Positions 1-64,000 of a stretch of DNA of 64,000 nt are shown here, piece after piece (positions within the stretch are counted from its first letter, which is position 1; every line of letters starts with the position of its first letter). Origin of the DNA: Paramacrobiotus metropolitanus (lineage: Eukaryota > Tardigrada > Eutardigrada > Parachela > Macrobiotidae); NCBI RefSeq assembly GCF_019649055.1, contig NW_026570263.1:1-64000 (forward strand), read 5' to 3'. The translations under genes were made by a program, and so were the position numbers. The notes below the pieces were generated by a model that worked only from the letters and a program-made list of their open reading frames with translations, did not search any database and was not told the DNA's origin.

Positions 1-860
1 AACAAGCGGAAAGTGCATCTCTCTTCCGGGCCAATGAATCAGCTCCTGACTAATTGTACAGTTGGCGACGCTATAGTTGGCGGTCGTACGGTGCACACTG
101 CACAGTGAACTCGAAGATTTCTGCCCAGGTTATGGCGTAATGCCCAAGGTTGCTAAGAAAATCGGTTACGCAGCCTAAAAGTATGGTGTAATACGCGCCA
201 CCTGCATACATTTTTTATGTGAGGTATAATACAGGTTTTAGAACATAATCGCGATAAGAACAGTCGAACAGATCATCCATACTGCTTACTGAACTACCTT
301 TTTGTCGTACTCCAAAATATATAGTCAGCTGAGGACGATAATACATGCGATGAATGCTGTTAGAAGTACGAGTACATAGTACATACCTCGAGTCTGTCAA
401 ATTTGCTTGCAAATTTTTATACCTAAATTAATTCAGGTGTTTCGCAACGCAAATGAGAGTCTACCAGTATGGTAGCAATACAACTGCAGACATTTGCAAT
501 GTTGGAATAAGCTATCTCCTGAAAATGAAACAGGCTGACGCAACCCAAAGGTCAGGACGTCGGCAGACTGCAGTGGTGAAATGACTGAAATCCCTGTTGT
601 TGGGCTACAGCAAACCAAAACCAGGCCTTCTCTGCCTTACGAAAGTAAGAGTTTCGCTAATATGGCGGTACGCAGCCTTGACAGCGGATGCCGAACACTT
701 CCAATAAACGATTGTATCGAACGATTAACCGGACACTGCGCCTTTCTATTTTTCGTATCTCCTTTTGCGATCGTCTCGATCTTTGGCCTTGCTTTAGTAA
801 GCCACTTGCTATTTGAAGCGGGTACGACTTTAAAAAAGGTATACTACAATAAGCAGTTAT
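1..860. other. No recognisable gene
   Basis: Only short open frames occur here on either strand and none shows a domain, signal peptide or convincing splice pair. It is ordinary non-coding sequence ahead of the E-Syt-like remnant. Confidence 0.5.
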
Positions 861-869
861 ACGTTTTTG

Positions 870-1375
870 CAGTCTGAAGTGCACTGATGTAATGATGACA
901 CCGAGAATGGCCACAGTTTTCGCTTTGCAGCCGTCAGACGTAGGATCTCCTAACTTGTGCTCCCACACTGACATCCCGCTTTTTCTCCTTACACGCACTC
1001 TCATTCCGGTAAATGCTGCGACGTCACGGTAGATCTGGGCCTCGGGTCCCAAATGTTTAAAAAAAGCTAACCACCACCATGTCGGCGGTCTCCACCATCG
1101 ACAGCAACGGGGTTGCCACCACGACCAACAGGTGTCGATCCCCGCAGTTAATCACCGTTAAGGTGAATTTCTGCAGCAGTGGATTATTCACAATTTCACA
1201 TAAAAGATGTACGGTTGCACCCACACCGGATTCGGATCCCATGTGAGATAGCATGTGCGAGACTTCCATGTCGGCGTCAGATTGATGATGGCATCGGCTA
1301 ACGGCGGGTTTTCCTTACCGGGGGGTTACTGGAGGTTCCGCCATGCCCAGAACGATGATCACGATGCACAGGATA
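870..1375 (-). pseudogene. Decayed duplicate of the 3' end of the extended synaptotagmin gene
   Basis: On the minus strand this stretch matches the last exon of the E-Syt gene at 5254-6356, from about 120 bases past that gene's stop codon up into its C2B domain. Shared pieces include the peptide NPLLQKFTLTVINC, the following DRH and VVETAD segments, and the tail around 'GPEA'. DNA similarity continues past the stop into the downstream flank (around 870-950 against 5200-5270), so this is a DNA duplication and not a processed copy. The reading frame is broken: the C2B part (about 1057-1269) and the tail (657-1052) lie in different frames, and the functional tail is lost. No matching upstream exons were seen, so it is a partial, non-functional copy lying some 4.3 kb from its source on the same strand. 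Confidence 0.85.
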
Positions 1376-2819
1376 GATCACGGTCGGCGTCATCTGTAAC
1401 AGCATTCGAAAGAGGTGAGGTGATGGTTGGACGATAACCGACAGTTGCAAAAAGCAGGACGGGATGGCGCTGATACCTGTCCGCCAGGGCAAACAGCTGG
1501 TTTGGGACGTAGTAAGCTGGTGTACTGTTGAAGATTCCCACGTTACCGGAAGCTCGAAGAAATCCGGAGATATATCCCAGCTGGCAGAGAATTCCAAACG
1601 CCGGACGTATCAGTTTTTAGAAAACGGATACCTATAGAAAACAGAGTATACTGAAGTATATCACACTTTGCACTGGCGCGAGCCACTTCTTATAGTACTG
1701 ACCTGCACCTGGGCGTTTTTGTGTTTGACCATTATTCATATCGGACATTTCCTGCTACCATGTCAGTGTTCAAATATGATTCGATGGGCTTTCACGAGTC
1801 ACGATAGTGGACTGGGGAAAATCAGAAGCTCCTCCCGCTGTTAGCTTGTTATTAGCGCGAATGTCTCGAGAAACGCTAACAAGATGTTGGGACATTAGCC
1901 AACCCAAAGCTCGACTGCAAGGTCTCAAGGTAGCTGCGGAACATGCTCGACCACCGGAAGGAATGCTTACTGGTAAGAAATGCAAATTTATGGTCTGCAG
2001 AATGCACCTTTTGCGCGCTCGCTCCAGGAACCCCGAGTCGTGGCCACGGTGTACATGCGAATGCGAATGCTTGCTGCGTTCCCTTCCGGTGCGGTTCCGT
2101 GCGGGAGAGAGCAGTGAGCTGAATTTTGCCTTTATTCAATAATTATGCGAGTTGCTATACGGTGGGATGATCACGATGGTGGGTAACAAAAAACACTCCA
2201 AAGATCACTCACAAATACGGCAGGTGGAAAAACAAAAAGGAAATCTGACGCTCAATGCCTTCAGTAACTTCAGTAACACGAAATGAAACGCTAACTATAA
2301 CCAACGCGACAAAAATGGAATTTAGAATGCAACTCTGCTGTAGACAGGGAATTCTTGCAAGTGCACAACAGCGTGATGAACAAAGACAAGATGGCATCCA
2401 GCAAAGGTCAGCCAATCACTTGCGATGGAAACGGCTTTGCAGATAAATCAGAAGCTTTTTAGAAGGCCAGCGTTTCTCTTGAATGGGTTAACCTAACTAC
2501 GGTTCTATCATCACAGCGTGCGACTTTGTGAAATTTCTTGCCATTGCCACATAGAAATAATTCGAGCAAATTGAAGGAGATTTGTTTGTTATCGTTTTGT
2601 TTTCTTACTCACCGATATACAAATTTGACTTTACGTTTACAGTTCAGAATCATTCAGTTACTAGTAAATCTGATCTGTATTCGACTGAATTACGATCCAA
2701 TAGGCGGAGGAGAGTCTTCAGTTTTTGCCAGATTGAACTTTACGATTTTTTCTGTTATCCAATGTCAATGTTCCAATTTTTTACTGTTTTCTCCTTGCAT
2801 TCCTGCTAGTTCTTTGATA
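1376..2819. other. Intergenic, upstream of the Ig-domain gene
   Basis: A minus-strand open frame at 1298-1597 overlaps the decayed E-Syt copy and shows no domain I know. The rest has only short open frames. The last few hundred bases should hold the promoter and 5' UTR of the Ig-domain gene, but no clear TATA box or initiator stands out. Confidence 0.45.
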
Positions 2820-4745
2820 ATGGGTCATCTTCTCAAAGGTGCTGTCGTGGTTCTGCTGACCTTTTGCGTGCACGGTAGCCTTGGTTGTCCAGCTCAGAAA
2901 CCTCAGAAAGCTCAGAAAACTCAGGACGAGCTCGCTATGGAGAGAAGTAAGTGTGAATCGTTGTGCAGTTTGTTTTAGTAGGGGAACCTTAATGTGGCAC
3001 AATTTGCCTGCCGCTTCTGCGCAGGCGACATACGACTTTCATCCCTTTTATACTTGGTGTCAGAATATCCACTCTACTAGCCCCACTACCACTGGGTAGA
3101 GGGGCTCATAGTCGTGTAAGAACCTATTGCACACAAGAGAAACGCGGATGCACCATCATGACTGATGGCCCATCTCCCCGGCTTTTTCGTTTTCATAAGT
3201 AACACCAGTTGTTCAAAAATGTAAAATCAAAAATTAAGGACACTAACAGTAACCGAGTAAAGATGTACTATTACTGAATAAACACGACATTCGACCGTGG
3301 AGGAGGACCAAGAGTGACGTCAGCACGGCCAGCGCCACTGGCTGGCGCTGCAGTACGCTCGCGGTGGTTTCTACGATCCTCTCGTCCCCTTCCCAAACTG
3401 ATAACTGATGCAATCACGTCAAACTACACAACAACATTAAGAATTCTTTGTAGATTCTTAATTATTGTGATGCTAGTTATGTAAACAGCGGCAAAGTTTG
3501 TTTGTACCGAGAAAACTGTTGGAGCCTGGAGCACGCAGCAGCATCTGTTACCCTATCGCGTTTACCTTTTCTCTCATTTAACCCTTCTGTGAACTTATGG
3601 TTTAGTCAACCGGATTTTGAACGAAGCCAAAGAAAGCAACGGCAGCGGCACCATGCATTTGGGCGGTTATGGAATCGGTCCGTCATCCCCGAGTTTCCCG
3701 GTAGTGGAATGGTCGCCGGGGACGGAGCTCATTCGACCACCCGAAGGCGGCACACTCCTCATTCCTTGCAGCAACCCCAACAACACGCAGGTACGGCATG
3801 CATGAGGGATTAAGGGATAGCATCATAAGTGTGGTTTGGTGCACGCTTAAATTCCCAAGGCAACTAGAAAACGTCGTGCAACGGACAGTGTCCCGATCAA
3901 TTACTTCTCACTTATGGTAAAAGAACATGAAACAATTTTGGGATTAGATTATTAAATAACACGGTGGATCAGCAAGTCTTTTCTCGAGTGAAAAACCGGT
4001 TCGAGTTCGCGCAGTTAAGTATCAACTTGTCGTTTTGAATTATACTAAGTCTTGAATTTGTCGGCACTCTACACAGGTGTCCCGCATCGCAATTCCGCCG
4101 GCAATGGCATACAACGGAAGGCTGCTTATTATTAATGACGTCCCAAAATTCCTAGAACCGTCTACCGAAACGTTTCACTGCTGCAACTGCACACAGGAAG
4201 CCCGTCCCGAGGAAGAACTTCGGTGGGTGGTGGGGGTGTCCGAGTACGATGTGGGGACGGGTGCGTTCACCATCAAGATCGCGAACTTCTCCTACGCCTA
4301 CACCGGTCTGTACGAGTGCCTGCACTCCAACGGCAGCCAGCGGGTGGTGACCAAGCGCTACTGGGTCAGCCCCACCCACTTCCGCCACGACGTCTTCCAC
4401 CTGCCCATGACCAACGTCACCGTCCGCCACGGCGACCCAGCGGAGATGGTCTGCCCGGTGCGCTTCAATTTCCTGCCCGGAAAACTGAGACACCGTTTTC
4501 TGTGGCGCAGAGGAGACGATCTGCTTTGGGCCAAATCCATCCTGGACTTAGCCGACGCCGTCACAGCGCCTTACGACTTCAACGGGTTTTTTCAGTTCGC
4601 CAGTGACGAGCAGTGTCGCTGCAATTCCACCATGAAGCTGAGGAGCGTCACGTGGAAACACGCCGGTTGGTACGAATGCTGGTTCCGCATCAACGACCGT
4701 CTGGACGAGTGGATTATGCAGAAAGCCTACCTACACGTCATTTAA
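2820..4745 (+). CDS. Secreted protein with two immunoglobulin-like domains
   Basis: Three exons: 2820-2946, 3606-3790 and 4077-4745. The joins have standard GT/AG sites, phases 1 and 0, and close to 326 residues plus stop. The start was chosen because it opens a typical signal peptide (hydrophobic VVVLLTFCVHGSLGC); an in-frame ATG at 2538 would bury it. After a Lys/Gln-rich linker come two Ig-like folds. The first has the Cys of 'LLIPCS' and a 'YTGLYECLH' F-strand; the second has 'AEMVCPVRF', 'FLWRR' and 'HAGWYECWF'. Extra cysteines (HCCNC, CRC) and several N-glycosylation sites (NGS, NFS, NVT, NST) are visible. There is no transmembrane segment or GPI-type tail, so it is probably secreted. 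A role in adhesion, signalling or immunity is possible, but the partner is unknown and no orthologue is recognised. It converges on the E-Syt gene. Confidence 0.8.
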
Positions 4746-5253
4746 GTGCAGATCCACCTTTCAGCTAGCGGCTCGGCAACGGCGTGTATACTGATCTTCG
4801 GCAGCTTTGCATCTGCAGCATTTCGTTTTGTACCTCTTTAGTTTTTGTATTTTATTCATTGATGGTATGTTGTCTGTTGCCAGCTTGAGCAACGCTCCCG
4901 CTTAACGCCGTCTACCGCACAAATGCGTACTCTGTACTGACTCATGTACATACACCATAGTGACCATACAGTATCCTCCGCTGATGTATTTTCTACATTA
5001 ATTAATAACATGCATAAAGTAATAATCGTGGCAAAAATGTCTAGTGATTTTTCTAGTTTCTTGCCCAGGTCTTACAGCAAAGACGGAGTTTCGGGCAATA
5101 CCGTACGGGCAGGCGCTTCACATCAGCAGTCACTAGAAAATAGGGAAACAAATAATTCTATCTGTAGCAATGCAAAAGCGGTTGTATTTTCTACACTCTG
5201 CAATGCTTTAGTGACAACACCGAAAAGAGCCAACAGGTTTCGCTGCGCAGCCG
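4746..5253. other. Convergent intergenic space
   Basis: About 500 bases between the stop codons of the Ig-domain gene (plus) and the E-Syt gene (minus). It should hold both 3' UTRs. No gene or clear structured element is seen. The part next to 5254 is the flank that is also present in the duplicate near 870-950. Confidence 0.5.
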
Positions 5254-7370
5254 TCAGACGTAAAATCTCCTAGCTTGCGCTCCCACACTATCATCCCGCT
5301 TTTTCTCCTTGGCGGCGCTCTCTTTCCGGTAGCGCTCCGCCATTTCCCGCGACGTCACAATTCGCAAGACCACCTTCAAGCGGATCCTCGCCTCCGGTCC
5401 CGAGTGCATCAACAGCAAAAAGTTATCCACCACCAAATCCGCGGTCTCCACCACCGACAACAGCGGGATGGTCACCACGCCCAACCGGTGCCGGTCCTCG
5501 CAGTTAATCACCGTCAGCGTGAACTTTTGCAGCAGTGGATTGCTGACGTAGAAGATATGCTGCTGCTCCCACACCGGATCAGACGTGCGGTTGCACGTCC
5601 GGGATTTCCACGTCTGGGTGTCGAGATTGAGGATGGCCTTGGGCGAGGGCGGGACGTCCTTCCCGGGAGACCGCGGGAGGTTCTCCGCAGAGTCCAGGAC
5701 GACGATCAGGATCCCGGAGGACAGCGGGGACTCCGCGTGCGGCGCTAGGTACCGGCATTCGTGGAGGGCGGACGAAAGGTCATCGCGGTTGGCGGAGAGG
5801 TGGAGCCACTGCAGGCGGAGGTGCACCTGGGTCTTGGTGGCGCTCTCCAGATCGTACCAGCGGTCGACGGACTCCGCCTCCACCACCGGCGCGGAACTGA
5901 CCAGCACCGAGCCCAGGAGCTGCTCGTTCTCCTCGTTGATGAGCTGGAGGTGGAGGATCTGCCCTTCCGGCTCGGTGACGACGAAATCGAACATTTGGTC
6001 CCAGTTGGGGTTGACGCTCTTGCGGACCGGTTTGCTCTTGTCCTCCTTGGAACCCAACTGCAGTTTGACGTAGGGACTGCACTCGTGGGCGGTGATCGGG
6101 CCGGTGTCCGGCGCCAGGAGGTCCCGGGCGGCGATGAGGTGGACGCGGAGGACCCCGCGCGGCATCACAAACATCACGTCGTTGTAGACTTGACTACGCG
6201 CCCACAGGAACGTCTGCCGGTTCGGCAGGACCACCATGGACTTGAGCTGTTCGTGGACCAGCCGGTGAACGGTGCCCTTCATCCCCGGGAAGAGGAGGAG
6301 GTTGGTCATGTCGAAATCGACATCGGGCGGGTTCAGGAAGAAGAACTCGATGCCGCCTGCAAGAAAACAGAAGATTACGCAAAGGTCACTGAGGGAACGG
6401 GTGGGGTCCTAAAGGGCACATACAGCGATTAGGGTGCGCCACCTATTAAGGGCACCTGCCCCAGGATGGGTTTGAGGATGACGCGCAGGACGCCGCGCAG
6501 CTGGACGTTCTTGATGCCGGCCTTGATGCCGGAGACGCTGCAGGCGAACTCGGCGTTGCCGTTGTAGTACATCTCGCAGTCGAACATGATCTCCTTGCGG
6601 TCCAGTGCGTCGCGGTACATTTGATGCCGACGATGCGCAGCGGGATGGTGCCCATGGTTAGCGTCTCGAACTTGAAGTTATAGGCATGCTCGGTCGCATT
6701 GATGACAAATCTATAAAAAATCTTAATTAATAATAACAAATTATACACGTGCCAAAAATTTTTACATGGTCAAAAGTAAATTATTCGAAAAACTGAAATT
6801 ATCGGTGTTTGGAAAAAATTAACGGGTGATGAGTAGAGGGTATAAATCAGCCGAAAAATTTTTCGTAAGTGTACAAAAACTGAATAGGTAAATCCTGATT
6901 ACAAATGTACCGAAACCTTCATTATAAATTAAATAAATTCTTTATCTCAATAATAAGTATATAAAAAAAAATTTGATTTATCGAAAGGTCATCAGTTAAA
7001 TTCTTATAAGTAATTGTAGGACAAACCGCTCGAAACGCGTGGAACAGAACTGGCTCAGAAGGTCGCTGCAGGGCAGCCACATGCGGGCGATGGCCGTGTT
7101 GATCCATTCGACGCGCTCAAAATCCGGGAAGGTGATCCAACGCGGCAGGGCACCAGCGGCCGTCTCAATAATCCGACGCTGCTCATCCGGGGAGAACTCT
7201 TCCAGCCGCGGCAAAGTCCGTGGTCGAGATGGGCGTCCGCGGCCCGCGATAAACTTGACGAGGAGCACCAGCAACCGCGCAGTCAAATAATAAATGGGGT
7301 GTCGGTCGCGCGTCAGGAAATACACGGCAGCATCGTAGGCGAAGTCAAGCAGAACGGCCAAAAAGGGCAT
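5254..7370 (-). CDS. Extended synaptotagmin-like protein (SMP plus two C2 domains), one apparent frameshift
   Basis: Three exons on the minus strand: 7370-7027, 6710-6443 and 6356-5254 (about 571 residues). The N-terminus has hydrophobic stretches (LAVLLDFAYDAAVYFL and YYLTARLLVLLVKFIAG) that fit an ER membrane hairpin. The SMP lipid-transfer domain starts near WITFPDFERVEWIN and continues through FVINATEHAYNFKF, TMGTIPLRIVGIK, MYYNGNAEF and LRGVLRVILKPILGQVPLIGG. C2A starts at RGVLRVHLIAARDLL and C2B at SGILIVVLDSAENLP; the protein then ends, with no third C2 domain. E-Syts tether ER to plasma membrane and move lipid. Near 6620 the frame breaks after GIK and resumes one base later, with exon length one base short of phase closure, so a base is missing by mutation or sequencing error. 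Several usual acidic calcium-binding positions in C2A look replaced. Confidence 0.85.
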
Positions 7371-7873
7371 TTATGGGCGGCCACCATATTGTAAGAAAAA
7401 CGTAGCATTGTCGGGGTCGGGTGTCGTTATTCTTATGGAGAACTGTATATGTGTATGCAGCATATTTGCCCTTCATGTATTAATTATCAAGAGCATCGTT
7501 TTCTGCTAACTCGAGGCAGCGGCAAAGGTGTTGCTATAGGCCTCAAGAAGCTTTGATGTTGTCAGTATGGTATCAACTACTTTCAAGCATTTATTATTGC
7601 TCACTTCGTAGTCAAACAGTACGTACGTATTCTGTAGTTACTATTATACGAGCAATAATTATTCTGATGTTAGTAATACGTATCTCGATGGCAAACTGGA
7701 CACACATACCAGTTACATACTGTAAGTTAGTACCGCTTTACAGCCAGCTTCAGGGACATGATTGACTTAAAAATAAGAATTAGCCCGACACGCACACTGC
7801 ACAGCCGATCACGAGTGCGAATTAGGAAGCCCAACGGACACAATGTGATTGACGCTTTGGTGCAAGATGTAGT
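7371..7873. other. Intergenic between two minus-strand genes
   Basis: It lies downstream of the CBM14 gene and upstream of the E-Syt start. It should hold the E-Syt promoter, but no clear core element is seen. No coding sequence is supported. Confidence 0.45.
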
Positions 7874-9264
7874 CTAGCGTTTTCTTGCGGTGGTGGTGGC
7901 CATACGGCGCTGCGGGGCCTTGGTAGTTTTTCTGGGCATGTCCAGATCGTCCTCCACCATCTGCGCGATCTCGATGATGTCCTGATTATCCAGCAGCACC
8001 ACGTCCTGGCCGCGGTACAGCCGGGAATTACTGTAGTCGTAGAAATGGATGGACTGCCTGCAGTCCACGTTGAACCACCAATCACACACCAGACTGATCT
8101 GGTTGAACACCTGCATTCCCCGTCCGTGAAGGCGTAAACACCGTCAACAAACGAAACCACACAAAAGCAAAGCAAACAAATCGAATTTACCGTCATATTG
8201 GGACACAGGTAGCTCCACAGTTGGCTATTCGTATCGCACCGCCGAATCACTGTAACAAACCAATGGTCAGCCGTATTTTAAAGCGGATGAATGTTGTCTA
8301 AGCGGTTCTCCATGTTGTGGCTATCGGTTCTGACCAGCTTACCATGAGCGCTGCATGACTGGGCACATTCACTGGAAACTGCCCAATCTATATTTTCTAA
8401 ACCTGACTTAAGTTTTTGTTCGTCTTTCCTTCGTACGGAGCGTTCTAATTAAATTAGGCCTACGATGTGGCTGCACAGTGAACTGGTAGTTTTCCCTTGT
8501 GGACAGATGTGGAAATCGCAATCATAGCTGATTCGTGATTTGGGCATTCTTTCCAACCTGTACAGCCGTTTGCTCCCTAGAGACGCTGTATAAGACTATA
8601 AGCAGTTCCAGTTGCGACGCTTTAAGAGTATTGTTTTATTATCTATCCGTTGGTCAACGAACGCCGGACGCACCTTGGCAGCGGGTGTCCATATCGGCGT
8701 AAAATCCCGGCTGATGCTCCGCACACTGGAAGCTCCCCACGGGAATACTATCGAGAATCGGGTAGTCGACGTCGGGTCGGCCGCTGCGCAGGAGATCGAT
8801 GGTGTCGACCGTGGTTAGGTGGCGCTTTCCTTGGAGAATGGCCAAGGAATCCCACACCGACGGATTCTGTGGCGGAACGACGGAGTTGGCCATGATCACC
8901 GGGCTCGATTGCTGCCAATACATACAGATACACATATAGCATTGAGTCGGCATTTGCGCATGATTAAACCAGTGTCCACTCGAACCGGCTAGCGGAAATA
9001 AATCTTAGCGACATCACTGGAGGCAGGCACATAATTAAGCACTACAGTCTGTATCTTTACGCTATCTTGCTACACAAAATTTTACTTTATTTCAAACTTG
9101 TGACCTTGTTACATGAAGGTCATCAACGCAAACTGCACAACGGACAGGCTGTTGCAAACATTAACGGAGCTGTTAATTACCGGTTGCGCGACGTTGGCCA
9201 CTGCTGAGATCAGGAACAAGGTCCACATCACGTCGGCCATCAGTTTCACCAGCGACATTCTCAT
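7874..9264 (-). CDS. Secreted chitin-binding type-2 (CBM14 / peritrophin-A) protein
   Basis: Four exons on the minus strand: 9264-9181, 8911-8674, 8249-8191 and 8110-7874. All joins use GT/AG and the model closes to 205 residues plus stop. Exon 1 encodes a signal peptide (core MWTLFLISAVANVA); an ATG at 9258 is the alternative start. The CBM14 domain spans the exon 2/3/4 joins, with six cysteines in the order SFQC, TRC, IRRC, YLC, LVCDWW and NVDC, and a typical DYPILDSIP lead-in. The signature VCDWWFNVDC followed by FYDYSNSRLY is familiar from arthropod cuticular and peritrophic chitin-binding proteins. The short C-terminal tail is Lys/Arg/Thr-rich. It probably binds chitin in cuticle or gut lining. 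The domain is unusually finely split, with a 59-nt exon carrying only its middle. Its neighbours give no functional link. Confidence 0.88.
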
Positions 9265-9860
9265 TTCTCGGATTAGGATTGCAATAGTTATTCAGACAGG
9301 CAAGTGCAAAATTAGGGGCCTCGCCGCTCAGAAGAACCGCTGTCAGCCACTCAAGCTTTACCTAACACTCACTATTGTTAAATTTCTTAAAAAGTCACAA
9401 AAAAACTACCGTCAAATCGGAATAATGTTTTCGTTAAAGCGCACCGAGCTAAGGGATGATTTGATTCGTCAGCATGCCACTGCACTACGAGAATGCGTTA
9501 ACACTGACTGTCTCAAACAGCTGACTGCTGCGCAATCGCATACCAACAAACTTACACTGCCGCCAAAAGTGTCAACATTTACTTCAAACGTGGCTGCCGC
9601 AGTAACATGTTAAGCCATCGGCCGCGTGAAGCACCCTCTCCTCCACGCCCCGTGCGCCGACGATACACGGATATGCCGGTGAAGTGACCGGCCGGCACAG
9701 GCGCGTAGTGCTAGTTTGCCACGGCTGGATGGCGCTCCACAAAACGGTCACCCATGCGGACGATCACTCAGCTTTTCCATCACACTTCCACACCACTTAA
9801 AAGGCGCGTGACGCAACGGCTGCTGCAGGATGAAAAGATGACACCGTGTGTCCATTGCGC
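9265..9860. other. Upstream region of the CBM14 gene
   Basis: Non-coding as far as can be read. The plus-strand frame at 9113-9613 overlaps the signal-peptide exon antisense and shows no domain. Confidence 0.4.
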
Positions 9861-9865
9861 TCGGA

Positions 9866-10398
9866 AATTATTCATTTATTATTTGTGGCACATGTTTTAC
9901 CCGGCAAGTATTCGTTTATTCGAGGCACTTTTGTTTTTTACTCTAAACCATTTATTACTATGGCTTCTTGTTGACCTTTTTACTGGAAAATCACTAAATT
10001 ATGTGCAGACTTTTTATTTCTTTAAGAAATTATTTACTTTTCAGGCAGCTGTTTTACGGGGTTTTTCTATCGCGAAAAGATTTTTCCATGGCATTTTTTA
10101 TATTTTCCTGCTGGCAAATTAATCATTCATTTTGTCAATTTGGTCTCGATCTTTACGAAAAAAGTGTTCGCTATTGTTGCTAAAATATGTCCTCGTATAT
10201 TGCTTTGCTGGGGGAATTATTAATTAATCGAATACTTGTGGCCTTTTTCATATTTTTTCTTGCTGGGAAAATTGAATGTTTTGCTTCTTTACTGGGAAGT
10301 TATTCGCTTATTTGCGCCAATATTTTATGTACACTGTATTACAGGAAATCATTAATTCATGGATTATGTGTGGCATTTTTTATTCTTTCAAAGAACTG
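9866..10398. repeat. Degenerate AT-rich tandem-like repeat
   Basis: A loosely periodic sequence of roughly 40-60-bp units. The recurring core resembles 'TTATGTGTGGCATTTTTTAT' followed by 'TACTGGgAAAtcattaattc', seen near 9885, 9955, 10090, 10235 and 10365. Units are strongly diverged. Overlapping plus-strand frames full of Phe and Leu arise from this composition and are not supported as proteins. Confidence 0.4.
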
Positions 10399-10478
10399 AC
10401 ATAACCCATAATCAGCATCAGCAGCTAATAAAAGGCATTAATTAAGTCACATTTCAACCGGTGTACAATTGAGTCAAA

Positions 10479-10504
10479 AACGGGACGCACAAACGCGTCC
10501 CGTT
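10479..10504. other. Perfect 10-bp hairpin downstream of the Csk gene
   Basis: AACGGGACGC and its exact complement GCGTCCCGTT surround a 6-base loop, about 190 bases beyond the Csk stop codon (minus-strand sense). It may lie in the Csk 3' UTR. It does not match the histone 3' stem-loop. Confidence 0.6.
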
Positions 10505-10692
10505 GGAGTCAGCAGCCAACTATCATCCAATCCACGACATTCATCCCAAAGAAACACCATAAGATTTAGTCCATTAAACAAGGAAAACAGGGGGCCGGTC
10601 GGTCGAAGGCAGGAGCAGCAGAACGAGCAGAACAATCAATTTTAGAAAAAGACAACACATAAAACAGGCTAAAAAAGGCCGCGCCGGCAGCG

Positions 10693-20225
<9,533 letters not shown>

Positions 20226-20760
20226 GGAGCTGCTGGGCGCCACGATCAACACGGACAAGAATCCACACAGGTCTCGGCATCACACAATGAGAGGGAAGAG
20301 TGAAGGGGCAAATTAGCCAGGATTATCCGACATGATCAGACACGTTTCAACAGGCCAATGGATGTAATCCGCTGTTATTAGCCTTCGACGATCAATGGCC
20401 AGTTTAAAATTGCGGCGCACACAGAGATGGATGGGAAATTATAGCTGATAATGGAGATTGATACACGCAGATCAATACGGTTGGGCTTTGAGGAGAGTTT
20501 CGAGTTTAGAAAGCGAAAGAGACGGAGGACGGAATGGAAAATCGCTGGGGCAGAAATGCAACACCAGCTGCCAGCGACGCCAGCAACGTAAACAGTAATT
20601 AGCGCGCTGAGCGCCGCCGCCGCGCCATACACTGACGCCAACGGCACGCCATTGCGGCAAGTTTACTGTGTAGTGCACACCGCCGCCGTCCGCCTGCGTC
20701 CGCGCTGTGCGACAGTTGTTACTTTGGTAGCGCCAAGTCCACAGTAACGCCGTATTAATG

Positions 20761-21675
20761 GTACGAGGACGAGCTTAGTACATGTGATAGACAAAAAAAC
20801 TAGCGAGAGAATCTGATAACCATTTGCGTGCTGTGCAACACTGTCAGCCACCTTAGGCTGGCGGTAGCCGCGCGCCGTCACGCAGCCGTTAGCTGAACAC
20901 GGTCTGCTATTTACGGTAACGCACACTCGTATTGAAATTTAAATGCGAGTTTTGTTTTGGTTTTATAACTCTGTTTATAATTGGTTCTCCGCAAAATTTC
21001 CAGTAACCAGTGACTGACATTAATTAACCAATCTCTTGATAGTAATGTTATAAAATTACCATCTAAATATAAAGATTCATCTGGCGAGATGTACTACGAT
21101 GAGAAATTGAGAATATCACCGACGTACGGCTACCTGCCAGTTTGTTTTCTGCACCTGCGATGGAGATTTCTTTCACGAGTATCAGCGTTGTTTCGGGCCT
21201 ACCGTTGAGTGAGAATTGTGTGGAGGAACCTGCCAGCGACGTCCTCAGAAAAAGAGAAAACTTAAAGATTCTCGTCTGCGCGCCGAAGCAGGGCTTATTG
21301 CGACTGACAGTAAAGTAATCGCAGCGCTCGAGCAACGGGAAGCAGAAAAACTGATGCAGAAAAATAAGCGAAAAGAAACACTCGTAGCGGACTTAGCGAT
21401 GTGACAAATACTCCGACTAAAATTAAAAAATCTTTCAGAATGGGTAAAAAGTGAGTACTCTGAAATTTCACATGTGGTTCTACAAAGTCAAAGTTTTACT
21501 GTAAGAAATAAAGCGTGCGGTATTTAATACTGGGGTGATTATTTGTATTAAATGTGATGTATTTACCAGCACTGACAGACCTGGGTGGTTGCCCGTGTTG
21601 CACGGGCCGGGCATGGTTATCAGATTCTCTCGCTAGTTTTTTTGTCTATCATATGTACTAAGCTCGTCCTCGTAC
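20761..21675. mobile_element. 915-bp element bounded by 63-bp inverted repeats
   Basis: 20761-20823 and 21613-21675 are inverted copies of each other over 63 bases with one mismatch. The arm starts GTACGAGGACGAGCTTAGTA and ends CTGATAACCAT. The interior has no transposase-like frame, only short open frames such as 21216-21404. It looks like a non-autonomous DNA transposon (MITE). No target duplication was recognised, so the true ends are uncertain. It lies about 0.5 kb upstream of the first Csk exon and could overlap that gene's promoter or 5' UTR. Confidence 0.7.
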
Positions 21676-22434
21676 AGTACCTGTACATATACAAGCTGAG
21701 CACGGATGAATATTGGCTTACGACTATTTAAAATTACGTCGTATCTTCGTGTGTTGGATTGTGTTGCAAAGTCAGAATGGCAAAGCCAGACAGGCTACAG
21801 CTACTTATTCAGGATGGTTAATTGCCGGCGGTGAGAATTGTGGGTGTTGACCTTTTGCCCTAAAGTTTTTTGGTTCATGGCTCGGCTGCTAAGTTTCTGC
21901 TTATTCTGCTGAATTCTACTGAATCTGAGAAGCTGTTGTAGTGGTTTATCAGTGGGCGAAGTGATTGGTTAAGTGTTCACTCAGCCAGGGGAGCACAAGA
22001 AACGCAGAGGCGAAGCCGAAAATTTTTCTTGTTCAAATTTGTAAAGCTCGTGGCAACAGAGCTGCCCATCTTAGCCCTATGGCATCCATGGTAACAAGCT
22101 TTTCAGTGACCACTGGGCCTACGGCGATCGCAATGGCGAAAGGACAAGAGTCTAAGAACACTCCCCGCACTGGAAGGATTTTTATGCAATTTAAAGCAAA
22201 AAAATCGATTGAGTAGAAGCGGAGATCACGCGTTACAATCAGGAGAGGCCGAAGGTCTGCAAGAGATGTTTAGTATTCATATAACAATTGATTATAATTA
22301 TTGTTGCAACGAGAATCCACAGATCACAAAATCTTGTTCAATTTGGCGATGCAATACAGTCACAAGTTTCCTATAATAGTGATAGAATTGTACTAATTAA
22401 TGCACAGCCTCAGCCGACTACGGAAGTAGGCGGC
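21676..22434. other. Intergenic, nothing recognised
   Basis: Short plus-strand frames such as 21965-22216 show no domain. Confidence 0.4.
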
Positions 22435-23130
22435 CTAATCACACAGAACATTTCGTCTAAGTTGGCCGATGCGAGGCGCTGTTCCCAAGACAGAGGCCGC
22501 GTTCCCGCGTTGGATGTCAATGCTGTTCCGTTGGCGCAGATACTCCGTCGCCCGTACCTTGTCTGTTTCCTGTTGTATCATTTCCCGACTTCGGTGACCA
22601 AATGAGAGGCGTCCGGTCCGAGTGCTCTGTTTCGACGCCTATACTGCACGGAACAGGTAATCTCGGGTGAGTTCCCGATACTTTGCCGCTCAATTTATCC
22701 TGTTCTGCGCGCGCCGCAGCTGCCCCCGCTTGCTTCGATGTTGCCGCGATGTGCGACAAGGCTACCGTGCACACACATGTGGCGTCCCACGGTCCCAGGT
22801 CAACATCTTTCCTCTTTCCCATGGGACCAAAGTCACTCCGTCGGGGCGCTTGCCATTGGTAAGACAAGTGCCAGGTGGTTCCAGTTCCGTTTCAATACCG
22901 GCGGAAGCAAAGGCGCGTTTTAAAGTGGCATTGATACAGCTATGTCTGGGCTTCCGGCCCCGGCATTTTTTACAACTCAGGCCATGGTATCCTTGCTCAT
23001 CGGCCCATTCACCGCACAATTGCAACGGTGTGGAATGGTGACTGCCTGACTGGTACGCCGAGGCGCAGGCCGACAGCAATTCTGAGTGTGGTGTCGTTTA
23101 GGAAGTTACCGAGGGATACGGCTGGAAGCT
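22435..23130 (-). mobile_element. 3' fragment of a LINE with restriction-like endonuclease domain
   Basis: The minus-strand translation shows the end of the same type of LINE seen at 40975-43800. A Cys/His segment (CGEWADEQGYHGLSC) is followed by GRKPRH, then NGKRPDGVTLVPW, and a terminal 'IQRGNAASVLG' that the larger element also has. KRPDG and the following WD belong to the PD-(D/E)xK-like endonuclease. At least two frame changes occur (near 22850 and near 23040). No reverse-transcriptase part is present, which fits 5' truncation. It is inactive. Confidence 0.8.
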
Positions 23131-24156
23131 TCCAGCCGTGTGCCTCTGGATTGGGAATTACGAGTCATCCAGAGGCACAAACCAACCCAGCTAGCGTAGT
23201 TTCTGTTGGACGCTGCTGTCATCCGGCCGTTAAGCCGTTTAGGTGTGTTACTGTGTACGAAGACAGTTATTTCTGTAGGAAACCACATCAGTGCAGCGCC
23301 ACATCTTATAATTGGCTTGTAGCCGTATCGCTATAAGCGGTTTCTCTTCCCGGCAAAATTCGTTCAGTGGAAAACGGCTTTGATAGTGCTTACTGCCGAG
23401 TACAGTACGGTGCGGACCGTACGGTAGGATCAGAATTGTTTTTTACCGGGGATACTGAAAGTGTAATCTCGCGTAAAACATGATGCCGCATTCTAAAATC
23501 TCTTTAGTTGTGCAGCCTGCACCAATCGCGCGGACGTGACATGCGGAACATCTTGCGACCGGCAAGACCCACACGACCGGACTTAGCTGCACGTATGCGC
23601 CGGGGTTGACGTTCCGGCGGTGCCGTTCCGGCGTCCGTCTCTTTTTGGCACCGTTGATGGGTGCCCGATCAGCGCAGCCCTTAGGTTTAGGCTTATTGGC
23701 TAACGTTACTAGACACGAGGAATTGCTCCTTATCGAGATCTACCAGACATAAACGGAAAATACGAGCAAAAAGAAACAGAAGACGAACCCCTGAAATTTT
23801 AAGATGCTGATCATCAAGTGATTCTTAAGCAAACTACTGCAAAACAACTATAAAAAATTATTTTGAGGCAACTGTTCCTTAATTCAAGGAATATTCTCCC
23901 AAGATATTTCGTCCAGTGCTTTCTGGCCAAAGTTCATACTGGGTGATGAGCTGTTCCATCTAATTTGCCTTCATTCCGCAGCTTCACAGTCCAACCGGAA
24001 AATCGCTTCCCTTGCCGCGACAGTCGCAATGTAGTGTCAGCGGATTAATCGGAAATGGGCGTCGAGCATAAAAGCATGTCGTGTCTTTTATGCACCATTT
24101 TCAACGGCATCTAAGCAGGGCGCCATCCGAAGGAAACCGAGAAACGGCCGGAAAAT
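23131..24156. other. Intergenic, nothing recognised
   Basis: A short inverted repeat (TGCCTCTGGAT and its complement) occurs around 23140-23180. No coding sequence is supported. Confidence 0.4.
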
Positions 24157-24237
24157 GCACCGATAAGGGAATCGAACCCCGTAAGATCGTAAGATCGTCG
24201 TAAGATCGGCGTAGGCAGTATCACTGCACCACGGCGC
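24157..24237 (-). tRNA. tRNA-like sequence, probably a pseudogene or SINE head
   Basis: On the minus strand it starts GCGCCGTGGTGCAGTGATAC and ends GGGGTTCGATTCCC plus 11 bases. The first six bases pair with the last six (one G-U pair). An A-box-like TGGTGCAGTGATACTG and a B-box GGTTCGATTCC are present. The D arm pairs poorly, the seventh acceptor pair mismatches, and the anticodon region holds repeated 'GATCTTAC' blocks, so no anticodon can be named. It is 81 nt long. Most likely a decayed or tRNA-derived repeat. Confidence 0.45.
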
Positions 24238-24669
24238 AAACGGCAGTAACGGATTCTTAGCTAACAAAGAGCGAGTCGCAAAATGGATTCCCAGTTTGTA
24301 GGCTAGAATCAAAGAGGTTAGATGTAATACAACTGAACACTGTCCCAGCCGCTCTCACGGAAACGGCCTAAATGTGTCTGCGGCAGTGAACTTGGTGTCC
24401 ACTACCAGGATTCCCCTGTTGCGAAATGCTTCCGTTAGACTACGGCATCGACTTGAAAGTATGTAGTTGACCTTGGCACCGCAGAAATAAGTGGAACAGG
24501 TAAATTAATACCATCCGGTACTTTCAGCTAAAAACGACTTTTACCGCTACTAAGATATTATAAGTATGGGGACCTGCACTTTTCTCTGGTTATATCTGCA
24601 TTCGTTCCCTTCGCATTTGGGTGTTGTACTAACTGTAGTGTGCATAATGGCACAGCACTGGATACTGAA
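24238..24669. other. Intergenic, nothing recognised
   Basis: No coding sequence or ordered repeat is seen between the tRNA-like sequence and the foldback element. Confidence 0.4.
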
Positions 24670-25380
24670 TTAAGGGAAGTAACCCCGGAACATGACATTA
24701 AATTCGTGTATATTATGGGAAACTTCCACTTTCGCGCACTCCCAAACATACTTTTGCTTTGTTTTATGATAGTTTATGATAATTTATGATAGTTTATTTA
24801 TTTTATGATGTGCCAGATTATTTGTTTATGATATTGGCTTGGAAACCGCTTGTTCGCGCAACATCCGGTGCGGGTGTTATGGCTGTAAGAAAAATCCAAA
24901 AAGTTTAAGTACATGCAGGTGTACCAAAAGCTTCATTACGGGCCAATCTCTTTGAGAATTTGCATGGAAACACACACAAGCATCAAGACCGTCCTTACAC
25001 CAATCCACTGTTCTAACATGTGTTGAGCAGATTTTAAAATGGATTTCGATAATTTTAAAATTTATTTTAAAATGTGAAAAAAAACATGGAAGTCTGGATC
25101 GGTGCGACTCAGATATGTGCATTTACGTAAAAAAATTTGGAGAATATAAAATTTTTGTCCATAATGAGACGTTTGGCACTGCGTCATTCTTAAAATTGTT
25201 AGAATCTTCTTACAGCCATAACTTCCGAACCGGATATATATTGTGCGGACAAAGGGTTTTCGCCATTATGTACGAATAATGTGGCTACAAAATATCATAA
25301 AGCAAAGTAAAAAAGTGTTTGGGACTGCGGATAAGTGAAAGTTGTCGTGCATGTACACGAATTGGATGCTATGTGCCTAT
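24670..25380. mobile_element. Foldback element, TTAAGGG family, copy 1
   Basis: The left end TTAAGGGAAGTAACCCC and following sequence ('ACTTTCGCGCACTCCCAAACA') match the left end of the complete copy at 57972-58381. The right arm is the inverse (the 'ATATCATAAAGCAA' and 'GAAAGTTGTCGTGCATGTACACGAATT' parts), although its last bases have diverged. The arms also share GTTCGCGCAACATCCGG-like sequence and the 'TTATGGCTGTAAGA' inverse pair. No open frame looks like a transposase. Confidence 0.7.
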
Positions 25381-25439
25381 AGATATGGATGACTTCGTAC
25401 ACGTTAACTTTTTATAGGCATGTTATTCGATTGTATCTA

Positions 25440-25745
25440 CAGTATCCGGTCGTGTCCCACGATATCCTCTATGTAACCCTTATATACCCTCACCATGTTT
25501 GCCTTCCTTTTATCCAATGCCGTATCCAAAGCTGTTTCTCCAGTATCTTTTACATATTCGATCCACCTGTATCCCAATAAGAAAATTAAGAAAACCTTAG
25601 AAACCTAAGAAAAGTGATGGATTACGGGATGCATGGAACGGATACGGAATACATAAAGGATACTGCAGAAATATGTTGGGATACGACAGTACTCAAAACA
25701 TGCAGGAAATTTCGGGGATACATAAAGGATACGTAGAGGCATTGC
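25440..25745. repeat. Diverged foldback of GTATCC-type repeats
   Basis: The left half carries repeated 'GTATCC...TATGTA' motifs and the right half carries the complementary 'GGATACATAAAGGATAC' motifs, with a TTAGAAACCTAAGAAAAG segment near the centre (about 25600). Similarity between the arms is partial, so this may be an old foldback element or simple-sequence expansion. Confidence 0.4.
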
Positions 25746-27514
25746 CGTTGCTCCAGGTGTGCGAGAATGTTCATTCATTCCTTTCGCACCTCGAGCAACG
25801 GCAGTGGTAGAGCATACTGCAGGGTACTGCGTGTTAGCGCCTGCGCTCACAGCGCTCACTGTTAGAGTTAATATATTACATATGTGCTGTAAGCATGTCA
25901 AGAACAAACAGTAAAATTAATAAACATTACAGAGACAGAGTACAGACATTACTGCACTTAAACTGTGTGTAGTGGGCACCCGCCACGGGGGGGGGGGGCT
26001 ATCGGAGCCGCCCGATCAGGGTGGTGCTGCTTCCCATGTTTATTTTATCGTCAGTAACGGATTCTGCTGGTCAGCATCAACCGTACCTCCTCATGCCAGA
26101 TCTACCGTACAAGCGGCGTCTCTGTTATATGCGGAATACTGTGAATACAAGTCAAAACATATGTGCAGGAAATTTAACGTGTACTAACCGTAACGTCATG
26201 GAAACTTCAATTTTCTCGGTATAACATAAATTATGTTTTGCAGGCTATATTTTTCGAGGCCAGTGCGCTTACTACATCCAGCGATGACTTCACGATTAGT
26301 TCGTTTTAAAAGGATTGCTCGATAACTTGCAGGCGTGTTGCGGTTATGTTAAGTATTTAATTTTCCTCGACCGGTTCGATATTTGTTCCCTTAGACCAGA
26401 TGTTGCTCTACATAATGATATAGCTCTGTGCCTGCACGTTGTTTTGTTCTTGTATTTTACTTAACACAATATTATTCAGACTGTTCCTCGTTTTGTGGAT
26501 TTTCGGCGTCGAGAACAGACGGTCAAACGTTAATAAAAAGCTCACGTATCGAGCGGCCTATCTAAGGTTGTTAAAAATTAGAACGAACGGAGCTTTGTGC
26601 ATTGTTGTTTGCGTTTGTATGACGCTTCCAGATTGCTTCGTATCAAAATTGTTAGATTGTCAAACGTGTACTTGTAAAACGGAGCAGAAAAACAAACTGC
26701 ACTTAATTGAAAATAAAAATCTGAAAAGTTTGTTTCACAATATGTACATACAAGAGCTTTGCTCATTGAAAAATTCAGTGAAGAAATTATTCCCGTTAGC
26801 ATGAGATGAAACTGCATACCGCACACTCATTGCATCTGCACGACGCATTTGTTCCGGGATAATAAACGTCGAAAGAGAAAAAACAAACTGTACTCTGGAG
26901 AGTCAGTGCATTTGTACGGCGCATTAGCCGCAGGGCATTCATGCGCGATGCTGTTGAGCATTACTTCAGTTATCAGAAAAATAATTAGAAATTTTTACTT
27001 TAGGGTATTTACTTTACAGAGAATGATAGCTTTTTTTTCTGTATATGTCGATGACTAATAGCTGCGCACGGATATTTGCGACTGATGGAAGTTGTGGCGG
27101 TGAATCACACGGCGATCTCCGCTAACTTCTACTACCTTCTTCGTAATTTTGCCGTCGAGGTCACTCGAACTCGCGCCCGCCTTGCTGACTACGCCGTGGG
27201 CACTGAATGTCTTGCGGACGCGCCTCGTTAACGGAAAAATAACAGTACAATACAACTGTACCGATAACCACACAGGCCGCGCACTACCGGCACAACCAAC
27301 AGTCGAAGATTTTTCTTTCAAATGAAAATTGACTTTCCGCCGGAAACTTAAGAGAGACAGCGAACGCCGGAAGGGATGCACAAAAAAATGAACAAGTAAT
27401 CCAGCTTGCTGCAAATCGCTAAGTGTATCATTCCTATTGAACACTTTTAAACATAGCATTCGTTTTTGTTACAATTTTGTGGTTAAAGTTAATCTTAACC
27501 ATTTCCCATAACGA
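25746..27514. other. Intergenic upstream of the first CUB gene
   Basis: It contains a run of 12 G at about 25987-25998. A minus-strand frame of 134 codons at 27055-27459 shows no signal peptide or domain. No gene is supported. Confidence 0.4.
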
Positions 27515-30500
27515 ATGAATGACATCATGCCTAACACTCGAGGGGTACCGGTAGCGAACACTCTTCCTCACTGCAGAAGAACATCAGTGGCATTCCATCT
27601 CAAATTGTATGTAGTACTGTCTGTTCTTGCAACGCCGAAAGTGTTATGCCAGTTAGCGATACCCCTCCCTCTTCCATTGGGCCGGTACGGATTTCTTACG
27701 CAAATCAGCGCCCCATCGCCTGCTGCTCCCGCCACAGTCGTTGCCAACAGTCCAGGGGATAATCCCGCCCTCTCCAGGAAACTGGCCGACAACGGCTCCC
27801 CCTCTGATGTGACCTTTGAGACCCACTGCGCCGGGATGACCATTAACGCCGCCCTCCGGTGTCCTTGCGCCGGTGTGGGTCAGCGTTGTGCGGACCCGGC
27901 ATCCGTTTGTAGTGTCGACCGGAAGTGCATCTGCGACTCTGCTCTAGGCTACCTAGACGCCACGGGACGGAAATGCGTCCGTTACACTACCATACCGACG
28001 GGTATGTTTTCTTAACTAAACGTATAAAGCATCTACCACTTCCCAGTGCAAAAAGAATACGTAGTTGCTGTGGGTTCGATTCCCTCAAGCGGCAGATTTT
28101 TTCCGATGTTCTATGCGAGCTTAGCCCAGCCCTTGCACAATGACAAATTCACTCCTCCTAAGATTCAAGATAATTATGAACGTAGACGAGGAAACGTACT
28201 ATTTTGTAATTTATGTCGATACTTTACAATAATTTAGATCGATAGCTGGGTATGCAACAGTCATGCCAGGTGCATGTTGAACGTAAATGGTGTGGCGTGG
28301 CGCGCCGTAGTATAGGGGTTGGCGTAACCCGTGAGTTTGCATTTGTCGATGGATGCGACGCATTTGCTTGTTGATGCGATAGAAATTACGGGACAAGTTT
28401 GTGCATGTAATTGCAGTAGTCGATTTCCAGTTGCTCCGACAACATGCCCAGTCTGTCCGACTTCCGGTCCAGTCTGTCCGACTTCTACAACAATCAGCAG
28501 TACGTGTCCGACTACGGTCACGTGCCAGCCGTGTCAAACATGCCCCACAACTACGGCTACCACTTGCCCAACCTCCACAACAACGGCAGCCACAAGTAAG
28601 CTTTAAAGAAATTCAAGTAGGTGTTGATATGACAACATAAAGGGCGAAAATACTGCAATGAACGCAGATACTTTGAACTCACCGTTACAAAATTTTACGT
28701 ATATGTAGTCGTATACCGCCGCTTGTCACATGGCCACTTGTCACACTGTCAAGTAAGACAATCTGGCTGCGACAGTGTCACCGTACCGGTCCGTACGAAA
28801 CTAGCAGCTATCCACGGCAAAATTCAGCCACAGTGCACGTTATTATTATTATTATTATTATTACGGCACAAGAGCAGACAACCCCGAAGGGACTTCAAGT
28901 CTGGTCGAACAAAAACAATTTTCCGCTAACAAAAACGTTTAGGAGAGTTTAACAGATCTGAGTAGAAATTTGAAAGAAGGTACAGAACTGGCTTCGAGAA
29001 TTTTAGGATTAACAGCAAGAAGTTTATCAAGAAGACACTTTAGCCGCATTTCCATAGTCCACCCTCCGATAACTTTCTTTGCCCGCGTAACATCGATCCG
29101 GGCCGGCTTCCGCAAATTGTAGCGCGAGGTGTTATCTTTTACTTGGATCATGTCCAGGAGGTAAGCCGGAAGCGGGAACCGATCTTCGTTCCAGAACTTG
29201 AACAACCACACCGCATCGCTCTGCCGCCATCGGTCGAATATGTGAGGAATACCCAACTTCTGATACAGTTCCGGAGTAACCGGCATCTTGTAATCAGTGA
29301 TGGTTTTCAGAGCTTTACGTTGTAGTCGGGCTAGCTTGTCGCGCTCAGTCGAAGACGCTGCAGACCATACCGGCGACTGGTGTGCGATATGGCAGCCGAA
29401 GCAGGCGTGATAAAGACCTTTGCGCTGTGACATGCTGAGCCCTTGTTGTGCCCGTTTAATCATGGCAATGCCAAAATTCCCTTTCCGCTGTACCTTTCTG
29501 AACTGCTCATTCCACTTGAGGTGATTATCGATTTCGACACCAAGATATCGTACACATTTCCCTATGCCAATTACCGACCCATGAGGATGTCAACTGCACA
29601 GCGCGGCGTTGGCTCGTTATTCGTTAACGTAATGGTCACTAGTGTAACACATAGATACATGACCCAGTATGCGGTAGTCGTACCACGGCACCGCAACACA
29701 CACGCAGTTGGTAGAGGGGGAAGACCAATCTGGACTCCGTGGGTTGTATACACGAACTACCTCCTACTAGGTACAAGCGGATTGCCGTGCCTAACGAAAA
29801 TTACCGAAACCCAAGCACGTAAAGTTAGAAGACGCATCAGTTACCGGTCGTGCGTCATCAGACGCACGTACGTTGTGGCGGTTGTGCATATTTAACGTTA
29901 ATACATTATACAGGGATACATAAACAGATTTGAAACTTGCATGTACAGTATCTCTCAAGTGATGCAAACTGGAAGCAGTACAATCCGCTTGACAAAATTT
30001 GTTGGCTGCTCGAACAATACTGGCTACTGATTGTTGCAGCGACCACAACTACCCCGACCACAACGACAACGACCGCTACCCCGGCGCAGGATACACGCTG
30101 CGCCACTACAGGACGAGGCTACAATGCCGGTACAGGAGCGGCCACGGCCACGGGTCAGTAAAGAACCAGCTGTATATTGCAGAATCTAACCCATATTTTC
30201 ACCAAACGGTCGTCTGGTGGTATTGCGGATCACGACGTGCCAACACCGACATGGATCAGCGACGTTGTGTAACAGTTTTAACTAGCGTTGCAACGATTAC
30301 ACGTTAAAAACTGCTACTGAAAAAACTGAAATGCATCTAAGTATTGCAGCGTCGTGCGGAGGCTGCATATTTCCGACGGCTACCACTCCACAAACCATCA
30401 TGTTTACGCTTAATTCACTCGAAACCACCGACTGTCTCTTCAGTATTGTTGGTCCGCCGGGGAGCAGTTTAACGGTGAGAAGGATATTTTACATTTGCCG

Positions 30501-30930
30501 ATACGTTGCTTGTTTCCTGGTACCTCCATTAGTATTGTTATTCGGCTTGCAATGTTACAGGTGACCAGCAACGGTTTCAGCTCACCAGTGCGTACATGAC
30601 AATGTTACAGACATGGGGGTTTCGTGCAAACGCAACCACCCGGCTTGAACTGGTATCCAAGAATACATGTGGTCCTTTCGTAATTTAGGCCTGCACTGTA
30701 GGCTACTTGATCATGAATGGGGTTCTTTACTGTTCGCCCTCCAATCCGCCGTTCCCGGCCTCTCTGCCCATTGCAGCCAGCATCACCGTAAGGATTTATG
30801 CATGAACGAAATCTTTCGCATCGTTCTGTTTGCGAACGTATTTATTGCCTTGTAGACGGTTTATTATCATCGTTCGCCGACACTCACTGCGCCTGGAACT
30901 CTGACATTTTCGGTTACCCCGGTCGGATGA
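27515..30930 (+). CDS. Secreted EB-like / Cys-Pro-Thr-rich / CUB protein, copy A
   Basis: Seven exons: 27515-28001, 28431-28595, 30040-30153, 30350-30474, 30561-30587, 30689-30787 and 30856-30930. All phases close to 363 residues plus stop. The N-terminus carries a hydrophobic LYVVLSVLATPKVLC segment read as a signal peptide. Residues about 80-160 form an 8-cysteine EB-like module (ALRCPCAGVGQRC, VCSVDRKCICDSALG). Exon 2 is a Cys-Pro-Thr-rich spacer, exon 3 is Thr-rich ending in RCATTGRGYN, and exons 4-7 build a CUB-like fold (CGGCIFP, CLFSIVGPPGSSL, NGVLYCSPSNPPFPAS, TLTFSV). Exon 5 is 27 nt and encodes VTSNGFSSP. It is a tandem paralogue of the gene at 33174-39647. Likely extracellular and heavily O-glycosylated; ligand and role unknown. 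Intron 2 holds a LINE remnant. The start could also be the ATG at 27527. Confidence 0.8.
28199..28402. repeat. Dispersed repeat, copy 1 (intron 1 of CUB gene A)
   Basis: This roughly 200-bp segment is related, in the same orientation, to 55088-55255 upstream of the second receptor. Shared parts are TTTAGATCGATA, 'GTGGCGTGGCGCG', a 'GTAACCCGTGA'-like block and ATGCGATAGAAATTACG. A shorter stretch near 38935-39020 ('ACTGGCGTAACCCACAAACTTTG') may be a third, more diverged copy. The class of element is unknown. Confidence 0.6.
28840..28862. repeat. (ATT)n microsatellite
   Basis: About seven ATT units in a row in intron 2 of CUB gene A. Confidence 0.9.
28939..29580 (-). mobile_element. Fragment of a second LINE type, 3' end of its reverse-transcriptase ORF
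   Basis: The minus-strand translation reads RYLGVEIDNHLKWNEQF, then LYHACFGCHIAHQSPVW, LQRKALKTITDYKMP and SRYNLRKP. This is the order seen after the catalytic part of APE-type LINEs (CR1/Jockey/I-like). The frame is open for 174 codons and continues upstream to about 29580. The polymerase core and N-terminus are missing. It sits antisense in intron 2 of CUB gene A and is unrelated to the KRPDG-type LINE elsewhere in the window. Confidence 0.75.
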
Positions 30931-32727
30931 TCGTCGATGTCATTTGCTCCACGCTATCTGTAATGTCGTACTGAATGACCTTTATATTTGTTTTGTTGTA
31001 TTTCTGCCCTAGCAACAGGGATTTGTGGTACTTATATTATCTCACTATTTTTATGTCATTCCACATCCGGGCTTGTTACTGTTCATGTCTTATTAAAACA
31101 CACGTACTTTAAGACGTGACACTACCCCAAAAATTCACCATTCAAATTTGTTAAAATTAATTTAGCAGTCACTTTTCACATTATTTTCAGACTGGAAAAA
31201 GCCAATTTTTTCACTTAATAATTAATTAAATACTTCTTTATTTCAAACCAACATAATACGGGTTTTAACTTTTGAATAGAAAATATTAAATTGCATTAAC
31301 AACAGCTCATTAAATATTAGCTTTTTTTGCGCCTAATTAATTTGATAATTAATGCCTTTTTGCGCTTATACAGTATAATCAAAAGCTACTTATGCATTAT
31401 GATGTTAAATAAGAAAATCTTGACCACGCCCATGGGGATGTACGAGTGCTTTAATGCACCGAATAGCGTTGCAAATAGCTGGATTGAGAAAACCGCTTAT
31501 TTTACACATCGCGCGTTCCTTTTGACGAGCCGAAATTCTTTATCAACCACAATGCCAGCGGATTGGACAATCCTTTTGCGACTGGACAATTTTTAGCTAA
31601 AATATTTATTGCGCTTATTACTATGGTTGTTATTTGAAATTCAGGATTGTTCTAATTTCTTTTTAAAAAAAATCAATCACTGTAAGCCTACTGCAACATT
31701 TGATGTTTTTTTAGTATGCACTTTTCATTGTTAAAGTGCTCATTTTTAATCCTTGGCCTGGATAGATTCGCCAGAGACGGCGAATTTTAAAGAGGAGGAT
31801 TGTGACGGAGTCACGTCATGCGTCATACCGTCATGGTCAGTCAGCGGTCGATTACATCATATGACATTATCCTTACGTCACTTCCTGTCATACCGCCGTC
31901 ATCATGCACGGTCACCACGGAAGCTCCACCCACTCCTAGCCGGCCATCCTCATACATAAGGAGACCTTCCGACTGCCAGCCAGTCAGTCCGTTCACCAGC
32001 AGCAGCCTAGCTGCTTAGTTATACAGTAGTTGTAGTGGGCAAGCGTTTACGCAATAAAGGTCATGGTCACACAGGTGTTGCCTAGTTGTTCACCATAGGT
32101 ACACGTAGGTAGAGGTCATCGCTGATCTTCTCACATAGGGCTCATAGGGTGCACTACGGGAGGACTCGGTCTTGCGACAGTACTCAGCATGCCCAATGCT
32201 GCTGCTGTATTGCCTCTCACTACTGCTAATTACTGTCTGATAAGCGCCGTTTATGGAGTCTCCCCGGTAGTTTGGCGAATCGTCCGGCCGATGAAACGAA
32301 TCACTTCAGCATTCCTTAGCGAATTATGAACGAATCATAAACAAGCTGAAACGATTCATTCCCGAGCGTCTCGACTGTCAGTGAATACAATAGATATACT
32401 TTTGATCTTACATTATCGATGTTATTACTTGAAATTGCACTTCTTGCTTGCCCGGCAAAACTCTTGCGGCGAAACACGGCTTTTTTTGAATGTTAACGCG
32501 TGTACGACGCTCTCTGTTGGTTGTTATATTATGTACGAGGGTTCGTAATAATCTTGCACAGTCGGAACTCGCTAGTCCCGGCCATTGTACCGGAAATTTG
32601 ACAATAACATACTCGTACAGCATGTGCAGACTACAGAGTATTCCGTGATCACTGAGCAGGTTGCTTTATAAAACTGTGGTTAGTACATATTTAAAAAAAT
32701 ATTACTGTGTGATATATATCTACGCCA
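30931..32727. other. Intergenic between the two CUB genes
   Basis: AT-rich in its first half. No gene, RNA or ordered repeat was recognised before the duplication at 32728. Confidence 0.45.
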
Positions 32728-33070
32728 CAATGCGCATCGGAAAACCTGGCAATGACCTGCTGACAACTGGCTTAACATACATTAATACCGGCCAATTAAT
32801 GCTCGAAGCAGAATCAGCGAATCTAGAAATGCTAAAAACATGCAGCGAGCGGCGCAGTGAAAAATATCGAACAATTGAGCAAAAAAAACATTGCTCTCTA
32901 ATCTCTTTAGGCCGCAATACACATCGGAAAAACTGCCTATGACCTGCTGACAGCTGGCGTAAAATTAATACCGGCGTATCAATGCCCGAAGCAGATCAGC
33001 GGATCTAAAAATGCTAGAAACATTGCACATGCAGGGAGCAGCGCATCTAAAAATATCGAACAATTGTGCA
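32728..33070. repeat. Direct duplication of about 185 bp
   Basis: 32728-32890 and 32914-33070 are diverged direct copies. Both carry the series 'CATCGGAAAA', 'ATGACCTGCTGACA.CTGGC', 'TTAATACCGG', 'AATGC.CGAAGCAGA', 'AAATATCGAACAATTG'. It ends about 100 bases before the start codon of CUB gene B, so it lies in that gene's promoter or 5' UTR. Confidence 0.75.
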
Positions 33071-33173
33071 AGTTTCAGACTCGCTTGTCTAGCAAATTCT
33101 CTCACACGGACACCGTACATGCTTCATTTTTCACCTTATTTTATTAACGAAAACCGGAACGCAGCTTTACAGG

Positions 33174-36100
33174 ATGCATTTGCGCAGGCAGAAATCTCTG
33201 TTGCCATACACCTTAAATCTGTATTTTATCCTACAAATTTTCTTAGGTTTTGTATTAATACATAAGATGTCTTGCCAGACTCTGGATCTTCCCCTAGGAC
33301 GGTTTATTTGGCTTAATCAAGCGACCATCCCGTCTCCAGTTTCCACCCCAACCAGTGCTCCTGCAAGCCAGGTAGAGAACCCCGCCCTGACCAGGAAACT
33401 GGTCGACAACGGCAGCCCCTCCGACGTGGCGTTCGAGGCGGCGTGTGCCGGAATGACCAGCAAGGCAGCCCTGCGTTGCCCGTGCAGCGGCGTTGGCCAA
33501 CGCTGTGCCGACCCGGTTTCGGTCTGCAGTGCCACCAAGAAATGCATTTGCGACAGTGCCCTCGGCTTTTCCGATTCTACTGGAACCAAGTGTGTCCGTT
33601 ACACGACTTGTAAGTATACTGACTGTATACATAAAGTCCATTTCACGACTGTAATCTCATTCGCGTTTCGTATCATAAAGGAATGTCGTTTGGAGTGAAA
33701 GGAGCTATTTTTAGTTCGTCTCTACAGTATTATACTCGTAATTATTGATTTACTGGCCCTCCCTTTAATTTAGAGTGAGAATATTGTACAGATAGTCCGT
33801 TTGGCTGCTAAATTTGCTCTTATGACACAACTGCACTGAAAACTAAAAAATCTGTAGGAATTCACCTTAACTTCACGTGCATCACAGTGGCTTGATGCAT
33901 GCCGGTTTAATCAGCAAGAGAGTAACGACAAGTGGTATCTGGTAAAAGAAGTTATTCACGTATTCGTATACGGAAAACGGACAGTTTTGTGCAGCAGTGA
34001 GCAGCTCACTGTGAGATAGGAAATCATGTGTGAAGTTCCAGTGGGAAATCGGAAGTTGATCGAACCCACCGAACATGTGCTAATGGTAGAAATGCGCAAA
34101 CCCTGCACAATCCTTGTCACCCAGCGGCTTCCAAATAGTTTTCAAGTCAGAATAGCCTATTTCGTAAAGTACATTTTCCGGCTTCCCTTGAAATTCAAAT
34201 ATGATTTCTTTCTCCCGGCTAGTCGAAAATGCACTCCGCCAGTCGGCCAGATTATCGAAGTCGAATTCCAGGTTATCGAGATAGTTTATTTTGATAAGTC
34301 ACAACGCACTTTGACTTTTTTGATAAACCTTCATGCTTCCCCACCTTACAAAAAATTAAAAAATCTTTATTGTCAAAATTGTAATATTTGACAACATGAT
34401 AATTCAGATGTTGTCCGGCAGAGTCGTTCTAGGTCACCTACGAATAATTCTCTTGTGGTTGGTTGCCATTTTCGACCGTCATTAGAGTGATTAGACCGCG
34501 TGGTGTTTATGCACTTCCACCATTGGCCACTGTTGAGCAAGTTCGATCGGCTTCCAGCTCCACAAGTGCTTCGCCGACTCGGTAGTACAGTAACCGATTG
34601 CTTGCAGTAGCTCCAGTGACATATCCTCCTTGTCCATCAGTTACCTGTCCAGCTTGCACATGCCCCGCCACAATTGGTCCCACGACTGCAAGCACAGCCT
34701 GCCCGACGATCACATGTCCGACCGCCACAACAACAGCCTGTCCGACGTTGTCTACCACACCCACCACGACGAGTAAGACATCGAACGGCTTCCACAATTA
34801 ATGATATGTATTTTGGTTGTTTTTTAATGCTTATTTTTTTCAACTTTTAAGTAGGACAGGAGCGCTTGCGGTTATTCGAAATTAAGTACTGTACGTAGCA
34901 CCGTAGTACCTTTGGGTACTGTAGTGTTGCTTCGCATGAAGCTTTCTGTATGAAACCGGCTGTAATTTTTCAATAATTAATTCTGCTTTCTAACGCAATG
35001 ACTCCTGACATAGGATTGTATTTTCAGAAAAGTTGAGTTTTGCCGCATTCAGTTACACCTAAAAAAAAACCTCTGATGTGTCGTTATAGCGACTACTACG
35101 ACCCCTACTACGACGACGACAGCTGCAACAGTTCAGGATCAAAGATGCGAAACTAATGGAATATACCAAAACGGATTTATTTCTCCGCAAGAGCTAGCTG
35201 GAATGGGTAAGTGTTTTACATACCCCTGTCTCCTTACTGTTCACTTCTGTAGTACGTAGTGCGCATCTTCGCCTCAGTTTTTAGTAACTTACACAAAAAC
35301 TTGTAAAAACTAATCATACCGTGGATGTGTGTCGACGGAAAAAAGACCGGCAACACCCATTTGTCGATCCGACCGTCATTCGACTTGATTTCGTCGACCA
35401 TCACTACACCGAGCAGGTCGCCCCGGCAGGAAGTCAAGCAAGCGTTTTGATAGGCCGTCTTATCTGTAGTTGTCTTAGGTTTCTTAGATTTCTAAGTTTC
35501 TTAGGATTCTAAGGATTTTTTAGTTTTCGTGATTTTCTTAGCCGTCGCCCTTGTAAGGTCGACATTATGCGGTCAACGTTGTGCGGTCAACCATGGGACG
35601 GTCGGCTTTGCGTTGGCCGATATGATGCGGGTGAGGCGCCGCATTGGCCGCAATAAAGTAACCGTCTACAGGCTTCTGACAATTCGGGCAGTTGTGCGGC
35701 TCGCAAATCTTGACGGCGACGCTAAGCTAGCCTTGCGGAGATTTTCAGTGTGTCGTTGTCGAGAATGTTACCAATGTGAACAGAATCGTTCAACAGATGG
35801 TAACGCGCTGAGCTAGATACGAGCTTCTGATCTTGATTGAACCAGGAGACGCGCAATACTAGATGTCGCCCCGGAAGACTTCCCACAAGAAAGACGGAGG
35901 CACACTGCATAAGGGAAAATCACATCCTTTTTGTGAATTGCGGAACGCCGTTACGGCCCTACGGGCAGTTGAGTTTGGCGGGCATTAATTTTGTCTTCCA
36001 CAAGTCCAAAGCTCAAACCACAGTATATATACGGCCGCCAGTTTTAACTAGCAAGCACACTAGTGTAGGGCGGAGTAAATCGAAGCCAGAATGGCTGGAA

Positions 36101-39100
36101 GTGTCAGTTAACCCGATGTCGCCTGTGCTAACCGGGAGACATACTGACCGCCAGCTGGGATACTAGTACAGGAAAGGGTAATGGGTGTCGTATCATGTGT
36201 GCGAAACTGTCGCATTATCGCATGCGTCTGGGGCTAAAAGCAGAAAGCCGGAGCGGAGAAAAGTGTGTCCGGAAGCGTGTCAGAATTTCCAGGGTGTAAC
36301 AACATGACATTGTGTTTGGCATTGCGGAATGCATAGTTCAACAAAACCGTCTGCCTGCCACAACACCATTTTAAGACGCGTATGGTTGTCAGGTTACATG
36401 CGTGTACAGTGTATTGATATTTCCGAATCATTTCGACTACACGCGTGGGACCCGCGCTGAAATTCGGATTAACAGGAAAATTCATCGAACTGTGCATTAT
36501 AGGCCGAAGCGCAACTGTTATTAGGGTTGAAAATTCCTGTTTTTTTATGTTTCTTTACGTTTCCTTACGTTTTTTAGGTTTTTCAAATGTTTTTATTTTA
36601 CGTTTTCTTATGCTTGGTAAACATAAAAATACACTAGGGAAGTGCACCGCTTTTGGCTAGCACTATTAGACCGAAGCGAAGCCGGAAACTGAACTTTGTA
36701 CAAAAATATTTACCCTAGGTTATCGTTATGTTGATTAGGCATTTATTTCGTAATAAAAGTCAGGAAAGGGCTATTCCCACCACCTTGACACCATGTTTGA
36801 CTAACATCACCACCTTTCACCCCGTTTTGGCTATTCGCTCCACCTTTTTTAATATTTTTCACACCACCTTTAGCTATTCTCATCACCTTGCGGCTGTACT
36901 GCATTCGGCAATTGCCATCTGTTTTCGCTCCATGTTTTCACGCATGAAAAGCCAGCATGAATAAGCATGAATACATAAGAAAGCAGCGGAAAAAATAAGA
37001 TTAAAGCATGAGAATGAAACATAAGAAACATAAAAAAGCATCAGAAAATATAAAAAAACGTTAAAAAAATAAATGACCCTGCATCGCCCCGTTCACATCA
37101 AGATCCCGCGACACGGCGGCATTTTCAGATTACATAATATTGAGTTAACTGGTAAGATTAGAACTGAACGCAAGGGAACGAATGCAGCGGAATAAAATAT
37201 GTTCAGTATCACTATAAATGTTCATTCCAGCTTGTGGAGGATGCATTTTTCCGGATTCGACCGGAAAGCCTTTATCATATCCAACCAATCCACAGTACGG
37301 CGCCAATTGCCTTTGGAGCATCGTTGTGCCTCCTGGAAAAAACATCCGGGTTAGAAATAATACAAAAACCTACAGATACTTTGATTCTTTCGCCCTGATT
37401 TCAAGGTTCACGAGTGCTAAAAACCAAGTATTTCTGTTTAGGTAGTACCGGGCACCTTTAATTTAATGGTAAGTGTCTAAATTTAACCGTCTGCGCTGCT
37501 GCAACGTCAAACCCCAGCCGGATCAACGACAGCAAGTATAGGGATTCCTTGCCCAAGCCATTGACAGCCCCTTTTATGATGTATGGTCCCCCCTTTTATT
37601 ATAATGGTCCATGCTGTGGATCGTAGTGTGGTGCTAACGTGTCGAGCGTGCTTACGACAGCAGGTCAGCTGGACCGCAAAGTATGGCAGATGCTCGTAGA
37701 CAGTCACCAAACAGATTGGTCGGCGCGACAAAAACTTGCGCTGAGTATTCAACGAAGTGCAGTCTGTACAGACGGTTGGTGTTGCGATGGTGACTTGCGT
37801 ACGGACGCATCCTTCGTCCCGTACCTATGCTTGGAGCTCTGACATCATCTGGACATCAGAACGAGTTCCTGTGAGTACCGCACTGGCTCCATTGACCTAT
37901 TGGAACAACAGAATTCAATAGGGTCGGGTGCTTTCTTTGTCTAGTGACTCCGGACAGGTGGTTAAAGCATCCGTACGATAGAAATCTGTCCAGTGTGTTA
38001 ACGGGTCCAGTTTTGAGGAGACGATCGTGACGAGGGTTGAGAAACTTTATGTTAAAAAGCACTTGCCGTGTAATACGGTGACCTCGCTTCCTCCATGACC
38101 TTTATAGCCTTCGTTCTTCCTTCCCGGTTAATGCCTGGTGATATTTAGCGTAACGGATAGGTAAGTGTATACGTGTATATATTCCTAGTGTATTTCTTGT
38201 TTTTGCAGCAGGGATTGCTGGTTCCGTACTCGTAGTTAGGTTTAGGCCATCAGATTTCCATTAACTGTATTCCTTATCAGTTGAGATAGAGAGTGCTCTT
38301 ATAGATCGTGTAGTGATCGGTACGTGGATGTAGCAACATATTCTATTGTGCAAGGTTTCTCGTTCACGACAACTGGGAACACGACTAAAATCGTTATTCA
38401 TGATCTTATAATGCGTATCCAGTTTTCCCAGGAGCGCCTTCGCATTTCCTCGGACTACCGGTGGTCTAAAGCCCTGTCTCATGAAGGCCGCAGGTCAGTG
38501 TTCCCAAGTGACTTCACGAATCTTCCGGAAAACGAAACGGATCAGCCCAGCAAAGGCCGTTCCGAAATTCCCAAGCGCTTCAACTGCCAGAGGGTGGAGC
38601 TGGTATCCCAAATACTCGATAAAAGCCTACTTTCGGCGTTTCCTAACTTTGCCAACTGAGCTACACCTCTGGATTTCATTGAGCCGGCGTATATGTGAGA
38701 CTCGGCCACAGTATCCCAACATGTTTCATCCAGACTACTGCCCTGCCATCGCGCAGAGGAATTAATATCATACCATCCGGTTTTCCTGTCGTTTTCTAAT
38801 AGTCAATGAGAAACTCTCATTTTTCAATAACAAACTGTTCCGCAGTAGCTGGCCCTTACTGCACTGGCATTCTGTTAATCAATATCCACACGGCAGTTAT
38901 GGTAAATCTTAAGTAATTTTGGCATGCACCAGCCGCGGCAAATGGATGCAACGCTTTAACAGTGTTGCGTGAAGCGTCGAGGTGTAAAGACTGGCGTAAC
39001 CCACAAACTTTGAATTTACATATCTTCAATTTGCAATCGGCTTATACTGACTACTAATGCATTAGTATTCCATATAAGACGTACATATGTACGTGCTTTA

Positions 39101-39647
39101 TAAAGTGATTTTCTTGTATGGAAAATATTTCTTTACGTGCAATGTCAGATCATAAGAACGAATTCGAAGTCCGCCCCTGGATCTATTTATGGGGCGCTTG
39201 CACGAATGGAATAGAAAGATCATGAAGCCACAATGTTTCAGGCGGGATTTGATGCCGTCATTCTCAACGGAGTGTTGTACAACGTCGGCAGCCCCTTTCC
39301 TGCCGGAGGTGTCAATGTAATGGCTAGTGTCACGGTAAGAAACGTAGCAGCCAATGTATATGGAAGTTACTGCTGGCCTAAACGCTGCTTAGACTGCATT
39401 CGATGAATCTGGAGCAGAAGCTCTGCGGTAGGAGATACTAAGTGTGCAGTGTGCTGCATGTTTTGATATAGGTAACACGTTTAATACTTGTGACTGCAGA
39501 TTCGTAGGCTTCAGATGTTTATAACATTTCATACTATTTTCGGTATTTCCAATGTTATTTATTAACACTTCGGTTTTGCAGGCAATATATTTCCGTGCCA
39601 ATATAGCCACCTCATCCACTGCCTCCTTCACGGTTTATTCTTTCTAG
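33174..39647 (+). CDS. Secreted EB-like / Cys-Pro-Thr-rich / CUB protein, copy B
   Basis: Seven exons: 33174-33609, 34608-34772, 35090-35206, 37231-37349, 37442-37468, 39242-39334 and 39582-39647. All phases match copy A and close to 340 residues plus stop. The signal peptide core is LYFILQIFLGFVL. The EB-like module (ALRCPCSGVGQRC, VCSATKKCICDSALG) is the best conserved part. Exon 2 is 165 nt in both copies and encodes a Cys-Pro-Thr spacer. Exon 3 is Thr-rich and ends RCETNGIYQNGF. The CUB-like part reads CGGCIFP, SYPTNPQYGANCLWSIVVPPG, NGVLYNVGSPFPAG and ASFTVYSF. Exon 5 is again a 27-nt microexon (VVPGTFNLM). The CUB is shorter than usual and the middle cysteine pair looks incomplete. Introns 4 and 6 are long (about 1.9 and 1.8 kb). 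Function unknown; probably extracellular. Confidence 0.82.
33610..34607. other. Intron 1 of CUB gene B
   Basis: A 121-codon plus-strand frame at 34026-34391 lies here. It has no signal peptide or domain I recognise and no sign of splicing to the gene, so it was not called. Confidence 0.45.
35207..37230. other. Intron 4 of CUB gene B
   Basis: Two kilobases without a supported gene. Low-complexity CTTAGGTTTCTTAGATTTCT-type sequence at 35467-35540 and TTTCTTTACGTTT-type runs at 36536-36615 recur, partly inverted, near 37010-37070. Confidence 0.45.
38470..38765 (-). mobile_element. Possible LINE remnant in intron 6 of CUB gene B
   Basis: The minus-strand translation contains 'EYLGYQLHPLAVEALGNFGTAFAGLIRF', broken into pieces by frame changes; EYLGYQL and FGTAFAGL resemble the post-catalytic part of LINE reverse transcriptases (compare RYLGVEI and FGIAM in the fragment at 28939-29580). 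The match is short and decayed. Confidence 0.35.
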
Positions 39648-39721
39648 CAAGATTACTTGCAGTTCTCAGTTTCGTTGAGTTTGTGGTTTTCTTTTGCTTC
39701 AGCAGGTTGCTGCGGCGGTAT

Positions 39722-39771
39722 CGGTGTACTTGGTACATAATGATTGTCATGTATACGTACCAAGTACACCG
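39722..39771. other. 15-bp perfect hairpin downstream of CUB gene B
   Basis: CGGTGTACTTGGTAC at 39722-39736 and its exact complement at 39757-39771 surround a 20-base loop, starting 75 bases after the stop codon. It could form in the 3' UTR or be a small palindromic insertion. Confidence 0.75.
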
Positions 39772-39916
39772 GTACATTACTTGGTATTTAATGTATTCTG
39801 CACATCCAAGGTTCTAAACCTTAACAGTTAGAAAGAGCGTGTTATTATGCTGTTTGGCTCCCAGACTGATTCGTATTAAAATTTTCAGACTGTCACAGGA
39901 CCAAAACTACAAATTA

Positions 39917-39922
39917 AATAAA
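39917..39922 (+). promoter_or_regulatory. Possible polyadenylation signal of CUB gene B
   Basis: AATAAA lies 270 bases after the stop codon and is followed by an A-rich run. The A-run is genomic, so it could also be a retroposon tail. Confidence 0.35.
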
Positions 39923-40270
39923 CTTAAAAAAAAACAAAACAAAAAAATCTGGTACGCCACCGTCTTACATATTTATTTTCTTTAGGTAAAACCGTGAGGT
40001 TTTCACTGTACAAATTTTTTTTTTATTTTTACCTATCCTACACTATGCAGTCAAAGTTGCGCTCGCTCAGTTTCCATTCAGAATTTTCTGTGCGGTGTTC
40101 GTTCGTTCGTCTGCGGTGTTGGTCCTCCTCAAACCCGAAATACGTCCTCAAAACAGCATAGCCGTTGTAGGCAACGTAACCGTTGTGTGCTGTCTGATAG
40201 GCTGATAGCCACTTTGTGCCCGTTTTAATATCAACGGCGGGTCCGCTCCAACTCAGCGCTTCTTTGTACC

Positions 40271-40787
40271 CATGGACTTCGTAAGGATATTAGCAATTTC
40301 AGTTTACGAACCAAAGTTTTTTTTCTTACGCAAACGGATTGCAGAATCAGAAGAGATAGCGCTGATTCCGAATCTGAAGTCGGAAAAATGTTTGGACCAC
40401 CACCGAGGGCGGTCAGGCAAAAATTCGGTTATTCGAATTTCAGTGCGTTGTTTATGGGCACACCGAAATTTCGATCGAAACCCCTCGGGGACGGTCTAAA
40501 TTGGTTTTCTGACTTCAGATTCGGAATCAGCGCTATCGATTCTCTTAGAAACAGTGTTCAAAATGCCAAAAATAATTTTTTTAGTTATGACTCCATTGCT
40601 ACCACCCATGGTAATTGTAGGGCGCTAGGGGACCGGCAGTCAGAATTTCGCTTTGACCTTTTCCGGTTTTGAAAAGTCACTTCTAGATCAGAAAAATTCG
40701 CTGATTTGGATTCTGCAATCCGTTTGCGTAAGAAATAAAAACTTTGGCCCGTAAACTGAAATTGCTAATATCCTTACGAAGTCCATG
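40271..40787. mobile_element. 517-bp MITE with 8-bp target duplication (hAT-like)
   Basis: The ends are inverted repeats of about 78 bp: the left arm (40271-40348) starts CATGGACTTCGTAAGG and the right arm ends CCTTACGAAGTCCATG, with only a few differences. TTTGTACC occurs immediately outside both ends (40263-40270 and 40788-40795), an 8-bp target-site duplication. An inner 33-bp inverted pair (40355-40387 and 40505-40537, one mismatch) adds a second fold. Eight-bp duplications with CA...TG ends suggest the hAT superfamily, but no transposase is encoded, so the family is inferred. High arm identity suggests recent insertion. Confidence 0.88.
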
Positions 40788-41053
40788 TTTGTACCACCTG
40801 CAAACAAAAACCGCCGTGCACTTTCGTTCATTTAAAACCAATCGAATTTCAGTTAATATAATTCATTGCTGCTGTGGTAATCAGCGCTGCGATCAGCTCT
40901 ACCACAGAAATGCATTCATATTCCGCTCAACTGTTGATGTCGGCTCGCGCTTCGCAGTACTACTATAAGTTCCATTTTTTTTAAACATAAAATTTGTTTA
41001 TTGCCAAATTGTACAAGCTAAACGCCATTTACAGATGAACTTAAAACCCCAAT

Positions 41054-41668
41054 TTAGAACAAGTAGAATATTTCTTCTAGCTCTCTAGAACAAGCAACCC
41101 TTCCCAGAACAGAAGCAGCGTTCCCACGCTGAATTTCCACACTTATACGTTGCCACAAAAATTCGGTAGCGCGCGTTTCTCCTGTATGCTCTTTGATGCG
41201 CCGGCCAACTTCACTGATGAACTGTCTGGTACTGCCGCCACAACTTCCCATAGTTTCGAGAGCGACTGGTTCGAAAAAGTATCGATCAGTGAGTTCTGAG
41301 TATAGACCTCTCTTTCGTGTTTCCGCGTCATCTGCTGCAGATCCTGCTGATTCTGATGAACCGGCTACGTACGAAGTAGCGAACGTGTCACATACCGTCA
41401 CATCCCAGATCAGAGGGAGACCATTTTTCCAGGGAAAGAGAGATAAGCCATCTGGCCGTTTCCCATCCAATCTGCTCAGTCCAGCCGGTTCCAAGATTGT
41501 CGGCACTTTTGTTGACCCCAAACTACGTTGGATCACACTATTCAGACTGGCATGCCGCCTGTGTCTTCCCTGGCTTCTTGAGCACGACAAACCATGTAAA
41601 CCGCAGGCATCAACAGTGTCCCTGCAACGACATTTATGCTCCTTACAGATTGGCGTCCCCATCCGCAA
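41054..41668 (-). pseudogene. LINE restriction-like endonuclease domain
   Basis: An open frame of 204 codons with C and H residues (CKEHKCRC ... CGLHGLSC) followed by GRHRRH, then the endonuclease motif KRPDGLSLFPW, WDVTVCDTFA and a KRGLY/PVALETMG block. It begins only after a frame break relative to the reverse transcriptase. The same C-terminal segment (IQRGNAASVLG) occurs in the fragment at 22435-23130. Confidence 0.8.
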
Positions 41669-41854
41669 AGCAACAGCGAGTCAGCATATCCGACCACAAG
41701 CGTTGGTTGCTCCGATCTTCCAGCGCAGGTGCACACTTTCCTGTACATTCTTCCCAATAAAACTCGACGTCAGACCGATCGTTGGGGCAATCTTCGGACA
41801 CTATTGTGCGTCCGTAGAATAGAGGGAGGAGAGATAGGCCGGCATTGCGATTTC

Positions 41855-43123
41855 TTAGGCTCTGGGCAGTCCTAAGCCTCCCGATTTGACCGGTAGAGAA
41901 GCTTGCACGTAAGCGCAGTCGTCCATCTTGACATTCGTAATCTCTTCAGCTTTTGACTTTATAGCGTGGTCGAACTCCTTGAGCTTCTCAGGATATTTAT
42001 TGCAAGGGGCCGCTCTTAGTGTATACATAAGCCGCGGTAGCGACAGGCTATTTCTCAGAAGAAATAACGCCTGCTGTGCCGGCAAGACGCTCAGTGAGTC
42101 GGTCAGCTTTCTGATTTGATCAATCTTGCCGTCCAAGCAGCGGCCGATTGACCAGTCCGTAAGAGGAACTCCAAGCAGTTCCAGCGTCTCTGGGGTAATC
42201 CTTTGAATTCCAGGTACGACTGCGGCTAATCGGTCGTAGATGGCTTGTTGCTCCGCTTTAGATCCACCATAAACGTACAACTCACACTTAGCGAAGTTAA
42301 GGTCCAAACCAAGTTTTGGCGCGTCATTACAAACTCCTATAAAATCCTCCAAAACCACTTCTGGATTTCCACCTGCAGTCCCGTCGTCCAGATACCAGGC
42401 GTTGAGATCGCACTGCACCCTCTTTGACAGCTTGATGGAGGCGAGGCAAAACAGCACCGGTCCAAGAGGATCACCCTGCTGTACTCCGTGGACAGACGGC
42501 ATCGTCGTATTGCCGCAAAATAATGTAGAAGAATTTCTGTAGCACTGAGAAATAAAGTAAAAATACTGCGGTAATTTATCAGCCGCTTCTTCCAAAACGA
42601 TATCGCGGCGAATAGTGTTGAACGCATTTCGAAAATCAAGCTTCAACAAAACGGTGGGGCTGGCTGGGTGAGCTCGTAAAAACTTTCGGGTTGCATGCAC
42701 CGCTGCTTCTGCTCCGCCCGGCGTTCCATAGCCCAACTGAACAGGGCGAAGTATACCGCCCATTTCTGACTGCACGAGTCTTCTAATAAGCTTTCCGCAA
42801 AGACGTCTGATGGTGCACCCAACCGCTATAGGCCGTATTCCCCCCGTTTTCTTTTTTAATGGGATCAGCGTGGCTTTAAATAGAACCGAGCGAATGCTGT
42901 CGGGGATGGGTTTGACGAAGATGTGATTCACTACCTTGGTAAGCGCTGTCAGCATTAGCTCACCACATTCTCCAGACACTTTAATAAGTTCCTTCAAGTG
43001 TTGCGCCCGTAGGCCATCGGGTCCGGCTGAAGAGCCAGCAGGGAAAGCTTTAACCGCAGCATGGACTTCTTCTGATGAGAATTCTAAGGGGGCACCCACA
43101 GTAGGAGCAGAAGGGAAGTTCAA
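41855..43123 (-). pseudogene. LINE reverse transcriptase domain
   Basis: 422 codons with the main RT motifs: SSAGPDGLRAQHL (about 31-43), IRPIAVG, LKLDFRNAFNTI with the first catalytic Asp at about 163, GVQQGDPLGPVLF at 213-225, and YLDDG at 244-248 for the paired Asp residues. The third position of the YxDD box is Leu where most LINEs have Ala. A TAA ends the frame just before the sequence continues in frame (EIAMPAYLSS), so this stop is premature. Catalytic residues survive, but the element as a whole cannot make a full polyprotein. Confidence 0.85.
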
Positions 43124-43800
43124 ATCAGCAGGGTGATCAGCGTGTTTTTCTTTGAGAGCAGCAGGACTTCATTCGTTCCCGCTGCAACAGCATCGTCTGA
43201 TGTTTAAACTTTAACGGCGCCACTTATATCCCCATCTTGTAACTTTGCATTTACGGCTTTCCTCGGTGCTTCGTCGCTGGACCTTTTCTTTTTCGTTTTC
43301 TTCACCTTAGTGGTCACGCTGGTGCCTTGTAAATTGGCTTTAACGGACGCAGCCACGACCAGACTTTGACGGGGGAGTGTGTAGATTGTCGAGAGCGAAC
43401 AAAAGTAATTTACTCCATGCGTCTTCGTCATTCTTCTCAGCACATCCATCCATTATTAAATTTTTGCGTAAAGCTTCAGCACAGGCGCGTCTAGCTCCGG
43501 TGGGCACATGACGAAGAACGGCATGGAGTTTTCTTGACTCAATTATGCGGTTTGGAGGCTGGTGCTAGCTGCGGGTTGTGCGGGGTTAGAATCTGCTGAA
43601 GGTCCCTGACGGAGAGCTTTAACACGGGCCTTCTTGCATACCAATGAATCGCGGTGCATAGATAGTCCATGGGCAGTTTTGACAACTGTTCCACATAGGT
43701 CGCATTTGAACTTTATGTTGATAGTAGCTCCCTAAAAACAGCTGCGAAAGCCAGACAGGGAACCAACAGAACCGAGAGAGAACGCATAAGCAGTCCAGTT

Positions 43801-46800
43801 CCATTTAACACAGTACATACCTTTTTAAACAGTTCAGGACACCGTCGTCGGCTCAGTTGGATACCCCATAGGCAACGGTCTATAGATGCACTTGGTCAGA
43901 TCTACCGATGAAAGTCTACTTTTCTGACTTGATTACCTCATCAACAAATTGCAACGAGCCGTGGTTGTTAACCACATTAGAGCAACGCGAGCGCAAGCGC
44001 CAACACCACGGGATTTGTTAAAGTGGAAAAGTGTTACATGACACTCTTCGTGCGGGCAGACAAATTATGCTCTTGACCACCAGTTGATAGTAGCGCCTCG
44101 CGCTTCGTGTTCGGTGCAGATAAGTATCTACTGGATATAAGCGCGGAAAACTGTTGGCTGTAGGTTTGAGCTGCGGGAAACACTCGCAGTTGTTTGCTTA
44201 TTCCGCCCGCACCTTTAACCGGCGGTGAAGCACACGAAAAATGGGAAAACCGTTCAGTCAAGATATCATTTAATCCCGCAGACGGAAGGTACGGACTATG
44301 GTCCGACGGAACTGAGAAGCTCCTCAAGAAACTGCCCGCGAATGCCAAAGCAAATGCCACCGGCCAGAAAAAAAAAGAGTTTCTCTCGGAACGAAGTGGT
44401 ATATGTGCTGCGAACGGCACCTGACCAGAATAGCATTGATGAACCGTTTTTTTACTAAATTAGTTTATTGGTCTCTTGTTGAAAAAATTGCGATAAATCT
44501 GCAGCCAAGCTACCCTCACATGATCAGAACAAACGTTTGGCATGGCAAGCTAAACAGAGAGCGTTATTTCCGGTTGCAGAAAATCATATTCTGTGAGACA
44601 GACCCACATGGCGTCAGCTAAGGCGCGCTATCGATGCTGGTTGAATCAATTCATTGACTTGCAAGTTGCCACTTGCTGTGCGGATCAATTAGCCGGCAAA
44701 CGTTAGTGCAGCGGGATGCGTGTCGAGCAACAGTGCAGATAAAAGGAATCAATTCAGGAATCAATTATCTCATTCACTGCAGTTTAATGGTCGACACGAT
44801 CGGCTTTTGCCAGTTATCGCACTTATGTACGTATAGAAGTTTACACACTGCCTTATACAATGCCGTTTGCCGCAACAACTGATAGACGACCAGTCTATCC
44901 AATGGCAATAACAAGGGCAAAATTTTGTCTGTCCATTTTAAATTGTAAACAGTACTGTATACAACAACCAGGAAATGATTATCCCGTAAAAATCCACGCT
45001 GCTCTGGAATTGTTGCCCATAACGTCAGCACTTATTCAACACTTTGATTCTCGCATAAAAAACAACATTACTGTCTATACTATACATTCCGGTTGAGTCG
45101 CAGCATTCTTAGCGGTGGTGAGAAATCCAATATCCGATGCACGTATTAGGTTTACACGCATTGCTTGTCAACTTCCGTTGTACGGCGCTCTTGTCTTTCC
45201 TTGATACAACTCATTTTTTGCGGGGATCTGTATTGGTTGCAGAAAGCACTTCTGACTTACCAAAAGTCTCATTATGAACCGATGCTCTTCAAATTTTGCA
45301 TGAAAACACACATTACTATGAAGATCGTTTTGGTACCGAACCAGCTTTCTACCATTTTTTTCAAACTTTAAAATGAATTTCAAAAATTTTAAAAATTAAT
45401 TTAAAATTTGAAAAAATGGTAAACCATGTCTACGAATACAAATTCTTTGGCTACAAAATGTCATAAAGCAACGCAAAAAATTGCTTAGGAGTGGGCGACG
45501 GCGGAAGTTCCCGTGTATGTACCCGAATGCGGTACTATGTACCAGGCCAAATCCCTTAACATCTGCATATCCAGGCTTTGTTGAATTAAAAATTGTGGCA
45601 TGATAGTATGCAAGATGTAGGTATGCACGAACGAGATATTTCCTCATTACATGTCTAACAAGCTCGACAAAGACAATTTGCGCAATGGGGATGATTAATC
45701 GATTAGCGACATTTCATTATGCGAAAACTATCTGGTGTGTTGCTTGGGGTGCAACGGCAATTGAGCGAAGGGATCAGCGACACACCCACCCGGAAAAAAG
45801 TTGTCCCCTTAAATCCCAACCGCAGTTTATGAGCTGTGTGGCCGTGTGAGAGTTTCATACAACAAATGTGCGCTTAACTGGTTAAAACGAGCTTCGTTTC
45901 TTTAGTAATCCGTAAAGCTGCAACATGAAATTCAAGTAAAAAGAAACACCAACTTGCAGTGTGTAATCGTTGAGCCGGCTACGGCACGTGTTGTCTGCAC
46001 TGACTCTGCAGTCGTCTTTAGCATCCCGCTGCCATTTTTATAACATATTTTTTTTAACTTTAGTCACGACTTAAGCAGGCATAACGTATGCGGTACCGCT
46101 TCACTGCGTGTTAAATTCATCGATTCATTTTACACTGCACAACAAAATTATTAATATAATGTTCATATAAATTAAATTATTATGTCCATTTTTCCATCAA
46201 TTTGGCTGTTTTACCGCCATAAGGAGAAGCGCCGGCATCTGTCTCTGTAATACCGTGCTGCTCTTGCAGCTTTTATGCCGTATTGTTGTTGCGGCGTTAT
46301 CCTCCTGGGATGAAACTGGCCGGATCATCCGATTATTATTTGGCTGATAAGGTCAGGTCCAACCCATACTGCATTGTCATGCACAGTTTGATAAAGGTTC
46401 TCGTTAGTCGTTAGTAGCTCGTTACCATGCGGTGCAAATCAATGTGCAGGTAAATGTTATTGCCTAATTAATGTTTAATGTCTGTCGCTGTGTTATTACT
46501 AATTACTGTCCGTCTGTGTATATAATATATTCTATGTAAGAGTTTGTTCGTTGTTATTTTAATAGCGACAGCCGATAAAATTGCCTGCCTGAGTATGCCC
46601 AAGTACATGAGCAAAGTATTGTACAGTACATGGACTGCTAAGTGCACAAATAAGAAACTCAACATGGCGCAATAACTGGTATTTCTGTTCCATCTACCGT
46701 GCTAGCGTACAACTTGTCCTGTGATTTACGTTGTACGTGTAAAAGCTGCATTACGTACGAGTGCCACTACATCACTTCTACCACAATGACAAGAGTTTTT

Positions 46801-48016
46801 TCCTTGCAGTTATACATAAGAGGAAAATACATGGAATTCGCGTGCATAAACGAGGCAATGTATCAGGTTAAGAAGGTTGTTGCGGGTTAATCGGGGTTAT
46901 TTTGTTGCCGTCTTAATTAAATTCACAAACCCAGATGAGACAAGGCAGTCAGCGCGAGCGCTCGATAATTTTTTTCTGCAGGAGGTCGCCGTTGGCCGAC
47001 TGTGTCGAGGACGGAGCAAGTTGTTTCGGCCTTGGTTCAAGTGTAATTATTCCCATCGGACTGCGAGAACCGGTCTGATGTGCAACGACGTCGCTGAGGG
47101 AAGAAACGGTGAAATTACATCGTCATCATTTTGCGGGAATGAGGATGAATCTCCGTCTGTGTGACCATTGCTAGAGCGCTAATTTCTGATGCGTCACCGG
47201 ACAGCCGCAGCTGATTAGGCCGCTCTTTAGGCGGATTATTAGCGTCGCGCAGCGGATTCATCTACCGCACACGTGAACCCGCTTAAGCTCCATTCACGAC
47301 TGCAGGCGCATTTTCAGGGCTAATGCGCGTACCCATCCGCAGCCGGCTCAGTTGTTGATGACCGTCTTCTCGCGATTTCGGCACGGAGAATTTTTTCTTT
47401 GGTGATTCCACTTTCAAGCACGCGCGTAAATGTATTTACAGTAGACTCTCTTTAAAGTTACCTTCTGGTAGAGTTTTCGAAATTTCTCTTGATCTTTACG
47501 ACCATGATGGACCATCGATCAGTTAATTACGAGAGAGACGTAGTTAATGTTCTCCAGTGGAAGAAATTTGAACGTTCCCGGCTTTCATTGTAAATCTTCC
47601 GATGCAGCGGTTGTACACCAGGGTTGTCAGGCCGTTCAGTGTCGGAACTATAAGATGCTTGACTTCCGTTGCTCGGCTTTCAGTTTGTTATTGTACCTGC
47701 GAAAGCAATGGGCTTGATGGTGAAGTACATCAATGTACCCAGGCCAGTATATTAATGTACCCACTACCCAGGTAATGTCTGGTTATAGCTGATCCCAGGA
47801 TAATCTGTGGGAAGAGCGCAGAAGACACGGTATCCGCTTCCTGTTGCGAGATCAGGACTAACATTTTACTCTATTTAAAAAGCACACATTTCGTATTACC
47901 TGGCAGATTTTTACAAGGATACTTTTTGCTTTGCATGGACATTCTGAACTTTGCTTTGGACTTTGTGGGCTTCTATGCGGTTGTGCTAATGCTGCTGCGC
48001 ACTTTGTAGAAGGGCT
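43801..48016. other. Intergenic, mostly featureless
   Basis: Apart from the foldback fragment at 45260-45559, no gene or RNA was recognised. Frames at 44034-44420 (minus), 44194-44458 (plus) and 46877-47164 (plus) show no domain or splice support. The final few hundred bases should carry the promoter of receptor 1. Confidence 0.45.
45260..45559. mobile_element. Foldback element, TTAAGGG family, partial copy 2
   Basis: It ends in GGCCAAATCCCTTAA (TTAA at 45556-45559), as does the complete copy at 57972-58381, and shares 'ATGTACCCGAAT', 'GTACTATGTACC' and 'AAAATGTCATAAAGCAA'. The inner part (CCAAAAGTCTCATTATGAACC) is inverted relative to that copy, and is shared with the copy at 24670. Its left terminus cannot be found, so it is truncated or rearranged. 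Confidence 0.65.
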
Positions 48017-50555
48017 ATGGCAACGATCTTGAACAGCAGCGCGCCCAGCGTCAATCTGACGGAGTGCGGTTGGCCGGTAATTCCTCTGCGGCCACCAGTC
48101 GCGAGCGCCACGATATTCGCCGACTGGATGTATTCTCCTACCCGTTCCTGCTGGCGTTGGCCACCCTGGGCAACACGCTCAACATTATCATCCTCAAGCG
48201 CGAGAAACCCTGCACCTCTAAGAACGTCTATTTGATCGCCATCGCCGCGTCTGACATGATATTCAAGTAAGGTAGCACACCGTCGTTAATCTGGTACCGA
48301 TGTTCGTATCGCTCGTTCCATGTTATTTTACAGCGATTTTTTTTATGTTTCTTACACGATACAACAAAATTCGAGCACAAAATGTATCGACAAATTTCGG
48401 TTTTCCATGTTTTAAGTTGTACCATACATATACCTTTTTTATGTTTCTTCTGTTTTCTGATGTTTTTTCCTGTTCTTATATACGTATCTAGCTCATATTA
48501 GTTTTCGTTTCGATTCGTTTTTCGTTTTATATGATAGTGGTTTATTTGTAGGTGGAGCGCGCTTATGTTCTACATAATTAATTTCGACGGAGAGGTGCAC
48601 GGGATGCCGCGACCGCACCTGTACGCTGCCGTCCGGCCAATCCAAGGTTTCGGCGCTTTTTGTCAAGAGACAGCTGCCGTGTTTTCCTCCTGGTGAGTTT
48701 CACCGCTCACAGTGCCATTTACGCAAAAATCACAAAGCATGTTCACTTACGTATTGTTCAATGGACGGTTGCGAAGACACGCATAATGATGCCGTTATAT
48801 TTATAGGGTTATCGTGGCGTTCAGCGTGGAGCGCTTCATTGCCATCAAGTACCCACTGCGGCATATGATCAAGGATAATCTCCGTCAGTCACGTGTCAAC
48901 ATTGGCGCAATTCTCTTCAGTGCCGTCCTACTGGTAATCCATCGCTTAGTGGACTACTACCACTATTATGTCCGCTACGGCGGGACGAACGCGCCGCACC
49001 GGCGTACGACGATTCTCTTGAGCTGGAACCTCATCTATACCTGGCTAATTGTACGTATTTAGTACTATGTACACATTTTCATGTTGTGATGCTAATCGCT
49101 AGAAGACGCTGTCTAGGCATTCATAAAAAGTTTCTAATGTAATAACGTGTTCAGAAAAAAGCGTCTTATGTTGACGGAGCGTTCATACGAACTGTTGAAC
49201 CGATTTCATCGCTTGACCAAACGTAGGTTTAGCAAGTCGTTCGTCTATAAAATCTATTGTATACTGGTATCGCGGTCCGGCGGAAAAAAATATCTTCAAG
49301 ACTTCAACAGTAAGCTTAGGCTGAAATTTATGTTATTAATTGCGTCTATTAATACGGAGGCTTCGCCTTCATAATCTGATTGGAACTTTGAATCCTGCAC
49401 TGCGTAACACTGACCAAATACGTCCTCTAAGCAGGTTACCTTTTAAAGTACGTTATTTTTTAACTCAAGGACAGAGAGTTTGGTTGTTTTTCTAATGCTT
49501 AAAAATTTTTTTAACCGTAAAGTACTGTGGTGCCAAGTGAATTCCGCACCATTTCGTAAAGCGTGATACGCTAGAGCTGTATATGGGGTTCAGCGTTCGC
49601 TGAACGCGCTGAACAGCGTCTGGCTGCCAGTAGTAAAGGGCCGAGCGTTGCTTACTCTTGAAAAATCGTTCCTGCTTCAGAACGGCTCTCTGTCAAGACT
49701 TACAGACTTGAATTCAATCAAAAAAACATTTTTACATTAATTGATGTTTACAAAACATGTGAACTGTATCACGTATTGTCTAGCTGCTGGTTCGAAACGC
49801 TTTGTCGTACCCACACGTACTACTGAATGTGAATTTTTTCAAATCGCTTGTTCAGGCAGTTCATAAGCTTGTAGACAGTGAACCCGCTGAACGCTAGAGC
49901 CGCCCATACAGCGCTTGTCTCGCATGCTGTACGAAAAAGTGCGGAATTCACTTGGCACCACAGTAGTGTACCCGAGTTTGCGTTTTATGGTACTTGATCG
50001 AATTAGCTTTATAGACTGGAATTGCCTTGACGACCTTGTATCGTCATTCTGGTTCTCAACGCGGCACTCCTCCGCGAAATTCTGCGGACGAAAAGCTTCA
50101 GCATGACGCACGCGTACGCCACGCAGACGTCCTCTGGCAGCTGCGACAGCTCCCTCAGTTCCGCCACCAACCACAGTAATCGCTCCGCCGCCCGTCCGGA
50201 GAAGAACGCGCTGGTCTTGTTGGCCGGCGTGGTGCTGCTCTTCCTCGTCACACAGCTGCCCGTCATCGTCAACAACGTTCTCAGCCTTCTGGACAAATCC
50301 TGCATCCGCGAGTACCCGAAGACCTGGCAGCGCTTCGCCACACCGGTCTGCAATTTCCTCCTCAACTTGAACTTCTCCTGTAATTTCCTGGTATACTGTA
50401 GTGCTGATAAGAAGTTCCGCAATAACGTTTATCAGCTGTGTCGTGCAGCACCGCCGGCGAATTCCGGTGCGTCCAATCGCAGGGAGCAGTTTCGGTTGAA
50501 TAGCGGACATCGGGCTGATAAGGCTGCCGTGCCGCTGACTGCAAAGACGCCGTGA
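48017..50555 (+). pseudogene. Class A (rhodopsin-like) GPCR 1, frame-disrupted in two places
   Basis: Four exons at the same positions as receptor 2: 48017-48266, 48552-48692 (141 nt), 48807-49050 (244 nt) and 50015-50555. Readable parts: NLTECGWPV, TM1 with LATLGNTLNIIIL, KNVYLIAIAASD, FCQE, VERFIAIKYPL at the end of TM3, SFSMTHAYAT, TM6 LLAGVVLLFLVTQLP and TM7 ending NFLVYC. Exon 1 lacks one base between GWPVI and TSRERH, and its length is one short of the phase its paralogue needs. Exon 4 breaks at about 50038 between IALTTL and IVILVLN, where the frame used downstream has a TGA at 50028. Either this copy is becoming a pseudogene or the sequence has errors. The ligand is unknown; the closest feel is peptide (FMRFamide-type) receptors. 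Confidence 0.75.
49523..49965. mobile_element. MITE-like inverted repeat in intron 3 of receptor 1
   Basis: 49523-49558 and 49930-49965 are inverted copies over 36 bases with two mismatches (TACTGTGGTGCCAAGTGAAT at the outer end). Weaker pairing continues inward for about 50 more bases. There is no open frame of note. It accounts for much of the enlarged third intron of receptor 1. Confidence 0.65.
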
Positions 50556-50780
50556 ACGAAAGGCATTCGAACACGTGTCCCATGCGATAGATGCGCTATT
50601 ACTGCCACGCCGAATTTACTGTGAACGATGCGCTGACCGTGTTGTTGAGGGCAAGTCACTTGCGATGGCTGGTTCCTGCGTTTTCTTTCTCTGTGTTCGT
50701 TCCGCATACACTTTCACTTTTCGTGCGATGATAAAAAGGAAAGAAGCAATAAATCAATTTGATGTCCTGTATAATGACAA

Positions 50781-50849
50781 TGTGTCTTCCGACATAACTT
50801 ATACGTACCTGTACTGTACAGGTCCATACAAGTTATGTCGGAGGACATA
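50781..50849. other. Imperfect hairpin downstream of receptor 1
   Basis: TGTGTCTTCCGACATAACTT at 50781-50800 pairs with 50830-50849 in 18 of 20 positions. The loop itself contains a near-palindrome (CCTGTACTGTACAGG). It lies about 230 bases after the receptor 1 stop codon. Confidence 0.7.
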
Positions 50850-51233
50850 CCCACATACACCATGTACATACATGTACACGTACACCGCTGAAAATGCGCT
50901 ATGTAGTAAAATATAGCAGTTTATTTCTTTCCCGTCAGATCTCCCCTCGCCAAACTAGTGAGACCAACTAACCAAAACTGTAAAGCCGACGTAATAATTT
51001 TTCATCGATACGACACTACTTGACCTTTCCATCCTTTACTCGCCAGATGGAAGGCCTTATTTCGCGCCACATGTACCGTAGTGATTTTCGCAAGCATTGG
51101 CGTTATGCATAAAAATTCTAAAGACGCAAAATTGTTTGGTTGTGTTTTAATAAATAATATATGGCGAAATCGAAATAGCGCTGTAATTTTTTATTTTATA
51201 ACACACTCATGAATTTGATAATCGATAACAGTC

Positions 51234-51317
51234 ACAGCAACATTTGTTCAACATTACAGCAACTTTATTACAGTAACATTTGCTCAACATTACAGCAGCT
51301 TTATTACAACAACATTT
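51234..51317. repeat. 36-bp tandem repeat, two copies plus part of a third
   Basis: Units at 51234-51269 and 51270-51305 differ in a few bases; a partial third follows. A short frame across it repeats NICSTLQQLYY, which is a by-product of the 36-base period. Confidence 0.85.
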
Positions 51318-54300
51318 CTTCTAATGTGTACATTATGGGTCATACAATGTTATGGCAATGTGGTTATGGCAGTTCTTACCCATCACGGCTATTTTATTCT
51401 ACTACGTTCCTGCATTCGCAAGTTGATGCAACAAACCTCATACACAGTATTGTGACAGTAATAAAATAAAAGGCACGGATTTAAACAGTGTTTAATGAAA
51501 TGCCCCGTTTAACCTCACTAAATAACGCAACAAAATAGTGGTCATCACTTGTACATGAAGCACTGCCAGTTGATTAAAACCTCCTATCGCTGTAACTTCA
51601 TTATCAGCTAATCACATCACCCATACAGCGCATATCGATAATCCATTGCAACCCGGCATTGAGAGTAATTTGTCGATAAGTGCTTCCTTACAATACAGCC
51701 CATTCCCACGCCTTTGTGTTGACTGGGAATCCGTTGACGCCAGCACGACCCTGTAGCGCTCTTCTGCTGGAGCATCATTATGGAGGAAATGTGTTTTAGG
51801 CGCTGATCGTAATGTGGACGTTTCCCACCCTTTCCTTTGCAAACTTCTATGCAGCTTGAACTGATGGGGAGCGTGAGGCCGTGACGCAAGAGACATCAAG
51901 GTTTACTACTCCACAATCACTCTGTACAATCAACAAATGCTTCCTTCCGTCTGCCTTCAAGACGTTTCATTAAAATTTTCCCAGTATTTTTCTCGCCACA
52001 CTCTGTGTAATTTTCCATAGACACCAACTTGACAAGCAAACCATCAGTTTTCTAACAAACGCTGCGATACATTTAAAATTGTAAATTCATTTTGGGTACG
52101 ATTTATTCCTCAGCGATTATAAAGCAAACTTAAGTTGCAAAATTAGAATGGTTATAAAACGCGATAAATACGATGTGTAGATTACAAGCGATTCTTCTTT
52201 AATCCGCCCGCGTAGGCGGCCATCAAAATGACGGACAAAAGTTTGTGTTGCGTGGCGGCGATTAATGCGAGCCACCTGCCGGAGTCGCGATTAAACGGGT
52301 CTCATCCGCGGATCATGCAAATTGCGGCCCGGCCAACGGGGCATCAATGCCGGCATGTAAAACACAGGCAGCCAACCGCTGGGATATTTTCACGCATTAC
52401 AACCGCGAACGCCGACTGCGCCGGTCGTCCCGCTCGATCCCATATCGACTGCCGGGCTGTGTCGATCAATTAACTTGCCCACTCGGTAAACCGCAAACCG
52501 CAAACTCCACCAGCTGAACGTACTTCCGCATAAACGCTCCAGCTGGCTGACGATGCAGCCAACACGGGCTGTCACTTTGCCGCTGCGCATCTTCGCTTCT
52601 ATGTACATATTCCATGTCGGTTGATCTTGTTTTAAAATGGGATACAACGGCAATCTGTTCCGCTGGATGATCATGTTCCGCTAATCACGTGACGTAATCT
52701 TCTACCGTAATTTGTCAACCGCAATTTTTTGTGTATCGAACAATCTTCGTATTTATATTGCACCGTAATTTGTCGATCGGAATTTTGCCTAATTTCCTTA
52801 TAAACTTTCATGACGCGTGTATGGATGGAAATCGGACGGCCAGGAAAATAAATAGTGACACAAGCTGTCACACTTATTACCGTATTACTCCGCCTGTCAC
52901 TGCCTGATTGCCTCCTCATGGGCGCATCGCGCTGTGCGCTTATTTATTCCTGCCACAAATTATTTCCGTCCACTCTTCCTGCATTATTCATCTCCAGCGC
53001 AGTGCAACGCCGTCGTCAGTGACCCGTCCGTGTTCCCGGCGAAACTGGAGCACGATTGTGGAGTTTGCGCTAATTATCCACTGAAGAAGATATCCTGATT
53101 GGGCGTCCCGAAGCGTCTCCTAACAAAATCCCCGGCAATTGTTACGCGTGACCGGCATGGCGATCACGTGAGCGCCGCGTAACGAACGGTATCGCTGTTA
53201 ATTACCTCGTGGCTGCGTCCCTTTGGGTGGACGTAGCGTGGAACAGTAATTACGTGTCACTACAGAATATACAAGTAGACATTCCCGGCGCTCTTCCCGA
53301 ATCCAGAGCGTAGCGCTATATCCAGTTGCAGTCCATGTTAATCCGCAGCGCAACCGGCATCCGATCCACGCAACGGTAAAGCGATAGTTGTCTGTGTTTG
53401 CGCTTGTACCATACAGTCTGCGCGCTGCGAACGACCGTAGTTAGAATCATCAACATTTTGGCCGGGATTGCCGGGATTCAAGTGCGATCTTATCCCGGGA
53501 TAAGTGTGGACATAACAATCCCCTGAAGACCCGGCGCGGAATCGCAGCCTATACGGTAAGTGAATGCGTAAGCGTATTATGTAATACCAGCTTTAAAAGC
53601 AAGTTATAGGCTTTGTAAAATAAACACGTGCAAATTTATAACGCTGAAATTGTGTATTTTCTTGAGTATTTTATATCGTAAATATTCAGCGCTGCGCTGC
53701 GTTTTTTTGCCGTTTTAATGCGAGTTTATTGAGTTGATTTAGGATGCAGTGACGCGCAGCATTATGCGTGGCGCGCTCAAGTAGGATTTCCTGGATAAGC
53801 GTGCACATGCGAAGCACGTGTTGATTCGCAACTGGAAATGGCTGTTTTCTTATGCGCAATCGTTTATGCCATAACCCACTTGAACCAGTGCCGCGGCGCT
53901 TTGCCAAGTGGTGATTATATTTTTCCCCCACAAACGTAAATATTGCCGCAACGCGGCTGTACAATGCGCCCAATCGCTCCGCTGTACAATTCCGCGTCAA
54001 TAGCGGATGTTATTTCAACGGACGGCGAACAAAGCGTTATTGCTGAGTCATTGTGTGGGCCGTTCTCTAACCAGCGCGCATTTCCAGCCGACATTAAGCA
54101 ACATTTCCATATACAGAAATAAATCGTTTAATTACTGGCTTCTTTCATTTTTAACCAGCAGCGAAGTGATCCACGATTTAATGAAGTTCTGACGAAGATA
54201 ATTCGATCTGAATGTTTTTAAGTGAAAATGACCTTGGGTGCCGGGCGAGGCCGCTCGCTGACCTTTAAAAGCGGGACCCACAAATAATCCTGAAGTCCGC

Positions 54301-55087
54301 AATATACATTTTCGGTAATGTGTTTTCGGCGTATGTTGTTGTCGCTGCGAGCTTCGATCTCGTCCCAACACGTAACTAAATCAGCGCTCAAGTAATGACA
54401 TTCGCCGGGGTAACCGGAGCCGTGGCTGTTGCGGTAATAGCTGACGGCGAGGATTAGCTGGACTATTAACGTCAGCGCGCCATATTCATTACCATGTAGC
54501 CATCCTGATGTTGCGCTGCATTCTTGCGCCGCTCGGGGCCCTGCAACATATTACACACTCGTTCGCCTTGACATTCCCCGCATTCATCAGCGTGGATGAT
54601 TTTTCTTTAGCCGGGAAAAAAATCATCTACATGATGGATGTGTAGTAAATTGTTGGGAAATTTTTTACGCTCTAATTAGCCGGTGAGGCAAGAATGATGT
54701 GTACATCGTTATTCGATGGAAAGGGCAGTGTGTATCGGTAATCCATATTGTTCGATAAACATTAGTCAACGTGGTTGAATCGGTCTCATCAAAACTCTCA
54801 CGCTTCCTTATTTGCTATGCTGTATGCCAATCGATGCTGGCGTATTGCGTGGCCAGTGTAATGATGTTCTCGATCTTTAGCTTGTTAATGTCAGCGGCAC
54901 ACTGAGTGTAAGTCCGTGTATTTTACAAGTTTGTCCCTAATTTCTGTATTAAAGGTAGAGACAGAACGTACTGTGCAGTATTTAGCGCGAAAGATGCGCT
55001 ATGAACGATTGCCAATACACTACGTGTACCACAATGGCTGATTCACTCCTCGCATTATCTAAAGTGGTTATAAAGGAGAGAAGTTAA

Positions 55088-55255
55088 TATTTTATAATTT
55101 ATATCGATAGTTTATAATTATTTAGATCGATATTTGGCTATGCATCAGCCATATCAAACGCATGTAGGCGTGGCGCGTCCTGCAAATGGACTTGTACGTA
55201 ACGCGTGAATGTGTATATTTCGTTGTATAAATGCGATAGAAATTACGACGCGAGC
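55088..55255. repeat. Dispersed repeat, copy 2 (upstream of receptor 2)
   Basis: Related in the same orientation to 28199-28402 (shared ATAATTTATATCGATA-like, TTTAGATCGATA, GTGGCGCG and ATGCGATAGAAATTACG parts). It ends about 75 bases before the receptor 2 start codon, so it may form part of that gene's promoter or 5' UTR. Confidence 0.6.
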
Positions 55256-55328
55256 TTGTAAAGCGCAGAGTAGCTAACGTACATGATAAATACAGCACGG
55301 TTGATGATCGATCATTGCAGATAAGAGG

Positions 55329-58300
55329 ATGAGCAATAGTTCCCTGTTGCCGCTGAATGAGTGCGGTTGGCCGATGGCCATCTTCCCCAACACCAGCACG
55401 GAGCGCCACAATATCCGCTATTTGGATCTGTATTCCTATCCACCGCTGCTGGCCATCGCCACCCTCGGCAACCTGGTCAACATCATCGTGCTCAAACGGG
55501 AAAAGCCCTGTACTCCGAAGAATGTGTATCTCATTGCCATCGCACTGACCGATCTGATCTTTATGTAAGTGTGATCAAGCGTTTAATGGAGGTATACAGC
55601 AGTCGGCTGTTCTTCCGTTAGCGGGGAAGTTCTACAAAGAACGAATAAAAACCCGTTTTCATGCGTTCTAAAAGGTGATACAGTAAACTCTGTGAGATTG
55701 AACAACTGCGAAAATTGAGCAACTGCGAATACTGAACAGTTTCTTACACTGAACACTTTTCAAGGAACCGTAGGGGTTCAAATTACACAGGTTTTACTGT
55801 AGTATCAAATTAATTTTATCCAGTTTATTTACCTTGTGCGTTTGAGAAAATGCCTACCTACATGAATTCGCTTTAACGCTAGTAATTAGATTCTCGCCTG
55901 CCAAATCATTTTCTTCCTACAAACTACGACATCTTTTTATAGCTTGAGTGTGTAATACAGTATATACCTACAACATTTTATGAGAAAATTGTAATAAGAC
56001 TCCCTCCATTAATTACGAAGTAGTGTCCTCCCGCTTGCGGCGCTCGTATTTCTGTAATTTTGATTTATTTCTGCAGTAGTCTCTTCTTTCATTCTACACA
56101 ATATTATTTCTGAAGGCATACCAAAATTAAGTAATAATTTTTGTTGTGTTCAATGCGTTCACATTTTAAAGTGGGTGTCAGGAGATCCGACGGAATCTGA
56201 ATGATATCCTAAGTATAATACCTTTAATCAGTAAGTTTTACAAAAGGCAACGCCTAGCGTTCACACGATCTCGATGAAGAATCCAGAATTATCCTAAGTT
56301 GTACTTCGTCACTGATGAAAACGGCAGCACTTGACCGCGAGTCTGACCAACGCCTGATGAGAGCGTCGCCAGACCTTTTGACCCCACGTATACGCATTTC
56401 GACTACGCACAACGGTAGGCCAATTACGGCTTCATTAAACTTGCATGACAGCGTAACGATCTGATTTTCCCTGCCAACGCCGTCCACCTTTCTCTTACTT
56501 CCCATCACAGCCGATCGTTTTCCAGCTGACGTAAGGTACACAGTGCATCCGCGACCAATTCCCGGGTTATTTCTTGCAAGCGTTGCCTTTGCCTTTATAA
56601 TGGAGTTAAGCACCTGTCAGTGGGATTGTGGCAGTCACATCCCGATACGGAGTGGCGTCAGAACTGCATCGGGACGAGACACTTGAGTGTCGAGATGTGA
56701 CGTAACGCGCCAATGACCAGTTTGGAAGAAAAAGCGCAGGCGTTTTCGTGATGGGCTCTGGATTTCCGAGGGATGGGAGGATTTCTGTCGGTCATGATTT
56801 AATCGTTTATTTATGCAGTACTGTCTATGGAACATGTGCATTACATCGAAATGATCGAATCTGGAGTTCAGTCTGTTATCCGTTAATCAGTAGAGCGTTA
56901 GGCTCCATATGAGATCAGTAACCCCTATGGCCAAGCGTACGTATTTTTGCGTAACCACACCACTGCCACTTTTAAAACACAAAAAGGTGTACTGCTGTGA
57001 TTAATTAGTCGAAGTGAATTTGAATATTATGCAATAATAATAACTCTGAATTTGTGATGTAATGCAGCTGACCCTTCTTGTGCCCTTGGCGAACACTGCG
57101 AACGCTGCGAATATGGGAAAACGATGTGGGATATATTTACCGTTAGTACCAATATGCTATACAGTACTTGTATCTGTACTGCAGTCGGCTGGACACATTA
57201 TTGTAACGACGCCTATTGTACAGTAGGTTACGTACGATATTGAGAGTTTTGGTGGTTGCTCATATTTATACCGCTCATACGCTTTGTTCGTACAAATAAA
57301 TTTTAATACTTAATAATTGTTATTTACCAATAATTCATTTATACGATCACCGCACGCTATTGTACGTGTACGTAGCCGTAGTGCACATGCAGTGGGCTTC
57401 AGATTTACGCTTAGAGTATTTGTATACTCGTTCAATTTTATATTTTTTTCGCTTTCCTGGTAACAGTGTTCTACTTAGATTATTTTTAATCATTGCTGAT
57501 TAGTACGAATACTTAGATTGCTAATACTCAGATTTTGGTAAACGCTCTTAAATTATTACTTGGTACAGTACTTGGTGGTTGTAGTGCGTACGTTGTTATC
57601 ACTTCTATTAAGGTCCCACCTACATTTTCAGCATTCACGCGTATTCGCCAGGTTCGCCAAGTTCATGTTAAGGTTACAAGATTACAACGTATCCAGGATA
57701 CAATAACTGTTACAATTCTGGTACTTAAATACGTTCAACTTAATGAAAACTGAATTAGCAATAGAAGGTAGCATTACTGATATACCGTACTCTAATACTG
57801 TTTCATCCATGACTACGAATGCCGTAAACAACTGTGCCCAAATCGGCGGGACCGGTTCATTTGTGACCACCTACTTCAGGAACCAATCACAATTTAGATG
57901 ATTTCCACTATGCACACTGCTTGGTTCTTCGAATTCCTCAATAACGTATCATTTACCTCCCCGTTTATTGCTTAAGGGATTTGGCCCGGCACATAGCACC
58001 AAATTTGTATACATCCACGGCAACTTTCGCTGTCGCGCACTCCTAAACACTTTTTTGCATTGCTTTATGCCATTTTGTAGCCAAAGGATTTGTATACGTA
58101 GGCGTTAAATCCGTTTGCGCGCGCAATTTGAAGAGCATCGGATTCGGTTCATAATGAGACTTTTGGTACACCTCCACGCGTTTAAATTTTTAGAATTTTA
58201 TTTCATTAAAAATTACGAACCGGATGTTGCGCGCGCAAACGGATTTCACGCCTACGTATACAAACTCTTTGGCTATAAAATGTCATAAAGCAATGCAAAA

Positions 58301-61300
58301 ACGTATTTACTAGTGCCCGATGGCGAAAGTTCACGTGTAGGTACCCGAATTTCGTACTATGTACCGGGCCAAATCCCTTAATGCTGGTTGCTTGAGTATA
58401 TCATTCTGGGATAACGTTTCCCGTCATCGATTCGAAAATAACCGTAACAAATGAACTATTGCTCAAATAGTAGTTTTTTCGTTCGTGATGTACTGCTTAC
58501 TTAATTATTATCATCTACTATACTTTTGTATAACGCAATATTGTACATAAAAACCAAGTATCTATTTATCCAAAAAACATCGTTGTAAAGTCGGTATATT
58601 AAGCGCTCTTGCTTATTGTGTAGTAACGTTTTTTATTTACTGCTACGAGTGTGAGATTTCCAAGTAGTACGTTTCCGAATATGGAAAATTAAGTCCGGCA
58701 TATTATTGGGTATGCCTACAAAGGCCGACCTTTAAAGTAATCTTGGCGAACGCTGCGAAGGCTGCGAATATGGGAAAATCAAACAAGCATGGCGTTGGGT
58801 ATGCTTACTAAGACTGACCTTTAAAGTATCCTTGGCGAACGCTCCGAAGGCTGCGAATATGGGAAAATCAAGCACGGCATGTCGTTGGGTATGATTACGA
58901 AGATTGACCTTTAAAGTACCCTTGGCGAACGCTTCGAAGCCTGCGAATATAGGGAAATCAAACTCGGCATGTCGTTGGGTATGCTTACGAAGACTGACCT
59001 TTAAAGTATCCTTGGCGAACACTGCAAAGCCTGCGAATATGGGGAAATCAAGCACGGCATGTCGTTGGGTATGCTTAAGATTCACCTTTAAAGTAATATT
59101 GGCGAACGCTGAGAATAAGGGAAAATTAAACCTGGCATATGGTTAGGTATGCTTACGAAGATTGACCTTAAAAGTACCCTTGGCGAACGCTGCAAAGGCT
59201 AAGAATAAGGGAAAATCAAACCCGGCATATCATTGAGTATGCTTACGAAGATTGATCTTCAAAGTATATTTGGCGAACGCTGCGAAGGCTGCGAATATAG
59301 GAAAATCAAACCCGGCATATCGTTGGGTATGCTTACGAAGATTGACCTTTAAAGTACTATTGGCGAACGCTGCGAAGGGCTAAGAATAGGGGGAAACCAA
59401 ACCCGGCAAGTCGTTGGGTATGTTTACAAAGATTGACATTTAAAGTACCCTTGGCGAACGCTGCGAAACCTACGAATATAGGAAAATGAAACCCGGCATG
59501 TCGTTGGGTATGCTTATGAAGATTCACATTTAAGGTCCCATTGGCGAACGCTGCGAAGGCTGAGAATATAGGGAAATCAAACCCGGCATATGGTTAGGTA
59601 TGCTTACGAAGATTGGCCTTAAAAGTACCCTTGGCGAACGCTGCAAAGGCTAAGAATAGGGGAAAATAAAACCCGGTATATCGTTGGGTATGCTTATGAA
59701 GATTGACCTTCAAAGTATATTTGGCGAACGCTGCGAAGGCTGCGAATATAGGAAAATGAAACCGGGCATGTCTTTGGGTATGCTTATGAATATTCACCTT
59801 TAAAGTCCCATTGGCGAACGCTGCGAAGGGCTAAGAATTGGGGAAAACCAAACCCGGCAAGTCGTTGGGTATGTTTACAAAGATTGACCTATAAGGTGCC
59901 CTTGGCGAACGCTGCGAAGGGTGCAAATATAGGGAAATCAAACCCGGCATGTCGTTGGGTATGATTACGAAGATTGACCTTTAAAGTATCCTTGGCGAAC
60001 GCTGCGAAGGCTGCGAATATGGAAAATCAAACCCGGCATGTCGTTGGGTATGATTACGAAGATTGACCTTTAAAGTATTCTTGGCGAACGCTGCGAATAT
60101 GGAAAATCAAACCCGGCATATCGTTGAGTATGTTTACAAACTACTGACCTATAAGGTGCCCTCGGCGAACGCTGCGAAGGGTGCGAATACAGGGAAATCA
60201 AACCCGGCATGTCGTTGGGTATGATTACGAAGATTGACCTTTAAAGTATCCTTGGCGAACGCTGCGAAGGGTGCGAATATAGGGAAATCAAACCCGGCAT
60301 GTCGTTGGGTATGATTACGAAGATTGACCTTTAAAGTATTCTTGGCGAACGCTGCGAATATGGAAAATCAAACCCGGCATATCGTTGATTATGTTTACAA
60401 ACTACTGACCTATAAGGTGCCCTCGGCGAACGCTGCGAAGGGTGCGAATACAGGGAAATCAAACCCGGCATGTCGTTGGGTATGATTACGAAGATTGACC
60501 TTTAAAGTATCCTTGGCGAACGCTGCGAAGGCTGCGAATATGGAAAATCAAACCCGGCATATCGTTGAGTATGTTTACTAACTACTGACCTATAAGGTGC
60601 CCTTGGCGAACGCTGCGAAGGCTGCGAATATGGGAAAATCAAACCCGGCATATCTTTGGGTATGCTTACAAAGACTGACCATTAAAGTATTGTTGATGTA
60701 TGCTTACAAAGACTGGCCTTTGGAGTACCCTTGGCAAACGCTGCGAATGGTGCGAAAATGATAGTATCAGAACCGGGATAATTACAGTGACCGCCGGAGC
60801 CATTTTGGCAAAATGTGGGAATACAAGAATATAGGAAAATCAGAATCGGCATTTTTACAGTGGCCGGAGCAGCCCCCTCGGCGATTTGTGCGAATGCTGC
60901 AAATATGAGAAAATCAGATCTTAGATATATAGAGTAACTTCGCAAGCCACATTGGCGAACTTTGCGAATGCTGCAGAGTCCTGATAATTTAGGTCTGACT
61001 GGCAAACTAATATCAACAATTCTCCTGTAATCGGCAACGCCCATACGCCCATACGCCCATACTATCGTCACCGACTGGCTTTTTCAGTTGCTGCTGTATA
61101 AACCGAAAGACACATAAACGCTAATATTTGCAGACGAACCCACATTAACTCCAGAATGCATTGTTTCTGATGCAATAATTATCGTTTTGAAATGCGTACG
61201 TCATTTGTGTAGGCTACATATATGGGGTTACTGATCTCATTCTTTACCGAGCGTTAACAACGAACGTCCTAATGGTGCCTTTTATTGTCGTACTCGTATT

Positions 61301-62660
61301 TACTATTAGACGTAGTTGTAGGTTACAAGCTTTACGATAAAGCTGTGACATAATAGACACACTGTTGTTTTCAAAAGACAGGATGTACTAATTTTACTTA
61401 GGAAGCACGTGTTGCAGGTGGAGTGCCATCATCTCCTACATCTCGAACTACGACGGCGAAGTACACGGTCGACCCACGCCGGCCATAAGAAAAGCCATCG
61501 ATCGCATTAGAGGCATCGGTCCATTTTGCCAGGAGTGGGCGGTCATGTCGTCTTCTTGGTAAGCATGATATCTTCAGCATGATCAACTTAAACAAAGGAG
61601 GACGGAGTCCGGCACCGTAATTTTAAAACAAATCGACTGCAAAAACTAGAGCGTATTTTAAAATTTTAGTAAAACAGGGCTTGATTCAAGGCTTTTTGCC
61701 ATTTTTATTCGCCAGATCAGAGCAACGAATATTTAAAACATAAACAGGAGGGAGGGAAGGAATATGCATGTTTGTTTGTAGGATAATTATCGCCTTCACC
61801 ACCGAGCGGTTTGTGGCTATCAAGTACCCCCTTCAGCACAAGATCAAAGACAATCTACGCCACTGTCGTGTCAACGTGTACGGCACCTTTCTGGTAGCGC
61901 TGCTGCTGGCTAGTCACCGCTTAGTGGATTACTACTGGTTCCACATCAACAGTGACGGAATGGGTCGGCGGCCTCCGCGACCCTATCATCTGTACAGATG
62001 GAACATGGCCCACGAGTGGGCAATTGTACGTAGCATGCTGCAGTGCGTGCACAACCAGTTTTAAACGAATCCTGGACCACGCTGACCGTGTCGTTGCAGG
62101 TTGTGCTGCAGCTACTCACCCTGGCCGTGATGATCATCCTCAACGCGATGCTCTTACGCGAAATCATCCGCACCCGCCAATTTCACCGTCCAGAGCTGGC
62201 GCACGCCCGCGCCTCCTACTGCGTCTCGGACGGCAGCGAAATCTCCGCCCAACTGAGCAGCGCCAGTTCTACCACGCCCCCCAAGTACACGGTCCGCCCG
62301 GAGCGCAACGCCCTGATTCTGCTGGGCGGCGTGGTGCTGCTGTTCCTCTGCACGCAAGTCCCGGCGGTCTACTTCGTCGTCCTCAACCTGCTGGAGAAAT
62401 CATGCATCCGGGAGATGCCAGTGTACATTAAGGCGGTGGCGGTGCCCCTCCGCAACTTCTTCATGAACGTCAACTTCTCCGGCAACTTCCTGGTGTACTG
62501 CAGCGTGGACCGGCGCTTCCGCAGTAGTGTGTACCATGTGTGTCATGCGCCGCCGGAACGGACCGCGGCGGTGCGCCGGGAGAACTTCCGCATGAATGAT
62601 GTGCACAAGTTGTCGGAGAAGTCCACGGCGCCGTTGGTGGCCACGTTATCCCAAGAATGA
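55329..62660 (+). CDS. Class A (rhodopsin-like) GPCR 2, peptide-receptor type
   Basis: Four exons: 55329-55564, 61418-61558, 61782-62025 and 62100-62660. Phases 2, 2 and 0 close to 393 residues plus stop. A short N-terminus with an NSS glycosylation site leads to TM1 (LAIATLGNLVNIIVL), then KNVYLIAIALTDL (TM2), FCQE (the TM3 cysteine) and TTERFVAIKYPL, an ERF version of the DRY box. TM5 has LTLAVMIILNAMLL, TM6 LLGGVVLLFLCTQVP, and TM7 ends NFLVYC in place of NPxxY. The second extracellular loop (about YYWFHINSDG to HEWAI) has no cysteine, so the usual loop disulfide cannot form there. The tail holds RRFR and Ser/Thr residues. It resembles FMRFamide-type receptors but the ligand is not inferable. 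It is a tandem paralogue of the receptor at 48017, and its first intron is 5.9 kb of repeats. Confidence 0.88.
55565..57085. other. First part of receptor 2 intron 1
   Basis: A minus-strand frame of 119 codons at 56254-56613 has no recognised domain. Nothing else is supported. Confidence 0.45.
57080..57135. repeat. Isolated unit of the 90-bp minisatellite
   Basis: CTTGGCGAACACTGCGAACG followed by CTGCGAATATGGGAAAA matches the start of the minisatellite unit, 1.6 kb before the main array and with no tandem neighbours. Confidence 0.75.
57972..58381. mobile_element. Foldback element, TTAAGGG family, complete copy
   Basis: A 410-bp element with arms of about 154 bp (57972-58125 and 58228-58381) that are inverted copies with scattered differences. 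Both ends read TTAAGGGATTTGGCCCGG going inward. The TTAA at each end may be part of the repeat or a TTAA target duplication as in piggyBac-type elements. Arms also share TTGCATTGCTTTATG and TTTGTATACGTAGGCGT and end at TTTGCGCGCGCAA. There is no coding sequence, so it is non-autonomous. Related copies lie at 24670-25380 and 45260-45559. Confidence 0.85.
58690..60735. repeat. 90-bp minisatellite array, about 22 copies
   Basis: Tandem units of about 89-90 bp with the core CTTGGCGAACGCTGCGAAGG, CTGCGAATATGGGAAAATCA, AACCCGGCAT, GTCGTTGGGTATG and ACCTTTAAAGT. Some units lack the GAAGGCTGC part. From about 59890 to 60620 larger blocks recur, marked by 'CTACTGACCTATAAGGTGCCCT', giving a higher-order pattern. 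Diverged relatives continue to about 60980. It fills a third of receptor 2 intron 1. Because the unit is a multiple of three, minus-strand frames stay open (for example 58732-59085, repeating KHTQRHA and DFPIFA), but they are interrupted and have no start or splice support. Confidence 0.95.
60736..61417. other. End of receptor 2 intron 1
   Basis: Starts with decayed minisatellite-like units (TTGGCAAAATGTGGGAATAC, GGCGATTTGTGCGAATGCTG). A 17-base sequence at about 61218-61234 is the inverse of 56910-56926. No gene is supported. Confidence 0.5.
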
Positions 62661-63366
62661 TGACACCCTTCCGTTCAATACGATAATTCCGTATTACCTT
62701 GCTGACTATACTGGCCAGTGGCAGTTCAATGCACTGCGGTAGTCGCTCTAAAACTGCGTCAGTTTTGTTGGCCGCACTGACACTTTTACTTTCACACAAA
62801 CACTTTTAGAGCTCTATCTGGAGCGCGTGATGGCGTAATGATATAACATTCCGTGATCAGTTAATTTTCTTGTATTACTTTTTGCACCGTCCAGGAGCTA
62901 TTGATCGCTACAAGTATTGTATCTCGGTAACTGCTCGATCATTGCAAGCAGTAGCGGTTTAATTGAAAGTATATCTGTAAACCACTTCGCCGTCGTCGAC
63001 ATGAACGTACTGAATCTGTTGCATGCATGTAAAAATGTAGAACAAATCCTAATTAGTAAAACTCTTTCGGGATCGGCGTTTTTGTTACTTAGTTAATCCT
63101 GATTAACAGATAACAGCCACTAGAGTAAGAAAACAAGGCAAAGGCGGTTGCAACGTACTGCGAACACAAGTAAGTACGAGTAAATGAATTCCAACACAAA
63201 TACAAATCACCGTTTCTTTTTCTCTTTGATTATGGGAAGCGCCCAGTAAAGATGTGCTGCGACCAATCACCTTCACCGAGTTATGTAATAATATCATAGC
63301 GAATACAGCGAACCGAAGGTGCTTTTGTAACTGGTCACCCTGGCCGACTGTGACGTGAAGAGGGAA
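62661..63366. other. Convergent intergenic space
   Basis: Lies between the stop codons of receptor 2 (plus) and the SLC6 transporter (minus). It should contain both 3' UTRs. No other feature is seen. Confidence 0.5.
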
Positions 63367-63910
63367 TTAAAAGCGCACCGGGTTGGTCTCAGGGTCCTGG
63401 CACTTCTTCTTCTGTAGGGCCACGGACTCTCTGGTTTCCGTGATGAACGCTTCCGGTCGAATTAGCTTGCGCAGCTTCTGTAAACCACATTCAATAGACC
63501 GGCTCGGAATCGGCGATGATAATGTGTGAGGTTAGCATGTTAGGGATATTGGCTGATTTGTACATAGGTCCTTACAATGCGAAGTGCACCGTTCCCGGTC
63601 AGCAGTGCAACGACAATGTATCCGCTGATGCAGAGGATGGAGGAAAAGGTCAGCGCCCAGCCCAGCGCTATGGACCACGCCGGAAACTCGTAGTTGCCCA
63701 GGGTCAGCGGGGAGTAGTGGAACAAGGTCATGAGGAAGACTGTCTAAAATAACTCTTATAAGGTATCCATTTCTTCGACTGCTTCTGTTGATAGGGCGAT
63801 GTGTACCGCTACTACGAAACTGGGACCAATGCCGGTCCAGCATATCATCCAAATTAATCCAGGCTTGGAGCTCATCATGCGACTGATATCATGCAGCTTC
63901 CGCGATTTAA
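63367..63910 (-). CDS. SLC6 sodium-dependent neurotransmitter/amino-acid transporter, C-terminal part
   Basis: Three minus-strand exons are visible: 63910-63816, 63743-63576 and 63477-63367, with GT/AG sites and consistent phases. The gene continues beyond the right edge. The first reads KLHDISRMMSSKPGLIWMICW and IGPSF, matching the SLC6 stretch before TM11 (DI..M.......W..CW). The second has PLTLGNYEFPAWSIALGWALTFSSILCISGYIVV, the TM12 region. The last is a charged cytoplasmic tail beginning KLRKLIRP and ending PVRF. SLC6 carriers move neurotransmitters or amino acids across the plasma membrane with Na+ and Cl-. The substrate cannot be told because the binding-site helices (TM1, 3, 6, 8) are outside the window. 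Confidence 0.82.
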
Positions 63911-64000
63911 CTATAAACAAATGAAACACACTGAGTCGTGTGGGAAAGAAATTAGCTTTATTTCTTATCGGAGCTTACCGTACAAAAAACAAAAAGCCGC

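Follow-up and report, generated by a model that had tools for sequence, protein, structure and literature searches.

Integumentary mucin C.1 is known from Xenopus, with a trefoil (P) domain. In CUB domains the cysteines C3 and C4 are paired by a disulphide bond, and EB modules show a CxC pattern near their end. With respect to the protein family considered here, which is built on a stalk of mucin type, literature searches of titles and the beginnings of abstracts returned no recognised description. In the portions of the individual papers that were covered, an 'integumentary mucin A.1-like' entry from Artemia stands in a table (PMC8406910), CRISP-family proteins are reported from the Milnesium proteome in text that does not contain 'mucin' (PMC3459984), and the word occurs only within a reference title in PMC12941274 and is absent from PMC11191345.

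We have analysed a window of 64,000 nucleotides (the whole stretch of DNA under study) from the tardigrade Paramacrobiotus metropolitanus, in which two genes, A and B, stand in tandem. Our main reading, to which we give a probability of about one half, is that they belong to a family of secreted, mucin-like proteins that has expanded in Paramacrobiotus and combines a constant module with a stalk and a variable head, and that they serve as glycoproteins of mucus or the extracellular matrix.

Structure of the two tandem genes

The + strand carries gene A (27515-30930), followed head to tail by gene B (33174 or 33267 to 39647), and each gene consists of seven exons whose spliced chain runs to a single terminal stop (Table 1). 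The introns are GT-AG in 12/12 cases and have the phases 1,1,1,0,0,0 in both genes alike; furthermore, A and B agree in the length of exon 2 (165 nt) and of exon 5 (27 nt). The original prediction of two head-to-tail seven-exon genes with identical phases and chains that close in frame was borne out by exact splicing, and gene B equals an NCBI protein, P0001. The predicted order of the parts also holds for the signal peptide, the Cys-Pro/Thr spacer, the Thr tract and the split CUB-like domain, but not for the 'EB-like' label that the cysteine module had been given. Sequence and hydropathy place a putative signal peptide and a Thr/Pro-rich tract in both genes, and the spliced chains have many cysteines in the Cys-Pro spacer.

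Table 1. Coordinates in the window of the exons and cysteine modules of genes A and B
Feature	Position	Strand	Basis
Gene A exon 1: signal peptide (..VLCQ), PLG[RK][FY]xxL motif, PALSRKLADNGSPSDV linker, 8-Cys module	27515..28001	+	sequence, spliced chain
Gene A 8-Cys module, C1 to C8, 50 residues	27827..27976	+	module alignment
Gene A exon 2: Cys-Pro/Thr spacer	28431..28595	+	spliced chain
Gene A exon 3: Thr tract and QDTRC	30040..30153	+	spliced chain
Gene A exon 4: first part of CUB-like domain (CGGC..C..PPG)	30350..30474	+	spliced chain, paralogue reading
Gene A exon 5, 27 nt	30561..30587	+	donor placed by frame and homology
Gene A exon 6: CUB C3/C4 part (ACTVGYLIMNGVLYC)	30689..30787	+	spliced chain, exon-6 pattern
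Gene A exon 7 and stop	30856..30930	+	spliced chain
Gene B exon 1	33174..33609	+	NCBI model start 33267; with the in-frame ATG upstream (33174) a signal peptide results, like that of most paralogues
Gene B 8-Cys module, C1 to C8, 50 residues	33444..33593	+	module alignment
Gene B exon 2: Cys-Pro/Thr spacer	34608..34772	+	equals P0001
Gene B exon 3: Thr tract	35090..35206	+	equals P0001
Gene B exon 4: first part of CUB-like domain	37231..37349	+	equals P0001
Gene B exon 5, 27 nt	37442..37468	+	equals P0001
Gene B exon 6: CUB part without C3 and without C4	39242..39334	+	spliced chain, equals P0001
Gene B exon 7 and stop	39582..39647	+	equals P0001

P0001 ('integumentary mucin C.1-like', P. metropolitanus, 309 residues) is identical to gene B when this is spliced from 33267, and it begins with MSCQ. 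The in-frame ATG at 33174 adds the hydrophobic stretch FILQIFLGFVLI ahead of CQ, and CQ is the end of the signal peptide in most paralogues, as read from their exon 1. The NCBI start is therefore probably too short, such that the P0001 model probably lacks a signal peptide that gene B would have. An extra exon of gene B near 38350, proposed from a similar-looking reading frame, is absent from P0001, and the matching extra exon of gene A is absent from the exact seven-exon chain. For gene A, no NCBI protein was among the results of the protein searches, such that its exons 5 and 6, with a weak donor at exon 5 (ACCA/GTGCGT), are placed by frame and homology only.

Intron 2 of gene A contains a 216-aa antisense open frame (28942-29589, - strand) that had no match in Pfam and that we take, by eye, to resemble a retroelement fragment. 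A retroelement with a reverse transcriptase open frame (RVT_1, 41858-43165, - strand, Pfam E 2.5e-16) follows gene B at a distance of about 2 kb. Elsewhere, the window holds a C2-domain protein with two C2 stretches (5257-6405, - strand, E 7e-27) and, under the cut-off, an open frame with weak immunoglobulin-domain matches (4056-4739, + strand, E 1e-4) and two weak matches to rhodopsin-type 7TM receptors (50031-50552 and 62034-62657, both + strand, E 7.6e-5 and 5.7e-5).

A family across the genome

The pair belongs to a genome-wide family, which was not part of the original prediction. Compared with the 169.8 Mb genome of P. metropolitanus, the module exon of gene A gave 42 matches at E <= 10, and 35 rows, corresponding to 34 places, at E <= 3.6e-7. 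The 18 best loci besides the pair were read over approximately 10 kb each. Their first CUB exon is unbroken in 16/18, as it is in A and B, partial in L041 and frame-broken in L052. A pattern search found the Cys-Pro/Thr exon in 17/20 loci, the misses being the three C9 genes, with C9:707 (in L046) outside that scan. L049 carries a frameshift and has lost one module cysteine, L052 carries a stop and has lost several, and exon 1 of L044 and of L045 has no signal peptide. Each of the contigs C32, C13, C9, C53, C79, C73 and C37 harbors two to four copies, and in a tree of 23 modules A and B were not resolved as sisters. L044 and L045 (G000:C79:165804-167203) are inverted copies of the module exon with identity over 74 codons, a sequence arrangement that suggests recent inverted duplication or gene conversion.

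The architecture, which had been called unfamiliar, thus recurs across this one genome, and its NCBI-listed members bear automatic names. Six of them (P0001-P0006) were among the results of the protein searches. The name of P0006 (G000:C65), 'transcription initiation factor TFIID subunit 12-like', is evidently a misnomer, and 'integumentary mucin C.1-like' probably goes back to the Thr tract; both mislead for members of this family. Relatives in the protein searches, two of which scored about 8,000 candidates each, came from P. metropolitanus only, at a limited sensitivity: a search with gene A over 29 candidates missed P0002, P0003 and P0005, and another missed P0002. A restriction of the family to this species is not proven by these searches.

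A distant branch of the family is associated with a second kind of head. Six distant module places (C302:29128, C103:501811, C29:196670, C29:188940, C3:1286473 and C103:461139) are followed on their own strand, after 0.2-0.8 kb, by a CAP match; 0.004 such neighbours are expected by chance (37 places, 40 CAP matches). One of them is the place of L057 itself, and the others are 63-97% identical to the L057 module. In L057, the module, the Thr tract and the start of CAP share one reading frame; its CAP part scored 20.1 bits against a cut-off of 21.1, and in the genome scan, where one TGA was read through, it reached 37.7 bits. The CAP exon of L056 scored 38.4 bits. The other four links are given by coordinates, and at C103:501811 and C29:188940 the open frames of module and CAP are equal in length (255 aa at the former, 345 aa at the latter), which would fit a shared frame. 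Beside the similar places C29:149574, C144:127613 and C182:124157, the genome CAP scan gave no CAP match.

The cysteine module and the CUB-like head

Behind the signal peptide stands a conserved PLG[KR][FY]xxL motif. It is followed by a variable stretch, by PALSRKxADNGSPADVAFE and by the eight-cysteine module, which in the window genes has the spacing C-x10-C-x-C-x6-C-x6-C-x5-C-x-C-x13-C. An AlphaFold2 model of P0001 gives block pLDDT values of 84-89 for residues 71-110, i.e., most of the module, and places two short helices before its cysteine part. The 24 modules of alignment A2 were chosen by a pattern requiring cysteines, such that their cysteine conservation is not independent evidence; L052, with its lost cysteines, fails this pattern and is outside the 24. 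The EB module (PF01683) was rejected as the identity of the module on sequence grounds, by profile scans both per module and genome-wide. Pfam EB was listed for 0/24 modules at E <= 10 (where HMMER filters drop most weak matches), and over the whole genome the EB model matched 11 places, three of them over the cut-off and none in the family. Hence, the 'EB-like' description is not supported. Spider toxin families were hit weakly by single modules (best E 0.029), which was taken as a chance effect of the cysteine pattern, and a DUF5874 match of the window gene models (E 0.16) is not significant. No family or solved sequence matched the module in Pfam, NCBIfam and the PDB sequences.

For the C-terminal 100 residues, structure prediction yields a CUB beta-sandwich fold, with the domain spread over exons 4-7. 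Relative to the Pfam CUB (PF00431) cut-off of 21.4 bits, the paralogue P0005 scores 24.8, gene B 13.2, and gene A has no match; the scans of A and B used approximate models with one extra exon each, the model of A also differing slightly in the Thr tract and at the joint of exons 3 and 4, and that of B being one Thr short. The approximate gene A model, taken alone, matched no Pfam family. The nematode domain CUB_2 (PF02408) was absent among the matches of the A and B models at E <= 10, and its genome scan, which matched nothing anywhere and left the controls silent too, is uninformative. C3 and C4 occur together in 12/14 cases, are both missing in 2/14 and never occur singly (0/14). Gene A has kept both, and gene B, like L047, has lost both. 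This count covers 12 loci found by pattern, including the apparent pseudogene L049, plus P0003 and P0005; for 7/20 loci (L041, L042, L044, L045, the C9:707 gene in L046, L051 and L052) the pattern found no exon 6, and since it demands C, N, S or P at C4, it would overlook a C4 replaced by any other residue.

Between A and B, 39/50 residues are identical in the cysteine module (dN 0.17) and 37/98 in the CUB-like part (dN 0.65), and omega is unusable for this pair because synonymous sites are saturated or nearly so. Among 13 loci with both fragments, pn is lower in the module exon than in the first CUB exon in 78/78 pairs, which are not independent of each other (medians 0.28 vs 0.43). In the 25 pairs with the smallest synonymous divergence, some of which already approach saturation, omega was 0.06-0.41 in the module exon (24 pairs; L044-L045, being identical, has no value) and 0.10-0.58 in the first CUB exon (the 11 of these pairs for which both exons were available). 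CUB exceeds the module in 9/11, the exceptions being L047-L050 (0.10 vs 0.32) and L038-L039 (0.21 vs 0.22). These ranges argue for purifying selection on both parts, as a rule weaker on the head, and the pairwise synonymous and nonsynonymous counts give no sign of positive selection. The original proposal that the parts are under different selection is thus upheld by pn, but omega is not uniform in this respect. Given the purifying selection seen on CUB exons between close pairs, the 'variable head' may reflect only relaxed constraint.

Possible functions and relation to known domains

Judging from sequence, A and B most likely encode secreted, O-glycosylated mucin-like proteins with a stalk that can be cross-linked. 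The signal peptide would export the chain, and the conserved N-terminal unit of PLG[RK][FY]xxL motif, helical linker and eight-cysteine module, for which a fold is predicted, may act as a disulphide-bonded structural or docking module. By its composition, the CPxCP/Thr stalk would be an extended spacer, probably O-glycosylated and possibly with disulphide cross-links. The CUB domain of exons 4-7, whose fold is supported by prediction, could be a variable binding or adhesion head. Copies would retain the module while the head diverges, and CAP would replace CUB in the more distant branch. The likeliest role would be that of a mucus or extracellular-matrix glycoprotein with heads that bind ligands or microbes.

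Alternatively, these might be structural glycoproteins of the cuticle, the buccal region or the eggshell, in which module and stalk cross-link an insoluble matrix and CUB, having no specific ligand, diverges by relaxed constraint. The cysteine-rich Cys-Pro spacer, the loss of the CUB cysteine pair from gene B and L047 and the higher pn of the CUB exon in all 78 pairs fit such a role. However, purifying selection acts on the CUB exons of close pairs (omega 0.10-0.58), and the CAP domain of the distant branch would be needless for a purely structural role; we regard this alternative as rather unlikely. An immune-type function, with CUB heads diversifying onto microbial surfaces while stalk and module anchor them in mucus, is in keeping with the many copies, with several contigs carrying more than one, and with a conserved module beside a more divergent head, but the pairwise counts show no sign of positive selection, and we hold this to be distinctly improbable.

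A different question is whether gene A is active, since it could be unexpressed, given that no NCBI protein was found for it. It might be a decaying or silent duplicate with recognisable exons from which no protein is made, and the weak exon-5 donor and the broken appearance of two other copies, L049 and L052, point in the same direction. Nevertheless, its reading frame is free of stops and frameshifts, and all eight module cysteines as well as C3 and C4 of the CUB part are retained. We regard a silent gene A as unlikely.

Our preferred reading of A and B as members of a secreted mucin-like family can be extended tentatively, at somewhat less than even odds. The eight-cysteine module with its PLG[KR][FY] leader would then be an undescribed domain of this tardigrade lineage, to which at least two different heads, CUB and CAP, were joined by shuffling through mucin-type Thr stalks; the result would be a repertoire of about 30 secreted receptor-like or matrix proteins. 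A large family that keeps one cysteine module and swaps the domain behind a mucin stalk could furnish markers for tardigrade secretory tissues and would exemplify domain shuffling in a phylum that is not among the usual models.

The family resembles integumentary mucin C.1 in its Thr-rich, Cys-Pro containing stalk of low complexity, but Pfam scans of the two window gene models and of P0002-P0004 found no trefoil domain. With EB, its module shares the character of a small, secreted, cysteine-rich unit with CxC near the end, but it has no EB profile match, and helices are predicted ahead of the cysteine part. It is similar to CUB (PF00431), as in Kremen, cubilin and the spermadhesins, in the predicted fold, the C-x-x-x-I..PPG core, the joint retention or loss of C3 and C4 and the Pfam match of P0005, whereas the extra cysteine (CGxC), the split over four exons, the scores of A and B under the Pfam cut-off and the lack of C3/C4 in gene B set the family apart. 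Finally, CAP/SCP (PF00188) is represented in the distant branch, where a CAP domain follows the module and the Thr tract; the window genes carry CUB in its place.
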